In this document: piece after piece, positions 1 through 64,000 of the stretch
Numbering within the stretch: position 1 is the stretch's first letter
Layout of the letters: every line of letters starts with the position of its first letter
Origin: Syntrophus gentianae
GTDB lineage: Bacteria; Desulfobacterota; Syntrophia; Syntrophales; Syntrophaceae
Assembly: GCF_900109885.1 (NCBI RefSeq)
Contig: NZ_FOBS01000006.1
Coordinates: 124,001 to 188,000, forward strand
Direction of reading: 5' to 3'
DNA: 64,000 nt
The notes under the pieces: generated by a model
Databases searched by the model: none
What the model was told of the DNA's origin: nothing
Seen by the model: only the letters and a program-made list of their open reading frames with translations
Translations under genes and position numbers: made by a program

Positions 1-89
1 CTTGTAATATATTAAGCTAAATATATTATTAATATGACTAATATAAGCAAAACTTATTGTATTGATACGAGAATATCGAAAAAATTTTT

Positions 90-104
90 TGGTGCCAAAC
101 TTGC
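90..104 (+). promoter_or_regulatory. sigma-54 (-24/-12) promoter of the CoA ligase operon
   Basis: TGGTGC, five bases, then TTGC. The GG (91-92) and GC (103-104) are 12 bp apart start to start, as in the -24/-12 consensus TGGCAC-N5-TTGC; two of the less conserved positions differ. It lies about 57 bp before the ligase ATG and is preceded by very A+T-rich DNA. A sigma-54 activator gene lies 5.8 kb downstream. Confidence 0.6.
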
Positions 105-160
105 TTAGTTATATTTTAGCTTTAATATGGGGAGAATCATTCAAACAAAGGAGGGTTATC

Positions 161-1741
161 ATGGGAAAAGAAAAGACGTTTAATACGATTCCAACTTTGA
201 TCAACCGTAATTTGATGCTGTACCCAAATCGTGTGGCGATCAAAGAAGTGGAGGGCAACCGGGAGTACACTTACGCGGACGTAAAGGATCGGGCGAACAG
301 GATGGGGAATGCCCTGTATGCGCTCGGATTGAAAAAGGGGGAACGGGTCGCCATTTTGAGTCAGAACAGTGTGGAGTACACAGAAGCATCCTTCTACGTA
401 CCCAATGCCGGCTTCATCTTCGTGGTCTGCAATTTTCGACTGGCTGCCCCGGAAATGCTTGCCGTTCTTTCTGATTCAGAGCCGACGGCGGTGATCGTCC
501 AGGATCAGTTCGTCGGAATGGCCCAGCAGCTCAAAGATTCCGTTCCTTCGGCCAAACATTTCATCTATTTCGGTGCCCCCGACAAGAAACCCGAGGGCTG
601 GCTTGATTTCGAGGATATGATCCAGAAGGCTTCCCCGGCTGAACTGGCCGTAGAAGTCTTTGAAGATGAAATTGCCATGCTCATGTACACGAGCGGCACC
701 ACGGGGCTTCCCAAGGGGGTCATGCAGACCCACGCGAATTTCGTTCATGCCGGGCGCGTCTGTTCCAGACTCAACTTCCTGGATATGGACAGCCATGTCT
801 TTATCATTTGCCCCCTGTATCACATTACGGCGCACTACACCCTGTTCGGGGCTTTTTATGTATCGGCCCCGGCTTATGTCTTTACGAAGTGGGACGTAGA
901 CCTCTTCCTGTCGTCCACGGAAAAGTTCAAACTGACGGGCGGCATGCTTGCCACGCCGATGGTCATGATGATCCTGGATTCTCCGAATTACAAGAAATAC
1001 GACGTCTCCAGCTGGAAGCACATCTGGTTTGCCGGCGCAGGGATCATCCCCGCGGTTTACAAGAAATTCATTGATGCCTATGGAAATATTCTCGGCGAGC
1101 ACCATGGGACGACGGAAACCACAGGTGTCACCACCAATCTGAGTCCTCGGGACATCCAGGACGCCTTTGATAGAGGCGACAACAACATCCTTGAATCCTG
1201 CGGAAGGGCAAGCTACGACATGGAATGCCTTATCGTGGATGAAAACGGCAAGCCGGTTCCTCTAGGCGGGGTGGGTGAACTGATTGTCCGGGGTCCTGGT
1301 ACGACACTCGGCTACTGGAGAAAGGAACAGGAAACCAAGAAGGCATTCCGGGGTGAGTGGTTTTATACGGAAGATGTCTGCTCGATCGATTCCTTTGGCT
1401 ACATCCGCATTATCGACCGCCTGAAAGACATGATCATCACCGGCGGCGAGAATGTGTATCCTGCAGAGATCGAGAAGGTACTGCATTCAAATCCGGCGAT
1501 CAAGGAATCCTGTGTCATCGGCACCCCGCACCCGACCTGGGGCGAAGCTGTTACGGCGGTCTGTGTTCTCAATGAAGGGGCCACGATTACTCCGGCTGAG
1601 GTGACGGAATACTGTAAGGGTAAAATCGCAGGGTACAAGGTACCGAGGGTTGTCCATTTCGTGCCGGCGCTGCCTCGCAATGCTGCAGGAAAGATCCTGA
1701 AGAGAGACCTGCGTGAGCAGTTCGGCGGCGGAGCAAAATAG
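161..1741 (+). CDS. AMP-forming fatty-acid/acyl-CoA ligase
   Basis: Acyl-adenylate-forming enzyme that activates a carboxylic acid with ATP and CoA, giving acyl-CoA, AMP and PPi. The 526-residue product shows the ATP-binding motif YTSGTTGLPKG (about residues 176-186), the HGTTETTG segment, the hinge region DRLKDMIITGGENVYP and the C-terminal catalytic lysine in AAGKILKRDLR (about K511). The open frame runs upstream to 62, but the ATG at 161 is preceded by AAAGGAGGG at good spacing, so it is chosen. A transporter of the acetate-uptake family follows 53 bp downstream, and a sigma-54 promoter lies upstream, so this probably feeds the beta-oxidation genes of the same region. The substrate (fatty, aromatic or alicyclic acid, or acetate in either direction) cannot be read from the sequence. 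Confidence 0.9.
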   Translation: MGKEKTFNTIPTLINRNLMLYPNRVAIKEVEGNREYTYADVKDRANRMGNALYALGLKKGERVAILSQNSVEYTEASFYVPNAGFIFVVCNFRLAAPEMLAVLSDSEPTAVIVQDQFVGMAQQLKDSVPSAKHFIYFGAPDKKPEGWLDFEDMIQKASPAELAVEVFEDEIAMLMYTSGTTGLPKGVMQTHANFVHAGRVCSRLNFLDMDSHVFIICPLYHITAHYTLFGAFYVSAPAYVFTKWDVDLFLSSTEKFKLTGGMLATPMVMMILDSPNYKKYDVSSWKHIWFAGAGIIPAVYKKFIDAYGNILGEHHGTTETTGVTTNLSPRDIQDAFDRGDNNILESCGRASYDMECLIVDENGKPVPLGGVGELIVRGPGTTLGYWRKEQETKKAFRGEWFYTEDVCSIDSFGYIRIIDRLKDMIITGGENVYPAEIEKVLHSNPAIKESCVIGTPHPTWGEAVTAVCVLNEGATITPAEVTEYCKGKIAGYKVPRVVHFVPALPRNAAGKILKRDLREQFGGGAK

Positions 1742-1794
1742 GCTGAATACAAAGTAAAATGAACTGGTATATAACATAATAAGGAGGGAATATT

Positions 1795-2400
1795 ATGTCA
1801 GATCAGCATGGTGCAGGATGGGCTAATCCAATGCCTGCCGGGTTAACAGCTTTGGCTATTGCAGTCTTTATTTTCTATGCGGTGTTAACCGGAAAAGTAA
1901 ACGCAGCAGATGCCAGGGGCGTTGCGGGTATATGGTTGATAGGTGGTTTCTTCGTGCAAGTGATTGTCGGGGTTATAGAGTTGAGACTGGGCAGTTCTTC
2001 CGGTGGAAATACCTTCACCTGGTTCAGTGCCTACTTCATGTTGGTCACTGGCACCGTATGGGTTTTTCAGTATTTTGCCGGGATAAACGGGTGGCACTAC
2101 GATCACCATATAGCCGGATGGGCCTGGTGTGCCATTACGCTGGTCCTGTGGCTGGAATTTCCGTGCTTCGCCAAAAGCATGCCGTTAACCGTATTTGCAT
2201 TGATCGTTCCTATGAATTTGGCTGTACCGATGATTGCCGGCATATTCCTGGGCATCCTGGATCCCAAGGTCTATGGACCGATCGCCGGCAATCTGGCTGG
2301 ACTAGCCGGGCTATTGGCCATTTACTCAGCTGCGGCGATACAGACTAACACGGTATTTGGCAAACAGGTATTTCCCTTTCCAGGTCCAATAATCAAATAA
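1795..2400 (+). CDS. acetate uptake transporter family (GPR1/FUN34/SatP) membrane protein
   Basis: A 201-residue protein with six hydrophobic segments. It has the N-terminal signature NPMPAGLTAL, the NPAPLGL-like motif of the AceTr family (YaaH/SatP in E. coli, GPR1/FUN34 in yeast), which moves acetate or succinate with protons or forms anion channels. The strong site AAGGAGGG lies 6 bp before the ATG. Its position right after the CoA ligase and before a terminator suggests a two-gene operon for uptake or export of a short-chain acid plus its activation. In a syntroph, acetate export is as likely as import; the sequence does not decide. Confidence 0.85.
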   Translation: MSDQHGAGWANPMPAGLTALAIAVFIFYAVLTGKVNAADARGVAGIWLIGGFFVQVIVGVIELRLGSSSGGNTFTWFSAYFMLVTGTVWVFQYFAGINGWHYDHHIAGWAWCAITLVLWLEFPCFAKSMPLTVFALIVPMNLAVPMIAGIFLGILDPKVYGPIAGNLAGLAGLLAIYSAAAIQTNTVFGKQVFPFPGPIIK

Positions 2401-2434
2401 TAAGTTTAGAACCGCTAGAGATACCATGATAACC

Positions 2435-2489
2435 CCCGGCTTTTCCTTCCCATCCATACCCCCTGATATAAAAGGGAGGAGAAGCCGGG
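2435..2489 (+). terminator. rho-independent terminator after the ligase/transporter operon
   Basis: Arms 2435-2451 (CCCGGCTTTTCCTTCCC) and 2474-2489 pair over about 16 bp with G-U pairs, followed by a T-rich stretch (TTTATCATTTT). It lies just after the transporter stop and separates this operon from the M24 peptidase gene. I see no gene in 2401-2672 beyond it. Confidence 0.7.
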
Positions 2490-2672
2490 TTTATCATTTT
2501 ACCTGCGGACTGAACACCGTCAGCATGCGGCAATCGTCATTAAAATCAGAAATTTTCAGGAAATCCTCAGAGAATTCACCAAAGAGCAGCGGGAGATCAA
2601 ACAGACAGCGAAAGGGTTTGCTGGGGTAGCGTTCAGGGACCGGACTTAAGAATTGGAACAAGGTCGGGGAAC

Positions 2673-3920
2673 ATGGTCAAGAGCTTAAGCGTCTGTGATT
2701 TTACGCCCAAAGAAGAGATAGAGATGAGGCTGAATGCCTTACGAAGCAAAATGGCAGACCAGGGCATCCATTTTGCCGTCATTCTCCAGAGCGTGGATCT
2801 CTTTTATTTTACCGGTACCGTCCAAAAGGGGGTGCTCGTTGTTCCTGTGGATGAGCCGCCCCTCTTTTTTGTTGAAAAGAGCTTATTCCGGGCTCTCTAT
2901 GAGTCACCCCTTGAAATAACGCCCATCAAGAAAGCAAAAGACACTCGGGATACCCTCAGGGAAAAGAATATCCTCAAAGGCCTGGGCGCCATGGAGCTCG
3001 ATGTTCTTCCCGTTCTTCTCTTCGACCAATGGAAATCCATCCTGGGTTACGACCACATGGCTGATATCTCCCCCCTTATAAAACAGGTGCGATTGGTGAA
3101 GAGCGATTTTGAGATCGCACAGATTCTGAAATCGGGCGAGATCGTCTCCCATGTTTTCCAAAAAGCAAAAGACATTGTGAGAGAAGGGCGGCAGGAGATC
3201 GAGATCGAGGCGGACCTCGTTGCCGAGGGAAGGCGCAGGGGCCACCAGGGGTTGTTGCGCATGAGGGGATTCAATAAGGAGATCACTTGTGCATTGGTTA
3301 CTCAGGGGTACTCCTCGACTGTCGCATCGGGAGCCGATGTGCCGATAGCGGGTTTCGGCCTTACTCCTGCAGTCGGGCAGGGTTCTTCCGCCAACACAGT
3401 GAAGACGGGCATCCCCCTTATTATTGATTACGGCGGCGGCTATAACGGTTACGTAACGGATGAAACAAGAATCTATGTGGTCGGAGAGATGAAAGAGATT
3501 TTCCGGAAGGCCTATGAGGTATCACGGGAGATCATTGAAGATATAACGGGTTTTGCGAAAGAAGGCGTTGATACGGTAGAGATCTACACCCGGGCTCTCG
3601 ATCGGGTAAAAAAAGAAAAGCTGGAGGAGTATTTTATGGGGCACGGGGAAGGGCAGGTGGCCTTCATCGGTCATGGCTTTGGTCTTGAGCTCAACGAGAT
3701 GCCGGTCTTTTCGGCACGCCACAAAACAGTGCTTAAGGAAGGGATGGTCATGGCCATTGAGCCCAAATTCATCATCCCCAACGAAGGCGCCGTCGGCATA
3801 GAGGTGGATTTTGTCGTACGCAAAGAGGGGCTGCAAAGGATTGTGGAGACCCCTCTCGACATTGTGTCCATCCCGAATGCCATTCCCAGATCAAAAGGAG
3901 TGAACCGCCCGGGAGTCTGA
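2673..3920 (+). CDS. M24 family metallopeptidase (Xaa-Pro aminopeptidase-like)
   Basis: Pita-bread fold hydrolase of the Xaa-Pro dipeptidase/aminopeptidase type, 415 residues. An N-terminal creatinase-like domain (about 1-140) precedes the catalytic domain. All five metal ligands of the family are visible: D252 and D263 (IDYGGGYNGYVTDETR), H334 (GHGFGLE), E363 (IEPKF) and E377 (GIEVD), so it should bind two metal ions. The ATG at 2673 is supported because a second M24 protein in this window (40816-42018, minus strand) aligns from the same point. No strong ribosome site is seen before it. It sits between the sigma-54 controlled ligase and acyl-CoA dehydrogenase units, which is unexpected for a peptidase; a role in cleaving an amidated or peptidic substrate is possible but is only an inference. 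Confidence 0.85.
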   Translation: MVKSLSVCDFTPKEEIEMRLNALRSKMADQGIHFAVILQSVDLFYFTGTVQKGVLVVPVDEPPLFFVEKSLFRALYESPLEITPIKKAKDTRDTLREKNILKGLGAMELDVLPVLLFDQWKSILGYDHMADISPLIKQVRLVKSDFEIAQILKSGEIVSHVFQKAKDIVREGRQEIEIEADLVAEGRRRGHQGLLRMRGFNKEITCALVTQGYSSTVASGADVPIAGFGLTPAVGQGSSANTVKTGIPLIIDYGGGYNGYVTDETRIYVVGEMKEIFRKAYEVSREIIEDITGFAKEGVDTVEIYTRALDRVKKEKLEEYFMGHGEGQVAFIGHGFGLELNEMPVFSARHKTVLKEGMVMAIEPKFIIPNEGAVGIEVDFVVRKEGLQRIVETPLDIVSIPNAIPRSKGVNRPGV

Positions 3921-3965
3921 GTTCCCGGATCAGGAATCTGAGCGCCTTCTCTTTGAGTCTTTTTA

Positions 3966-3980
3966 TGGCATATATTTTGC
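3966..3980 (+). promoter_or_regulatory. sigma-54 (-24/-12) promoter of the acyl-CoA dehydrogenase gene
   Basis: TGGCAT-N5-TTGC, the closest match in the window to TGGCAC-N5-TTGC, with one difference. The -12 GC ends about 97 bp before the dehydrogenase ATG. Confidence 0.75.
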
Positions 3981-4077
3981 GGAGTTTAAGATTGTTGAGG
4001 GGGTAGCAGCGGTTACAGTTAGCTGGTTCTGATAATTCCAGAAATTAATTGGACACTGAGGAAAGAAGGTGGATTTT

Positions 4078-5220
4078 ATGGAAAATCTGTTGACTGATGA
4101 AACAAAGATGTTCCAGCAAATGATGCACAGGTTTTGTGAAAAAGAAATTAAACCAGTTGCCGGAGAAATTGATGAAAAAGAAGAATATCCTTCTGAAATA
4201 TTAGGGAAACTGGCCGAGATGGGCGTCGGTGGCATTATTGCTCCGGAACAGTACGGTGGCAGCGGTCTGGGCTGGGTTGGCGCATGCATCGCGATGGAAG
4301 AACTGTCCCGGGTATCGTCTGCCGTTGCACTGGCTGCAGGGGCGACAAGCTTTTATTTTGCCTATCCCATTCTGGTTGCGGGAAGTGAAGAGCAGAAAGA
4401 GAAGTACGTCACCGCAGCGGCATACGGAGAAAAAACGGGGACCCTGGCCCTGACAGAGGCCGGCTGCGGACCGGATATCGCTAAGATACAGACAACGGCC
4501 GAAGTCAAAGGGGATTCCCTGGTGTTGAAGGGAAGTAAAATGTCTGTAACGAACGCAGACAATGTTGATTATATCCTTGTATTCGCCAGAATGATCAATG
4601 ATGGGCAACCTGGTGATTATATTCTGGTTGTTGTCGATTCAAAATCACCGGGGATTACGCTCCGGAAGGTTCCCAAGATGGGTATGAGCGCCGTTTCAAC
4701 CTGCGAAATTGACTTTAATGAGGTCGAGGCGCCGAAGGGGGCCGTGATTTCTTCCGGAACGGAATGCTTTGATCTCATCACCAATGCCATCGACTGCTTC
4801 CGGTTGGTCTTTGGGGCGGTCGGACTGGGAATCATGCAGGGCGCCTTTGAGGAAGCCCTGACTTATTCCCAAAGCCGGGTAGCCTTCGGCAAACCGATTT
4901 GTTCCTTCCAGGCCGTCGGATTCTATCTGGCCGATATGTTTAAAATGAGCCGGATTGCCCGGAATATGATTTATCAGGCAGCCTTCAAGGCCGATCAGGG
5001 CTTGGACATTTCCCTTGATGCCCAGGTTGCGAAGCTCTTTGCCTCGGAATCCTGTATGTGGGTTGCGGATCGAGCACTACAGATCCATGGCGGCTACGGC
5101 TTTTCCATCGAATACCCAATTTCAAGATTTTTCCGTGAGGCGAGGCTGATGGAAGTCGGTGAAGGGACATCCGAGACGTTAAAAGAGACGATCCTTGTGA
5201 AACTTGGGATTCCGACATAA
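4078..5220 (+). CDS. acyl-CoA dehydrogenase
   Basis: FAD enzyme that oxidises acyl-CoA to enoyl-CoA and passes electrons to electron-transfer flavoprotein. At 380 residues it has the normal family length. N-terminal helical, middle beta and C-terminal helical domains are recognisable (LALTEAGCGPD in the middle domain; IHGGYGFSIEYPISRFFREARL near the end, with E362 in EGTSE at the usual catalytic-base position). The open frame begins at a GTG at 4069, but AAGGTGG lies 5 bp before the ATG at 4078, which is preferred. It stands alone between its own sigma-54 promoter and a strong terminator. The chain-length or ring specificity cannot be read; a second paralogue lies at 10713. Confidence 0.92.
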   Translation: MENLLTDETKMFQQMMHRFCEKEIKPVAGEIDEKEEYPSEILGKLAEMGVGGIIAPEQYGGSGLGWVGACIAMEELSRVSSAVALAAGATSFYFAYPILVAGSEEQKEKYVTAAAYGEKTGTLALTEAGCGPDIAKIQTTAEVKGDSLVLKGSKMSVTNADNVDYILVFARMINDGQPGDYILVVVDSKSPGITLRKVPKMGMSAVSTCEIDFNEVEAPKGAVISSGTECFDLITNAIDCFRLVFGAVGLGIMQGAFEEALTYSQSRVAFGKPICSFQAVGFYLADMFKMSRIARNMIYQAAFKADQGLDISLDAQVAKLFASESCMWVADRALQIHGGYGFSIEYPISRFFREARLMEVGEGTSETLKETILVKLGIPT

Positions 5221-5282
5221 AGAATAGTTGAAATATCTGTAAGATAGAAGTCTAGAAGCCCAAAAGAATTTTTTTAAATACG

Positions 5283-5344
5283 ACCACCTTTCTTGCGCTG
5301 AATGTCCTGTCCACAGAGCAGAGCTTCAGCTTAAGAAAGGTGGT
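5283..5344 (+). terminator. rho-independent terminator after acyl-CoA dehydrogenase
   Basis: ACCACCTTTCTT (5283-5294) pairs perfectly with AAGAAAGGTGGT (5333-5344), and TTTT follows. The 38 bp loop has some internal pairing potential. Confidence 0.7.
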
Positions 5345-5516
5345 TTTAGCATGTGTGGCTGACCATGCTATTCTTTATTGTCATTTAATCCTGGGTACTT
5401 AAGAAGAAGATCTTGTAAAAATTCATAATTGGCTTAAATAAGTCGTAAACAACTTGATGGATTATTTTAGAAAACACATTTATATATAAGTACTTATAAA
5501 ATCTGTATTTGAATTG

Positions 5517-5530
5517 ATTCAATATTGAAT
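5517..5530. repeat. 14 bp perfect palindrome, possible activator site
   Basis: ATTCAATATTGAAT reads the same on both strands. It lies about 380 bp before the sigma-54 activator gene. An operator or enhancer site is possible, but such A+T-rich palindromes also arise by chance. Confidence 0.3.
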
Positions 5531-5908
5531 TGTTGCAAAGGATCATGGGGGCGTATAAGACCTTTGCTTCCTTTTATTTCTCATAACAGGAGAAAAGTTT
5601 GAGAATTCAAATGCATACGTATTCATGAACGGCATCCTGCAATCCCGATAGGGTAATTTTGCTTTGACTCTTTCCATAATATAGCTATAAAATGTATTTA
5701 TAAGATAAACTTGGGCGGATGATCGGTTAATCAAAACTATATTATGTAAAAATTTAATATTATTAATTGATACGACTTCAACTCAATTCCATTTTCTGTC
5801 CTTTTTACTTTGAATTTGATTCATCCGAAGGCTGTTGCCTTAACAATTTCCAAGGAGCTGGTGCACCGCTTTTGCTGTAGGAATTGAAGATCAAAAAGCG
5901 AGGTTATT

Positions 5909-7477
5909 ATGGGCAGTGATATGATTTATGAGATGGTTACGGAAGACATCATCAGCACCATAACCGACGAGATCAATATCGGCAGCCTGGCCGTTGAAAG
6001 GGTTTGCCAGATTTTAAGCGACAGTGAAATAGCGGGAGAGGTTTTAACCAGGGTCATAACTCGTGAAAAATTTCACGGCTTGAACTTACTTGATGTAATA
6101 AACAATGAATTTAAGGAGTTAAATTCAATCTTCCAAGATTCCTACGATGGCATCAGCGTCGTCAACAAACACGGGAGAGTCACCCGGGTCAACAAGGCCT
6201 TTGAAAGATTAACCGGCATAAAGATCAAGAATGTTCTGGGCGTCGATCTTTACAAAATAAAAAAAGAAGGGACCTATTTTGATCCGACGGTGGCGCTGAA
6301 AGTGTTGGAAACCGGGAAACCCGTGACGATCCTGCAGAAGTTTGCTCAGGGAAAAGAAATCATGGCTATCGGAAACCCCGTTTTCGACGAAAATGGTAAA
6401 GTCATCTGGGTGGTGGTCAACCTCCGGGATGTAACGGAATTGAAGCAGCTTGAAGAAAAACTGCGAAAAACCCAGGAATTGAATGCCCAGTATCTCTTTG
6501 AAATGGAAAGCATGAGAAAAAAATATACCAGCGAGCATTGCCTGGTCTCCAAGAGCAAAGAGATGGAAAAAATAATAGAATTAGCCACGAGGGTATCGAT
6601 GGTGGAGAGCCCGGTGCTTATTCATGGGGAGTCCGGGGTCGGAAAGGAGATCATTGCGAATGTCCTGCACAACATGAACACGAAAAGAAAGAAAGCGCCC
6701 CTGATCAAGGTGAACTGCGGCGCCATTCCCAAGGAGCTTATTGAAAGCGAATTTTTCGGTTATGAGCCAGGGGCCTTCACTGGGGCGAGCCGATGTGGAA
6801 AGCCCGGCATGTTCGAGCTGGCCAATAAGGGAACCATTTTCCTTGATGAAATAGGGGAGCTTCCTTTGGGTTTGCAGGTCAAACTTCTCCGTGTCCTGCA
6901 GGAGCACGAGATTACCAGGCTTGGCGGCGTTAAAACGATCAAGATCGATGTCCGGGTGGTGGCGGCGACCAATAGAGACCTGGAAATGATGATCAAAGAC
7001 AAATCTTTTCGTGAGGACCTCTATTATCGGATCAATGTGATTCCCATTCGAATTCCCTCGCTGCGGGAACGTAAGGATGATATCGCCCCCCTGCTTTTCC
7101 ATTTTCTCGATATTTATAATAAAAAATACGACTTGAAGAAGAGCCTTTCGGATGAAGTGGTTGAATGTCTGCTGAAATATGAGTGGCCGGGGAATGTCCG
7201 TGAATTGATCAATTTAATTGAAAGGCTCGTGGTCACAACCGATGTCCAGCAGATATGCCTGGAGAACCTGCCTCATCGGTATCGAACTCAAACGGACAGC
7301 AGTTTTTATCGAATGAACCAGATGAATTTAACCGCAGCTGTTGAAGAGTTGGAGAGGTATTTGGTGAACCAGGCGATCAAGTCACAGAAGAGCACTTATA
7401 AGGCTGCCAAAGCCCTTGGGGTAAGCCAGAGCACCGTTGTGCGCCTGGCAAAGAAATATAAAGTCAATCATAACTGA
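5909..7477 (+). CDS. PAS-domain sigma-54 dependent transcriptional activator
   Basis: Enhancer-binding protein that hydrolyses ATP to open sigma-54 RNA polymerase promoters. In 522 residues: an N-terminal region (1-75) without a clear family, a PAS sensor domain (about 75-180), a short coiled linker, an AAA+ domain with Walker A GESGVGKE (240-247), the sigma-54 contact loop GAFTGA (288-293) and Walker B IFLDEIGE (about 310-317), and a C-terminal Fis-type helix-turn-helix (KAAKALGVSQSTVVRLAKKY). There is no receiver domain, so a small ligand or redox signal sensed by PAS is more likely than phosphorylation. It lies between genes with -24/-12 promoters and is the obvious candidate to control them. 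Confidence 0.93.
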   Translation: MGSDMIYEMVTEDIISTITDEINIGSLAVERVCQILSDSEIAGEVLTRVITREKFHGLNLLDVINNEFKELNSIFQDSYDGISVVNKHGRVTRVNKAFERLTGIKIKNVLGVDLYKIKKEGTYFDPTVALKVLETGKPVTILQKFAQGKEIMAIGNPVFDENGKVIWVVVNLRDVTELKQLEEKLRKTQELNAQYLFEMESMRKKYTSEHCLVSKSKEMEKIIELATRVSMVESPVLIHGESGVGKEIIANVLHNMNTKRKKAPLIKVNCGAIPKELIESEFFGYEPGAFTGASRCGKPGMFELANKGTIFLDEIGELPLGLQVKLLRVLQEHEITRLGGVKTIKIDVRVVAATNRDLEMMIKDKSFREDLYYRINVIPIRIPSLRERKDDIAPLLFHFLDIYNKKYDLKKSLSDEVVECLLKYEWPGNVRELINLIERLVVTTDVQQICLENLPHRYRTQTDSSFYRMNQMNLTAAVEELERYLVNQAIKSQKSTYKAAKALGVSQSTVVRLAKKYKVNHN

Positions 7478-8079
7478 TGAGGGTCTGTGCGAGCGGATTA
7501 TTTACAGGGGACAAGAGCATCTTTACGTACCCTGAACGAAGTGAAAGGATGGGCGCCTTTTTTAATCGAAAAAATAAAATATTAAATACTCCAATATTTA
7601 CTGCCAGTTACTGGCACATTGTTTGTCTCCAGGGGATTCTATGAGGCTTGTTCCCCGCCCTCCTTCTTAAATCGAAGTTTCTGATTTAAAAAATTATTTG
7701 CCAAAAGCACCAAGGACGTTGAAGCTCAAAAAAACCATTGAATCATAATTGGTTTGATTAAGTTAGATACAACTCATTTTTAAACTTTATGCATCCAATT
7801 GTATTTATTTTGTTTTTAATTTATTTATTTAGTTAAGTCGACATTGAATCAAAAATTTAACCAATTGTTTGAATGGAGGGGAGCGCTTTCACATTGCCTT
7901 CAAGCCTTTTCCTTGATGTGTCAAGGGCATATTTTTTGCGAAGTTACATATTAACTGAAACATAATCATTAATTAGAAAGGGGGATTAATCTCAGAGTCT
8001 TCCGGTAAGTTGTAAATGCTTCTTAACGGTGTCGGGATCAGACTATAAATAAAGAAGGGGGGTAAAGAACTTAAAAGCT
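7478..8079. other. 602 bp A+T-rich regulatory region before the beta-oxidation operon
   Basis: No open frame of note. It contains a good -24/-12 element (7925-7939), a weaker second one (TGGCAC-N5-TTGT at 7612-7626) and between them repeated short words such as CCAATTGT (7795-7802 and 7861-7868), with AATTGG in inverse orientation near 7747. These could be enhancer sites for the activator encoded just upstream. Confidence 0.5.
7925..7939 (+). promoter_or_regulatory. sigma-54 (-24/-12) promoter of the crotonase-thiolase operon
   Basis: GGGCAT-N5-TTGC with the conserved GG (7926-7927) and GC (7938-7939) at exact spacing. It lies about 140 bp before the enoyl-CoA hydratase ATG. Confidence 0.6.
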
Positions 8080-8850
8080 ATGTATGAAACCATCAATCTT
8101 GTAGTTGAGGAAGGGATAGCGACGGTTACTTTAAACCGGCCACCGGTCAACCCGTTGAATAGTAAAATGTTTGCAGAGCTTGGTCAAGTTGCTGCCGAAC
8201 TGGAAGCGGACCCCGCTGTCCGGGTGGTCATCATCACCGGTTCCGGCGACAAGGCCTTTGTGGCAGGCGCAGATATCAATGAAATGAAGGACCTCACTCC
8301 GGTAGCAATGTATAAGTTTTGCCAGGTATCCGGAGCTGCATTTCGCGCCCTTGAAAATATAAGCAAGCCGACGATTGCCGCGATCAATGGGCTGGCATTC
8401 GGCGGAGGCTGTGAACTGACCTTGACCTGTGATTTCCGGCTGTCGGCTGATACGGCCAAGTTTGCTCTTCCGGAAATCAACCTGGGCATTATCCCCGGTG
8501 GCGGCGGGACGCAGCGGCTGCCTCGCCTGCTGGGCGCTGCCAAGGCGAAAGAGCTGCTCATGCTGGGCGATATCATCGATGCCAATGCCGCCTGCCAGTG
8601 TGGCCTGGTCAACAAGGTCGTCCCTCTGTCCGAACTGATGAGTGAGGCAAAAGCCCTGGCGAAAAAGCTGGCGGGCAAATCATCCCTTGCCGTATCCGTC
8701 ATCAAAAATTCTGTGAATCAGGGGCTGAACATGAACCTGGGAGAGGCCCTGGATTTCGAGACGAAGAATTTCATTCTGGTATTTACCGGTGACGATCGCC
8801 GGGAAGGGTTCAGCGCCTTCGTGGAGAAGCGCAAACCGAAATTTACATAG
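8080..8850 (+). CDS. enoyl-CoA hydratase/isomerase (crotonase family)
   Basis: Hydrates a trans-2-enoyl-CoA to 3-hydroxyacyl-CoA. The 256-residue protein has standard crotonase length. The oxyanion-hole segments FVAGADINEM and INGLAFGGGCEL are present, and so are both catalytic glutamates: E112 (GGGCEL) and E132 (LPEINLGIIPGGGGTQRLPR). A purine-rich site AAGGGGGG precedes the ATG at long spacing. It is the first gene of a five-gene beta-oxidation set on the plus strand and the promoter lies upstream in the long intergenic region. Confidence 0.93.
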   Translation: MYETINLVVEEGIATVTLNRPPVNPLNSKMFAELGQVAAELEADPAVRVVIITGSGDKAFVAGADINEMKDLTPVAMYKFCQVSGAAFRALENISKPTIAAINGLAFGGGCELTLTCDFRLSADTAKFALPEINLGIIPGGGGTQRLPRLLGAAKAKELLMLGDIIDANAACQCGLVNKVVPLSELMSEAKALAKKLAGKSSLAVSVIKNSVNQGLNMNLGEALDFETKNFILVFTGDDRREGFSAFVEKRKPKFT

Positions 8851-8959
8851 ATGGGGATCATGGCATCGATTTGCTGTCATCCAAAGGGTGTCCTTTAGGG
8901 GACGAAATTAATTCAGCGTTGAAACGAATCAAAGTCAAACGAAATTGGAGGGGTCTTAT

Positions 8960-10138
8960 ATGAGAAATGTTTGTGTGATTGCTGGTGGCCAGAATTTGTG
9001 GGGAATGCGTCAGGCCACTCAAAGAGACATGATCCAGGAGGCCGGCAAGGCTTGTTTCGACGATAATCCGATCGTCAAAAATACGGATATTGATGGGTTC
9101 ATCGTAGGTGCATGCCATACGGAGCGCTGTTCCTTTCAGACCCACCTGGCGCCGCAGGCGGCAGAATGTCTGGGCATCAAGCCTGTTAACCTCTGTTGCC
9201 GCGTTGAACTTCTTTGTGCTACGGGAAGCACCGGCATTATCCTCGCGGATGCGATGATTCGGAGCGGCAAGGCGGACGTAGTCATGGTGTGCGGCGTGGA
9301 AAAGCTTTATATGCCCCAGCGCTGGGAAATACCCTTCAGCGAGTTGGGAACCTGCGACCACGAATTTGATTGTACGAATGGGATGGGTCTGCCGCCCCCG
9401 GCCTTTGCCACGGTCGCCCAGCAGCATATGAAATTCTATGGCACGACGGAAGAACAGCTGGCCATGGTCGCGGTGAAGAACCGCCGCAACGGCTTGAATA
9501 ACAAAAAGGGTCAGATGCAGAAAGCGATTACGCTGGAAGAGGCGATGAGCTCCAGGGCGATCGTCCGTCCGCTGAAACTGACGGACTGCTGTCCGGTGAC
9601 GGACGGCGGGGCGGCAATCATCCTGGCCTGTGAGGAAAAGGCCAAGGATCTGACCAACAAGCCCCTGGTTTATATTCGAGGCAGCGCACAGGGGACCCAG
9701 CACCAGATGTCGGCCAATTTCAACAACGGTGTCTGGTCGACCTGGGACACTTTGAGGATTGTAGGCCAGAATGCCTATAAGCACGCCAGGGTGACCCCTC
9801 AGGATATCAATGTAGCCCAGACGCATGACTGCTTCACCATTTCAGAAATCGTTGAAGTTGAAGAACTCGGTTTCTGCAAGAAGGGTGAGGGCGGACCCTT
9901 TACCCAGTCGGGACAATCCGACTTCGGCGGCCAGGTGCCCGTCAATACGGATGGTGGTTTGTTGGCCTGCGGACACCCCTTCGGGGGAACCGGCATCCGC
10001 CAGGGGATTGAAATCATGCACCAGTTGAGGGGCGATGCCGTGAAGCAGGTGGAAGGAGCCAGAATCGGCCTGACCCATAACTTGAGCGGTTTGATCTCTG
10101 CACACACAGTCTTAATTTACGGGAGGGATATGGAATAA
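8960..10138 (+). CDS. thiolase (SCP-x/BbsB-like), catalytic partner of a DUF35 protein
   Basis: Thiolase-fold enzyme of 392 residues, expected to cleave a 3-oxoacyl-CoA with CoA. The nucleophile is C86 in ELLCATGS and the GHPFGGTG motif near 338 carries the catalytic histidine. The C-terminal cysteine motif of classical thiolases is replaced (HNLSGLISAH), as in the SCP-x group. The ATG at 8960 follows GGAGGGG and is preferred to a TTG at 8945. Its stop overlaps the start of a DUF35 zinc-ribbon gene; such thiolase-DUF35 pairs form complexes, for example BbsB-BbsA in anaerobic toluene degradation and archaeal acetoacetyl-CoA thiolase complexes. The real substrate here is unknown. Confidence 0.88.
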   Translation: MRNVCVIAGGQNLWGMRQATQRDMIQEAGKACFDDNPIVKNTDIDGFIVGACHTERCSFQTHLAPQAAECLGIKPVNLCCRVELLCATGSTGIILADAMIRSGKADVVMVCGVEKLYMPQRWEIPFSELGTCDHEFDCTNGMGLPPPAFATVAQQHMKFYGTTEEQLAMVAVKNRRNGLNNKKGQMQKAITLEEAMSSRAIVRPLKLTDCCPVTDGGAAIILACEEKAKDLTNKPLVYIRGSAQGTQHQMSANFNNGVWSTWDTLRIVGQNAYKHARVTPQDINVAQTHDCFTISEIVEVEELGFCKKGEGGPFTQSGQSDFGGQVPVNTDGGLLACGHPFGGTGIRQGIEIMHQLRGDAVKQVEGARIGLTHNLSGLISAHTVLIYGRDME

Positions 10139-10611
10139 TGAGTATCACAGAAGGAAAATATGCAGCTTCGATGGATATGTGGCCTCTGCAGGGCAAGCAG
10201 TTCACCCGGATCTACCCCTTTTTCGATAACCTGAAGGAAGGGAGACTGACGACCACCAAGTGCAAAGACTGTGGGACCCTGTCGTTCCCCCCCCGCGGCG
10301 TGATCTGTCCGCAATGTTTATCGGAGAACCTGGAATGGGTTGATCTCCCCACCCGGGGCAAGGCCCTCAGTGTGACTTATGAAGAAGTGGGCGTGCCGAT
10401 CGGGTTTGAAACGCCGCTGGTCCACGCAATGATTGATCTCGGCGGTGTGATGACCCTTTTCAGCCGGATCAAGGACTGTCCGATGGGGGCGTTGAATGTA
10501 GGAGATGAAGTGAAACTGGTGGTCTTCCCGGTAGACCCGCTTCCCTTCGACGGCAAAAAAGGTGAAGACAACGTGATCCAGAGAGTCTTTTTCTGCTTTG
10601 AAAAGGCCTGA
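10138..10611 (+). CDS. DUF35 zinc-ribbon/OB-fold protein, thiolase partner (BbsA-like)
   Basis: A 157-residue protein with a rubredoxin-like zinc ribbon (C42, C45, C57, C60) followed by an OB-fold. Proteins of this family bind thiolases and close or shape their CoA tunnel. The ATG shares one base with the thiolase stop codon (TAATG), so translation is coupled and a fixed complex is likely. It is followed by a strong hairpin at 10623-10658. Confidence 0.88.
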   Translation: MSITEGKYAASMDMWPLQGKQFTRIYPFFDNLKEGRLTTTKCKDCGTLSFPPRGVICPQCLSENLEWVDLPTRGKALSVTYEEVGVPIGFETPLVHAMIDLGGVMTLFSRIKDCPMGALNVGDEVKLVVFPVDPLPFDGKKGEDNVIQRVFFCFEKA

Positions 10612-10622
10612 AATCAATAAAC

Positions 10623-10658
10623 CCGTTTACCCCCGGAATACCCTCCGGGGGTAAACGG
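10623..10658 (+). terminator. strong hairpin inside the operon, terminator or processing site
   Basis: A perfect 14 bp stem: CCGTTTACCCCCGG (10623-10636) with CCGGGGGTAAACGG (10645-10658), 8 base loop. The following sequence (CTTATCCTCTGCTTT) is only moderately T-rich, so partial termination between DUF35 and the next dehydrogenase is likely. Confidence 0.6.
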
Positions 10659-10712
10659 CTTATCCTCTGCTTTATTCTTTTGAGCAGTCAACCGTTAAGG
10701 GGGGGTGAGCAC

Positions 10713-11861
10713 TTGGACTTTGAGCTTGATCAAGAGCTATTAGCGCTTAAGGAATCCGTGCAGAAGCTGGTGCAGGAAAAAGTGGCGCCACGGGCTGGGG
10801 AACTCGATGAAATCGGTGGCTATCCCTGGGATATCAAGGAAGCCTTCGCGGAAAACAGGATACTGGCCATACCTTTTCCTTCAGAGTATGGTGGGACTGG
10901 TGGAAAGGCCCTTCCCATGGCGATCGCTGTGGAAGAAATATCCAAAGCAAGTTGCTCCGTGGCCATGATGCTGAGCGGTCAGTGTCTTGGCTCGGCGGCA
11001 ATCACGATTGCCGGGACGGAAGAACAGAAACAGCAGTTTCTGCCTGACCTAGCGAAGGGTAAAACCTTGGCTGCCTATGGGCTCACCGAGCCTGACGCCG
11101 GGTCGGACGTGGCAAGCCTGCAGACCACGGCCGTGCGGGATGGGGATGATTACGTGGTCACCGGATCCAAACGATTTATTACCTATGGGGATATCGCTGA
11201 CGTGATGACCCTCTTTGTGAAGACCGTGGATCCAGCGACCAAGGAAAAGAAGGTGTCCTGTCTCGTGGCGGAGAGGGGGACGGGCTGGATTGTCAGCAAG
11301 TTGGAACATAAAATAGGGATTAAAGGTTCGACAACGACGGAGTTGTTCCTCGATGAGCTTCGGGTCCCTGTAAAAAACCTGTTGGGTAAGGAAGGAGACG
11401 GGTTTAAGATCGCCATGCAGGTCCTTGACAAAACGAGAACCAGCATTGCGGCGCAGGCCGTTGGTATGGCGCAGGGCGCCCTTGACTGTGCGGTGCAGTT
11501 CGCCCGTGAGCATCTGCAGAACGGCAAACCGATCGGCAGAAAGCAGGGAATCCAGATGAAGCTGGCCGATATGGAGATGAAAACGGAGGCCGCCCGTTTC
11601 CTGACCTACATGGCTGCGGACAAATATGACCGGCATGATCCGGACCGGGGCAGGTATTCCGCCTGCGCCAAGGCCTATGCCTCCGATCTCGCCATGGAGG
11701 TGATCGGCGGCGCGATCCAGGTACTGGGGGAATATGGCTATACCAAGAAGTACCCGGTGGAGCGAATGTTCCGGGATGCCAAGGTTCAGCAGATTTACGA
11801 AGGAACAAACGAGATCCAGCGGATCGTCATTGCCCGCAGTCTCTTGGGCAAGGGTTTTTAA
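10713..11861 (+). CDS. acyl-CoA dehydrogenase (BbsG-like position in operon)
   Basis: FAD-dependent acyl-CoA dehydrogenase of 382 residues. It has the middle-domain motif YGLTEPDAGSD and the C-terminal block QIYEGTNEIQRIVIAR, with E363 as likely catalytic base. The open frame extends to a TTG at 10680, but AAGGGGGGTGAG lies just before the in-frame TTG at 10713, which gives MDFELDQE, a typical start for the family; I chose that. It differs clearly from the 4078 paralogue. Together with the crotonase, thiolase pair and hydroxyacyl-CoA dehydrogenase it completes a full beta-oxidation round. Confidence 0.92.
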   Translation: MDFELDQELLALKESVQKLVQEKVAPRAGELDEIGGYPWDIKEAFAENRILAIPFPSEYGGTGGKALPMAIAVEEISKASCSVAMMLSGQCLGSAAITIAGTEEQKQQFLPDLAKGKTLAAYGLTEPDAGSDVASLQTTAVRDGDDYVVTGSKRFITYGDIADVMTLFVKTVDPATKEKKVSCLVAERGTGWIVSKLEHKIGIKGSTTTELFLDELRVPVKNLLGKEGDGFKIAMQVLDKTRTSIAAQAVGMAQGALDCAVQFAREHLQNGKPIGRKQGIQMKLADMEMKTEAARFLTYMAADKYDRHDPDRGRYSACAKAYASDLAMEVIGGAIQVLGEYGYTKKYPVERMFRDAKVQQIYEGTNEIQRIVIARSLLGKGF

Positions 11862-11932
11862 AAATATAAATCGACGGTGAACTTCATAATGGCCCTTTTC
11901 GGGGGCCGTTTGAAAATAAAAGGAGGAGCGGA

Positions 11933-13024
11933 ATGAAGGAAGTCAAGACAGTTGGAGTTGTCGGTTTTGGCGTAATGGGCGCCGCAATCGGGCTCAATGC
12001 CGCAATGAGCGGATATCGGGTTGTCTTTAAGGAACTCAATGACGAGCTGGTCAAAGCCATGTATGGCAAATTCGTGGCCAAGGCCATGGCCAAGAGGGTC
12101 GAACAGGGCAAGATGTCCCAGGAGGAAGCGGACAAGATCTGCGGGGCGATTACCGGGACAGCGAATTTCGCGGATTTAGCCGTATGTGATCTCATTATCG
12201 AGGCCGTGGTTGAAAATATTGATTTGAAGATCCAGTGCTTCGAAGAAATTTCCAAGGTGGTCCCCAAGGACACCATCATTGTGAGCAACACCTCGACCTT
12301 CCCGATTCAGACGCTTATGCAGAAGGTCGACAATCCGGCAAGGACCGCCGGTCTGCACTATTTCTTCCCGGCAAATGTCAACCGCCTGGTTGAGGTGATC
12401 CGCCAGAAAGCGACCAGCGATGAAACCTATGAGGCGCTCATGGCCTTTGCGAAAGGGAATAAGAAGGTTCCGATCACGGTCATGGACTTCCCTGGATTCG
12501 CCGTCAATCCGGTTTTCATCGCCGCCTACCTGGTTCTCGATTCCTTCGCCGGCGACAAGTACAATATCGCCACGCTGGAAAGCATCTCCCAGGAGTTCCT
12601 GGGTCTGAAATTCGGGATCATGTGGGTCCAGAAGGGCGCCGGCCTCGGCACATGCTATCATGCCGGGGTTTCGATGGGTGAGTATCTGGCCAATACGGAT
12701 ATCGGGTATCCGCCGGTACCGGCGTTTCTGAAGAAGAGTTTTGAAGAGAAGCTGGAGTGGGATCTGGCCGACGGACCCATTCTGGAAGATAAAGCCGCGC
12801 GCAGTGCCGTGGGAGACCTCCTGGTGGGCTCCATTTTCTGTATCTCTCAGCACTTGATCGCGAAGAAGGTTGTGTCGGTGGACGATCTGGACCTCGGCGT
12901 TCGCACCTCTCTTGCCTGGCCGAAAGGACCGTTCCAGATGATGAATGAAATGGGAGCGGACAAAACCCGCCAGTTGATGCAGCTGGCGGTCGATAAAGGC
13001 TATTTCAAGATGCCGCCCATGTAA
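11933..13024 (+). CDS. 3-hydroxyacyl-CoA dehydrogenase, NAD-dependent
   Basis: Oxidises 3-hydroxyacyl-CoA to 3-oxoacyl-CoA with NAD+. The Rossmann fold is at the N-terminus (GVVGFGVMGAAIG, residues 8-20). The catalytic set is visible: S121 (NTSTFPI), H142 (GLHYFFPA), E154 (RLVEVI) and N192 (GFAVNPVF). The FFPA form differs from the usual FFNP after the histidine. At 363 residues it is longer than the one-domain enzymes (about 280) and carries both C-terminal helical repeats. GGAGG lies 7 bp before the ATG. It is the last gene of the operon and a terminator follows. Confidence 0.92.
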   Translation: MKEVKTVGVVGFGVMGAAIGLNAAMSGYRVVFKELNDELVKAMYGKFVAKAMAKRVEQGKMSQEEADKICGAITGTANFADLAVCDLIIEAVVENIDLKIQCFEEISKVVPKDTIIVSNTSTFPIQTLMQKVDNPARTAGLHYFFPANVNRLVEVIRQKATSDETYEALMAFAKGNKKVPITVMDFPGFAVNPVFIAAYLVLDSFAGDKYNIATLESISQEFLGLKFGIMWVQKGAGLGTCYHAGVSMGEYLANTDIGYPPVPAFLKKSFEEKLEWDLADGPILEDKAARSAVGDLLVGSIFCISQHLIAKKVVSVDDLDLGVRTSLAWPKGPFQMMNEMGADKTRQLMQLAVDKGYFKMPPM

Positions 13025-13055
13025 GTTTCCCCGGAGTGCTTTTACTCCTCTTTGG

Positions 13056-13097
13056 CGACGTCCAGGCAATCTCTGCTGCCTGGACGTCGTTTTTTTG
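13056..13097 (+). terminator. rho-independent terminator of the beta-oxidation operon
   Basis: CGACGTCCAGGCA (13056-13068) pairs perfectly with TGCCTGGACGTCG (13077-13089) and is followed by eight T. Confidence 0.9.
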
Positions 13098-13135
13098 CGA
13101 TCCGCATCCCTTGTTTTGTTTCCTGGGATATAAGG

Positions 13136-13256
13136 TTATTCCAATTCTAGATCAAAGATGATAGCAAGGCGGCAAGGCAGAGGCGACGAATACGTACGTT
13201 GAGGAGCCGATAACGAAGCCAACGCAGATAGCGCTTTGATGTAGATTGGAATTATT
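13136..13256. repeat. MITE-like element, copy A (full length)
   Basis: 121 bp bounded by imperfect inverted ends of about 22 bp (13136-13157 and 13234-13256: TTCCAATTCTAGATCAAAG against TTCCAATCTACATCAAAG). The interior has the core GCAAGGCGGCAAG, then GAGGCGACG and GAGGAGCCG, shared with copies at 18.4, 30.1 and 45.8 kb. Its right end overlaps the stop codon of the YvcK-like gene. No coding capacity. Confidence 0.7.
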
Positions 13257-15450
13257 CTCCGTGCTGGAAGACCACTTTACGGAAGAACTGGACGAGGGCC
13301 TGTCTGCGGTTGCGCTCTTCCAGCTGATAGGGAATGAGTTTCCCGGGCGGCCAGCGAAGCAGCGACATTTCGTACTCCATGACTGCGCCGTAGGAATTGT
13401 TCAGATACCACGCATACAGGAGTCCAAAAAGCAGGCCCGGGGGAATGAATCCTTCCTGGTCATTGAGCGTGATTCCAAAGGTGTTCGGGTCATGGGGGCT
13501 CGGCATCATTCGAGCCAATCTCAGATAGGACCGCAAAGCCCCGTCATCAAGGAAACACTGGCGGTTTTCTACCGATCGCAACCGGATTTCGTAACGCCGT
13601 GCTCCCCATTGGTTTCCTTCTTCGGGGTTGACCCAGCGCCGGCCTTCCAGGTACCTCCCCAGCAGTGACTCGCCCAGGGCGATGAGAAGATTTTCCCGAA
13701 TACGCTCCGGATCATTGCCCACCTGCTTGTGGATTTTCAATATGCCGTCTTCCGGATCATAATATCCCAGGACGTTGTCCCACTCCTTGCTCCTGGTCCA
13801 CCTGGATGCGGGAATGACCCGCGCGGCATGGAAGTATTTCAAATGTTCTATGCGGATGTCGCGGTTCTCCCAGATCATCTCCTGCATGGTGTTCCGGAGA
13901 ATTTTCGGAGAGAATTGCTTTTCCGCCAACACCAATCCCATTTGCTTATAGTATGAACACAAAGGAGGCGAAACGGAGCAGGGGACATCCAGCGATTGCG
14001 CGGGGAGCGGCGGCAAGGTCAGGCGTTCGGGTTTCAGATTGAGCCGAGAGTGTGCAACCAGAAGTGCTCGCACCGCCAGGGCAAATTTCTGCGGATCGTG
14101 GTGAATCACACTGGCCGTATTCAACCGCTCCGGGGAGTATATGGTTGCCTCCACAGGGATCACTCCGAGACTTTCCACGACGCTGCGGTCAAGATAGATG
14201 GGACTCTTGCCTTCCAGGGCGTAATTGCGAAGCACATCGCCCGGGATGTATTCCATGTTGGCGCTCAACACGACATCGAATAGCCCCTCTGAACCACCCG
14301 CAATATTGCGATTGTAAGCTTCTACCAGGTCAGAGACATGGAAGCCGCGATTCCGGCTGTGCAGGGAGATATCGGTTTCTCCCTCCTGAATCCAGAAATT
14401 GGCCCCCAGAATCTTCAGCGCCTGCCTGTTCTCCCGGATTGCCTGAACGATGGAAGGAATCTGCAGGATCGGCATGATGCTCGTATAAAGACTGCCCGGT
14501 GCATAAATGATGAGATCCGCCTCCCGGATGGATCTGCAGACGGCCTCGCTTACGCGGGGACTTTCGCAAAACTCGACGAAAATCCGGTCAATGGGGAGAA
14601 TCCGACGGGTGAGCGCCGATTTCCTCTGTCCTCGCGTTGCAACCCCGTTGCTGTACTTTAATACAAGCTGCCCAAGAGTCGGAGTCGCAGGATGAAGGCA
14701 GCCAGGAGTTACTCCGATGGCCTGGGAAAGCGTGTCAATCCCCTTCTCGATGGCATCCATGCCCGGCGTGGAATTGCCTTCCTCTCCGTCTGATTGGAAA
14801 ATGGCTGCTGTAAGCAGCAGATTTCCCAGACAGTGTCCTGCCGGTGCGATAACCGGCCCTTCTCCGCCCGGGGAAACATATCTTCCCAGGGAGGACAAAA
14901 GGCTAGCCAGATCTTTCGGGCAGTATCTTCTCAGCTCCCGGGGAACGACGAGAAGAGGGTTGGCCACAAAGCGAAAATCCCGGAATCCATTGGGAAACCG
15001 GTGGTTGAAAATGCGGTGGATAATGCGGATGATCTGCCGGGTTAAAACATCGTCAAGGCCGTAGATCCTTTGAAGGTTTTCGCGCAGGACCAGGGAAAGG
15101 AGAAGCTTGCGGAAGTCCCCGATCCCGATCATCGGCAGTTCCTGCAGGAGCAGGCCCGTTGAACCTCCGTCATCCGTCGTGCAGACAATGACATCCAGGA
15201 CGGAGAATTCCTCTTTCAACCCGACAAAGGGGTTCCCCGGCCAGTCGTCAAGCCGGGAGTTCCCGCCGACAACTGTGGATAGCCCCGTTCCGCCTCCGAA
15301 GATCACGACCCGTTTATCGCGGCATTCCGAGGAATGAACCTCGTCTGCCAAGCGAAAGATAGAACTTCGATCAGGCCCCTTCGGAATCGTCTGGTGGATG
15401 ACCATTTCCAAAAGCTGGTCAACGTATTGGCCGATTTCTGACGTCTTCAT
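13252..15450 (-). CDS. YvcK/CofD-like protein with long C-terminal extension
   Basis: The N-terminal half (about 45-400) is a YvcK/CofD-type domain: VVIFGGGTGLSTVV glycine-rich loop, then CTTDDGGSTG and GIGDFRKLL. YvcK proteins bind UDP-sugars and link carbon supply to cell-wall synthesis; CofD relatives transfer 2-phospholactate. At 732 residues this protein is more than twice the usual length of YvcK (about 320). The last 300 residues, from about 430, have no family I recognise. Neighbouring amino-sugar genes (beta-helix protein, GlmM, GlmS-like) favour the YvcK role over cofactor F420 synthesis. It is transcribed away from the beta-helix gene across 216 bp. Confidence 0.75.
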   Translation of the reverse strand: MKTSEIGQYVDQLLEMVIHQTIPKGPDRSSIFRLADEVHSSECRDKRVVIFGGGTGLSTVVGGNSRLDDWPGNPFVGLKEEFSVLDVIVCTTDDGGSTGLLLQELPMIGIGDFRKLLLSLVLRENLQRIYGLDDVLTRQIIRIIHRIFNHRFPNGFRDFRFVANPLLVVPRELRRYCPKDLASLLSSLGRYVSPGGEGPVIAPAGHCLGNLLLTAAIFQSDGEEGNSTPGMDAIEKGIDTLSQAIGVTPGCLHPATPTLGQLVLKYSNGVATRGQRKSALTRRILPIDRIFVEFCESPRVSEAVCRSIREADLIIYAPGSLYTSIMPILQIPSIVQAIRENRQALKILGANFWIQEGETDISLHSRNRGFHVSDLVEAYNRNIAGGSEGLFDVVLSANMEYIPGDVLRNYALEGKSPIYLDRSVVESLGVIPVEATIYSPERLNTASVIHHDPQKFALAVRALLVAHSRLNLKPERLTLPPLPAQSLDVPCSVSPPLCSYYKQMGLVLAEKQFSPKILRNTMQEMIWENRDIRIEHLKYFHAARVIPASRWTRSKEWDNVLGYYDPEDGILKIHKQVGNDPERIRENLLIALGESLLGRYLEGRRWVNPEEGNQWGARRYEIRLRSVENRQCFLDDGALRSYLRLARMMPSPHDPNTFGITLNDQEGFIPPGLLFGLLYAWYLNNSYGAVMEYEMSLLRWPPGKLIPYQLEERNRRQALVQFFRKVVFQHGE

Positions 15451-15666
15451 TGGAGATTGAACTCACCTCACGAAAAGAGCCCGGTGAAGAACGGTGAGCT
15501 CAAGAATTGATAAGATGGAATTGTTATAAATCTGCATACTATAATCAAATATAAGGGGATCTCCTTGGTGTGTCAACGCAAAAAATATGCAAGCGCTATT
15601 GTGAACAAGATCAATTTTGTTGCAATCTAAAGAGATAAAGATATGATTCAGAATTTGGAGGCGAGC

Positions 15667-16917
15667 ATGAACTTAAACCCGCGTTGTCATGACAAAGTGA
15701 TTTCGCTGATTCATAAAGGCGTTGATATTCCCAATCCCTTGACCATGGATATCGGTGATGAGGTAAACGTTGATCAGATCTCCGGAAAGGGTGTCATCCT
15801 CTATCCCGGATGCAGGATCTACGGCAATGAGACGGTCATATCGGCCGGATGCCGGATCGGCTATGAAGGCTCGGTCACCCTGGATAAATGCCAGCTGGGA
15901 CCCAATGTCGAACTGAAAGGCGGATATTTCAACCGGTCCGTCTTTCTGGAAAAGGCAAACATGGGATCCGGGGCACAGGTGCGTGAAGGCTGTATCCTCG
16001 AAGAGGAAGCTAACGGCGCCCACTGTGTCGGTCTCAAACAGACCATCCTCTTTCCTTTCGTTACGCTGGGCAGTCTGATCAATTTTTGTGATTGCCTGAT
16101 GGCCGGCGGGACGAGCCGGAAGGATCACAGCGAGGTGGGAAGTTCTTATGTGCATTTTAACTTTACACCGGACGGAGACAAAACCACGGCATCCCTGTTC
16201 GGTGATGTTCCGCGGGGCGTCATGCTTAATCAGCCACCCATTTTTCTCGGCGGCCAGGGCGGCGCTGTGGGTCCCTGCCGGATCGGATACGGCAATATTG
16301 TTGCCGCCAACGCTGTGCTGAGGAGGGATGTCCTGGAGGACAACAGACTGATTGTTGAAAAGGCGCCATCCGCAAAGATCGCTCCTTTCGTGCCCAGGGC
16401 CTATCCGAACTTCCGCCGGATCGTGGAAAACAATTTGATCTACCTTGCAAATCTCAAGGCCCTCGAAGAATGGTATATTTTTGTGCGTCGTCCTTTTTTT
16501 GAGGACCAGGAATTCGGTCGGCTGATTTTTTCCGGGCTGCTGAATAAGCTGGCCCTTGCAAAAAAAGAGCGGATCAAGCGCTTACAGGTATTGGCTGAAA
16601 AAGCCGAGTCATCTTCCGGGCAGGATGCAGTGGGAATGGCAGGCCCCGGGAGAGCCGAATTTTTCGAGAGATTCGCAGAAATAGAAGCCCTCTTTGCTTC
16701 AACACAAAGAGATAATGCTGCGGAAAAAAATCGGGAAGATTTTCTTTCTGCCTTTGAAAAGGCGAAAGGTGAAACAAGGGCCGGTTATTTAACCGTCATT
16801 CAGAACCTTTCCACAGACGTCTCCAGCAAGGGGACCAGATGGCTTCAAAGGATGGTCGATGCCCTTTGTGAAAAGACGAAAGAAATCGTTCCATCGTTGA
16901 ACTTATTTCATATATAA
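15667..16917 (+). CDS. left-handed beta-helix (hexapeptide) protein, GlmU C-terminal-like
   Basis: Residues about 30-240 form a hexapeptide-repeat helix (short cycles such as VILYPGCRI, VISAGCRI, QLGPNVEL), the fold of acyltransferases and of the GlmU acetyltransferase half. No nucleotidyltransferase domain precedes it, so if it acts in UDP-GlcNAc synthesis it can only cover the acetyl transfer. A helical domain of about 170 residues forms the C-terminus. The ATG at 15667 is chosen because TTTGGAGGCGAGC precedes it; an in-frame ATG at 15643 lacks such a site. glmM follows 31 bp downstream, which supports an amino-sugar role. Activity is not certain. Confidence 0.7.
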   Translation: MNLNPRCHDKVISLIHKGVDIPNPLTMDIGDEVNVDQISGKGVILYPGCRIYGNETVISAGCRIGYEGSVTLDKCQLGPNVELKGGYFNRSVFLEKANMGSGAQVREGCILEEEANGAHCVGLKQTILFPFVTLGSLINFCDCLMAGGTSRKDHSEVGSSYVHFNFTPDGDKTTASLFGDVPRGVMLNQPPIFLGGQGGAVGPCRIGYGNIVAANAVLRRDVLEDNRLIVEKAPSAKIAPFVPRAYPNFRRIVENNLIYLANLKALEEWYIFVRRPFFEDQEFGRLIFSGLLNKLALAKKERIKRLQVLAEKAESSSGQDAVGMAGPGRAEFFERFAEIEALFASTQRDNAAEKNREDFLSAFEKAKGETRAGYLTVIQNLSTDVSSKGTRWLQRMVDALCEKTKEIVPSLNLFHI

Positions 16918-16948
16918 TTTTGTATCTATAACCGTAGGGAGGGTTTTA

Positions 16949-18298
16949 ATGGGTAAGCTGTTTGGCACAGATGGTATACGAGGAGAAGCAAATCGATATC
17001 CGATGAACGCTGAAATCGCTTTCGCCTTAGGGCAGGCGGTTGTCTATATCCTGAAACAGGAACGCCCGCACCCGAAAATCATGATCGGGAAGGATACCCG
17101 CATTTCGGGTTACATGCTTGAGAGTGCCCTTGAGTCCGGGATCACCTCGATGGGCGGCAACCCCTATCTGCTCGGCGTTCTGCCGACACCGGGGATCGCT
17201 TTCATTGCCCAGAGCATGAGAGCCGATGCAGGGATTGTCCTTTCCGCTTCGCACAATCCCTATCAGGACAACGGCATAAAGATTTTTTCCGGCAGCGGCT
17301 TCAAACTCTCCGATAAGGAAGAGGAAGCGATTGAAGCTCTCATCCTGAGCAATACGCTTCACAGTCTCGTGCCGCCCGTCAGGGATATGGGGCAGGCCTT
17401 CCGCCTGCAGGATGTCCACGGCCGTTATATCGTGTTCCTGAAGAACACATTTCCCCGGGATTTATCCATCGAAGGGATGAAGATCGTTCTCGATACGGCC
17501 AATGGCGCCACATACAGAATCGCCGAGGAGGTATTCCGGGAACTGGGTGCAGATTTTCAGATTATCCACAATAAACCGAACGGGATCAACATCAATGAGA
17601 ACTGCGGATCGCAGTATACCCAGGACCTGAAGAAAAAGGTCCTGGAAAGCGGCGCCGCGATCGGCCTTGCCTTTGATGGCGATGGCGACCGTCTGATCGC
17701 CATGGATGAACGGGGGCGGGAAATAACCGGTGATCAGATTCTTCTCGTCTGTGCAAAGATGCTCAAGGACCAGGGAAAATTGAAGAATGATCTCCTCGTG
17801 AGCACGGTTATGAGCAACCTCGGATTACGGGTGGCCTGCAGGAAATACGGGTTCAAGCACCATGCTTCCCAGGTTGGAGATCGTTATGTCCTGGAGGACA
17901 TGCAGCGCCTGGGCGGCGTGATTGGCGGGGAGGATTCAGGGCATATGATCTTCCTCGATCACCACACCACCGGGGACGGGATTGTTACCGCACTGCAGCT
18001 GCTGGCAGCCATGGTCAGGAGCGGCAAACCCCTGTCGGAGCTTGCCGGGCTGATGGATATTTTCCCGCAGAAACTGATTAATGTAAACGTGAAGAGCAAG
18101 CCTGATATCGGAAACCTGCCTCAGGTTATGGAAGCCATTAACAGGGTTGAGAAGGAACTGGGGGATGAAGGCCGTGTCCTTGTTCGCTATTCAGGTACAC
18201 AGAATATGTGCAGGGTTATGGTCGAGGGACCTTCAGACGCCGTGACGGGAAGATACTGCCAGGAGATTGCTGATATTGTGAAAAGCGTCCTTGATTGA
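16949..18298 (+). CDS. glmM: phosphoglucosamine mutase
   Basis: Converts glucosamine 6-phosphate to glucosamine 1-phosphate on the path to UDP-GlcNAc. In 449 residues, the N-terminal FGTDGIRGEAN, the phosphoserine loop SASHNP (about S101), the metal loop DGDGD (243-247) and the C-terminal phosphate-binding loop RYSGTQNMCRVM are all present; the last one normally reads RPSGTEPxxRVM. The start follows AGGGAGGG by 7 bp. It forms an operon with the upstream beta-helix gene. Confidence 0.9.
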   Translation: MGKLFGTDGIRGEANRYPMNAEIAFALGQAVVYILKQERPHPKIMIGKDTRISGYMLESALESGITSMGGNPYLLGVLPTPGIAFIAQSMRADAGIVLSASHNPYQDNGIKIFSGSGFKLSDKEEEAIEALILSNTLHSLVPPVRDMGQAFRLQDVHGRYIVFLKNTFPRDLSIEGMKIVLDTANGATYRIAEEVFRELGADFQIIHNKPNGININENCGSQYTQDLKKKVLESGAAIGLAFDGDGDRLIAMDERGREITGDQILLVCAKMLKDQGKLKNDLLVSTVMSNLGLRVACRKYGFKHHASQVGDRYVLEDMQRLGGVIGGEDSGHMIFLDHHTTGDGIVTALQLLAAMVRSGKPLSELAGLMDIFPQKLINVNVKSKPDIGNLPQVMEAINRVEKELGDEGRVLVRYSGTQNMCRVMVEGPSDAVTGRYCQEIADIVKSVLD

Positions 18299-18408
18299 GA
18301 TCGTTTCCGGGGCTGTCATGGGAAACTCTCCGGCCGGTATGTCCAGATATCCGGCAAAGGCGGTAAACGATGGGGAGATTGACAGCGATTGCATTCGAAT
18401 CTTGAACC

Positions 18409-18468
18409 TAATACCAAGTCGCCTTCTTCTTGCCGCCTTGTGAACCTTTTGAATGTAACTTGGTATTA
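18409..18468. repeat. MITE-like element, copy B (short internal deletion form)
   Basis: 60 bp with perfect 11 bp inverted ends (TAATACCAAGT at 18409-18419, ACTTGGTATTA at 18458-18468). On the minus strand it reads through CAAAAGG and ACAAGGCGGCAAG, the core of the family, but the central part found in copies A and C is missing. Confidence 0.65.
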
Positions 18469-18493
18469 AAAAACACTCATGGAGGAATGAAAG

Positions 18494-19069
18494 ATGAAGG
18501 TTATCGCATTCAATGGGAGTGCCCGTAAGGATGGAAACACAGCCGTCCTCATCAATTACGTGCTCAGCGAGTTGAAAAAGGAAGGCATTGAAACGGAAAT
18601 CTTCAATCTCAGCGGCAGGAAAATCAGGGGGTGTATCGCCTGTAAAAAATGTTATGAAACCAAGGATAAACGATGTGCGGTCAAAAACGATGTGCTGAAC
18701 GAGTGCATAGAAAAGATGGTTGAAGCCGACGGCATCATCTTGGGGTCGCCGGCCTATTTCGCCGACGTAAGTACTGAAATGAGGGCGTTGATTGATCGTG
18801 CCAGCTTTGTTGCCAAGGCAAACGGAGATATGCTCCGGCGCAAAGTGGGCGCAGCTGTGGTAGCCGTCCGTCGGGCCGGCAGTACCAATACCTTTACGGC
18901 CATGAACAATTTTTTCCTGATCAGTCAGATGATCATTCCGGGTTCCAACTACTGGAACATGGGGTTTGGTGTGGACAAAGACGATGTGGAATCGGATTCG
19001 GAAGGGATCGGTACGATGAAGCTACTGGGTGAAAACATGGCCTGGCTGTTAAAAAAACTGAAGACATAA
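18494..19069 (+). CDS. flavodoxin-fold NAD(P)H-dependent FMN reductase, iron-sulfur flavoprotein-like
   Basis: A 191-residue flavoprotein of the NADPH-dependent FMN reductase family. The FMN phosphate loop is FNGSARKDGNT (residues 5-15) and SPAYFADVS is the second flavin segment. Between them lies a cysteine cluster, GCIACKKCYETKDKRC (C-x2-C-x2-C-x7-C), similar in place to the [4Fe-4S] motif of iron-sulfur flavoproteins (Isf), so electron transfer between ferredoxin-like carriers and a quinone or oxygen is plausible. GGAGG is well placed before the ATG. It is a single gene between a repeat element and a hairpin. Confidence 0.8.
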   Translation: MKVIAFNGSARKDGNTAVLINYVLSELKKEGIETEIFNLSGRKIRGCIACKKCYETKDKRCAVKNDVLNECIEKMVEADGIILGSPAYFADVSTEMRALIDRASFVAKANGDMLRRKVGAAVVAVRRAGSTNTFTAMNNFFLISQMIIPGSNYWNMGFGVDKDDVESDSEGIGTMKLLGENMAWLLKKLKT

Positions 19070-19074
19070 ATCCG

Positions 19075-19102
19075 CTAACCGGACCCATACGGGTCCGGTT
19101 AG
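19075..19102 (+). terminator. hairpin after the flavoprotein gene
   Basis: CTAACCGGACCC (19075-19086) pairs perfectly with GGGTCCGGTTAG (19091-19102), loop of 4. No T-run follows directly, so it may be a rho-assisted or RNA-stabilising stem between convergent genes. Confidence 0.5.
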
Positions 19103-19181
19103 GACCAGATCTTTCGGATTTTACAGTCGGAGCGTGAAAATTTTCCTTCTCGTTTTTTTCCTTAAGGACTGTTCTCCAAAG

Positions 19182-24589
<5,408 letters not shown>

Positions 24590-24662
24590 AAGACCTCAAT
24601 ATATGGATCTCTGACGCGGTAGGCTTCCCTTTTTCCCTGTTGGCCGGTTAACCGGTTTTTTT

Positions 24663-24971
24663 TCAGGGTTTTGGAGAGGCCAACCCCAGTTTAATCATTT
24701 TTTTCTGGAATGTGTTTCGATTAATACCCAGATAAGCGGATGCCGCGCTTTTAACATGATGATTCCGCTGCAGAGCGATCCGAAACAGGCTGCGCTCCAC
24801 CATGGTCATGATGTCATCGTACAGGGTGCTTCGACCGGAGTCCGTAGACTCTAAAACCGTTGCCATATCTTCAAGTTGTTTCAGAAGGATTTTCTCAAGG
24901 ACAAAAGCGGGCGAGGAAGGGACTTCTTGATCGATTTCTGCAGCAAGATTCTGGCGGTCGGCACAATTCAT
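24663..24971 (-). CDS. Fis-family DNA-binding protein
   Basis: The C-terminal helix-turn-helix (KSAASAYLGINRNTFQKKMIKLGL) is of the Fis/NtrC type. The open frame starts further up at 25019, but the ATG at 24971 is preceded by AAAGGAGAGA and gives 102 residues, close to Fis itself (98). No AAA+ domain is present. It may be a nucleoid-type regulator. It lies 73 bp downstream from nothing but the GlmS-like start, on the same strand. Confidence 0.75.
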   Translation of the reverse strand: MNCADRQNLAAEIDQEVPSSPAFVLEKILLKQLEDMATVLESTDSGRSTLYDDIMTMVERSLFRIALQRNHHVKSAASAYLGINRNTFQKKMIKLGLASPKP

Positions 24972-25015
24972 GGGAAAATCTCTCTCCTTTCTGAAACAAA
25001 GAGGAAACAACGGGA

Positions 25016-25531
25016 TCAATAAAACAATTTGAAGATGATCAGAATCAGCATGACCAATGCAGCAATCCAGATCTTGATAATTTCGAAACGGTTTGCCTGG
25101 TGGAAGTCCATCTGCCGGCGAACTTCCTCTTCGACTTTATCCGGCTCGATCCGTTCGGCAATGTCCTGCAGAAGGTTTGTAAAATTCTCATAGCTATTGG
25201 AAATGCTGAAAAAGCCTTTCACCGTGGTCAGCAGCAGGTAAGTCCGCGAGCGAAGGACGAGAACCCCGACATTGGTAATCTCGGACCATTTCAGCTCCTT
25301 TCTGCGCAGGAGTTTTTCCAGCCGGATCCCCTGGGAATGAACGATAACCTTTCGTGACCAGAGTTCGAAGAAAACATAGATAGAAGGTATTAAAAAAACG
25401 GCCAGAACAATTCTTTCCAGGGATGATCCCCCCAGCAGAAAGGAAAGAGCAAAAAGGACGCATAGAAGGAGCACATCCACGCCGAGAGAGACGGCAAAAA
25501 GCTTCCGTATTGCATAAATCCTGTTTTCCAT
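25016..25531 (-). CDS. membrane protein with PH-like domain, unknown function
   Basis: 171 residues: two hydrophobic segments near the N-terminus (about 12-33 and 40-58), a soluble part with strand-rich sequence (IRLEKLLRRKELKWSEITNVGVL) resembling bacterial PH-like domains, and a last membrane segment (about 150-170). It lies just upstream of the Fis-like gene on the same strand (about 45 bp from its chosen start). No function can be given. Confidence 0.6.
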   Translation of the reverse strand: MENRIYAIRKLFAVSLGVDVLLLCVLFALSFLLGGSSLERIVLAVFLIPSIYVFFELWSRKVIVHSQGIRLEKLLRRKELKWSEITNVGVLVLRSRTYLLLTTVKGFFSISNSYENFTNLLQDIAERIEPDKVEEEVRRQMDFHQANRFEIIKIWIAALVMLILIIFKLFY

Positions 25532-25609
25532 GAAATGGACTACCTTGAGAGACGGTCAAATACTGAGGACAAGAGAATCTTATTCAAATAAAGTCGAAAG
25601 GACAATCCC

Positions 25610-26134
25610 TCACGAGCCGGATGGGGGGGATGGCGAGAAGCCGGATCGAAGAAAGGTACCACTCCGGCCGCCTTGCTTGGATTGCAGGAAAATTTCCGCA
25701 ATGACCATTTCCCGGTCAACCGCTTTACACATGTCGTAGATCGTCAGGGCTGCGACACTGACCGCAGTGAGGGCTTCCATTTCCACTCCGGTCTTGCCGA
25801 CGGTCTTAACACGCGCCTCAAGGGCGATCTCTCCGCTTTCCGGATTGCTGTTGAAGGAAACGTCGATACCCGTCAACATCAACGGGTGGCAAAGAGGAAT
25901 CAGTCCCCAGGTCTTCTTGGCCGCCATGATTCCAGCGACCCTGGCCACACTGAAAACATCGCCTTTCGAAAGGCCGCCCACCTGAATGAGCCTGACGGTT
26001 TCCGGCTGCATCCGAATGATTCCGCAGGCTACCGCTTCACGGGTTGTTTCGTCTTTGGCGGTTACATCCACCATTTTGGCCTGGCCCTGGTCGTCAAGGT
26101 GGGAAAGCCCTGTTTTTTCTTTGCTGTGCGTCAT
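25610..26134 (-). CDS. moaC: cyclic pyranopterin monophosphate synthase
   Basis: Second step of molybdopterin synthesis, making cyclic pyranopterin monophosphate. The 174-residue product has family length and the conserved blocks MVDVTAKDETTREAVA, KKTWGLIPLCHPL, GVEMEALTAVSVAALTIYDMCKAVDR. The tail after residue 160 is serine- and proline-rich and poorly conserved. Other mo genes are not in the window. Molybdenum or tungsten enzymes such as formate dehydrogenase would be the users in a syntroph. Confidence 0.95.
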   Translation of the reverse strand: MTHSKEKTGLSHLDDQGQAKMVDVTAKDETTREAVACGIIRMQPETVRLIQVGGLSKGDVFSVARVAGIMAAKKTWGLIPLCHPLMLTGIDVSFNSNPESGEIALEARVKTVGKTGVEMEALTAVSVAALTIYDMCKAVDREMVIAEIFLQSKQGGRSGTFLRSGFSPSPPSGS

Positions 26135-26435
26135 TCGATTTTCAATCTTCCATTCATGAAAAAGCTTTAGTATATCAAGGCGTTATGCATTGTTTTCGTA
26201 AAACTGGGAACGACTCTAACACAGGCCATTTCTTTCGTCAAGACGGCAAATTTCTGGCACGGAGTTAGAAATAACTTGCCAGAACTCTTCTTGTTCGGTA
26301 AGTTTTAAACGCCTTTTATCAGAAGTATTTGAGGGTATTCCCTAAGGGAGAACCATTAAGAAAATGGTGCAATTTCAAAGAATGGGTATTCCGCGCTTCC
26401 GGACAGGACTTTATCGTCCGGAGAGAGGATGAACC
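26135..26435. other. 301 bp intergenic region between divergent moaC and comM
   Basis: No gene seen. It contains an 8 bp inverted repeat TTCTGGCA/TGCCAGAA (26252-26259, 26277-26284) and, just before the comM ribosome site, a hairpin CCGGAC/GTCCGG (26399-26404, 26416-26421) that could influence translation. Confidence 0.4.
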
Positions 26436-27965
26436 ATGATGGTCAAGGTAAGCAGTGCCACCCTGATAGGAATCGATTCCTATCCCGTGGTGGTCGAAGT
26501 GGACGTTGCCCGTGGGCTGCCGCAGTTCTCCACGGTAGGATTACCCGATGCGGCGGTTAAAGAGAGCAAGGACCGGATTCGGGCGGCCATCCGCAATTCA
26601 GGCTACAGTTTCCCCAGAAACCATGTCACCGTTAATCTTGCCCCTGCGGATATTCGCAAGGAAGGGACGGGATTCGATCTCCCCATTGCCCTGGCCGTCC
26701 TGACGGCGGAAGGGGTCATCCAGGGGGACAGCGCCAGGGAATTCATGTTGATGGGGGAACTATCCCTGGATGGAACCGTCAAAGGGGTCAGCGGTGTTCT
26801 TTCCGCAGCGCAGCTGGCCAGGGAATTGAATTTCCGGGGGCTGGTCGTTCCGGAGGAAAATGCTTCCGAAGCAGCCATGGTCAAGGGAATCGAAGTCATC
26901 GCCATCAGGACGCTTCCGGAAATTGTGAATTATTTTAATGGGGTCGGCGATATTCTTCCTTCTTTGTCTTGCGGTGAAGATTTCCGGGGGAATACGTCTC
27001 CCGCGGAACGGGATTTTCGGGAAATTCGGGGGCAGGATCAAGCCAAACGGGCGATGGAAATTGCGGCCGCAGGGGGTCACAATCTTCTCATGATCGGTTC
27101 CCCGGGTTCGGGGAAAACGATGCTGGCAGAGCGCCTTCCCTCCATTCTTCCTCCGTTGAGCTTTGAGGAAGCGGTGGAGATCACCAAAATTTATTCCGTT
27201 GCCGGACTCCTCGACAGAGAAGAATTCCTCATCGGGTCGCGCCCCTTCCGGGCGCCTCATCATACCGTTTCCGACGCCGGTCTGATCGGTGGAGGGCAGA
27301 ACCCGAGGCCGGGTGAAATCAGCCTTGCGCATCACGGGGTCTTGTTCCTCGATGAATTCCCGGAGTTCCGCAAGAATGCCCTGGAGGCCCTGAGACAGCC
27401 TTTGGAGAGCGGTTCCGTGACGGTCACCCGGGCATCGATGACGGCCTCTTTTCCCGCCCGTTTTATGCTGGTGGCGGCCATGAATCCCTGCCCCTGCGGC
27501 TATCATGGCGATCCCAACCACCCATGCCGTTGTTTGCCCCGGCAGATACGGCAGTATCAGGCGCGATTATCCGGTCCGCTGCTGGATCGGATCGATATAC
27601 ATATCCTGGTTCCTTCGGTGAAATATCGAGAGTTAACCGGACCTTACAGCGGCGAGTCGTCGGAGGTCATTGCGGAGCGGGTCCTGCGGGCGAGGAAAAA
27701 GCAGCAGGGACGGATGGACGGCAATGGCATGTTATGCAATGCCCGCTTGTCTGATCGGCAGATTTCGGAATTCTGTACCCTGGATGAGGATTCCCATCGG
27801 CTTCTTGAAATGGCCATGGAGCGGCTGGGACTCAGCGCCAGGGCATTTACCCGCATCCTCAAGGTTTCCCGTACGATTGCGGATCTTGAAGATTGCGAAG
27901 CGATTTCGAGCCGCCATGTTGCAGAGGCGATTCAGTACCGGAGTTTGGATTCCTACCGGATATAG
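26436..27965 (+). CDS. comM: YifB/ComM family magnesium chelatase-like AAA ATPase
   Basis: 509 residues: an N-terminal Lon-protease-like ATP-binding fold (STVGLPDAAVKESKDRIRAAI), an AAA+ core with Walker A IGSPGSGKTML and Walker B VLFLDEFPEF, and the C-terminal Mg-chelatase domain. A CPCGYHGDPNHPCRC cysteine cluster is typical of the family. In Vibrio and Haemophilus ComM is a hexameric branch-migration helicase used during natural transformation; most bacteria carry it. Two ATG codons are in tandem; the first (26436) is taken. Confidence 0.93.
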   Translation: MMVKVSSATLIGIDSYPVVVEVDVARGLPQFSTVGLPDAAVKESKDRIRAAIRNSGYSFPRNHVTVNLAPADIRKEGTGFDLPIALAVLTAEGVIQGDSAREFMLMGELSLDGTVKGVSGVLSAAQLARELNFRGLVVPEENASEAAMVKGIEVIAIRTLPEIVNYFNGVGDILPSLSCGEDFRGNTSPAERDFREIRGQDQAKRAMEIAAAGGHNLLMIGSPGSGKTMLAERLPSILPPLSFEEAVEITKIYSVAGLLDREEFLIGSRPFRAPHHTVSDAGLIGGGQNPRPGEISLAHHGVLFLDEFPEFRKNALEALRQPLESGSVTVTRASMTASFPARFMLVAAMNPCPCGYHGDPNHPCRCLPRQIRQYQARLSGPLLDRIDIHILVPSVKYRELTGPYSGESSEVIAERVLRARKKQQGRMDGNGMLCNARLSDRQISEFCTLDEDSHRLLEMAMERLGLSARAFTRILKVSRTIADLEDCEAISSRHVAEAIQYRSLDSYRI

Positions 27966-27990
27966 CCGTTCAAATAAAAGGAAATACCGT

Positions 27991-28018
27991 TTGACAAAAG
28001 AAATGAAACTTTTATTAT
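27991..28018 (+). promoter_or_regulatory. sigma-70 type promoter of the aminotransferase gene
   Basis: TTGACA (27991-27996), 16 bp, TATTAT (28013-28018), about 55 bp before the chosen ATG. Confidence 0.6.
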
Positions 28019-28074
28019 TTTGCATCGCTTGACTTCGAAAAGAAATCGCGTAATTCATGAAGGAGACCGTATCT

Positions 28075-29151
28075 ATGGAGATTAAAGTGAATCCGGCGGC
28101 GCCGGAATCCAGAAAAGCGAAACCGTCTGATGAGGCGAAATTGGGATTCGGTAAGTTTTTTACCGATCATATGTTCACGATGACTTATTCTGCAAAGACG
28201 GGATGGGATTATGCGGAGATCGGTCCCTATCGACCTCTCTGTCTTGATCCGACCGCCATGTGTCTTCATTACGGACAGGAAATCTTTGAAGGGATGAAGG
28301 CCTATCGGGGAAAATCCGGTGAGATTTACCTGTTCCGTCCGCAGGAAAATATTCGGCGGATGAATAACTCGGCAACACGGCTCTGCATGCCGACCGTTGA
28401 TCCGGAGGTGTTCCAGGAGGCTGTCACCGAACTGGTTCTTCTCGAAAAAGACTGGATTCCCCATGGGCGGGGAACGTCTCTGTATATCCGGCCGACGATG
28501 ATCGCGACGGAAGCGGCGCTTGGTGTGCATCCCTCCAGCGAGTATCTCTTCTTCATCATCGTCGGACCCGTGGGGGCCTATTATCAAGAAGGCTTTAATC
28601 CGACGAAGATTTATGTCAGCGAGGAATATGTCCGCTCTGTGCGCGGCGGGACCGGGAACTGTAAGAATGCGGGGAATTACGCGGCCAGCCTTTATGCCAG
28701 TCAAATTGCCATGGGGATGGGGTATACCCAGGTTTTATGGCTGGACGCCATTGAAAAAAAATATGTTGAAGAGGTGGGAACCAGCAACATCTTTTTCCTG
28801 ATCGGCGATGAACTGGTGACCCCTCCCCTGGAGGGGACGATCCTGCCCGGCGTGACCAGGGACTCCGTCATCCAGATCGCCCGGCACTTGGGCAGAACCG
28901 TTTCGGAGCGACGAATTTCCATGGATGAAATCCTCCGCGCCGTCGAAGCCGGGACGCTCAGGGAAGTCTTTGCCTCGGGCACGGCTGCTGTCGTGTCTCC
29001 GGTCGGTCAGTTTTATTATCAGGGAAAGGAACATCTTGTTAACGACGGAAAGACGGGTGCCTTGACCAAACAACTTTATGAGGAAATTCTGAGTATTCAG
29101 TGTGGTGAACAAGAGGATCCTTTTGGATGGAGGATCAAAATTTCCGATTAG
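28075..29151 (+). CDS. ilvE: branched-chain amino acid aminotransferase (class IV PLP)
   Basis: Transfers the amino group between glutamate and the keto acids of valine, leucine and isoleucine. 358 residues, the longer bacterial/eukaryotic BCAT2-like subgroup. The PLP lysine is in GGTGNCKNAGNYAAS, and EVGTSNIFF and GTILPGVTRDSVI are the cofactor-phosphate segments. The ATG at 28075 follows GGAG by 10 bp; the upstream ATG at 28057 has no site. A sigma-70 promoter precedes it. Confidence 0.93.
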   Translation: MEIKVNPAAPESRKAKPSDEAKLGFGKFFTDHMFTMTYSAKTGWDYAEIGPYRPLCLDPTAMCLHYGQEIFEGMKAYRGKSGEIYLFRPQENIRRMNNSATRLCMPTVDPEVFQEAVTELVLLEKDWIPHGRGTSLYIRPTMIATEAALGVHPSSEYLFFIIVGPVGAYYQEGFNPTKIYVSEEYVRSVRGGTGNCKNAGNYAASLYASQIAMGMGYTQVLWLDAIEKKYVEEVGTSNIFFLIGDELVTPPLEGTILPGVTRDSVIQIARHLGRTVSERRISMDEILRAVEAGTLREVFASGTAAVVSPVGQFYYQGKEHLVNDGKTGALTKQLYEEILSIQCGEQEDPFGWRIKISD

Positions 29152-29168
29152 AGTTTGCCGAAGGGGCC

Positions 29169-29214
29169 TCATCCACAATCTTGTGGAAAAGCCTGTGGAT
29201 AAGATTGTTGATAA
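29169..29214. other. cluster of four DnaA boxes beside A+T-rich DNA, possible oriC
   Basis: Within 46 bp: TCATCCACA (29169-29177), TGTGGAAAA (29182-29190), a perfect TGTGGATAA (29194-29202, reverse of TTATCCACA) and TGTTGATAA (29206-29214, reverse of TTATCAACA). An A+T-rich tract of about 150 bp follows up to lolA. This is the look of a replication origin, but dnaA, dnaN and gyrB are not in the window, so a DnaA-titration or regulatory site is the alternative. Confidence 0.5.
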
Positions 29215-29367
29215 GTTGGGTAAGTCTGTAATTGTTACCAATATTGACCGACTTGCATAAGAATTAGGCAATATAAATTATAATGATATCAATAAGTTAA
29301 ACCTTTAGTGCTGAGATCCTTAAATAATTGCGGATTCCCGCTATATCAACAGGAATAAGGAATAAAG

Positions 29368-30093
29368 TTGGGTTTTTTTATGAATAGGGATTTGTCAAGA
29401 AAGAATAAAGGCCCTTTTAACCGATGGGCTTATGCCTTTGCTTTGCTGCTTATCTCCGTTTTTCTGCTCGGGTGGGCGGGGAGCCTCTGGGCGGGCGATG
29501 CCCCCTCCCTTTCCGCCGTAATCATCCGGATGCAGGAGGCCTATGAGCGGACCCGTGATCTGAAGGCGACCTTTGTCCAGGAAGTTTCCCTGAGATCCGT
29601 GGGAAAAACGGAGCGGGAAGAGGGGATTCTCTTTTTGAAGAACCCCCGGCGGATGCTGTGGGATTACCAGAAACCACAGGTCAAGAAACTGATCGTCAAT
29701 CCTCAGAAAGCCTGGCTCTATGTTCCCGGGGATTCCGTCGTTTATGTTCAGAACGCCGATGCGATTTTTAAATCGAAAATGGCGGTCCGTTTTCTCTCCG
29801 GCATGGGAAAACTCCGGGAAGATTTTCAGGTCAGCTTTGCGGAGCCGGGCGCCGTTGATCAGGAGGGCAACTATCGATTAAGGTTGATTCCCAAAGCGCC
29901 GGGATTGGGGACGGATCAGCTCAACCTGGTTGTAGACAGGAAGAGCTATCAAATTCTGGAGGGCAGTTTTACCGATCCTTACGGAAATGCGACTCGGATT
30001 CGTTTCCGTAATCTGCGAGTGAACAGTGGACTTTCCGATCGCATGTTCAACTTCAAGGCGCCGGCGGGGGTGGAGGTCTACAACATGCCTTGA
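29368..30093 (+). CDS. lolA: outer-membrane lipoprotein carrier protein
   Basis: Periplasmic chaperone that receives lipoproteins from LolCDE and takes them to the outer membrane. A signal peptide spans about residues 18-47 (hydrophobic LLLISVFLLGWAG, cleavage likely after SLWA). The mature part has the LolA hallmarks: VIIRMQEAYERTRDLKATFVQ near the start and LFLKNPRRMLWDYQKP. The TTG at 29368 has AAGG 7 bp before it; an in-frame ATG at 29380 is the other option. Confidence 0.88.
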   Translation: MGFFMNRDLSRKNKGPFNRWAYAFALLLISVFLLGWAGSLWAGDAPSLSAVIIRMQEAYERTRDLKATFVQEVSLRSVGKTEREEGILFLKNPRRMLWDYQKPQVKKLIVNPQKAWLYVPGDSVVYVQNADAIFKSKMAVRFLSGMGKLREDFQVSFAEPGAVDQEGNYRLRLIPKAPGLGTDQLNLVVDRKSYQILEGSFTDPYGNATRIRFRNLRVNSGLSDRMFNFKAPAGVEVYNMP

Positions 30094-30111
30094 GGCGGAA
30101 TGTCCAGGAAT

Positions 30112-30239
30112 GCATATCAAGTTGCAGTCAAAAGGATAACAAGGCGGTAAGGAGGGAGCGGCGAGACATTTCGGGGATATGTTGAGGAACCGACAACGAA
30201 TCCGACATAGTCAGCCTGACGATGGTGATTCGGTATCAG
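30112..30239. repeat. MITE-like element, copy C (long, diverged)
   Basis: About 128 bp. It contains TCAAAAGGATAACAAGGCGGTAAG, then GCGGCGA, GTTGAGGAACCGACAACGAA, in the same order as copy A. The ends (ATATCAAGTTGCA and TGATTCGGTATCA) are weak inverted repeats. It lies between lolA and the debranching enzyme and has no coding capacity. Confidence 0.6.
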
Positions 30240-30264
30240 CAGATTCAGCGGAGGAGGTGTGGCG

Positions 30265-32256
30265 ATGATGCAAATGAAATGGGATCAAGAGGTTCCGGGT
30301 AGCCGGGAGACGGCTCTGGAGTTGGAATGGCTCGAAACGAACGGGCTGGGCGCCTATGCTTCCAGCACGCTTCTGAATTGTCATACCCGGAAATATCATG
30401 GTCTGCTGGTCGCGAGCCTGGATTCGCCTCCGGGACGACATGTGCTTCTTTCTAAAGTGGAAGACTCCCTTTCGGCGGGAACGGAGGAAATCTTCCTGTC
30501 CTGCCATCAGTATCCGGGGGTCTTTTTCCCTCCGGAATTTCCCATGAAGGCTTACATATGGGATGATTATCCCCGGTTTATTTATGCCGGTGGAGATCTT
30601 CAGGTCCGTAAAAGCATTCTTCTGGTTTCCGGGGAGAATCGCGTCCTGATCCGTTATGATGTGGATTCCTGCCCATCAAAGGCCGTCCTGAGATTGAGGC
30701 CTTTTGTCGCTTTCCGCAATCATCATGCCCTGACGAAGGAAAATCCCGCTTTGTCCGTTGAAACAGGCGCAGTTAAAAACGGTTTCAGCATGAAGCCCTA
30801 CCCCGATCTTCCTTTCCTGTTTTTCCAGAGCAGCATTAAAAGTTCCTTTTCCCCCTGCCCGGTGTGGTACCGGGATTTTGAATACCCCGTTGAGGAACGG
30901 CGCGGTTATGAATGGCGGGAAGATCTTTTCTGCCCTGGCGTTATGGAAATTCCGGTGAAAACGGGCAGCTCGGTCATTGTGACGGCGGCATTGACGCCCT
31001 TTGAGGGGCAGTTGAAAAAAATCTGGAGTGCCGAAGAGGAACGCCGCCTCCGCCTCGTGGAAACTTGTGACGCTCAAGGGAAGCAACTCGACCGGGAGGA
31101 AGACCGGAGCAATCTGAGCCGCCTGCTCTTTGCCGGGCAGCAGTTTGTGATCCGCACTCCTTCGGGACGCCCCGGCATTATCGCCGGTTACCACTGGTTC
31201 CAGGACTGGGGACGGGACAGACTGATCTCTCTTCCGGGGCTGACCTTCTGCTCCGGACGATCTCAGGAGGGAATCGATATCCTCAACGCGATGGCTTCCA
31301 GTGAAAAAGACGGGCTGTTGCCCAACTTCTTTGCCGAAAGCGGGGACAAACACGCTTACAACACGGTGGATACCGCCCTGTGGTACTTCTGGGCGGTGCA
31401 GCAGATGTTGAAATACACGGGGGAGATTGACGCCATCCGGGATAAGATGTGGCCCGCCATGAAGCGGATCATTTCCAACTACATGGCAGGGACATCCTTC
31501 AACATCGGGATGGATGACCGGGGCCTTCTTTCTGCCGGAGATGGCTGGCATGCCCTGACCTGGATGGATGCCATCGTGCAGGGCCGTCCCGTGACCCCCA
31601 GGAATGGGATGCCTGTGGAGATCAATGCCCTCTGGTATAACGCCCTGTCTTTTTTCGCCGAACTGGGAGAACGGTTTGAAGAACCGCACCTGCTGCCGGA
31701 GGATCTGCTGAACAGTCTGCGTCAGGCTTTTAAAGAAACCTTCTGGATCGAGGAAAAGGGATATCTGGGCGATGTCTATTTTGAAGGAGTTCTAGACAGG
31801 ACCATCCGCCCCAATCAGATTCTGGCTGTTTCCCTGCCCTTTTCACCCCTGGAGCCCCGTCAATGGAAAGGCATTGTCGCCTGTGTTCGCACGCACCTTC
31901 TGACACCGGTTGGAATTCGAACCCTTGCCCCTGAAGATTGGAATTATCGCGGATTCTATGAGGGGGATCAAGCAACCCGTGATCGAGCTTATCACCAGGG
32001 AACGGTATGGCCCTGGCTTTTAGCCCATTACGGGGAGGCCTGCTTGCGGATAGCCGGGAATCCCGTTGAAACGAAGCGATATTTGTTGAATCTTGTCCGC
32101 GACTTTATGGACAGGCATGTAAGCGAGGCGGGGCTCGGATGCATTTCCGAGGTATTCGATGGCAGCCCTCCCTACAGGCCGGGTGGTTGCATCGCCCAGG
32201 CGTGGAGTACGGCAGGGCTGATTCAGTTGTACCTTCGTCTTCATGAAACGACGTAA
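30265..32256 (+). CDS. glycogen debranching enzyme (amylo-alpha-1,6-glucosidase type)
   Basis: Removes 1,6-branches of glycogen. The 663-residue protein has the N-terminal domain of the archaeal/bacterial GDE type (LEWLETNGLGAYASST, CHTRKYHGLLVAS) and a C-terminal alpha-6 barrel with WFQDWGRDRLISLPGL and GTVWPWLLAHYGEA. The ATG at 30265 has GGAGGAGG 7 bp upstream; a GTG at 30259 is inside that site. The glycogen synthase-phosphorylase fusion 2.2 kb downstream makes this a glycogen turnover region. Confidence 0.9.
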   Translation: MMQMKWDQEVPGSRETALELEWLETNGLGAYASSTLLNCHTRKYHGLLVASLDSPPGRHVLLSKVEDSLSAGTEEIFLSCHQYPGVFFPPEFPMKAYIWDDYPRFIYAGGDLQVRKSILLVSGENRVLIRYDVDSCPSKAVLRLRPFVAFRNHHALTKENPALSVETGAVKNGFSMKPYPDLPFLFFQSSIKSSFSPCPVWYRDFEYPVEERRGYEWREDLFCPGVMEIPVKTGSSVIVTAALTPFEGQLKKIWSAEEERRLRLVETCDAQGKQLDREEDRSNLSRLLFAGQQFVIRTPSGRPGIIAGYHWFQDWGRDRLISLPGLTFCSGRSQEGIDILNAMASSEKDGLLPNFFAESGDKHAYNTVDTALWYFWAVQQMLKYTGEIDAIRDKMWPAMKRIISNYMAGTSFNIGMDDRGLLSAGDGWHALTWMDAIVQGRPVTPRNGMPVEINALWYNALSFFAELGERFEEPHLLPEDLLNSLRQAFKETFWIEEKGYLGDVYFEGVLDRTIRPNQILAVSLPFSPLEPRQWKGIVACVRTHLLTPVGIRTLAPEDWNYRGFYEGDQATRDRAYHQGTVWPWLLAHYGEACLRIAGNPVETKRYLLNLVRDFMDRHVSEAGLGCISEVFDGSPPYRPGGCIAQAWSTAGLIQLYLRLHETT

Positions 32257-32370
32257 TGCCAGGCTGTCTTGCAGGCATTTTCCATGCATCATGATGGTGA
32301 TCCTACTGAACTACGGAACAACCAGATTCTTCAGGTCCTTTTGCGGGGTGGAGTTTCAGGGAGGCTTTGA

Positions 32371-34326
32371 ATGGCAACAAGAAAGACCATGACCAGGGAA
32401 CAGTTCATGGCCGAACTGGAATTCATGAAGAAGCAGACAACCGAGCCGGATACGCTCCTTGGGGGAAAGATCGTTGAGGATATCCTTCAGGAAAAGGAAA
32501 AATATCGTCTGATTCTTGAAAACCTGAGTGATGCGGTCTTCCTGTTGAAAATTCCCGAGGGTGCCTATGAGTACGTCAGCCCTGCCGTTGCGGAAGTTTT
32601 TGGTTATCCGGCAGAAGATTTTTACCGGAAGCCTTTTTTTATCCGGGATATCATTCACCCTGACTACTTTGAATACTGTAATGAAAACTGGGAAGATCTG
32701 CTGGGGGGAACTGTCGCCGGCCGTTATGAATATAAAATTATTGACTCGAAAGGGAAGGAACGATGGATCGACCAGTCCAATAGGGGGCTATTTGATTCGA
32801 ACAGTCGGCTGATCGCCCTGATAGGGCTTTGCCGTAACGTTGCCACGTCGAGACAGGCGGCAACTGTAAAGGAGAATGAACAGAGGTATCGACGGCTCTT
32901 CGAATCTGCAGGCGATCCCGTCTTCCTTGTTGATAGAAAAACAGAATTTATTGTCGACGCCAATATGGCCGCCCTTGGCCTTTATGGATACAGCTCTGCG
33001 GAAATACTGAAACTCAAAATCACGGATATTTCCACCGAACCGGATAAAACGGCCCTGGCCCTGAAAGCGGCAAAAACGAATGTCCGCAAATGGTACCATA
33101 AAAAGCAGGATGGCGCCGTCTTCCCCGTTGAAGCGACGGTCAGTTGTTTTACGCAGAAGCAGAGAAAACTGGTTGAGGTGGTCGTTCGGGATATTGCGGA
33201 TCGCATCCGGACGGAGGAAGGACTCCTGGAGAGCGAGGCCCGTTATCGCTGTCTTTTTGAAGAAAATATTGGCGTCATGCTGCTGGTTAATCCTGATACG
33301 GGCAAGATCGTGGACGCCAATTCGGCGGCCTGTCAGTTCTACGGATACAGTAAGGACGTCCTGAAAGCGAAAATGATTGACGATATCAACATCCTTTCCC
33401 GGGAGCAGCTTCTGCGGGATATGGAAAGGGCCAGGAAACGGGAATGCGGGCATTTTTATTTCCTGAACCGCCTGTCGAACGGTGAAGTTCGTGATGTGGA
33501 GGCCTATATCGGTCCGATTGAGATTTCCGGCGAGCAGCTCCTGTATTTTCTCGTTCATGATATTACAGATCGGAAACATATGGAGGAAGAGCTGGTCAAA
33601 GCGCGGCAACTTGAGTCCGTCGGGATTCTTACCGGTGGTATCGCCCATGATTTCAATAATCTGCTTGCCGCTCTCCTGGGGAATGTTTCGCTCGCCAAGC
33701 TTAGTCTCTCCTCTGATAATCCGGCTTATGAAAAAATGATTCAGGCGGAAAAAATCTGCCTTCAGGGGAGGGAACTGACCAATCGGTTGGCCACATTTGC
33801 CCAGGGGGGAGGTCCTTTGCGGAAAAAAGTCATGATTGCCGCTTTTCTCCGGGATACCGTGGCGCTTTTTCTCAGCGGATCAAACGTCCGCTGCGAATTC
33901 GAATTTCCCGATTCTCTGTGGCCCCTGGAAATTGACGTCGGACAAGTACAGAAGGTCATCCGCCACCTGATTATGAATGCCCAGGAGGCGATGCCGGAGG
34001 GGGGGGCCATCCGAATCCGCGCCGAAAATGTGAATGTGACATCCGGAGAAGTCCCTTCCTTGAAAGAGGGCTCCTATATCCGGATTTCCTTCCAGGACCA
34101 GGGGGTGGGCATTCCTCCGGAGTACCAGGGCAAAGTCTTCGACCCCTATTTTACGACGAAGCCGGTGGAAAACGTCAAAGGGGCGGGGCTGGGGTTGGCC
34201 ATCTGCTATTCCATCATCAAGAAACACGAAGGCTATCTGGCGTTATCTTCAAAAGTGGGGATCGGAACGACCTTTACGATCTATCTGCCCGCATCGTCGT
34301 ATACCCCGGCTTCTGTTTCTCTCTAA
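32371..34326 (+). CDS. PAS-domain sensor histidine kinase
   Basis: 651 residues: three PAS domains (about 45-170, 170-285, 285-405), a dimerisation/phosphoacceptor helix with H426 in GGIAHDFNNLL, and the ATPase domain with N-box HLIMNAQEAMPEGG and G-box GAGLGLAICYSII. No transmembrane segment and no receiver domain, so it senses a cytoplasmic cue and must act on a separate regulator. GGGAGG precedes the ATG. It lies between two glycogen genes, which may hint at control of reserve metabolism. Confidence 0.9.
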   Translation: MATRKTMTREQFMAELEFMKKQTTEPDTLLGGKIVEDILQEKEKYRLILENLSDAVFLLKIPEGAYEYVSPAVAEVFGYPAEDFYRKPFFIRDIIHPDYFEYCNENWEDLLGGTVAGRYEYKIIDSKGKERWIDQSNRGLFDSNSRLIALIGLCRNVATSRQAATVKENEQRYRRLFESAGDPVFLVDRKTEFIVDANMAALGLYGYSSAEILKLKITDISTEPDKTALALKAAKTNVRKWYHKKQDGAVFPVEATVSCFTQKQRKLVEVVVRDIADRIRTEEGLLESEARYRCLFEENIGVMLLVNPDTGKIVDANSAACQFYGYSKDVLKAKMIDDINILSREQLLRDMERARKRECGHFYFLNRLSNGEVRDVEAYIGPIEISGEQLLYFLVHDITDRKHMEEELVKARQLESVGILTGGIAHDFNNLLAALLGNVSLAKLSLSSDNPAYEKMIQAEKICLQGRELTNRLATFAQGGGPLRKKVMIAAFLRDTVALFLSGSNVRCEFEFPDSLWPLEIDVGQVQKVIRHLIMNAQEAMPEGGAIRIRAENVNVTSGEVPSLKEGSYIRISFQDQGVGIPPEYQGKVFDPYFTTKPVENVKGAGLGLAICYSIIKKHEGYLALSSKVGIGTTFTIYLPASSYTPASVSL

Positions 34327-34469
34327 GTCGGGTTGTCGTATCGCCGTCAAATTAAATCCATTGCCTGAGAATGGAATCCTTTTGTTTTTCCTGATAAATA
34401 ATTTATAATATTTAAATACTTTTTGAAGATATTTCCTGGATGCTTCATCAATCAGAGGAGTTGGAAAAA

Positions 34470-35585
34470 ATGGACGAAAATCAAAACAGATATCTCTTTG
34501 AATGCAGCTGGGAGGTATGCAACAAGGTCGGCGGAATCTATACCGTGATCAGCAGCAAAATCCGGGAAGCCATGAAGGTTTTTGGAGAGAATTATTATCT
34601 TCTCGGACCGGACTTTAAAACCAATCTTGATTTTGAGGAAACCGACGAAGAATGCTGGAATAAGATCCGGGAGGGAGCGGCCATCAAGGACCTTCCCTGC
34701 CGTTTCGGGCGCTGGAGGATTCCCGGCGAGCCCAAAGTCATCCTGGTCAATTTCAGCGTGAAGTACAACAAGGATCAACTTCTTTACCGGATGTGGGAAG
34801 ATTATGGCGTGGATTCCATCGCAGGCGGATGGGATTATACGGAACCTGTCATGTTCAGTTACGCCTGCGGAGAAGTCATTGAGACCATCTACAATCTCCT
34901 GGTCCGCCCCCAGGGGGGAACGGCGGTTGCCCAGTTTCATGAGTGGATGACCGGCGCGGGGCTGCTCTTTCTGAAAAAAGCCATTCCTGAAATCGGGACG
35001 GTCTTTACAACCCATGCAACGATCCTGGGACGGACCCTGGCTGGATCGGGGATGGACATCTATGCCTCCATGGATCATATCTCTCCCATGAGGGAAGCAA
35101 ATGCCCACAATATTACAGCGAAATATTCCATGGAGGCGGCTGCGGCCCGGGAAGCAGGCTGCCTCACAACGGTCAGTGACATTACCGCTCTGGAGGCGAA
35201 GAATTTTCTTGGACGCTATCCGGAAATGATTACCCCCAATGGACTGGATGTGGAGCAGATCCCGAATCTGGTCCAGGATCGCCGTCCCGCACTGCGTTCC
35301 AGGATGCGGCTCCTGAAAGCCGCCTGCCGGTTTCTGAAAAAAGACCTGCCCAGCGACACCAGGATAATCGCGGTATCCGGGAGGTATGAATTTCATAACA
35401 AGGGCATCGATGTCTTTCTTGACGCCCTGGGCCGCTTGGAAAAGGAAATGAAAAGCGATCAGTCGATCCTTGTCTATCTGTTTGTCCTGGGCGGCCATAC
35501 GGATTTGATTCCGGCCCTGCAAAGCGATTACGCCAAAGGAGAGACAGGAACCCCCCCCGATCTGCACGCACCGCTTACATTATGA
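34470..35585 (+). CDS. glycogen synthase (GT3-like), N-terminal part, frame interrupted
   Basis: 371 residues resembling the eukaryotic-type glycogen synthase: LFECSWEVCNKVGGIYTVISSK at the start, then FTTHATILGRTLAG, and TPNGLDVEQIP. The ATG at 34470 follows GAGGAG at 8 bp; an earlier ATG at 34440 has none. The frame ends after a run of eight C (35551-35558). Reading seven C instead continues as PPICTHRLHYEASDPIL and joins exactly to the next open frame, as the family requires. So the real product is probably a single protein to 38727, or the gene is truly broken. Confidence 0.8.
   Translation: MDENQNRYLFECSWEVCNKVGGIYTVISSKIREAMKVFGENYYLLGPDFKTNLDFEETDEECWNKIREGAAIKDLPCRFGRWRIPGEPKVILVNFSVKYNKDQLLYRMWEDYGVDSIAGGWDYTEPVMFSYACGEVIETIYNLLVRPQGGTAVAQFHEWMTGAGLLFLKKAIPEIGTVFTTHATILGRTLAGSGMDIYASMDHISPMREANAHNITAKYSMEAAAAREAGCLTTVSDITALEAKNFLGRYPEMITPNGLDVEQIPNLVQDRRPALRSRMRLLKAACRFLKKDLPSDTRIIAVSGRYEFHNKGIDVFLDALGRLEKEMKSDQSILVYLFVLGGHTDLIPALQSDYAKGETGTPPDLHAPLTL
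35551..35558 (+). other. C8 homopolymer at a frame break
   Basis: Eight consecutive C. Removing one C (or adding two) restores a continuous glycogen synthase-phosphorylase reading frame. It could be a sequencing error, a frameshift mutation, phase variation or a slippage site. Confidence 0.8.
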
Positions 35586-35625
35586 AGCCTCTGACCCGAT
35601 TCTGGAGACAAGCAACCGCCTCGGG

Positions 35626-38600
35626 TTGAAGAATCTGCCGCAGAACAAGATCAACATTATCTTTATCCCCGCCTATCTCAACGGACACGACGGACTGATC
35701 AATATGACGTATTATGAAACCCTTTCCGGATGTGATCTGGGCGTCTTCCCATCCTATTACGAGCCGTGGGGATATACGCCCCAGGAAAGCGCCGCCCATG
35801 CCGTCCCCACGATTTCAACGGATCAGGCCGGCTTCGGGCTCTGGGTCCAGTCTTCCTTTACGGAACAGAACGGCGTCATGATCCTGAGACGAAAAGGCAG
35901 AGATGGCCAGTCGATCACCAATGATCTCTTTGATCTTCTGAAGGATTTTCTCTCCTGGACGGAACTTGAAATGCAGCAGCGCAGAGAGAGTGCCTGGACC
36001 ATTGCCATGAAGGCCAGCTGGGCGGAATTCTTCAAGTATTATGCGGCCGCCTACGAAAAGGCGGAAACCATCGCCCGGGAGTATACGGAGAAACTTGCCC
36101 TGGTCGATTACCGGACGGCCTTTCGCCATAGCTTTGCCGGCACGGTTTCAACCCAGCCCCACTTCCGCCGGTTCACGGCCGTGGCGAATCTTCCCCGGGA
36201 GATTTCCCGTTTGAGGGAGCTGGCCTACAATCTATGGTGGGCATGGAATCCCCGCGCCCTTGAGTTGTTTGAGACCCTGGATCCTCAGCTTTGGACGGAA
36301 ATGGGCAACAATCCCGTTCGAATGCTGGAGACCGTATCTGCAGAGAGGCTGTTTGAAGCAAAGAACAATTCCGTTTATTTGAGCCTCTACGAGTCCGTCA
36401 TGAAGCAGTTTGACCACTACATGACGGATAAAACGCTTTGCCGGCGGCTGTCAAGTTCGCCTGAGATCAAGTGGTCTGCGCCTGTCGCCTATTTTTCCAC
36501 GGAATATGGCCTCCATGAAAGTCTGCCGATTTATTCGGGCGGATTGGGCGTCCTTTCCGGGGATCACATCAAGACGGCCAGCGATCTCAACATCCCTCTG
36601 GTGGGGGTCGGGCTCCTGTACCGGAACGGGTATTTCAAGCAGTTCATTGATAAGGACGGGGTTCAGATCGCGGAATATCCGGAATGTGACTTCTCCAATA
36701 TGCCCTTGCAGATCGTACAGGATGAGAAAGGAGACGAGGTTCAGATTGCCCTGGAGCTTCCGGGGCGGACCCTCTATGCGAATATCTGGGAGGTGCAGGT
36801 CGGTCGTCTGTCTCTTTATCTCTTGAATTCCGATGTTCCCAGTAATACCCCTCAGGACAGAAAAATAACGGGACGTCTCTATCCGGCGGACCAGAGGACG
36901 CGGATCGAACAGGAACTGCTCCTGGGAGCGGGAGGCATTCGTCTGCTTCGAAAATTGGGCATCAAACCCAGTCTCTATCACCTTAATGAAGGTCATTCGG
37001 CGTTTCTCGTTTTCAGTCTGATTCAACTCCTGATGACCGAGGAAGGGTTGAATTTTGATGAGGCCAGCGAAGTGGTCCGGAGCAGTTGCATTTTTACCAC
37101 CCATACGCCGGTAGAAGCGGGTAACGAACGATTCGCCAAGGATCTCATCGAACATTATTTCGCCAATTTCATCAAATGGTCGGGGATCTCCTGGTCGCAG
37201 TTCTATGACCTGGGGCTGAAGGAGGCCGGCGACGACAAGCCTTTCTTCATGACCGTTCTGGGTCTCAAGATGAGTCAGTACGCCAACGGGGTCAGCCAGA
37301 TCCATGGAGAGGTGGCGCGCCGCATGTGGCGCGATGTCTGGAAGGGCTTTCACGAATTGGATATCCCGATCCGGACGGTGACCAATGGCGTGCACATGGC
37401 TTCCTATATCGCTCCGAAGATGAAGGAGCTTTTTGATCTCTATCTGGGGCGCGAATGGCAAAACGCCATTACCGATCCCGAAACCTGGAAAAAGGTCTGG
37501 GATATCCCCGACGCCATGCTGTGGCGCATCCGCTATGAACTCAAGCAGAGAATGATCGATTATATCCGGAACCACATCTCCAAGCACTGGTCCAGATACG
37601 GCTATTCCAAGACCTGGCGGGAAGAGATCTATTCGAAAATGAATCCCACCGCCCTGATGATCGGTTTCGCCCGGCGTTTTGCCCCTTATAAGCGGGCGGA
37701 TCTGATCCTGTCCGATGTGGAGCGTCTGGATAAAATATTGAACCATCCTACCCGGCCGGTCCATCTGGTTTTCGCCGGCAAGGCTCATCCCAATGACGAA
37801 ATGGGGAAGAGCCTGATCAAAAAGGTCATTTCGATCTGCAATCAGCAAGCGTTCCGGGGCAAAATCATCTTTCTTGATGACTACGATATCCAGGTAGCCC
37901 GCCATCTTGTCCGAGGCGTCGATGTCTGGCTGAACACGCCGCGAAGACCTCATGAGGCCAGTGGAACCAGCGGGGAAAAGGTGATTTACAACGGGGTCCT
38001 GAATCTCAGCATCTCCGACGGCTGGTGGGCGGAAGGATATGACGGGGAAAACGGTTGGACCATCGGTCCTGTGGTTCGCGGATTCTCGGAAGAAGATGTC
38101 AGCGTGGATGAGGAAGACGCCCTTTCCCTCTATTCCATGCTTGAAAATTCTGTGATCCCTTTATTTTATGATCGGGATACGGCGGGGATCCCTGATAAAT
38201 GGATTGCCATGATCAAGCGATCGCTCCATACCCTGGCGCCCCGGTTCAATACGGAGAGAATGCTTCAGGAATATTATGACGAAATGTACGTGCCGACGGT
38301 GCGGCGGAGCGCCGAACTCGGCGAGTCCAGCTTCAAACTGGCGAAAGAAATTGCCGAGTGGAAGAGTACGATTCCCATGCGATTTTCTTCGCTCCATCTC
38401 CTGGATATCAGTGTGGAAGGGATTCAAGGCGATACCATCGTGGTGGATCAGCCGCTGGTGGTTACCGCCCGGATCGATCCGGGGAAATTGAGCCCCGAGG
38501 AAATTTCCGTGGAACTTGTCATCGGGCGTGATGACGGATATGGCTTTATCGGGACCCCGGACCGGATACCCCTGAAGCTGGTGAGCAGCCTGTTGAATGG

Positions 38601-38727
38601 CTCTCTCATCTATAACGTGGGATACCGGATCCGCCGCAACGGGCCGCATTCCTATGGCATCCGCGTTCTACCGTATAACACAAAACTGGCGTCCAAGCAT
38701 GAAACGGGTTTGATCCTCTGGGGGTAG
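35626..38727 (+). CDS. glycogen synthase C-terminal part fused to alpha-glucan phosphorylase
   Basis: 1033 residues without a ribosome site at the TTG start, so it is the continuation of the preceding frame. Residues 1-170 complete the GT3 synthase (GVFPSYYEPWGYTPQES is the donor-binding signature). From about 180 it is an alpha-glucan phosphorylase of the Thermotoga-like GT35 subgroup: LAYNLWWAWNP at the start, YFSTEYGLHESLPIYSGGLG, and the PLP site GTSGEKVIYNGVLNL with the lysine kept. Phosphorylase releases glucose 1-phosphate from glycogen. A synthase fused to a phosphorylase puts making and breaking of glycogen in one polypeptide of about 1420 residues. Confidence 0.85.
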   Translation: MKNLPQNKINIIFIPAYLNGHDGLINMTYYETLSGCDLGVFPSYYEPWGYTPQESAAHAVPTISTDQAGFGLWVQSSFTEQNGVMILRRKGRDGQSITNDLFDLLKDFLSWTELEMQQRRESAWTIAMKASWAEFFKYYAAAYEKAETIAREYTEKLALVDYRTAFRHSFAGTVSTQPHFRRFTAVANLPREISRLRELAYNLWWAWNPRALELFETLDPQLWTEMGNNPVRMLETVSAERLFEAKNNSVYLSLYESVMKQFDHYMTDKTLCRRLSSSPEIKWSAPVAYFSTEYGLHESLPIYSGGLGVLSGDHIKTASDLNIPLVGVGLLYRNGYFKQFIDKDGVQIAEYPECDFSNMPLQIVQDEKGDEVQIALELPGRTLYANIWEVQVGRLSLYLLNSDVPSNTPQDRKITGRLYPADQRTRIEQELLLGAGGIRLLRKLGIKPSLYHLNEGHSAFLVFSLIQLLMTEEGLNFDEASEVVRSSCIFTTHTPVEAGNERFAKDLIEHYFANFIKWSGISWSQFYDLGLKEAGDDKPFFMTVLGLKMSQYANGVSQIHGEVARRMWRDVWKGFHELDIPIRTVTNGVHMASYIAPKMKELFDLYLGREWQNAITDPETWKKVWDIPDAMLWRIRYELKQRMIDYIRNHISKHWSRYGYSKTWREEIYSKMNPTALMIGFARRFAPYKRADLILSDVERLDKILNHPTRPVHLVFAGKAHPNDEMGKSLIKKVISICNQQAFRGKIIFLDDYDIQVARHLVRGVDVWLNTPRRPHEASGTSGEKVIYNGVLNLSISDGWWAEGYDGENGWTIGPVVRGFSEEDVSVDEEDALSLYSMLENSVIPLFYDRDTAGIPDKWIAMIKRSLHTLAPRFNTERMLQEYYDEMYVPTVRRSAELGESSFKLAKEIAEWKSTIPMRFSSLHLLDISVEGIQGDTIVVDQPLVVTARIDPGKLSPEEISVELVIGRDDGYGFIGTPDRIPLKLVSSLLNGSLIYNVGYRIRRNGPHSYGIRVLPYNTKLASKHETGLILWG

Positions 38728-38802
38728 GCTTGTAGGGGGTCAGTCGATGAAATCTCTTGGCTGGTGTTCTGAGGACGGCGATTTCGGTAATCTCTGGGTG
38801 GT

Positions 38803-39078
38803 TTATCTCCTGCTGATCAACCACAGGATCAGTGTGAGGATGAGGCTGATGAGCAGGCTTGTTGTCAGGGGGAAGAAAAATGTGATCTGCTTGCCGCGAA
38901 AATAAAAATCCCCCGGAAGTCTGCCAAGCCAGGGAACTTTTCCTGCCAGCAGGAGAATAAATCCGATGGCCGCCAGAATCAGGCCAAAAAGGATTAAGAC
39001 GCGACCTATGTGAGAAAAGTCGATGATTCTTTTCCGTCCCTTCGTTAAGTCTAATATAAAAGCCTCATAAAGAGGCAA
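38803..39078 (-). CDS. small membrane protein of the DUF2905 type
   Basis: About 91 residues with two membrane helices and between them the family hallmark VPWLGRLPGDFYFRGK. Function unknown; the family is widespread in bacteria. No ATG is available; the frame opens at a TTG at 39078, which overlaps the end of the upstream gene, so coupling is likely but the exact start is uncertain. Confidence 0.65.
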   Translation of the reverse strand: MPLYEAFILDLTKGRKRIIDFSHIGRVLILFGLILAAIGFILLLAGKVPWLGRLPGDFYFRGKQITFFFPLTTSLLISLILTLILWLISRR

Positions 39079-39383
39079 AAGAGGGTCAGTCCTGAAAAGA
39101 GCCCCCCCCAGACCGGAAGGAGAGCCGCTCTTCCTGTAGCAGATGCGGCATCATCATTCAAGGGGCTCGGGTGTCCGTTAAGGGTGTTGTATTCCAAAAC
39201 CGCGGTAGGATCGATGGCAACGACAACATGGCACCGCGGACAGCGGAAATAAAGCATTCCGGAATAAGGGTCGTGTCCTTGAGCAGGAAAGATGTCCCTG
39301 TCATCTTTTTCAAAAACAGTTCCGGTCATTTCTCCCGGACCTTCATGCCCACAGCAGGAACAACGAATGGTTTTAGAAATCAT
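39051..39383 (-). CDS. zinc-ribbon membrane-anchored hypothetical protein
   Basis: 110 residues from the ATG at 39383, which has AAGGGAGGG 9 bp upstream; the longer frame to 39440 is not needed. Two CxxC pairs (CSCC and CPRC) suggest a zinc ribbon and a hydrophobic C-terminus (LLPVWGGLFSGLTLFCLFMRLLY) anchors it. No family recognised. Confidence 0.6.
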   Translation of the reverse strand: MISKTIRCSCCGHEGPGEMTGTVFEKDDRDIFPAQGHDPYSGMLYFRCPRCHVVVAIDPTAVLEYNTLNGHPSPLNDDAASATGRAALLPVWGGLFSGLTLFCLFMRLLY

Positions 39384-39486
39384 TTGATATACCCTCCCTT
39401 TTTCAAGAGAGTATAGTGCCACAATAGTGAGGAAATGCAATACGGGTGGACTACGGAACCTGTACCAGACAAAAACTGATATTTAT

Positions 39487-40578
39487 TCAGGAAAAGGACA
39501 GGAGGTAGGAACGGAGATTGATCTTTTCGTTATTGATCCCCAGTTTGTTTCGAATGTTGTCCCGGTGGGATTCAACGGAACGTATGGAAAGATTCAACAA
39601 TTCAGATATCTCTTTGGTTGTTTTCCCTTCCTTCACCAGATTGGCCACCTGAACTTCCTTGGGAGTCAGATTGGCCAGCTCGGAACTCAGGCTCTGGAGA
39701 AAGGGCGAGATGATGTTCTGCAGATTTGCCTCGATGATCTCGACGCAGGTCATTTGTTGAGGCGGAAGTTTTTGTTTTTTCAACTGTTCAACATAGGGAA
39801 GGATCAGCTCCTTGCAATTGGAGAGGATCTTCTGTCCCTGATCGATCCGATCCAGTTCCCTGTTCTTAATAAGGACGTGAAGGGCTGTGTTTACTTCCTC
39901 CAGTATTTTCGATTTGTTGCGTAAATCCTGCTCCTGCTTGCGGAGGTCTTCTTCCACCTGACGGCGCCTGTTAATTTCCTCGATCAGTTTCCGTGTCCGC
40001 TCTTGAACGCGATTTTCCAGGTGCTCATTGAGCATTCGCAATTCCTGCTGTGTTCGGAGCAGATCCCGATTTTTCCGAACGACGGTTTCATAAGTGGAAA
40101 TCAGGATGTTCAAAATCCGTTTTCGGCTTGCTGATATCGAATATTGCTGACCACCGATCAGAATCTGGATCTCCGGATCTGAATCGCCGTCTGTTATTTC
40201 CCCCTGCGCTCTCTGGGTCAGTAAGTACTGGATCCGGGACAGGAGGTTTTCTTCATCGTAAGGTTTCGTAATAAAATTGTCGGCGCCACATTCCAAACTC
40301 CGGATAACATCTCTTGGGTCCGAAAGAACGGTAAGGAGGATAACAGGCGTGGCTTTCATGGAGGGTTCCAACTTGATGCGTTTGCAGAGTTCAAAACCAT
40401 CCATCTCCGGCATGATGATATCGCTGATTACAATGGCGGGTTTGTGGCTGGTGATAAGTTGAAGCGCTTCCTGTCCGTCTCGGGCGTGCAGCACATGAAA
40501 CCCCTGTTCTTCAAGGGTGTATCTCAGTTTTTCGGCCTGGGTCAGGCTGTCTTCCACAATGAGGATGTTCGTAGTCAT
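39487..40578 (-). CDS. response regulator with coiled coil and LuxR-type output
   Basis: 363 residues: receiver domain (1-125) with phosphoacceptor D53 in SDIIMPEMDG and KPYDEENL; a middle region including a coiled coil (about 165-235); and a C-terminal LuxR-type helix-turn-helix (LTPKEVQVANLVKEGKTTKEISELLNLSIRSVESHRDNIR, about 305-345). The middle helical region (about 130-300) is unusual between receiver and output. The partner kinase is not adjacent; the hybrid kinase 2.5 kb downstream and the kinase at 32371 are candidates. Confidence 0.85.
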   Translation of the reverse strand: MTTNILIVEDSLTQAEKLRYTLEEQGFHVLHARDGQEALQLITSHKPAIVISDIIMPEMDGFELCKRIKLEPSMKATPVILLTVLSDPRDVIRSLECGADNFITKPYDEENLLSRIQYLLTQRAQGEITDGDSDPEIQILIGGQQYSISASRKRILNILISTYETVVRKNRDLLRTQQELRMLNEHLENRVQERTRKLIEEINRRRQVEEDLRKQEQDLRNKSKILEEVNTALHVLIKNRELDRIDQGQKILSNCKELILPYVEQLKKQKLPPQQMTCVEIIEANLQNIISPFLQSLSSELANLTPKEVQVANLVKEGKTTKEISELLNLSIRSVESHRDNIRNKLGINNEKINLRSYLLSFS

Positions 40579-40815
40579 TATTTGCGAATTATCAACCCGT
40601 TTCGTTAGATCGATGCGCCAGTTCCTGTTCGCGAGTGGAGTTCCGTATGGCGATGTTTTTTAATCATGATGCAGGATATTTATCAACTAAAATTTGTCTC
40701 TGATTTCCCAGGAACTGCAGGGGATTTTTCGGCAGATCGTTGGGCTGAAGAGATTCCGGCCTCTTGAGGGTCGGCAAAATCGGCAAGTATGGCTGAAAAG
40801 CGGTTGTCCGTAATT

Positions 40816-42018
40816 TCAAAGGCAGACAAGGTCAAGGGGGGTTTTGGTAATGCGTTCCAGCGTTTCTTTGCGGACGATGAAATCGGCCTCGATGCCGATG
40901 CTTCCCTCTCCGGGAAAGACAAACTTGGGTTCAAGGGCAAAAACCATCCCCTCGGTCAGGGTTTGTCGGTGACGCGCAGTGATGACCGGTATTTCGTTGA
41001 GCTCAAGTCCCAGGCCGTGACCGATAAATCCGACTTTTCCTTCACCGTACCCCATGAAATACTCATCAAGTTTCGCTGCCCTGGCCCTGTTGCGCGCGAA
41101 TTCGAAGATTCGGGTGGTTTCTGTGCCTTCCCTGGCAAAAGCGGCCGTTTCCTCGATAATCTCTCTGGAGACATCATACGCCCTGGCTAATTTTTCGTTC
41201 AGAGAACCGATCACAAAGGCCCTCGTCTCGTCGGTGATGTAACCGTTGTAACCTGCGCCATAATCAAGGATGACAGGCTGATTCCGTTGAATGACATTGA
41301 GGGACGATCCCTGGGGAAGGGCATGGGTGACGCCCAGGCCGGCGATGGTGACGTCGGCGGCAGTGGGAAGAGTGCCTGCCTGTCCGGAGATCACGTAGAG
41401 GCACATCATTTCCTGATTGAAGCCGCGCATGCGAAGCAATCCCTGGTGACCGCGACGTCGGCCTTCGGCATTCAGCTCAGCTTCAACATCAATTTCCCTC
41501 ATGCCTTCCTGGATGACCTCCCGCGCCCGGGAAAAGACGGCATCCATGATTTTCCCCGACCGTTTCATCTGGCGGATTTCAAAGGCGCTCTTGACCATCC
41601 GTACCTCCCGGATCAGCGGAGAGAGATCGGCAAAAGAGTCAACTTCACAAATCCGTCGAAAGCGTTCGTACGTGGAAACGGGGAGGATATCCAACTCCAT
41701 GCCGCCCCTGCCGCGCAGGATCCCCTTCCCGGAAAGGATGTCGTGCACGTCCCCGTGGCCTGCAATCGGGGTGATTGTCAGAGGGGATTCCCTCCGTGCC
41801 CGTTCCTGATTTCTTTCCACAAACAGGAGGGGATCGCTCTCCAGGGGGATGACCAGGATGCCTCGTTGTGTGGTGCCGGAAAAGTAGAAAAGATCGACAT
41901 TTCCCATGATAATGGAAAAGTGGATGTCCGCCCCGGCCATTTTTTCTTTGAAACGGTTGATTCTGCTCTGGATTTCCTCATGCGGCGTGAGTTCACAGGT
42001 TTCTGTCCCGGTTCTCAT
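40816..42018 (-). CDS. M24 family metallopeptidase, second copy
   Basis: 400 residues, alignable from end to end with the 2673-3920 protein and roughly half identical by eye. The metal ligands are kept (LDYGAGYNGYITDETR, GHGLGLE, LEPKF, GIEAD). The ATG at 42018 has CAGGAG upstream. No operon partner: the neighbours are a response regulator and an aspartyl protease gene that is divergent. As with the first copy, the substrate is unknown. Confidence 0.87.
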   Translation of the reverse strand: MRTGTETCELTPHEEIQSRINRFKEKMAGADIHFSIIMGNVDLFYFSGTTQRGILVIPLESDPLLFVERNQERARRESPLTITPIAGHGDVHDILSGKGILRGRGGMELDILPVSTYERFRRICEVDSFADLSPLIREVRMVKSAFEIRQMKRSGKIMDAVFSRAREVIQEGMREIDVEAELNAEGRRRGHQGLLRMRGFNQEMMCLYVISGQAGTLPTAADVTIAGLGVTHALPQGSSLNVIQRNQPVILDYGAGYNGYITDETRAFVIGSLNEKLARAYDVSREIIEETAAFAREGTETTRIFEFARNRARAAKLDEYFMGYGEGKVGFIGHGLGLELNEIPVITARHRQTLTEGMVFALEPKFVFPGEGSIGIEADFIVRKETLERITKTPLDLVCL

Positions 42019-42291
42019 ATCTCGACTCCTGCATAAATTAACTCGGAATTTTCAAGGTATCCGGTGCATATCTTGTATGAAGAAATACATTATATTAATA
42101 TTTTTGATTTTTACCATGAATGAATGCAATTCAAAGAGTGTCTTTTCATTGTTTTTAGCGGAGGCAACGAAGCGCTGACTAAATAGCTAATATTCCTTAT
42201 TTTTTATAGAATGAGGCGAAAAAATGAGGCGATGGATGGAAGGGGTTGAAAGAAATTTGAACCGGATCGATCCGAGGTCGCAGGGGGGAGA

Positions 42292-42948
42292 ATGACGACA
42301 ACCTTTTCCAAAAAAACGGCAAGATCCAAAAGGCGATTGTCCTTGGCGATATTTATGGTATTGTTGCTCTTCAGTTTTTCCTGCCCCGGAAAGCTCGGAG
42401 CCGGTGAGTTCTATCGCTGGATTGACGAAAACGGCGTGGTCCATGTATCGGATACATTTCCCCAGGCGAGTTCGAAGGGCGGGAAACAGGAGGTGCAGCG
42501 TGTCAATGTTCCGGTCAATGCCCCGGTTAACGTTCCGGCGCCAAAGGGATCGCAAACGGATGAATACCAGATTCCCTTTTCCCATACGCCAACAGGTGGT
42601 ATTATTGTTAAAGGTGTTTTTGATGACGCCATCAACGTGACGATGCTCTTCGATACGGGCGCCAGCCATATGGTCATTTCTGAGACTCTGGCAAGGCAGT
42701 TGGATCCCTCGTCTCCCGTCGTCAGGAAGGTGAAGGTTCAAACGGCCGGAGGCCCGATAGAAGCCAGGATGTCGATGATATCGAAAGTGGCCCTTGGCGA
42801 TGTCTTTAAGGAGAATGTCCCTGCCGTGGTAACGGATCGTGATCCCCGCCCCATGGGTTTTGATGCCATTCTGGGACTCAGTTTTCTTCAGGATTTCAGG
42901 GCAACCGTTGATTATCAGAACAGGGTTATCATCCTGAAACGTCATTGA
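42292..42948 (+). CDS. secreted retropepsin-like aspartyl protease with DUF4124 domain
   Basis: 218 residues: a signal peptide or membrane anchor (about 15-38), a DUF4124-type segment (FYRWIDENGVVHVSDTFP), and a clan AA aspartyl protease domain from about 100 with active site MLFDTGASHMVIS. One DTG per chain means it should work as a dimer. AGGGGGGAG ends right before the ATG, an unusually short spacing. Its job in the envelope is unknown. Confidence 0.82.
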   Translation: MTTTFSKKTARSKRRLSLAIFMVLLLFSFSCPGKLGAGEFYRWIDENGVVHVSDTFPQASSKGGKQEVQRVNVPVNAPVNVPAPKGSQTDEYQIPFSHTPTGGIIVKGVFDDAINVTMLFDTGASHMVISETLARQLDPSSPVVRKVKVQTAGGPIEARMSMISKVALGDVFKENVPAVVTDRDPRPMGFDAILGLSFLQDFRATVDYQNRVIILKRH

Positions 42949-42999
42949 CGGAGAACCCGAATCAAGCAGGTTCTTTCTGAAAAAGTCTGCAGGGGAACT

Positions 43000-43021
43000 C
43001 CGCGAGGGGATTCCCCCGCGG
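43000..43021 (+). terminator. G+C-rich hairpin after the aspartyl protease gene
   Basis: CCGCGAGGGGA (43000-43010) faces TTCCCCCGCGG (43011-43021) with one mismatch. No T-run, so a weak terminator or processing stem. Confidence 0.35.
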
Positions 43022-43065
43022 CATGAAGGACGCCGTCAAAAGGGTCGTGAAAAAGGATCGTGGAG

Positions 43066-45792
43066 ATGAACAAGGAAAATCGAATCATGGAGAAAGAAAA
43101 GGTGACGGTCTTTCCTGGCCAGGTGGGGGAGGCTAGCAGAGGGTCTCAAAAAAATGCGGAACCGGAAGATCAATTCCTGTATCTTTTTGAGAATTTTCCC
43201 GACGCCATCCTCCTTGCCGATCAATGGGAAATTATCGATTGCAATCCCGCCGCCGTTAGAATGCTGGCCGGCAGCAGTAAGGATGACATCATCGGCAGGA
43301 ACGTGGAACAATTTTTCCCTCCGACGCAACCGGACGGACGGTCCTCTGTGGAAGCATCCCGTAATCTGTGGAAGCTCACCTTGAAGAAAAAATCCGTTCA
43401 GATGGAGTGGATGCATCGGGACCTTGCCGGCAGGGATTTCCCCGTCAGCGTTTCGATGGTGATGGTCTCCAGGGATGGGAAGGCGCTCTGCTATCTCATC
43501 TGGCGGGATTTGAGGGAAAGGGAGGAGAGAGAAAACATCCTTCGGAGCGCCGCCGAATTCAACAGCACCATTATTGAGGGACTGGCCGAGGGAATCGTGA
43601 TCTACGACCGCAATCTTTGCTACCTGGCCTGGAATCCCTTCATGGAGCGGCTGACCGGATTGACCTCCGATCAGGTCGTGGGGGTTCATGCCCCATCCCT
43701 GTTTCCCCACATTTATGCCAATGGGTTGGATGTGCTGATCAAGCAGGCGCTGACCGGGGAAACGGCGACCTCTCCGGATTTTTCCTGTATCCCTTCCCCG
43801 AAGGCTGCCGAAAGATGGCTTTCCGCTCTGTACGCCCCCTACCGGAATGCTTCCGGTGAAATCATCGGGGTAGTCGGTCTGCTGAGGGATGTGACGGAGC
43901 GTCGGTGGACGGAGCAGGCCTTAAGGGATAGTGAAGAGAAAATACGCTCCCTTTCTGAGTTGGCTGTTGAGGGGATTGTGATTCACCGGGAGGGGGTTAT
44001 TCTCGAAGCCAATGCAACCTTGGCCCGTCTTCTCGGTTATGAGTCCCCGGAAGCCGTTGCCGGACGCAATGTATTGTCCTTTGTGGCGCCCCCTTTTGTT
44101 GAAATGGCGTCAAGAAAGATTCGGGTAGGAAAAAACGGGATATATCATGTTGATATTCAAAGGAACGATGGGTCAATCTTTCCGGCGGAGTTCAACGTTC
44201 GGGAAATGCTTTACCGGGGAAAGGCGGCCCGGGTTGTCGCCATCCGGGATCTTTCGGAGCATCAAAGGAATGCGGAGGCGCTTCTCAGGGAAAAAGAGCG
44301 TTTCCGGAGTTTTATTGAGGAGTCGCCCTTCGGGGTTACCGTGATCGGGAGCGATGGCCGGTATCAGTATATCAATCCGAAATTTACGGAACTCTTCGGT
44401 TACTCCCTTGAGGACGTTCCCACCGGTCGGGAATGGTTCCGCAAGGCCCATCCCGACCCGGACTATCGGCACAGGATCATTGCGCAATGGAAAAACTATG
44501 TCCTCAATCTGCGGCACGAAGGAACGCCGCTTTTGACCTTTGAAGTCACCTGCAAGGATGGTTCGGAAAAATCCATCCAGTATCGGCCCATCGCCATGGC
44601 GACGGGTGAATTTCTGATCATGTATGAAGACTTTACGGAGAGAAAGCGCCTGGAGGAGCAACTGCGCCAATCGGAGAAGCTGGAGGCCATTGGAACCCTG
44701 GCTGGCGGGATTGCGCATGATTTTAATAACCTTCTCATGGGAATTCAGGGATATACTTCGATTCTTCAGCATTCCCTCGGGACCGGTCATCGGGATTATG
44801 AAAAACTGAATTCGATCCAGAAACTCATCCAGAGCGGATCCGATCTGACTCAGCAGCTTCTCGGCTTTGCCCGGGGAGGAAAATACGAGATAAAACCCAC
44901 GGATCTGAATGATATCCTGATCAAAAGTTCCAATATGTTCGGTCGGACCAGGAGGGATATTGTCATTTCCTGTGACCTGGAAGAACCGCTCTGGCTGGTC
45001 GAGGCGGATCGCAGTCAGATTGAGCAGGTCCTGCTGAATCTTTATGTCAACGCCGGTCAGGCCATGCCGGGGGGTGGGCGGCTCAACCTGGCAACGAAAA
45101 ATGTTGTGCCGGATGACGATCCCTTCCTACCCGCCTCCAGGGAGCCGGGAAATTATGTCTGCGTTACGGTTACGGATACAGGAGTGGGGATGGATGAAAA
45201 AACAAGGCAGCGGATCTTCGAACCTTTTTTCACGACCCGGGAGATGAAAAGAGGAACCGGCCTTGGACTGGCCTCCGCCTACGGCATCATCCAGGGGCAT
45301 GGCGGAAGCATTGAGGTGGATAGTGAAATAGGTCGCGGAACCACTTTTCGGATTTATCTCCCTGCGTCCGATAAGGAGATCCCCGGGACGGTACGACCCG
45401 TTGCGGATGTTGCCAAGGGACATGAAACAATCCTCCTGGTGGATGATGAGGAGATCAACATCGAGGTGGTCAGTGAAATTCTGGAAATGCTTGGCTATTC
45501 TGTTTTCACCGCCCAGAGCGGCCAGGATGCCGTTCATTTCTATCAGAGCAAAAAAGACACCGTTGACCTGGTGCTCCTCGATATGATCATGCCGGGAATG
45601 GGCGGAGGGGATACCTTTGATGCCCTCAAGGAGATAGATCCCGGTGTGAAGGTTATTCTATCCAGCGGCTACAGTCTCCATGGCGAGGCATCCCGCATCA
45701 TGGAGCGGGGTTGCAGTGCCTTCATCCAGAAACCCTTCCGAATCGAAGAACTTTCAGGAAAATTGGAGGAAGTGCTGGGCAGGAAACAGTAA
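43066..45792 (+). CDS. hybrid sensor histidine kinase with four PAS domains and receiver
   Basis: About 908 residues: PAS domains at roughly 30-150, 155-285, 290-405 and 410-535, then H551 in GGIAHDFNNLLMG, ATPase domain (MPGGGRLNLATKN, GTGLGLASAYGI), and a C-terminal receiver with D839 in LLDMIMPG. No transmembrane helix, so the signal is cytoplasmic. The start is either the GTG at 43060 or the ATG at 43066; both have only AAGGA upstream. The kinase-to-receiver layout suggests a phosphorelay. Confidence 0.9.
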   Translation: MNKENRIMEKEKVTVFPGQVGEASRGSQKNAEPEDQFLYLFENFPDAILLADQWEIIDCNPAAVRMLAGSSKDDIIGRNVEQFFPPTQPDGRSSVEASRNLWKLTLKKKSVQMEWMHRDLAGRDFPVSVSMVMVSRDGKALCYLIWRDLREREERENILRSAAEFNSTIIEGLAEGIVIYDRNLCYLAWNPFMERLTGLTSDQVVGVHAPSLFPHIYANGLDVLIKQALTGETATSPDFSCIPSPKAAERWLSALYAPYRNASGEIIGVVGLLRDVTERRWTEQALRDSEEKIRSLSELAVEGIVIHREGVILEANATLARLLGYESPEAVAGRNVLSFVAPPFVEMASRKIRVGKNGIYHVDIQRNDGSIFPAEFNVREMLYRGKAARVVAIRDLSEHQRNAEALLREKERFRSFIEESPFGVTVIGSDGRYQYINPKFTELFGYSLEDVPTGREWFRKAHPDPDYRHRIIAQWKNYVLNLRHEGTPLLTFEVTCKDGSEKSIQYRPIAMATGEFLIMYEDFTERKRLEEQLRQSEKLEAIGTLAGGIAHDFNNLLMGIQGYTSILQHSLGTGHRDYEKLNSIQKLIQSGSDLTQQLLGFARGGKYEIKPTDLNDILIKSSNMFGRTRRDIVISCDLEEPLWLVEADRSQIEQVLLNLYVNAGQAMPGGGRLNLATKNVVPDDDPFLPASREPGNYVCVTVTDTGVGMDEKTRQRIFEPFFTTREMKRGTGLGLASAYGIIQGHGGSIEVDSEIGRGTTFRIYLPASDKEIPGTVRPVADVAKGHETILLVDDEEINIEVVSEILEMLGYSVFTAQSGQDAVHFYQSKKDTVDLVLLDMIMPGMGGGDTFDALKEIDPGVKVILSSGYSLHGEASRIMERGCSAFIQKPFRIEELSGKLEEVLGRKQ

Positions 45793-45798
45793 TTCCCG

Positions 45799-45907
45799 TT
45801 CCGGATCAAAAAAGGAAGGCAGGGCGGCAAGACAGAGGCGACGCCGTCGTACACAGACGTACGGGAGTTGGGAAGGGGCATGGGGCGTCCGGAGTTTTTG
45901 AACCGGT
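45799..45907. repeat. MITE-like element, copy D
   Basis: About 109 bp with inverted ends CCGGATCAAAAA and the reverse complement of CCGGTTCAAAAACTCCGG, the core GGCGGCAAGACAGAGGCGACG and the ACGTACG motif. It is the fourth member of the family and lies between the hybrid kinase and the activase gene. Confidence 0.55.
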
Positions 45908-45986
45908 TCAACATCTCTGCGGAAACCTTTGCCGCGGCGGGATGCCGAGGGCAGCGAAGATCTGGAGAAACGTTAGCCGATTCCCT

Positions 45987-48900
45987 TCAATCGAATGGAT
46001 GGTCCTTTGGAGCATGCAGGAGGTCATGAATTCTGGCGGCCTGCAGAAGAAAGACTTCCAGCTTTGCCTGGATGATCTGCGGGAAGGGATTCCCATCACT
46101 CTCTATGGCCAGAAAAGGGAGGGGGCGGTTCTGGAGACTTTCCGCGGTGGAGCCGGGTTTTTTTCGGGAACGTTTCCGGGGCATTCTTTTTCCGCGGTTC
46201 ATTTCCGGGGTGAGGATGGCTTCGGAAACCCGATTCGGCATGCAGCCGAAAGGACCCAGAGCGATAACGCCGCAATAGGGATCCGGCACTTCCACCAGGG
46301 CTGCCCCCACGGTCAAAACCGCCTCCCCAAGGAGCAGCGGATTCAGGACCGGGCTGGCCTGTTCCACCAGGTGTGGCACATCCTCCTGCCGATCGGGGAT
46401 CAGATCCGATTTCGCCAGAACCTTCGAAATTGTCCGCTCATACTTCTTCATCCACGTTGAGCGAAGAAAGAGCGACACCTTGTCCTTCGCGGACAGGGTT
46501 CTATCGACCCATCCCTTCTGGTTGCAAAGATCCGTATAATAAATCCACTCCATCACGCTGGCCACTTTCGTGGCGAATCCCTGATCGGCAAGACTTTCGA
46601 TGAGGTATTGGCGGGACAGGTCGTCATGACGGACAAAGATCTCTCCCGTCAACAGAATCGTGGGGATCTCTGCCGGTCGCCTCTTGAGCGGGATGGATTT
46701 CAGGCGGGCGGCCACCTCTTCCAGGCAGGGCCGGAGTGCTTTCAGTTCGGGAGATACCTCCAGGGCTGAAAGGAGTTTCCGGCGTTCCTCCTGGAAAACA
46801 GTGATTGCTGCATCCCGGTCCCGGGCGGCGCTGAGCAGAACCCCGTAGATATCCTCCATTCGATCGGCAAGGACGATTCCCGTCCAGATTTTCAGGGTAA
46901 GATTGCTGGCGTTTAGATCTTCATAACTGTTTGCCGCGTTCAGGGAATAAAGGGTCACATCCGGAATTCCGAGCCGTTCGATCATGGCTTTCATGAACTG
47001 GGAATATTGACCGAATCGGCAGGGTCCCCCGGCAGTGGGCATGAAATAAACGAGCAATTCTTCCTTCTCTTTCCTGTCCCGCAGATACTTCAGCAGGCTT
47101 CCCACCGTCAACTGGAGGGGCAGGCATTCTTTGCAGGATGTATTGCCGCGACCGAGCTTCAGCACTTCCTCGTCGGAATCGGCAAGAGCCGTCGCCCGGA
47201 CGCCCGCGGAACGGAAAATGGCGGCGATGGCGTCCGTATGAAAACGTCCCATGGAAGGAAAGACCAGGTGGACGCGGGGATGAGAGAGGGAATAGGAGAT
47301 TCCGTGGGAATCATCGATCCGGAAGTCTTCATGATCGACCCGAGCCGGGGCTGTTTCCCGGGAAGGTGCCGCGGCAGATCTCTGCTGTTTAAGGTACAGC
47401 TCCCGGTAATTCCGGATAATATCCAGAAAGGCTTCGATGCGGGTTTCCAGGCCGGCATCCGCGACATGGCTGTCCAGTTCCAGAATCAGGAAGGGCTTGT
47501 TCCCCATTGCCTGGCGGAAAGAACCCAGGAGAAAGGAGTCCGGCCCACAGGAAAAGTTGGTGATGTAGCAGCCGAAGAGCTGAGGGTGACGGGCGACGAA
47601 GGCGGCGCCTTTGAGAATATGTTGACCCGATGCCCAGTACATGGAATCATCGACGGACTCATCGGCCAGAGGAAGGCAGGTGAGGGGGACAACCCCTACG
47701 CCCCGCGAGGCGAATTTCCGGGGGATTCCCAGATTGGCCTCCGGGACGAAGGCATTATAGGCCCGTCCGAAGATCACGATACCGTAACGATCCCCTTCTT
47801 CTTCCAAGGCGCTGAGGAATTCCCGGCCCGAATCCCGGGTCGCTTTGACGACCTGTTCCTGAAGGGCGACGGCCGCTGAAAAGGCCTGTTCCGCGTCCTT
47901 TTTCCCGCAGCCAAGGGAACGGGCCAGATTGACCATAATCGTCCGTGCGGCGCCATAGCCCTGAGAAAAATCCAGCACCGGCTGCAGAATGGCGTCCGCC
48001 TCCTTCAACCGGCGGAATTCCTCCCTGTCGTTAAAGGTGCTGGCGAGATAGTAGGGCTCCCCCTGGGAGATGGGGCAGATCGTGCTGGTCGGATTTCCTC
48101 CTTCCACGTACATGCCACGGATGTGGGGGAGAAAGAGAAAATCCGGTTTCTTGTGCAGCAGGTCGTAGAAAAAGCCATGGGCGAGTTCCGCGGGATAGCA
48201 GAAGGCCGTCCCTTTCGAAATCATGCCTTCCGGCCGGGGAGAATCCGGAAGGAGAACGGAAAAGCCCAGCCGGGAGAAAAAGGTTTGGTAGAGAGGATAA
48301 TACGAATGGGTCAGGAAAGACCGGTTGATTCCCACGGATCGGGAAATCCTGTCCGAAGACGGAATCTGAGACTCGGACTCGGCGCTCTGGAAGGTCAGCG
48401 AGGCATGCTCTTTGACTCGATCCAGGGACTCCGCATCCACGGAAAGGGAATAACGGAGATTGTACCAGCGGTTACAGGCGCCTCCAAAGGGATTAACCTT
48501 GTCTTCGATCCGGATCCGGGCAATTTCGCATTTCCGGTCGCAATGTTCTTTTCCCCCGTTGCAGACAAAGGGGGATTCATAGGCGATCTCCCGGTTTTTC
48601 AGGGAAAGGAGATCAAAGGAGCTTTCCTTGAGAATCCCATGTTCCAGGCGCTTTTTTATCTCCAGGGCTACGCCGAAGGCCCCCATCAGTCCGGGTTCCG
48701 GGGGGACGACGATCCTTTTTCCCGTCAGGGCGGCCATGGCGACGGGAATGGCCCGGTTGTAACAGACCCCGCCCTGCATGAAGATGTTGTTCCCCATCGT
48801 GCGGTTTCCCTTTACCCGGTTGCTGTAGTTCATGCAGATGGAATAAACCAGTCCCGAGACGATGTCTTCCCGGCTCATCCCTTCGTGGGCGGCATTCTTG

Positions 48901-50330
48901 ATATCGCTGCTGATGAAAGCGGCGCACTGGTCGTTGAAATTGGGGGGGGCCTTGCCCCGCAGGGCGATTCCGGCGATATCCTCCATGGCGACGCCCATGG
49001 ATTCCCAGGCCGCTTCTTCGAGAAAAGAACCCGTTCCGGCGCTGCAGGCGTCGTTCATGGCGTAGTCGGAGGGAATGCCGTCTTTCACATAGGTGTATTT
49101 GGCATCCTGCCCCCCGATTTCGAAGATCGTGTCCACCGTCGAATCGAAGAACAGCGCTCCGGTGGCGTGGGCGATGATTTCGTTGATGATGCCCTCCGTC
49201 ATGGCATGCAGGCCGGCGATCTGGCGTCCCGAACCCGTGACACCCAACCCCTTGATGGAAATCTTTTCCGCCAGGGGGCCCAACTGTTCGTAAAGGGCTG
49301 CATAGCAGGCCCGCGAGGCCCCGACGGGATTGCCGTTGGTGCGCAGATAGACGGAGGCCAGGATCCGGTTGTCCTCCTGTCGCAGCAGGACGGCTTTCGT
49401 GGTGGTTGAGCCCACATCCAGTCCCAGGATGCAGGCATCTCCCTCGCGGGCGATCCCCTGTTCCATCGTCCGGAAATCCACCTTGTCGAGGAAATCCGCC
49501 AGAGGAGGAAGGCGGTGAAAGGCCGTTACATCCTGTCGAATGACGGACTCCGACGCTGGAGCGGGCAGGGTTTCATGCTCCAGGGCCCAGAGGGCGCAGC
49601 CGAGGGCTTCAAAATAAGCCGCTTCTTCGGGGATGATGAGACTGGATATTTCCTTTTTCAGGTAATCCACCATGACGGTATTCCGGGCCGATCCGCCGAT
49701 GAGCATCATGTTGCTGCGGGGCAGATGGCGAAGAATCTCCAGGATCTTTCCCGACATCATCTCACAGAGACCCGAAGCGATCCGTCTCTTGGGGATGCCT
49801 TTGTTGGTGGCATGGGTACAGTCGCTTTTGCAGAAGACGCTGCAGCGTCCGGAAACTTTATAGGGTTGTTCCTGCCGGGCGAAGGCGATGGCTTCTTCGA
49901 GGCCAAGGTCCAGACGGCGGATCTGCTGAAGAAAAAATTCACCGGTTCCCGAGGCGCATTTGTTCCCCGTCTGGACGGAGCAGATCTTGCCGTCTTTCCC
50001 GAGAACGTAAATGAGGAAGGTCTCTCCTCCGGCGCTGATGACGGCGTTCAGGGGGACATTGCCGTTGCAGACGAACGTCAGGGCCGTCTCCACGGCCTGG
50101 GGCTCGGGAAGGGAGGTGAGATTGACGAAGGAGCGGAACTTCCGTCCGGTCACTGCGATACGGTCATAATGATCTATCGGGAGAGAGGAGAAGAGATCCA
50201 GGAAGGCCTGGCGGGGATTGCCGTCGTGGGGTTCCAGATGAAGCAGGGATCGCTTGATCCCTGCTTCAGAATTGTTGACCGCAACGGCCGACAGTGTGGT
50301 TGCGCCGATGCATATGCCGAGACTGTTCAT
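45987..50330 (-). CDS. giant BadF/BcrA/HgdC-type CoA-substrate activase with DUF2229 domain
   Basis: 1447 residues. Two ASKHA-type ATPase domains of the 2-hydroxyacyl-CoA dehydratase/benzoyl-CoA reductase activator family (about 1-270; 300-570 with LGLDVGSTTTKAVLL). Each carries a cysteine loop that can hold an inter-subunit [4Fe-4S] cluster (GNKCASGTG; NDACSAGTG). A cysteine-rich region follows (CNGGKEHCDRKCE) and then a DUF2229-like and a dehydratase-subunit-like part. The family uses ATP to push electrons to low potential. Its target reaction is unknown. Start ATG at 50330 lacks a clear ribosome site but is 15 bp from the pdaD stop. Confidence 0.85.
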   Translation of the reverse strand: MNSLGICIGATTLSAVAVNNSEAGIKRSLLHLEPHDGNPRQAFLDLFSSLPIDHYDRIAVTGRKFRSFVNLTSLPEPQAVETALTFVCNGNVPLNAVISAGGETFLIYVLGKDGKICSVQTGNKCASGTGEFFLQQIRRLDLGLEEAIAFARQEQPYKVSGRCSVFCKSDCTHATNKGIPKRRIASGLCEMMSGKILEILRHLPRSNMMLIGGSARNTVMVDYLKKEISSLIIPEEAAYFEALGCALWALEHETLPAPASESVIRQDVTAFHRLPPLADFLDKVDFRTMEQGIAREGDACILGLDVGSTTTKAVLLRQEDNRILASVYLRTNGNPVGASRACYAALYEQLGPLAEKISIKGLGVTGSGRQIAGLHAMTEGIINEIIAHATGALFFDSTVDTIFEIGGQDAKYTYVKDGIPSDYAMNDACSAGTGSFLEEAAWESMGVAMEDIAGIALRGKAPPNFNDQCAAFISSDIKNAAHEGMSREDIVSGLVYSICMNYSNRVKGNRTMGNNIFMQGGVCYNRAIPVAMAALTGKRIVVPPEPGLMGAFGVALEIKKRLEHGILKESSFDLLSLKNREIAYESPFVCNGGKEHCDRKCEIARIRIEDKVNPFGGACNRWYNLRYSLSVDAESLDRVKEHASLTFQSAESESQIPSSDRISRSVGINRSFLTHSYYPLYQTFFSRLGFSVLLPDSPRPEGMISKGTAFCYPAELAHGFFYDLLHKKPDFLFLPHIRGMYVEGGNPTSTICPISQGEPYYLASTFNDREEFRRLKEADAILQPVLDFSQGYGAARTIMVNLARSLGCGKKDAEQAFSAAVALQEQVVKATRDSGREFLSALEEEGDRYGIVIFGRAYNAFVPEANLGIPRKFASRGVGVVPLTCLPLADESVDDSMYWASGQHILKGAAFVARHPQLFGCYITNFSCGPDSFLLGSFRQAMGNKPFLILELDSHVADAGLETRIEAFLDIIRNYRELYLKQQRSAAAPSRETAPARVDHEDFRIDDSHGISYSLSHPRVHLVFPSMGRFHTDAIAAIFRSAGVRATALADSDEEVLKLGRGNTSCKECLPLQLTVGSLLKYLRDRKEKEELLVYFMPTAGGPCRFGQYSQFMKAMIERLGIPDVTLYSLNAANSYEDLNASNLTLKIWTGIVLADRMEDIYGVLLSAARDRDAAITVFQEERRKLLSALEVSPELKALRPCLEEVAARLKSIPLKRRPAEIPTILLTGEIFVRHDDLSRQYLIESLADQGFATKVASVMEWIYYTDLCNQKGWVDRTLSAKDKVSLFLRSTWMKKYERTISKVLAKSDLIPDRQEDVPHLVEQASPVLNPLLLGEAVLTVGAALVEVPDPYCGVIALGPFGCMPNRVSEAILTPEMNRGKRMPRKRSRKKPGSTAESLQNRPLPFLAIESDGNPFPQIIQAKLEVFLLQAARIHDLLHAPKDHPFD

Positions 50331-50345
50331 TTTGGTGGAAAGGCA

Positions 50346-50894
50346 TCAAAAAACAAAAACGGCGGCGGCGACAACCGTTGTATAGCGGTCGTCCTTCACG
50401 ATGGTTGACTGGGTCACATTGCGGGTTCGCACGATTTTACCGCTGATCTTGAAAATTTCTTTTTTCTCGTCCCAGCTTTCATCCACATTGAAATCGATGC
50501 CCAGAGTCGAGGCCAGCATGGCTGCGGCCAGGTCTTCCGCATAATCCCCTGCCTGCTTCTCGGTGAGACCGAAGGCGTGATGTTCACTGATGTATCCGTA
50601 GGAGGTCTTGTCGGCCGGGATGGCGCAGCCGACGGAGGCGGCCAGGAGCCGTTTTGGTTCATTGCTGCAGCACCGGCTCATGACGCAGTAGGTGATGGCG
50701 CCCGGAATAAGTTCCTTCAATCCCTGGATTTTCGAAATATTCCTGCATCCCGGCGGAAAGATGCTGGATACCTGGACCAGATTGCACTTTTCAATCCCGG
50801 CGTCTCGCAGGGCGCGCTCAAAGGAATGCAGTTCATCTCGATGGGTGCCGACACCCTTGGTGAAAAAAATTTTTTTTGGGACGAAATCGTACAT
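50346..50894 (-). CDS. pdaD: pyruvoyl-dependent arginine decarboxylase
   Basis: 182 residues with the self-cleavage site [11 protein letters not shown]43-S44, which yields the pyruvoyl group on the alpha chain. It turns arginine into agmatine, for polyamine synthesis. The C-terminal part ([15 protein letters not shown]) closes the fold. The long gap of 197 bp upstream holds no gene. It is directly followed by the activase gene, 15 bp on, so the two are co-transcribed although no biochemical link is known. Confidence 0.9.
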
Positions 50895-51091
50895 CGGTAC
50901 TTGTTTGGCCTCCTGTTCTGATTCTCTTTCCTTTAGGGAAGACCCTTCTGGCAGACCTTGATTTTATACCAATCTTCCCGCTGAAAATCTACAAAATATT
51001 CCCGATGTTTCTAGATGCCCTGCAAGGGGATATGGAAACTTGAGCGAAAAAAAACTTTGGCGCCGGCCAGAGGGAAGAGGTCCTGCACAAA

Positions 51092-52549
51092 ATGGTTGCA
51101 CTGTTCAAGAAAATCCTTAAACTACGGAAAAAGTTACGTTCAGCGAAGATCGGGAACAAAAGATTGCCTATGAAGATCAAGATCTGCCTGCTGGTGGGTA
51201 TACTGGCGATCCTGATTCTGTCCGGTTATGGTCATTCTCAGGATAGAATCAAGGACATCAGCACCCTGAAGCAGGACCACGCCTTTTACCTTTCCGGGAA
51301 AGCCGCCGATTCGGCCATCGTAGACGATGAGATTCAGAAAGCTTTCAATGAGTCGTATACTCGCCGGTATTTTTCCGTCTGGCATCAGGACAGGCCCCGC
51401 TGTTCCCGGGAAGATGTTCTCTGGGATTTCAACAAATACGGCGAAAATCCGGGATACGGCGAAAACCAGCGCAGGCATGAGCGAAGCTGGGTGGAGGCTT
51501 TGAAGCAGAATGCCAGTCTGGACCGTTACCCGAATCGGGGAATCCGGGGAATCGCCTTGGTCAATACGGATCTGCGGGCCCTGCCGACTTCCAGACCTTG
51601 TTTCGAGGGATTGGACAGCGATTCCGGTTATCCCTTCGACCGATTGCAGATATCGGCCATTACGGCCAATTCACCGGTTTATGTTTCCCATGTCAGCCAG
51701 GACAAAGCCTGGGTCCATGTGGAAACGAGCACCTATTTCGGCTGGGTGAACGCGCGGGATATCGCCTTTGTGGAAGAGTCCTTTGCCCGATCCTGGCAGA
51801 ACGGACGGTATGCCGTCCTGATCCGGGATCGGATCCCGATTTACAATGAGAAGGGGCGGTTCTGTTTCAAGGCGCCCCTGGGGGCTCAATTCCCCCTGCT
51901 CCGGGAAGAAGGGGAGTTCCTGGATGTCATGATTGCCGTTGCTGATGAGAATCGTCAGGCGGTTCTGAGCGTCGCGCGGCTTGCCAGGGAAAATGCAGTT
52001 CCCAGACCGTTTAAGATGACCCGGGCAAACCTGGCGCGGGTGGCTAACGAACTCATCAATCAACCCTACGGTTGGGGCGGGCTCCATCAGAACCGGGATT
52101 GCTCTTCCATGCTGATGGATTTCTTCGCGCCTTTCGGCATCTGGCTGCCGAGAAATTCCAAACAGCAGGCCCATGAGGCCGGCCGTTTTATTGATCTGGG
52201 AAATCTGTCTCCCGAAGAAAAGGAGGCGGCCATTCTTTCCTACGGGATTCCCTATGCTACGCTGATCTGGCGCAAGGGGCACATCATGCTCTATATGGGG
52301 TCCTATGAGGGAAAGGCCCTGATCTTCCATAACATGTGGGGAGTAACCACCCAGGATCCTCGTGGCCGGAAGGGACGAAAGGTCGTGGGACGTTCGGTCA
52401 TTACGACCCTCCGGCCCGGCATCGAGTCCTGTAATGGTCGTGCGCCGGGCTGTGATCCCCTGCAGAGCGTGCTGGGGATGACTCTCCTGCTGCCCAATGC
52501 GCCGATGCCGCCCGAACCGGCGTCACCTTCACAGGTGTCAAACCCGTAG
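51092..52549 (+). CDS. exported SH3b1/NlpC-P60 cell-wall hydrolase
   Basis: 485 residues: a hydrophobic export signal (ICLLVGILAILILSGYGHS, about 30-49), an N-terminal region of unknown type, SH3-like segments (about 175-300, with VYVSHVSQDKAWVHVETSTYFGWV) and a NlpC/P60 cysteine peptidase with Cys in NRDCSSMLMD, His in KGHIMLYMG and a downstream HNMWG. It likely cuts peptidoglycan peptides (gamma-D-Glu-diamino acid bond). An ATG at 51170 would start directly before the signal peptide and is a good alternative; the ATG at 51092 has GAAGAGGT at 10 bp. Confidence 0.83.
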   Translation: MVALFKKILKLRKKLRSAKIGNKRLPMKIKICLLVGILAILILSGYGHSQDRIKDISTLKQDHAFYLSGKAADSAIVDDEIQKAFNESYTRRYFSVWHQDRPRCSREDVLWDFNKYGENPGYGENQRRHERSWVEALKQNASLDRYPNRGIRGIALVNTDLRALPTSRPCFEGLDSDSGYPFDRLQISAITANSPVYVSHVSQDKAWVHVETSTYFGWVNARDIAFVEESFARSWQNGRYAVLIRDRIPIYNEKGRFCFKAPLGAQFPLLREEGEFLDVMIAVADENRQAVLSVARLARENAVPRPFKMTRANLARVANELINQPYGWGGLHQNRDCSSMLMDFFAPFGIWLPRNSKQQAHEAGRFIDLGNLSPEEKEAAILSYGIPYATLIWRKGHIMLYMGSYEGKALIFHNMWGVTTQDPRGRKGRKVVGRSVITTLRPGIESCNGRAPGCDPLQSVLGMTLLLPNAPMPPEPASPSQVSNP

Positions 52550-52585
52550 GAGAAAAGGGAAAAGAGAGGAAAACAGGGGCCGAAT

Positions 52586-54121
52586 ATGGACTTCCCGAAA
52601 AAAGACACAGAGCCAGCCAGGATTCAGAGGCGCCTGACCCAGAGCGGGATGCAGGAAAAGGCAGTCAGGGCAGAGGAGGAACGAAGCGGATACCTTCTGG
52701 AACAGGACCTTTACAAGACCCTGGCCAACAGTTCCCAGGTAGGCGTCTATATCCTTCAGGATCGGAAATTCCAGTTTGTCAACCCTCATATTGCCGAGTA
52801 TGCCGGATATCGGGAAGAGGAAATGGTGGGGATGGAATCCCTCAGCCTCATCCATCCCGATGATCGCCGGCTGGCACGGAAAAACGCCATCCGCATGCTC
52901 AAGGGACAGCGTTTTTCACCCTACGAATTCCGCATTATCACCGGAGATGGGCGGATCAAATGGATCATGGAGACCTCGACGCCCATTTACTACCGGGGGA
53001 AACGCGCCGTCCTGGGGAATTCCATGAACATCACCGGGCAGAAGGAAGCCCGCAATCGCCTGGAGGAGTTGGAAGCACTGGAGTCCTCCATCCTCGACGC
53101 CATCCCCCACGCCGTGGTCGGTCTCCATAACCGCCGGTTCATCTTTGCCAACAACGCCGTGCAGACGGTCTTCGGCTGGCTTCCGGAGGAGCTCATCGGC
53201 AGGAGCGTCCGGCTGATCTATTGCAGCGATGAGGACTGTGACAAGATCGCCCGGCTTTTTTACGACAACCTGGAAAAGCATCGGACGTACAGCACGGAAT
53301 TCCCCTGCCGGCACAAGGACGGCCATGAACTGATCTGCATGATGCGGGCTTCCCGCATCGGGGAGCGATTGACCGAAGGGCGGATCGTCGTCACCTACGA
53401 GGACATCACGGAGCGGAAGAGGGCGGAAAAGGAACTGGAGGCGTCGCGGGAACAGATGCGCAATCTTTCCATTCACCTGCAATCCGTTCGGGAAGAGGAA
53501 CGGGCGCGGATCGCCCGGGAAATCCACGACGAGCTGGGCCAGTCGCTGACCGCTTTCAAAATGGATCTGTCCTGGCTGGGAAAGAGAATGGCCGCGGAGA
53601 AAGGGCTGTGGGATAAGATTAAGGCCATGTCCGGACTGGTGGATCAGACCATTGAATCGGTTCACCGGATTTCGGCGGATCTGAGACCCGGCCTGCTCGA
53701 TGACCTGGGACTTGTGGCGGCGATGGAATGGCAGGCCAAGGACTTCTCCAGCCGATCCGGCATAATCTGCGAGGCGGACCTGGACGCGGAAGAGGTCCCT
53801 CTGGAAAAGGATCTGGCTACGGCGATTTTCCGCATCTTTCAGGAAACCCTGACCAATGTCGCCCGGCATGCCAACGCCACCAAGGTCTTGGTCCGCCTGG
53901 AAACGAGAGGCGGAAAGGTGATATTGGAGGTGACGGACAACGGCCGGGGCATTTCGCGCAAGCAGATCAATGATCCGAAATCCTTTGGAATCATGGGGAT
54001 GCGGGAGCGGGCGCTGCTCTGGGGGGGAGACGTTTCGGTGAGCGGCAGCCGTTACCGGGGAACGACGGTGACGGTCAGCATCCCCCTGAAAGCGGCTCTG
54101 AAGTCGGGAGGTGAAGAATGA
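52586..54121 (+). CDS. PAS sensor kinase of the NarX/DegS (HisKA_3) type
   Basis: 511 residues: two PAS domains (about 45-155 and 165-285), then the HisKA_3 dimerisation helix with H314 in REIHDELGQSL and the ATPase domain with RHANATKVLV and GIMGMRERALLWGG. No membrane segment. Its TGA overlaps the ATG of the next gene by 4 bases (ATGA), so kinase and regulator are translated together and form a pair. Confidence 0.92.
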   Translation: MDFPKKDTEPARIQRRLTQSGMQEKAVRAEEERSGYLLEQDLYKTLANSSQVGVYILQDRKFQFVNPHIAEYAGYREEEMVGMESLSLIHPDDRRLARKNAIRMLKGQRFSPYEFRIITGDGRIKWIMETSTPIYYRGKRAVLGNSMNITGQKEARNRLEELEALESSILDAIPHAVVGLHNRRFIFANNAVQTVFGWLPEELIGRSVRLIYCSDEDCDKIARLFYDNLEKHRTYSTEFPCRHKDGHELICMMRASRIGERLTEGRIVVTYEDITERKRAEKELEASREQMRNLSIHLQSVREEERARIAREIHDELGQSLTAFKMDLSWLGKRMAAEKGLWDKIKAMSGLVDQTIESVHRISADLRPGLLDDLGLVAAMEWQAKDFSSRSGIICEADLDAEEVPLEKDLATAIFRIFQETLTNVARHANATKVLVRLETRGGKVILEVTDNGRGISRKQINDPKSFGIMGMRERALLWGGDVSVSGSRYRGTTVTVSIPLKAALKSGGEE

Positions 54122-54750
54122 TCAAGATCCTGGTAGCGGATGACCATACCATCGTTCGGGAAGGGTTGAAGCAGATTGTCGGGGAAGTTGACGACATGGC
54201 GGTGGCCGATGAAGCGGGAAACGGCCAGGAAGCGCTTGCGAAGATCCGGGAAGGCGATTATGACGTGGTCCTCCTCGATATCTCCATGCCGGGGCGAAGC
54301 GGTCTGGAGATTCTGAAGGACATCCGGGCCGAGCGGCCGAAGCTTCCCGTTCTGATTTTAAGCATGCATTCCGAGGAACAGTATGCCGTTCGGGCGCTCC
54401 GGGCAGGGGCTTCAGGCTATCTGACCAAAGCCAGCGCGCCCGACGAGCTCATCGGGGCGATTCGCAAGGTGTCCCGGGGGCGGAAATACGTCACGGCGTC
54501 GCTGGCGGAAAAGCTGGCCCTGGAACTGGACGCCGATACCCAGAAGCCTCCCCACGAAACGCTTTCCGATCGCGAATATCAGGTGATGCTCATGCTGGCA
54601 GCGGGAAAATCCGTCACGGAGATCGCCGACGAACTCTGTCTGAGCGTCAAGACCATCAGCACCTATCGCTCCCGGATTCTGGAAAAAATGAATATGAAGA
54701 AAAACGCGGAGCTGACGCTCTACGCCGTTCAAAATCACCTTGTGGGCTGA
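54118..54750 (+). CDS. NarL/FixJ-type response regulator
   Basis: 210 residues: receiver domain (1-120) with phosphoacceptor D54 (LLDISMPGRSG) and KASAPDELIG, then a LuxR-type DNA-binding domain (LSDREYQVMLMLAAGKSVTEIADELCLSVKTISTYRSRI). Partner of the kinase encoded just upstream. Target genes are not visible. Confidence 0.94.
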   Translation: MIKILVADDHTIVREGLKQIVGEVDDMAVADEAGNGQEALAKIREGDYDVVLLDISMPGRSGLEILKDIRAERPKLPVLILSMHSEEQYAVRALRAGASGYLTKASAPDELIGAIRKVSRGRKYVTASLAEKLALELDADTQKPPHETLSDREYQVMLMLAAGKSVTEIADELCLSVKTISTYRSRILEKMNMKKNAELTLYAVQNHLVG

Positions 54751-54791
54751 AATTCTTTGTGTGTATCTTTATCCCGTCCTGAATGCAGTTT

Positions 54792-55487
54792 CTAATCCCG
54801 GGAGGATGCTTCTGCTCTAAGCTTATTTACGGCCAGATGGGCCTGACGGACAGGCTCCGGAAGGCGATATCCCTTGCAGCATGCCAGAACAATCTCGATT
54901 GCCCGTTTCAGGCTGATGCGGTGTCCCTGAGATACGAAAACAGGTTTAACCCTGCTCTTGGTCCTCACGACGGCGCCGACGACTGAATCCTTATGGTACA
55001 GATCCGTAAAGCTGTTCCTTTCCGCTCCGACTTCCCCATACCTTCCAACCAGTTTTGTCTTTGCGCAGCCGATCGTCGGGAGATCCAGGAAAAGCCCCAT
55101 GTGGGAAGCCAGGCCGATGCCGCGCGGGTGAGCAATGCCCTGACCGTCGAACAAGACGATATTGGGACGCTGTTTCAGCTTTTCAAAGGCCTTCAGCAAT
55201 ACCGGCCCCTCACGGAAACTCAGCAAACCGGGAACATAGGGAAAAGAGACGCGATCGGAGAAGGACGACATTTCAGTTATCTCCATCGAGGGATAAGAAA
55301 GCATCACGACCACCCCGAAAAAACGGTCATCGCCCCTGGAATACGAAATGTCCGCCCCGGCAATCCAACGGACAGGTGCTGGGATTTCATCGTCACAAAG
55401 GATCAACTTTTCCCGAAGCACCTGCTGAATGGCCACGGCTTCCCGGCAGGTTACATCCCAGGAATGCAGAGGTTTCGTCGTCAACAT
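54792..55487 (-). CDS. nfi: endonuclease V
   Basis: Cuts DNA or RNA next to deaminated adenine (inosine). 231 residues with the metal ligands in AGADISYSRG (near D50) and LFDGQGIAHPR, and GAVVRTKSRVKPVFVSQGHRISL near the end. The ATG at 55487 is 4 bp after AGGAG; ATG codons at 55490 and 55499 are alternatives. It borders the accessory region and may belong to the core genome. It converges with the NarL-type regulator gene. Confidence 0.93.
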   Translation of the reverse strand: MLTTKPLHSWDVTCREAVAIQQVLREKLILCDDEIPAPVRWIAGADISYSRGDDRFFGVVVMLSYPSMEITEMSSFSDRVSFPYVPGLLSFREGPVLLKAFEKLKQRPNIVLFDGQGIAHPRGIGLASHMGLFLDLPTIGCAKTKLVGRYGEVGAERNSFTDLYHKDSVVGAVVRTKSRVKPVFVSQGHRISLKRAIEIVLACCKGYRLPEPVRQAHLAVNKLRAEASSRD

Positions 55488-55497
55488 CATGCTCCTC

Positions 55498-55730
55498 ATT
55501 CGTGCGGTGCGAGAACCCCCTCGTAGTCAATCTCAACCCGGATCGTATCCTCGTCCTCCTCATATCTTGTGATCGTCTGGCGGCGCGCCGAGCATTGGCG
55601 CCGAACGCTCGGCCAATGCTCGGAACTCGTCTACACCTTCAGTGGACTGGCACTGAGCGACTGCCAGCACCGGGGGGCGTGATTTCACCACGTGGTCGGG
55701 GGTCCGATTGAGCCTCTCATTATGCCTCAG
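55498..55730 (-). pseudogene. possible decayed coding remnant between flavin reductase and endonuclease V
   Basis: On the minus strand the stretch keeps long open frames with protein-like composition (about 50 codons ending at 55560, then a different frame ending EIDYEGVLAPHE near 55498). No start site and no family recognised. It also contains a 12 bp perfect inverted repeat (55588-55599, 55612-55623). Confidence 0.25.
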
Positions 55731-55733
55731 TTC

Positions 55734-56300
55734 CTAGCTTTTTCGCAATTTCTGACCGGCGCTCCAGGCCTTTCCTAAATTCTCACCCACGGCCCAATAA
55801 TTGTTATCAGGCATGGTCAAAAGGAACGGTCTAATCTTCTTGATGTCTGGCTTGCCTTCCGACAGAATCTCATCCTCAGTATATATGTTGATTATTTCCG
55901 CGATGAAGAAGGTATGTGTGGGGAGGCTAACTGTCTGTGAGAGCTTGCATTCTATTGTTAATGGGCATTCGGTGATCATCGGGGCCGATTTGAGCTCACC
56001 ATAGAACACTTGGAACAAATCTGATTTGTCAACATGTCTGCCGGAAACGAGTCCGACATAATCTGTCTTCTCGATCATTTCTGCCGTTGGAAGATTTATG
56101 CTGAACTCCCCCGTATCAACAATTGCTTTATGGGAAGCATTGTTCTTGTTCACGCATATACCTAACATTGCTGGAGTAATATTGACACGAGTCAACCAGT
56201 CCAACGCCATGAAGTTCACCTTTTCATTGAGATGTGTTCCAAGAATGGTCTGTGCCCAAGGAAGACAAAAAAGATTCTTTTGTTCAAATATGCGTTTCAT
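55734..56300 (-). CDS. flavin reductase-like (DIM6/NTAB) protein
   Basis: 188 residues with the flavin reductase-like FMN-binding fold: ALDWLTRVNITPAMLGICVNK, TGEFSINLPT, and DKSDLF. Such proteins bind FMN and act as reductases or as flavin-dependent partner proteins. The start follows AGGAGGAG. Base composition is clearly more A+T-rich than the core genes, and it lies in the accessory block beside PhzF, so transfer is likely. Confidence 0.8.
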   Translation of the reverse strand: MKRIFEQKNLFCLPWAQTILGTHLNEKVNFMALDWLTRVNITPAMLGICVNKNNASHKAIVDTGEFSINLPTAEMIEKTDYVGLVSGRHVDKSDLFQVFYGELKSAPMITECPLTIECKLSQTVSLPTHTFFIAEIINIYTEDEILSEGKPDIKKIRPFLLTMPDNNYWAVGENLGKAWSAGQKLRKS

Positions 56301-56332
56301 GTTGCTCCTCCTGCATTCTGTCTCAGCATAAA

Positions 56333-56380
56333 GACAAATCTCAGCCGCGGTGGGATGCCTTCGGCTGTAAACGATTTGTC
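56333..56380. repeat. imperfect palindrome between two cassette-like genes
   Basis: GACAAATC (56333-56340) with GATTTGTC (56373-56380), and CAGCCG (56342-56347) with CGGCTG (56362-56367), extra bases between. It has the shape of an attC stem but lacks recognisable RYYYAAC/GTTRRRY cores, so it is either a decayed attC or a terminator. Confidence 0.35.
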
Positions 56381-56386
56381 CGGCCG

Positions 56387-57169
56387 CTATATTTCTATTG
56401 TTCCTTTAAGGTATGTTATCGCGCGTCCTCCGATAGCGACTCTTGTTCCCTTATGTTCACAAAACAGCTCACCCCCGCGCTTTGAGAGCTGAAAAGCGTA
56501 AAGATCTTTTTTGCCCAACCGCTCTGCCCAGTATGGAACAAGCGTGCAATGCGCTGATCCCGTCACGGGATCTTCTGGAATGCCCGCGCCCGGGGCGAAA
56601 AAGCGTGAGACGAAGTCGGATTTTCTTCCCGGGGCCGTGACAATCACTGCAAAATATTCCAGTTGGGACACGGCATCAAGATCGGGTTTCATTGTTCTGA
56701 TGGTATCTTCATCATCAAATACGGCCATCAGGTCCCGCGAAGAGAGAACTTCCGATGGCGCCGACCCCAGTATGGCATCGATTTTTTCAGGTCGCACACA
56801 ACCTGTGGGCTTCCGCGATGGGAAATCCAGAAACAGCAGAGCATCTCTTCGCTCTACGGATAGATTCCCGCTCTTTGTCATAAATTCCACACGTTCCGCA
56901 TCTGGATCAACGAATTCGAAGATGACGTGACCACTTGCCAAAGTTGCATGGCCACATAAATCGATTTCGACCTCCGGTGTAAACCAACGTAAATCATAAT
57001 GGTCATTTTGCCGGACGAGGAATGCTGTCTCGGGTAAATTATTCTCTGCCGCTATTGTCTGCATAACTGTGTCATCGAGCCATTTGTCCAGCAGGCAGAC
57101 ACCTGCGGGATTTCCCGAAAAAACATGACTGGCGAACGCGTCAATCTGGTAAAAGGGTATTTTTTTCAT
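56387..57169 (-). CDS. PhzF family isomerase/epimerase-like protein
   Basis: 260 residues from the ATG at 57169 (MKKIPFYQIDAFA), which fits the family start and length; the frame runs to 57409 only because of readthrough into the repeat. It has PhzF hallmarks FSGNPAGVCLLD, AENNLPETAFLV, and FAPGAGIPEDPVTGSAHCTLVPYW near 200-225, the C-terminal half of the fold. PhzF catalyses an isomerisation in phenazine synthesis; most relatives have unknown substrates. It directly follows a GTTGAGC core of an attC-like site on its own strand, as a cassette gene would. Confidence 0.85.
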   Translation of the reverse strand: MKKIPFYQIDAFASHVFSGNPAGVCLLDKWLDDTVMQTIAAENNLPETAFLVRQNDHYDLRWFTPEVEIDLCGHATLASGHVIFEFVDPDAERVEFMTKSGNLSVERRDALLFLDFPSRKPTGCVRPEKIDAILGSAPSEVLSSRDLMAVFDDEDTIRTMKPDLDAVSQLEYFAVIVTAPGRKSDFVSRFFAPGAGIPEDPVTGSAHCTLVPYWAERLGKKDLYAFQLSKRGGELFCEHKGTRVAIGGRAITYLKGTIEI

Positions 57170-57180
57170 GTTATCCATCT

Positions 57181-57233
57181 GCTCAACAGAAAGCTGTGCG
57201 GGGCAGCTGTTTTTCGTCCGTACCAGCGTTTTG
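57181..57233 (-). repeat. attC-like integron site, far half replaced
   Basis: On the minus strand: CGCTGGTACGG, a spacer of 16 bases, CCGCACAGC, then TTTCT and the core GTTGAGC (plus GCTCAAC 57181-57187), which matches GTTRRRY. The matching RYYYAAC core expected at the other end is replaced by CGTACAC, joined to the palindromic element. It lies immediately before PhzF on the minus strand. Confidence 0.5.
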
Positions 57234-57339
57234 TGTACGCCCGGCACGGGCGTGAACTTATGGGAAAATATGGAAAATATGGGGACATCTACCATATTCT
57301 TTCTTTTGTAAATACGGGAAATGTCCTTATATTCCCCAA
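57234..57339. repeat. palindromic element next to attC, copy 1
   Basis: Starts with TGTACGCCCGGCACG, then two GGAAAATAT-type repeats and two arms, GGGGACATCTACCATATT and AATACGGGAAATGTCC, that fold back on each other around a pyrimidine-rich TCTTTCTTTT loop. The minus-strand frame of the 105-residue gene runs into it. Confidence 0.65.
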
Positions 57340-57606
57340 ATTCTTTGATAATGCGGCATCCTTGATGGCCACGCCGTATTGCTCCTGATAGTTCCTTGCG
57401 TTTTTCCACTCGGGGGACGCTTGAATACGATCGAGGAACCCGATTCTCTGCGTGATATTAGTGGCTAGACGTGAATAGATTTCCTGTCTTACTTTGCGTA
57501 TTTCTGCCTGTCTTTCCATGTTCTTTTGATACATGTAACCAAAAAGAAGGGCAGCTGCACTGATAATAGCAGCTACTAACGGGACTAACTTCTCGAATTT
57601 CTGCAT
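57289..57606 (-). CDS. small membrane protein, cassette gene truncated by a repeat
   Basis: 105 residues: one N-terminal membrane helix (VPLVAAIISAAALLFGYMY), then a charged helical part. GGAGG lies upstream of the ATG. The last 15 or so residues are encoded by the palindromic element; the other copies of that element code for the same kind of tail (TLPVFPKERIWEM). So the natural 3' end was lost or replaced. It begins 21 bp after the intact attC. No family recognised. Confidence 0.5.
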   Translation of the reverse strand: MQKFEKLVPLVAAIISAAALLFGYMYQKNMERQAEIRKVRQEIYSRLATNITQRIGFLDRIQASPEWKNARNYQEQYGVAIKDAALSKNLGNIRTFPVFTKERIW

Positions 57607-57626
57607 ATCCGTACCTCCTTTTCCTT

Positions 57627-57691
57627 GCCCAACGCTCCAAGCTGAGGGGCGGCAACGCTAGGAGCCGTCCCTCTCCAGCGCCTCGTTAGGC
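57627..57691 (-). repeat. intact attC site (integron cassette recombination site)
   Basis: 65 bp bounded by GCCCAAC (57627-57633) and GTTAGGC (57685-57691), the RYYYAAC and GTTRRRY cores. The interior pairs imperfectly (GAGGGACGG with CCGCCCCTC on the minus strand). The stop codon TAA of the 166-residue gene lies inside the GCCTAAC core, a well-known cassette feature. Confidence 0.7.
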
Positions 57692-58186
57692 ATTGATTTT
57701 GATTGCTCTCGAAAAATACCACGCTGCACTTATTAGCCCCAAAAACCAAAACACATGTTGTAAGGCAGCGATGTAACCAAGAGTTATTGAGGTTGTCCAG
57801 TTGAACAAAGACATTTCGTACACATCAAACACGGTTGATTTGTCTAGATTCGTCCCGGAATCGATACGGAGTAAGACGGATGGAATAGATGCAAGAAGGT
57901 ATGAACTGCAAATAAGGGCAAAACCAACGAAGGTAACTACACAAATAACTGGAAACACGAGTTTCTTTTGCACCCCGTCCTTAACTAAGTAGCCAAGAGC
58001 CCCCAAGATGGCTGTTTCTATTCCTGACATCCAGGTTGCCCAATCCTTCATTAAGTCCATTGCGTCCTTTACTCTGTCTGGATGCACAACCATTTTTGTG
58101 GAGAAACGCCAGCTTGGGTCAAAATAAAAGGTACCAATAATAAATACTACTGAAAGACCTAGCGGTAACAAATTCCATCTGCTCAT
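57686..58186 (-). CDS. four-helix membrane protein, integron cassette gene
   Basis: 166 residues with about four membrane helices (LSVVFIIGTFYF; ILGALGYLV; VICVVTFVGFALICSSYLL; ITLGYIAALQHVFWFLGLISAAW). The TAA stop is inside the attC core. A+T-rich compared with core genes. No family recognised; cassette membrane proteins of unknown function are common. Confidence 0.65.
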   Translation of the reverse strand: MSRWNLLPLGLSVVFIIGTFYFDPSWRFSTKMVVHPDRVKDAMDLMKDWATWMSGIETAILGALGYLVKDGVQKKLVFPVICVVTFVGFALICSSYLLASIPSVLLRIDSGTNLDKSTVFDVYEMSLFNWTTSITLGYIAALQHVFWFLGLISAAWYFSRAIKINA

Positions 58187-58391
58187 ATTCTTGCCCTTAC
58201 GGATGATCCTTGCAGAATGTTAATGATGCTGCAAGCAAGTAGTAATGGAAAATATGGAAAATATGGAAAATATGGGAAAATATGGGGACATCTCCCATAT
58301 TTTTTTCTTTTGGAAATACGGGAAGTGTCCGCATATTCCACATATTCCATATTCTCCCAGTCGTTGACGATCCGCCGGATGCGCTAACGCA
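58187..58391. other. 205 bp gap with degenerate attC and palindromic element
   Basis: Nearest the membrane gene is CTTGCAG/CTGCAAG (58209-58215 and 58229-58235) flanked by GCCCTTAC and a poor core, a possible decayed attC. Copy 2 of the palindromic element follows, then GATCCGCCGGAT and GCGCTAAC near the methyltransferase stop. Confidence 0.4.
58245..58357. repeat. palindromic element, copy 2
   Basis: Three GGAAAATAT units, then GGGAAAATATGGGGACA, TCTCCCATATT, a T/C-rich loop, AATACGGGAAG, TGTCCGCATATTCC and two short ATTCCA repeats. The arms are near-perfect reverse complements, so the transcript would form a long hairpin. It lacks the CGCCCGGCACG lead found in copies 1 and 3. Confidence 0.7.
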
Positions 58392-59138
58392 TTACCGCGG
58401 CATCAGTGCGAACACACCCCAGCCCAGGTATTCACGCGTGTAAGCGGCGTAGCGCTCTGGTTCCGAGGTCAGTTGGGCTCGAACCTCTTTGGCTAACTCG
58501 TCGTCGGGATTGGCTTCAAGCCATCGGTGCATGGTGAGCCATTTGGCCGCCTCGTATCTATCCCAGCCGTCTTGGTCAGCCAGAACCATTTCAACGACGT
58601 CGTAGCCAAGGCGGCCGAAAGACGCGAGAAGTTCCGGGAGCATGAGAAAGTCGGAAATTGAGTTGGCAAGACACCCCTTGGCAACATCTTCCGTCGGTGG
58701 TAACTGCCGCCAGTAGGGCTCGCCGATGAGGATGATCCCTCCGGTGCGCAGGCTCCGCGCCAGAAGCTCGATGCTGCCGGCGACTCCACCGGCGATCCAA
58801 GTGGCACCGACACAGGCTGCCACACTGGCCTTCTCGTCAGAGACATAGCCGGCAGCATCGCCATGGATGAACTTGACTTGATCGGCAACGCCGAGTTCTG
58901 CAGCACGGAGTTTCGCTTGCTCGGTGAACAACTGGCTCATGTCGATGCCGGTGCCGATGATGCCGTGATCGCGTGCCCAGGTGCACAGCATCTCCCCCGA
59001 ACCGCTGCCGAGGTCGAGCACTCGGGCCCCCGATTCCAGACGCAGCGCCGCGCCGAGAGTGGCAAGCTTTTCGGGTGTGATCGGGTTGTGGATGCGGTGA
59101 GCACTTTCAGTGATGTTGAATATCCGCGGGATGTCCAT
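58392..59138 (-). CDS. SAM-dependent class I methyltransferase
   Basis: 248 residues with motif I VLDLGSGSGEML (about residues 40-51), GTGIDMSQ and FIHGDAAGYV in the usual order. It has no recognised substrate domain. GGAG lies just before the ATG. On the minus strand it follows the attC-like site 59180-59236 and precedes a repeat, so it is a cassette gene by position. Confidence 0.8.
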   Translation of the reverse strand: MDIPRIFNITESAHRIHNPITPEKLATLGAALRLESGARVLDLGSGSGEMLCTWARDHGIIGTGIDMSQLFTEQAKLRAAELGVADQVKFIHGDAAGYVSDEKASVAACVGATWIAGGVAGSIELLARSLRTGGIILIGEPYWRQLPPTEDVAKGCLANSISDFLMLPELLASFGRLGYDVVEMVLADQDGWDRYEAAKWLTMHRWLEANPDDELAKEVRAQLTSEPERYAAYTREYLGWGVFALMPR

Positions 59139-59179
59139 TGTGAAAAATCTCCTTACGGGTGTGAAAAGATTCGGTCAGG

Positions 59180-59236
59180 GCCTAACGAAAAGCTCAGTGG
59201 GAGGCGGCTGTTTCGGCAATCCACTGCAGCGCCTTG
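59180..59236 (-). repeat. attC-like integron site, far half replaced
   Basis: Minus strand: GGCGCTGCAGTGG, spacer, CCCACTGAGCTTTTC and core GTTAGGC (plus GCCTAAC 59180-59186). The opposite core is replaced by GTACACAA joined to the palindromic element, exactly as at 57181-57233. Confidence 0.55.
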
Positions 59237-59329
59237 TGTACGCCCGGCACGTGGGAAAATATGGGGAAAATATGGGGACATCTCCCATATTCTTTCTTTT
59301 GGGAATACGGGAAGTGTCCCCACATTCCT
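59237..59329. repeat. palindromic element, copy 3
   Basis: TGTACGCCCGGCACG lead, two GGGAAAATAT units, GGGGACATCTCCCATATT, loop TCTTTCTTTT, GGGAATACGGGAAGTGTCCCC, then ATTCC. It has nearly the same arrangement as copies 1 and 2, and the lead is shared with copy 1. Confidence 0.7.
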
Positions 59330-59616
59330 AACGAGAGCCTTCAGCAACGGGATTTCAAATTCCATGAAGTTCAGACTCATTCCATTTTCCTTGCGTCGCT
59401 TTCATCGTGTAGACCACCTAATTTCGGTCTTATAAAACCGCTTCCATTGAATTTAATTACAAAAAAAACCTTTACATAGGGTAGGTTAACTGTCAAACAA
59501 AAATGATTTATACGCATGTTATGAAGAAGGGCGGATTGGGCGTCAGAAGTCCGCTGGACACATTGTGACGGTGCCTGCGAAATGCTGAAGCAGCCTCTGC
59601 AGGCCGTCGGATTTTC

Positions 59617-59660
59617 TTGTCAGACAAACACCGGCAAAGGTAAGTTTTGCCGTCTGACAA
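59617..59660. repeat. nested inverted repeat upstream of the acyl-CoA synthetase
   Basis: Outer arms TTGTCAGAC (59617-59625) and GTCTGACAA (59652-59660), inner arms GGCAAA (59633-59638) and TTTGCC (59646-59651). An A-tract follows on the plus strand. Could be an operator or a terminator for minus-strand transcription. Confidence 0.4.
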
Positions 59661-59809
59661 AAAAAAGGGGGAGACGCTGATAGAAACACTTTCGAACACG
59701 TGTTAGGTTGCCTCAACTGAGTGATCCTGGACATCGTTTTGAGGTCCGGTGAACTTTGTACCCTATACGCCAGTACAGTCAAAGGAAAGGATTGGAGGAG
59801 GTTAAAATC

Positions 59810-61936
59810 ATGAATTCTCGGACAGGGGAAACGGGTGTCAGTGTTACGTCGGGAGAGGAATGCCGGGCTATTTTCAGCCAGGCCATCGGGGAAAACCGCA
59901 CCTACCTGATGGAGCATGAATGCAAGGAAATCCTTGAAAATATGGGAATAGCCACAACGGGTTACCTGGTTGCCGGTTCCGAGGATGAAGCCGTGGAGAT
60001 GAGCAACACGCTGGGCTATCCCGTGGTCTTGAAAATCGTCTCTCCGGATGTGGTTCACAAAACCGATTCGGGCGGGGTCAAATTGAATCTGACCAGTGAG
60101 GATGGCGTCCGATCCGCCTATCGGGAGATCGTCGGGGCGTTCAAATATCAGCATATTATCGGTGTTGCCGTCCAGAGAATGGCTGTGCCCGGAGTTGAGG
60201 CGATTATCGGCGTCACCCGTGATCCCAACTTCGGTCCCGTTCTGATGTTCGGCCTCGGGGGGATTTTTGTGGAAGTCCTCAAGGATGTCACCTTCCGGGT
60301 GCTGCCCGTGACGCCTCGGGATATCGACGAGATGATCCAGGAAATCAAGGGATACCCCCTCCTGAAAGGCTACCGTGGGCAGGCGGTGGATCTCGACGCC
60401 CTCAAGGCCCTGCTGCTCAAGATTTCCGAATTGGTCCTGACCTTCCCGGAAATCCGGGAACTGGATCTCAACCCGGTTTTCCTCTATCCACAGGGAAACA
60501 TGGCCGTCGATGCCCGGATGTTTGTCAGCCCGGCGCCGGAAACGGCTTCCCAACCGTCAGCGGGGAATTCCGTGGACCAGATCCGGACCCTCTTCTATCC
60601 GGAGAGCATTGCGGTGCTCGGGGCGACCAGCGCCGAGGGGAAACTGGGCTATAATGTCTTCCGCAATCTGCTTTTTCACAAGTTTGCGGGAAAACTCTAT
60701 CCCATCAACCCGAGAAGCGAGTCTGTTCAGGGGGTGAAGGCTTACCGGAGCATCTCCGATGTTCCCGATCCGGTGGATCTGGCGATTGTCCTGGTACCGG
60801 CCTCAACCGCCGTTGCCGCGGTTGAAGAATGCTGCAAAAAAGGCGTGAAGATCATCGTCGTGGAAACGGCTGGATTCGCCGAAACCGGCGAGGACGGCAA
60901 GGCCGCCCAGGAGAAAATCCGGCAGATCATCAAGGCTCACGGATGCCGGCTGCTGGGACCCAACTGCTCCGGCGTCATCAACACCCATGTGGGCAACTGT
61001 CAATCCATCGGGCTGGTGGAGGAACTGGAAAAGGGAAACATCGGGATGACCGCCCAGGCCGGCGTTTATGCGGCGGGGATCCTCACGGGACTTCGCCACG
61101 TGATGAATTTCGGGATTGTCGCCACCATCGGGAACAAGATGGACATCAGTGAAACGGACATTCTGGAATATCTCGGCAGCGACGATCACATCGATGTCGT
61201 GGCCATGTACATGGAGGACGTGAAGAGCGGTCGACGGTTCATCGATGTCGCCAGTGAGGTTACGAAAAAGAAACCGGTCATCGCCCTGAAGGGCGGTCGT
61301 ACGGCGGCAGGGACGAAGGTCGTCTCCTCCCACACGGCTTCCCTGGCCGGCAACGACGAAATCAACAGCGCCGCCTTCCGGCAGAGCGGGATCATCCGGG
61401 CCCGCGATAATGAGCACATGTTCGGCTTGCTCAAGGCCTTTGCCCGTCAGCCCCTTCCCAAAAGTGAGGGCATCCTGGTGATTACCTATACCGGTTCGCT
61501 GGGGGTCGCGGCCACAGATACCCTTTATCTCAATGGAATGCGTCTGGCCGACCTGGAACCCGAGCTGAAGGAGCGCCTCAAGCGAATCCTTCCGGATTAT
61601 GTCACCTCATTGAATCCCGTTGATTATTCCTTCAGCATGGATGCCGAGCAACTGCGGAAAACGATTGAACTCGGCATTGCCAGCGAGGATGTGGGCGGTA
61701 TCATCGTGGTCCTACAGGGAGAAATCCTGGGGTCCTTCGTGGATACCCTGAGTTCGATCGATTATAAGGGAAAACCCGTTCTGAGCTGCGTGGCCGTCAA
61801 GGAATTCATGATGGAAGACGTGATCCGCATGGAAAAGGCGGGCTTCCCCGTTTATTCCACCGTGGAAATGGCGGCGGAGATCCTGGCCGACATGTATCGG
61901 TACGGACAGAGAAAAGATCGACAAGCACAAGCCTAG
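59810..61936 (+). CDS. ADP-forming acyl-CoA synthetase (acetate-CoA ligase type), beta-alpha order
   Basis: Interconverts acyl-CoA, ADP and phosphate with acid, CoA and ATP, so it can make ATP from acyl-CoA in fermenters. 708 residues: an N-terminal ATP-grasp domain (about 20-235; YPVVLKIVSPDVVHKTDSGGV, DLNPVF), then a CoA-binding domain (IAVLGATSAEGKLGYNVFRNL from about 265) and the ligase part with the probable phosphohistidine in SSHTASLAGNDE. The usual SQSGA motif of the CoA site reads TAQAG here. The ATG at 59810 has GGAGGAGG upstream and is chosen over the TTG at 59756. A terminator follows. Confidence 0.9.
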   Translation: MNSRTGETGVSVTSGEECRAIFSQAIGENRTYLMEHECKEILENMGIATTGYLVAGSEDEAVEMSNTLGYPVVLKIVSPDVVHKTDSGGVKLNLTSEDGVRSAYREIVGAFKYQHIIGVAVQRMAVPGVEAIIGVTRDPNFGPVLMFGLGGIFVEVLKDVTFRVLPVTPRDIDEMIQEIKGYPLLKGYRGQAVDLDALKALLLKISELVLTFPEIRELDLNPVFLYPQGNMAVDARMFVSPAPETASQPSAGNSVDQIRTLFYPESIAVLGATSAEGKLGYNVFRNLLFHKFAGKLYPINPRSESVQGVKAYRSISDVPDPVDLAIVLVPASTAVAAVEECCKKGVKIIVVETAGFAETGEDGKAAQEKIRQIIKAHGCRLLGPNCSGVINTHVGNCQSIGLVEELEKGNIGMTAQAGVYAAGILTGLRHVMNFGIVATIGNKMDISETDILEYLGSDDHIDVVAMYMEDVKSGRRFIDVASEVTKKKPVIALKGGRTAAGTKVVSSHTASLAGNDEINSAAFRQSGIIRARDNEHMFGLLKAFARQPLPKSEGILVITYTGSLGVAATDTLYLNGMRLADLEPELKERLKRILPDYVTSLNPVDYSFSMDAEQLRKTIELGIASEDVGGIIVVLQGEILGSFVDTLSSIDYKGKPVLSCVAVKEFMMEDVIRMEKAGFPVYSTVEMAAEILADMYRYGQRKDRQAQA

Positions 61937-61956
61937 TCTCATTTGTGCTTCTCTTC

Positions 61957-61990
61957 CCTTCCGCCGGTTTCCTCCCAAACCGGCGGAAGG
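61957..61990. terminator. bidirectional hairpin between convergent genes
   Basis: A perfect 14 bp stem, CCTTCCGCCGGTTT (61957-61970) and AAACCGGCGGAAGG (61977-61990), loop of 6, pyrimidine-rich on the plus side (CCCTTTCCTTT). Confidence 0.7.
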
Positions 61991-62049
61991 CCCTTTCCTT
62001 TATTCAAGCGGAAAAATCCAGGGGGCGACGGACCGCTGGCCGTGAATCT

Positions 62050-62985
62050 TTACGGAAAGAGCGGGTTCAGAAGGGCTCTGGCCTGGGCGACATCCTGGCG
62101 AATCTGGTTTGCCAGGGACTCCGGGCTGTCAAAACGGATCTCTTCCCGGATTCGGTCGACGAAGAAGATTTCCAGTTCCTCTCCGTAAAGGTCCTCCGAA
62201 AAATCCAGGATGTGAAGTTCCACTGTCTGTTTTTCATTATCAAAGGTCGGATTGCGTCCGATATTCAGAACGCCCTGGTAACGGCTTCCCATCCGTTCGG
62301 CAAGAACAGCGTAAACGCCCTCGGGGGGCAGAAGTTCCTTCTCCGGATCCAGGTTGGCCGTGGGAAATCCCAGTTCGGTCCCGCGCTGGTACCCGCCGGT
62401 TACGCGTCCTTTGACATTATAGGGTCGTCCCAGGAGAGCCCCTGCCGTTTTCACATCCCCCTCACAGATCGAGTTGCGGATCCGGGTGCTGCTGATGATG
62501 ATCTCGCCCACCTTGACGGCGTTGGTCACATCCACCTGAAAGCCGAGTTTCTTCCCGAAGCGGGCCAGAAATTCCTCGCTTCCTTCCTTCCCCCGCCCGA
62601 AGGTGTAATCATGGCCGATGAAGATTTTCCGGATCCTCAACTGTTCCCAGAGAATCCCGCAGACGAAGTCCTTTGCCGTCGTCTTCGAGAATTCGAGGGA
62701 AAAGGGGATCAGCATGACGGCGTCGATTTCCAGGGATTCGATGAGCTTCAGCTTTTCTTCCACAGTGGTGAGCAGATAGAAGGGACGTTTTTCCGGATGG
62801 AGAATGCTTTTGGGGTGCGGGTCAAAGGTGATGACCACCGCTTTGCTCTGATACTGTCTCGCCTCCTGGACAATCTTCCGGAAAATCTGCTGGTGACCGA
62901 GATGGACCCCGTCAAAGTTGCCGATGGTAGCGACTGCGCCCTTGAATTCCTCCGATACATTGTCAAAGCCGTTGATGATTTTCAT
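62050..62985 (-). CDS. ribF: bifunctional riboflavin kinase/FAD synthetase
   Basis: Makes FMN from riboflavin and FAD from FMN. 311 residues, full family length: N-terminal adenylyltransferase with NFDGVHLGHQQIF and FDPHPKSIL, FIGHDYTFGRG, SSTRIRNSICEG, then the kinase domain with GRPYNVKGRVTGGYQRGTELGFPTANL and GVYAVLA. The ATG at 62985 gives the usual start MKIINGF; the frame runs on to 63117 but without support. It is divergent from tRNA-Leu. Confidence 0.95.
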   Translation of the reverse strand: MKIINGFDNVSEEFKGAVATIGNFDGVHLGHQQIFRKIVQEARQYQSKAVVITFDPHPKSILHPEKRPFYLLTTVEEKLKLIESLEIDAVMLIPFSLEFSKTTAKDFVCGILWEQLRIRKIFIGHDYTFGRGKEGSEEFLARFGKKLGFQVDVTNAVKVGEIIISSTRIRNSICEGDVKTAGALLGRPYNVKGRVTGGYQRGTELGFPTANLDPEKELLPPEGVYAVLAERMGSRYQGVLNIGRNPTFDNEKQTVELHILDFSEDLYGEELEIFFVDRIREEIRFDSPESLANQIRQDVAQARALLNPLFP

Positions 62986-63095
62986 GGTGTTTCCGTTCCT
63001 GCCGTATCTCCTGTCGGATTTATGAGAGTAAATAGGATATAAAGTCCCGCGGAGGTTCTTAGCACTATCGTCAAGAATTTTAAACTCAATTTTGC

Positions 63096-63123
63096 TTGAC
63101 AAGGCTGAAAGGATCATTGTAAA
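63096..63123 (+). promoter_or_regulatory. sigma-70 promoter of tRNA-Leu
   Basis: TTGACA (63096-63101), 16 bp, TGTAAA (63118-63123), about 40 bp before the mature tRNA. Confidence 0.55.
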
Positions 63124-63163
63124 AAGGCATCTCTTTTGGAGGGGAACCTCTGGAATTACGGAT

Positions 63164-63250
63164 GCCGAAGTGGCGGAATTGGTAGACGCGCTAGGTTCAG
63201 GGTCTAGTGGGTGTAGGCCTGTCCGGGTTCAAATCCCGGCTTCGGCACCA
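63164..63250 (+). tRNA. tRNA-Leu (anticodon CAG)
   Basis: 87 bases including the encoded CCA. Acceptor stem GCCGAAG/CTTCGGC, D-arm with AATTGGTAGA, anticodon stem CTAGG/TCTAG around TTCAGGG (anticodon CAG), a class II long variable arm, and T-loop GTTCAAAT. Leucine identity also follows from the long variable arm. Confidence 0.97.
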
Positions 63251-63270
63251 TTTTAAATCGTTTGATATGA

Positions 63271-63301
63271 TGGGGACTTAGAGATCAACTCTAAGTCCCC
63301 A
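63271..63301 (+). terminator. hairpin between tRNA-Leu and tex
   Basis: TGGGGACTTAGAG (63271-63283) pairs perfectly with CTCTAAGTCCCCA (63289-63301), loop of 5, then TTCTTGTTT. It can end the tRNA transcript. Confidence 0.6.
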
Positions 63302-63413
63302 TTCTTGTTTGGGCATGCCTATTGTGCCGCAGGGAAGATATGGAATACGAGCGAATCCAGGTTGAGTGCCGCAGTGGTTATTCTCATGTATGTAGGCGAT
63401 AGAGACGAATGGA

Positions 63414-64000
63414 TCATCCGTTTTTCTTTCGTTGATGGAGGAAATCGGCAAAGGGATTGTTGAACGGTTTCTGTGCTTCCCTGGCTGGTTTGGCATCCGC
63501 TCGCTTCATCCGATTTTTATCATTCCTCGCTTTTTGGTCACTCTCTTTCGATTTTCCGGGTTTATCCGTATTCTCAGCCGGAAATTTCTTCATAGACAGG
63601 GAAATCCGGTTCCTCTCCAGATCAACGGCAAGGACTGTCACCTCCACTCTCTGGTTAAGCTTGACCACTTCCCCGGGAGACTTCACGAATGTGTCCGCGA
63701 GTTCACTGAGATGGACAAGACCATCCTGGTGCACACCGACATCGACAAAGGCGCCAAAGGCTGTAATATTCGTCACAACCCCGGGAAGCTTCATCCCCGG
63801 TATCAAATCACTTATCTTCTCAATCCCTTCGGCAAAGGTAACCGTTTCCAGCTGCTGACGTGGATCTCGTCCCGGCTTGGCCAGTTCAGCCATGATGTCC
63901 GTCAAAGTAGGAAGACCGATCTTATCGGTCACGTAATGTTTCAATTCGATCCGATTCCGCACTGCTTTGTCATGAATCAGATCGCTGACGGAACAGCCCT
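63414..64000 (-). CDS. tex: Tex-type RNA-binding protein, C-terminal part (cut by the window)
   Basis: About 195 residues at the C-terminus of a Tex/YhgF protein; the frame runs off the window edge. It shows the end of the helix-hairpin-helix region (GCSVSDLIHDKAVRNRIELKHY, GLPTLTDIMAELAKPGRDPR) and the S1 RNA-binding domain (GVVTNITAFGAFVDVGVHQDGLVH to RISLSMK). A lysine-rich tail with KARNDKNRMKRADAKPAREAQ follows. Tex binds RNA and affects transcription; the full gene would be about 750 residues. Confidence 0.9.
   Translation of the reverse strand, partial: GCSVSDLIHDKAVRNRIELKHYVTDKIGLPTLTDIMAELAKPGRDPRQQLETVTFAEGIEKISDLIPGMKLPGVVTNITAFGAFVDVGVHQDGLVHLSELADTFVKSPGEVVKLNQRVEVTVLAVDLERNRISLSMKKFPAENTDKPGKSKESDQKARNDKNRMKRADAKPAREAQKPFNNPFADFLHQRKKNG

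Follow-up and report, generated by a model that had tools for sequence, protein, structure and literature searches.

We report a conserved non-coding element of approximately 132 bp, located at positions 29169-29300 (+ strand) of a 64,000-bp stretch of the Syntrophus gentianae genome. This stretch, which we call the window, corresponds to bases 124001-188000 of contig C6 in a genome of 3.71 Mb and 71 contigs. That the element is conserved and lies outside the origin of replication is close to certain. Given the sites present in it, the element is likely to be bound by DnaA together with IHF and a Fis-like protein. By analogy with Escherichia coli, we lean slightly toward regarding it as a stand-alone site of DnaA control, similar in action to DARS2.

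The element consists of a core of DnaA boxes, a spacer, a Fis-type site and an IHF-type site. The first-pass annotation of this DNA proposed four DnaA boxes within 46 bp (29169-29214), one of them perfect and three near-perfect, and direct reading of their positions and strands confirms this. Box 1 (TCATCCACA, 29169-29177, + strand) faces box 2 (TTTTCCACA, 29182-29190, - strand), whose start lies 13 bp past the start of box 1. Box 3 (TTATCCACA, 29194-29202, - strand), the perfect one, follows 12 bp further and box 4 (TTATCAACA, 29206-29214, - strand) another 12 bp further. In terms of box starts, the geometry is thus + 13 - 12 - 12 -, followed by the Fis-type and then the IHF-type site. Alignments of the copies define a conserved spacer at 29215-29252 (+ strand), with a TAAGTC..TAATTGTTAC.. 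block. No known binding site is assigned to this spacer (TAAGTC..TAATTGTTACgATTTTATACC). The candidate Fis-type site, GCATAAGAATTAGGC (29255-29269, no strand assigned), lies 41 bp past the last box and inside a near-palindrome, TTGC...GGCAA, while the candidate IHF-type site, TATCAATAAGTTA (29287-29299, + strand), lies 73 bp past the last box. They match GNNYANNNNNTRNNC and WATCAANNNNTTR exactly, these consensuses being used as printed in published passages.

The number of DnaA boxes in the window as a whole is ordinary (13, versus 10.75 expected). Four boxes in 46 bp, on the other hand, have an analytic expectation of about 4e-7 per 64 kb and arose in 0 of 20,000 simulations, and this cluster is not due to chance. 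The A+T-rich tract of about 150 bp that had been noted beside the boxes is also real: positions 29215-29370 (156 bp) are 68% A+T, compared with 47.5% across the window, and this level is reached in 1.2% of 156-bp windows. The tract is the intergenic region between a gene for an ilvE-type branched-chain aminotransferase on the left (28057-29151, + strand; PF01063, E 9e-34) and lolA on the right (29380-30093, + strand; PF03548, E 3e-24; start codon assumed), and it contains the remainder of the conserved element. We rejected a structured RNA as an explanation, as positions 28900-29600 had no Rfam match at E-values up to 1.

Boxes beside A+T-rich DNA had suggested oriC to the first-pass annotation, which had remarked that dnaA is absent from the window. 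The remark was right: contig C4 holds the best dnaA match genome-wide, adjoined by a three-box cluster of its own. The oriC reading did not hold, in that GC skew and the position of dnaA place the origin elsewhere. The skew analysis that the annotation had proposed as a check revealed no skew minimum at the site: to the left and right of 29.2 kb alike, and across most of contig C6, skew is positive, with no switch in the window. Two of the sampled relatives are complete (G003 and G222), and in both the skew origin coincides with dnaA and the sites of the same kind are 0.86-1.27 Mb away. G003, a member of the same genus assembled into one contig of 3,179,300 bp, has a dnaA that starts at about base 509. 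We took 40 samples, each 20 kb long, along this contig. Their skew is mostly positive between 0 and approximately 1.7 Mb and negative over the remainder from 1.84 Mb, and we therefore place the origin of G003 near 0. Of its two copies, the orthologous one maps to 859 kb, about midway down the right arm, and the other to 1.906 Mb, approximately 1.27 Mb from the origin via the opposite arm. In G222, a single contig from a different family of the phylum, dnaA is at position 893, the copy is at 1.041 Mb and the skew switches between approximately 1.6 and 1.76 Mb. Finally, each of 12 samples from a 940-kb contig of G081 has negative or near-zero skew; on this contig dnaA maps to 922 kb and the site to 286 kb.

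We rejected oriC on the basis of skew and dnaA positions in these three relatives and in S. gentianae itself. An origin unlinked to dnaA, or an additional origin, might still be entertained, since the boxes adjoin A+T-rich DNA with an IHF site. Yet the skew of G003, G081 and G222 and the place of dnaA in them, the lack of a skew switch within the window and the existence of a separate box cluster on the dnaA-linked DNA of S. gentianae make this highly improbable. The element does resemble oriC in its DnaA boxes, IHF-type site and A+T-rich DNA, and also in that an inverted-plus-tandem triplet of boxes occurs in the dnaA-linked cluster of the same genomes. It differs from oriC in being away from the skew minimum and in the spacing of its head-to-head boxes, which is 11 bp in the dnaA-linked clusters of S. 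gentianae (G000:C4:9947-9978) and G081 (C1:923411-923442). These clusters offer a possible simple test of what the spacing encodes. With the profile of the element described below (R1), dnaA-adjacent box clusters score just 12-14 bits, as the boxes alone match. In 533 kb of S. gentianae DNA, we found three triplets of the form (+,-,-), or its mirror image, with a 12-bp tandem spacing and a head-to-head spacing of 11-15 bp: the element and its paralogue, with a spacing of 13 bp each, and the dnaA-linked cluster, with a spacing of 11 bp. The element is co-oriented with replication in both S. gentianae copies and in G003, G081 and G222. We dropped the idea that this orientation is constant, however, as the local skew is opposite in stretches of G095, G052 and G068, and two more cases are ambiguous.

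Conservation was examined within the genome, the class and the phylum. A second copy in S. gentianae (C1:90210-90311) is 75% identical, and the match extends beyond the boxes. By blastn, the element was found in 25 of 100 relatives, and the aligned copies share the boxes, the spacer, the near-palindrome and a second A+T-rich motif. From 24 copies we built the sequence-only profile R1, which in S. gentianae itself matches 29170-29301 (G000:C6:153170-153301) with an E-value of 8e-28. Within the class, R1 matches 126 of 127 genomes, or 91 of 92 if just the good genomes are counted, and every one of the 50 genera; the number of matches per genome is 1 to 4. The sole class genome without an element match in this search of 127 genomes (G113) also lacks a match to the Fis-like protein discussed below; the element and the gene for this protein are neighbors, so a single assembly gap could account for both absences. 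Matches to the pattern of the box array include records from Smithella, Syntrophaceae and Syntrophales. In a sample of the phylum, 118 of 345 genomes have R1 matches at an E-value of 0.01 or better. Subtracting 16 genomes of the same class leaves 102 of 329 genomes outside the class, with about 3 expected by chance at this threshold and with profile E-values that are rough; at 1e-5 or better, the number is 36 of 329.

To describe the architecture across the class, we used 61 copies chosen among those fetched, namely the best-scoring loci and four extra copies from the same genus. In at least 58 of these 61 copies (46 + 7 + 4 + 1), reverse boxes start 12 bp apart with a forward box ahead of them. 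In considering the protein sites, it is important to bear in mind that the copies are related rather than independent, and that the profile used to find them itself contains these columns. With this caveat, the Fis consensus is exact in 46 of the 61 copies and has one mismatch in 10 more (1.7% in shuffled copies), and it occupies one of two adjacent places in 57 of the 61. The IHF consensus is exact in 26 copies and has at most one mismatch in 36 (2.3% in shuffled copies), and in 35 of the 61 it starts 33 bp past the Fis start. Outside the class, and subject to the same caveat, the Fis consensus is exact at 10 of 14 loci and the IHF consensus has at most one mismatch at 10 of 14; these 14 loci come from 24 rows, minus one secondary reverse-strand match of L169. 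Certain copies outside the class have spacings that read as 14 and 11 bp, rather than 13 and 12.

The position of the element beside lolA raises the question of whether it is simply a regulatory region of lolA (or ilvE) under the control of DnaA, Fis and IHF. In the window lolA follows it directly, and among the best-scoring class loci it lies between ilvE and lolA homologues in 39 of 41 cases, the remaining two being cut off by the ends of contigs. However, neither homologue was found at any of the 14 loci outside the class, nor was ilvE or lolA found alongside the four extra copies from the same genus. In addition, we looked for a sigma-70-like promoter at 29100-29420 and found none. We thus regard regulation of lolA or ilvE as very unlikely, and rejected a lolA promoter in particular because copies at other places argue against it. 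From the loci outside the class and the same-genus extra copies that lack these neighbors, we infer that the element is portable, with a role not confined to lolA. The suggestion of the first-pass annotation that this might be a DnaA-regulated site therefore survives in part: a site outside the origin on which DnaA acts is favored, but it is larger than envisaged, since Fis- and IHF-type sites form part of it, and it is not specific to one promoter. A mobile or plasmid origin was also rejected, given the absence of a match in plasmid and phage records and the class-wide fixation of the locus.

Several further observations concern the neighborhoods of the copies. Copies outside the class adjoin mazG (L174, L179 and L180) or ogt (L174 and L175), as though another lineage had fixed the element at a different locus. 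Loci from other families (L015-L018, L026, L028, L029 and L033) carry two further conserved blocks: GATACnnnCACTTG, which precedes box 1 by about 10-25 bp, and GATATnAAC...AAAAAnTGTGCCA, which comes before lolA. The first of these is absent from Syntrophus itself. In G003, a glycogen debranching gene after lolA (C1, approximately 860.2-860.7 kb; L067:10208-10712) seems broken or shortened, with tblastn pieces corresponding to residues 1-101 and 252-325. Elsewhere in the window, positions 20804-24589 (- strand) contain a single ORF of 1261 aa that, by eye, looks like a protein of the glucosamine-fructose-6-phosphate aminotransferase type with long extra ends.

For comparison with E. coli, we examined two stretches of the K-12 genome: the bioD-uvrB interval, taken to hold DARS1, and the rppH-mutH interval, taken to hold DARS2, the site that recharges ADP-DnaA with the help of IHF and Fis. 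Both stretches have boxes in the arrangement + 14 - 12 -, and in the DARS2 stretch a pair of near-consensus IHF sites, separated by 3 bp, is followed by a Fis consensus. According to passages in the literature on these sites, DARS1 and DARS2 have in common boxes I-III with equal spacing, box I being opposite in direction to boxes II and III, and a head-to-head contact between DnaA molecules is a prominent feature of DARS (PMC4245941, PMC4585315, PMC5742627, PMC8682772). The same passages describe DARS2 as requiring its IHF and Fis sites, with IBS1-2 being the paired IHF sites, and DARS1 as having a short (~50 bp) regulatory region and releasing ADP without added factors (PMC4245941, PMC4585315, PMC5742627, PMC8682772).

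Like DARS2, our element is non-coding, is located off oriC within one replichore, has a first box that opposes a tandem pair 12 bp apart, and has IHF and Fis consensus sites beside this core. It differs from DARS2 in its head-to-head spacing (13 bp, rather than 14), in having a fourth, tandem box and in the order of its parts, which is core-Fis-IHF here and core-IHF-Fis in DARS2, where about 59 bp separate the core from the IHF pair and the Fis consensus comes after. With DARS1, the element shares the same type of inverted-plus-tandem box core, but in our element Fis- and IHF-type sites are conserved. Profile R1 had no match in the MG1655 stretches holding DARS1, DARS2 and datA, and no sequence homology to them was detected. 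Because the order and spacing differ and homology was not detected, we propose that the element works like DARS2, not that it is DARS2.

The presence of DnaA boxes and an IHF site off oriC would also fit datA, at which ATP-DnaA forms an IHF-dependent complex that promotes hydrolysis of the ATP, thereby inactivating DnaA once initiation has taken place. In datA, though, the passages cited indicate that the essential boxes flank the IHF site and that function involves IHF, not Fis (PMC4245941, PMC4585315, PMC5742627, PMC8682772). In our element, by contrast, all four boxes are to the left of 29287, on one side of the IHF-type site, and they form an inverted-plus-tandem core, an arrangement that did not occur among the DnaA boxes we found in the E. 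coli datA stretch. We therefore consider a datA-like function unlikely. Similarly unlikely, in our estimation, is a titration cluster, in which high-affinity boxes would just bind DnaA and thereby set its free level. Three or four good boxes in a tight array, and the 1 to 4 profile matches in each class genome, are what such a cluster might look like; however, titration has no need for a conserved spacer, for Fis- and IHF-type sites at fixed positions or for a strict 12-bp register. Inactivation and titration are the main rivals of DnaA recharging.

The window also encodes a Fis-like protein of 118 aa (24663-25019, - strand; PF02954, E 1e-8, residues 72-110). Its start is uncertain, and its relatives align from approximately residue 17. 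The best sequence match in the PDB is Fis, with a weak E-value of 0.003. Among NCBIfam models, NF002517 scores 44.4 bits (cut-off 122) and NF001659 scores 26.2 bits (cut-off 99), neither of which passes; the Fis-family model outscores that of NtrC (44 versus 30 bits), both being below their cut-offs. The predicted structural model, which is poor overall (mean pLDDT 65), has helices at residues 37-58, 65-85, 90-97 and 101-110, forming a long helix pair and a helix-turn-helix, and its best fold matches are Fis, with a weak E-value of 0.012. Together, sequence and model predict a small stand-alone protein with the C-terminal helix-turn-helix of Fis.

By E-value, relatives of this protein are present in 119 of 127 class genomes, with just a weak match in a 517-aa frame in G090. 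The profile search of the 127 genomes found no Fis-like match in seven class genomes that have the element. In many genomes the gene is about 4 kb from the element. Places for each of the two, apart from some lower-scoring ones, are listed in 118 genomes and for both in 110, leaving out G090 (weak and of NtrC length). In 65 of these 110 they share a contig, the distance between them being under 6 kb in 47, 6-12 kb in 14 and greater in 4. This nearness could merely reflect conserved local gene order. Outside the class, the Fis profile matched mostly long frames of NtrC size. Genes of the HU/IHF family are also present in S. gentianae; one of them resembles IHF-alpha most, but its score of 105 bits does not reach the curated cut-off of 120.

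Taking these observations together, the points in favor of a DARS2-like site are the head-to-head core and the fixed Fis- and IHF-type sites, kept class-wide at one locus, and the location of the site off the origin in G003, G081 and G222. On the other side, the consensus for Fis is a loose one, the palindrome might be the target of a different dimeric protein, and 25 of the 61 class copies match the IHF consensus poorly, with 2-3 mismatches. Because of the head-to-head core, we prefer recharging of ADP-DnaA as the best single mechanism, and put this at roughly an even chance. Under such a mechanism, DnaA molecules would meet head-to-head on boxes 1 and 2, and the tandem boxes would lengthen the DnaA oligomer. 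IHF and the Fis-like protein would then bend the DNA and remodel the DnaA complex, which would free ADP from ADP-DnaA and allow DnaA to reload with ATP. The reloaded DnaA could start a new round of replication at the dnaA-linked oriC.

Published passages treat the DARS2 core and Fis as restricted either to gamma-proteobacteria related to E. coli or to beta- and gamma-proteobacteria near E. coli (PMC4245941, PMC4585315, PMC5742627, PMC8682772). We found no paper in the open-licence literature on DARS-type sites in Desulfobacterota, and apparently none has been reported for this bacterial group. Slightly short of even, in our judgement, is the chance that a DARS-type DnaA-Fis-IHF module extends beyond the beta- and gamma-proteobacteria, being near-universal and fixed in position in a class of Desulfobacterota, present at other positions elsewhere in the phylum and accompanied by its own Fis-like protein.

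The element is a ready marker, as a single profile detects it in nearly every genome of the class. If the broader proposal is true, either the module is far older than has been thought, or a head-to-head core with Fis and IHF sites arose twice. The age and generality of DnaA recharging would then become directly testable by means of the anaerobic Desulfobacterota, and, for syntrophs that grow very slowly, there would be a known lever on the timing of replication.
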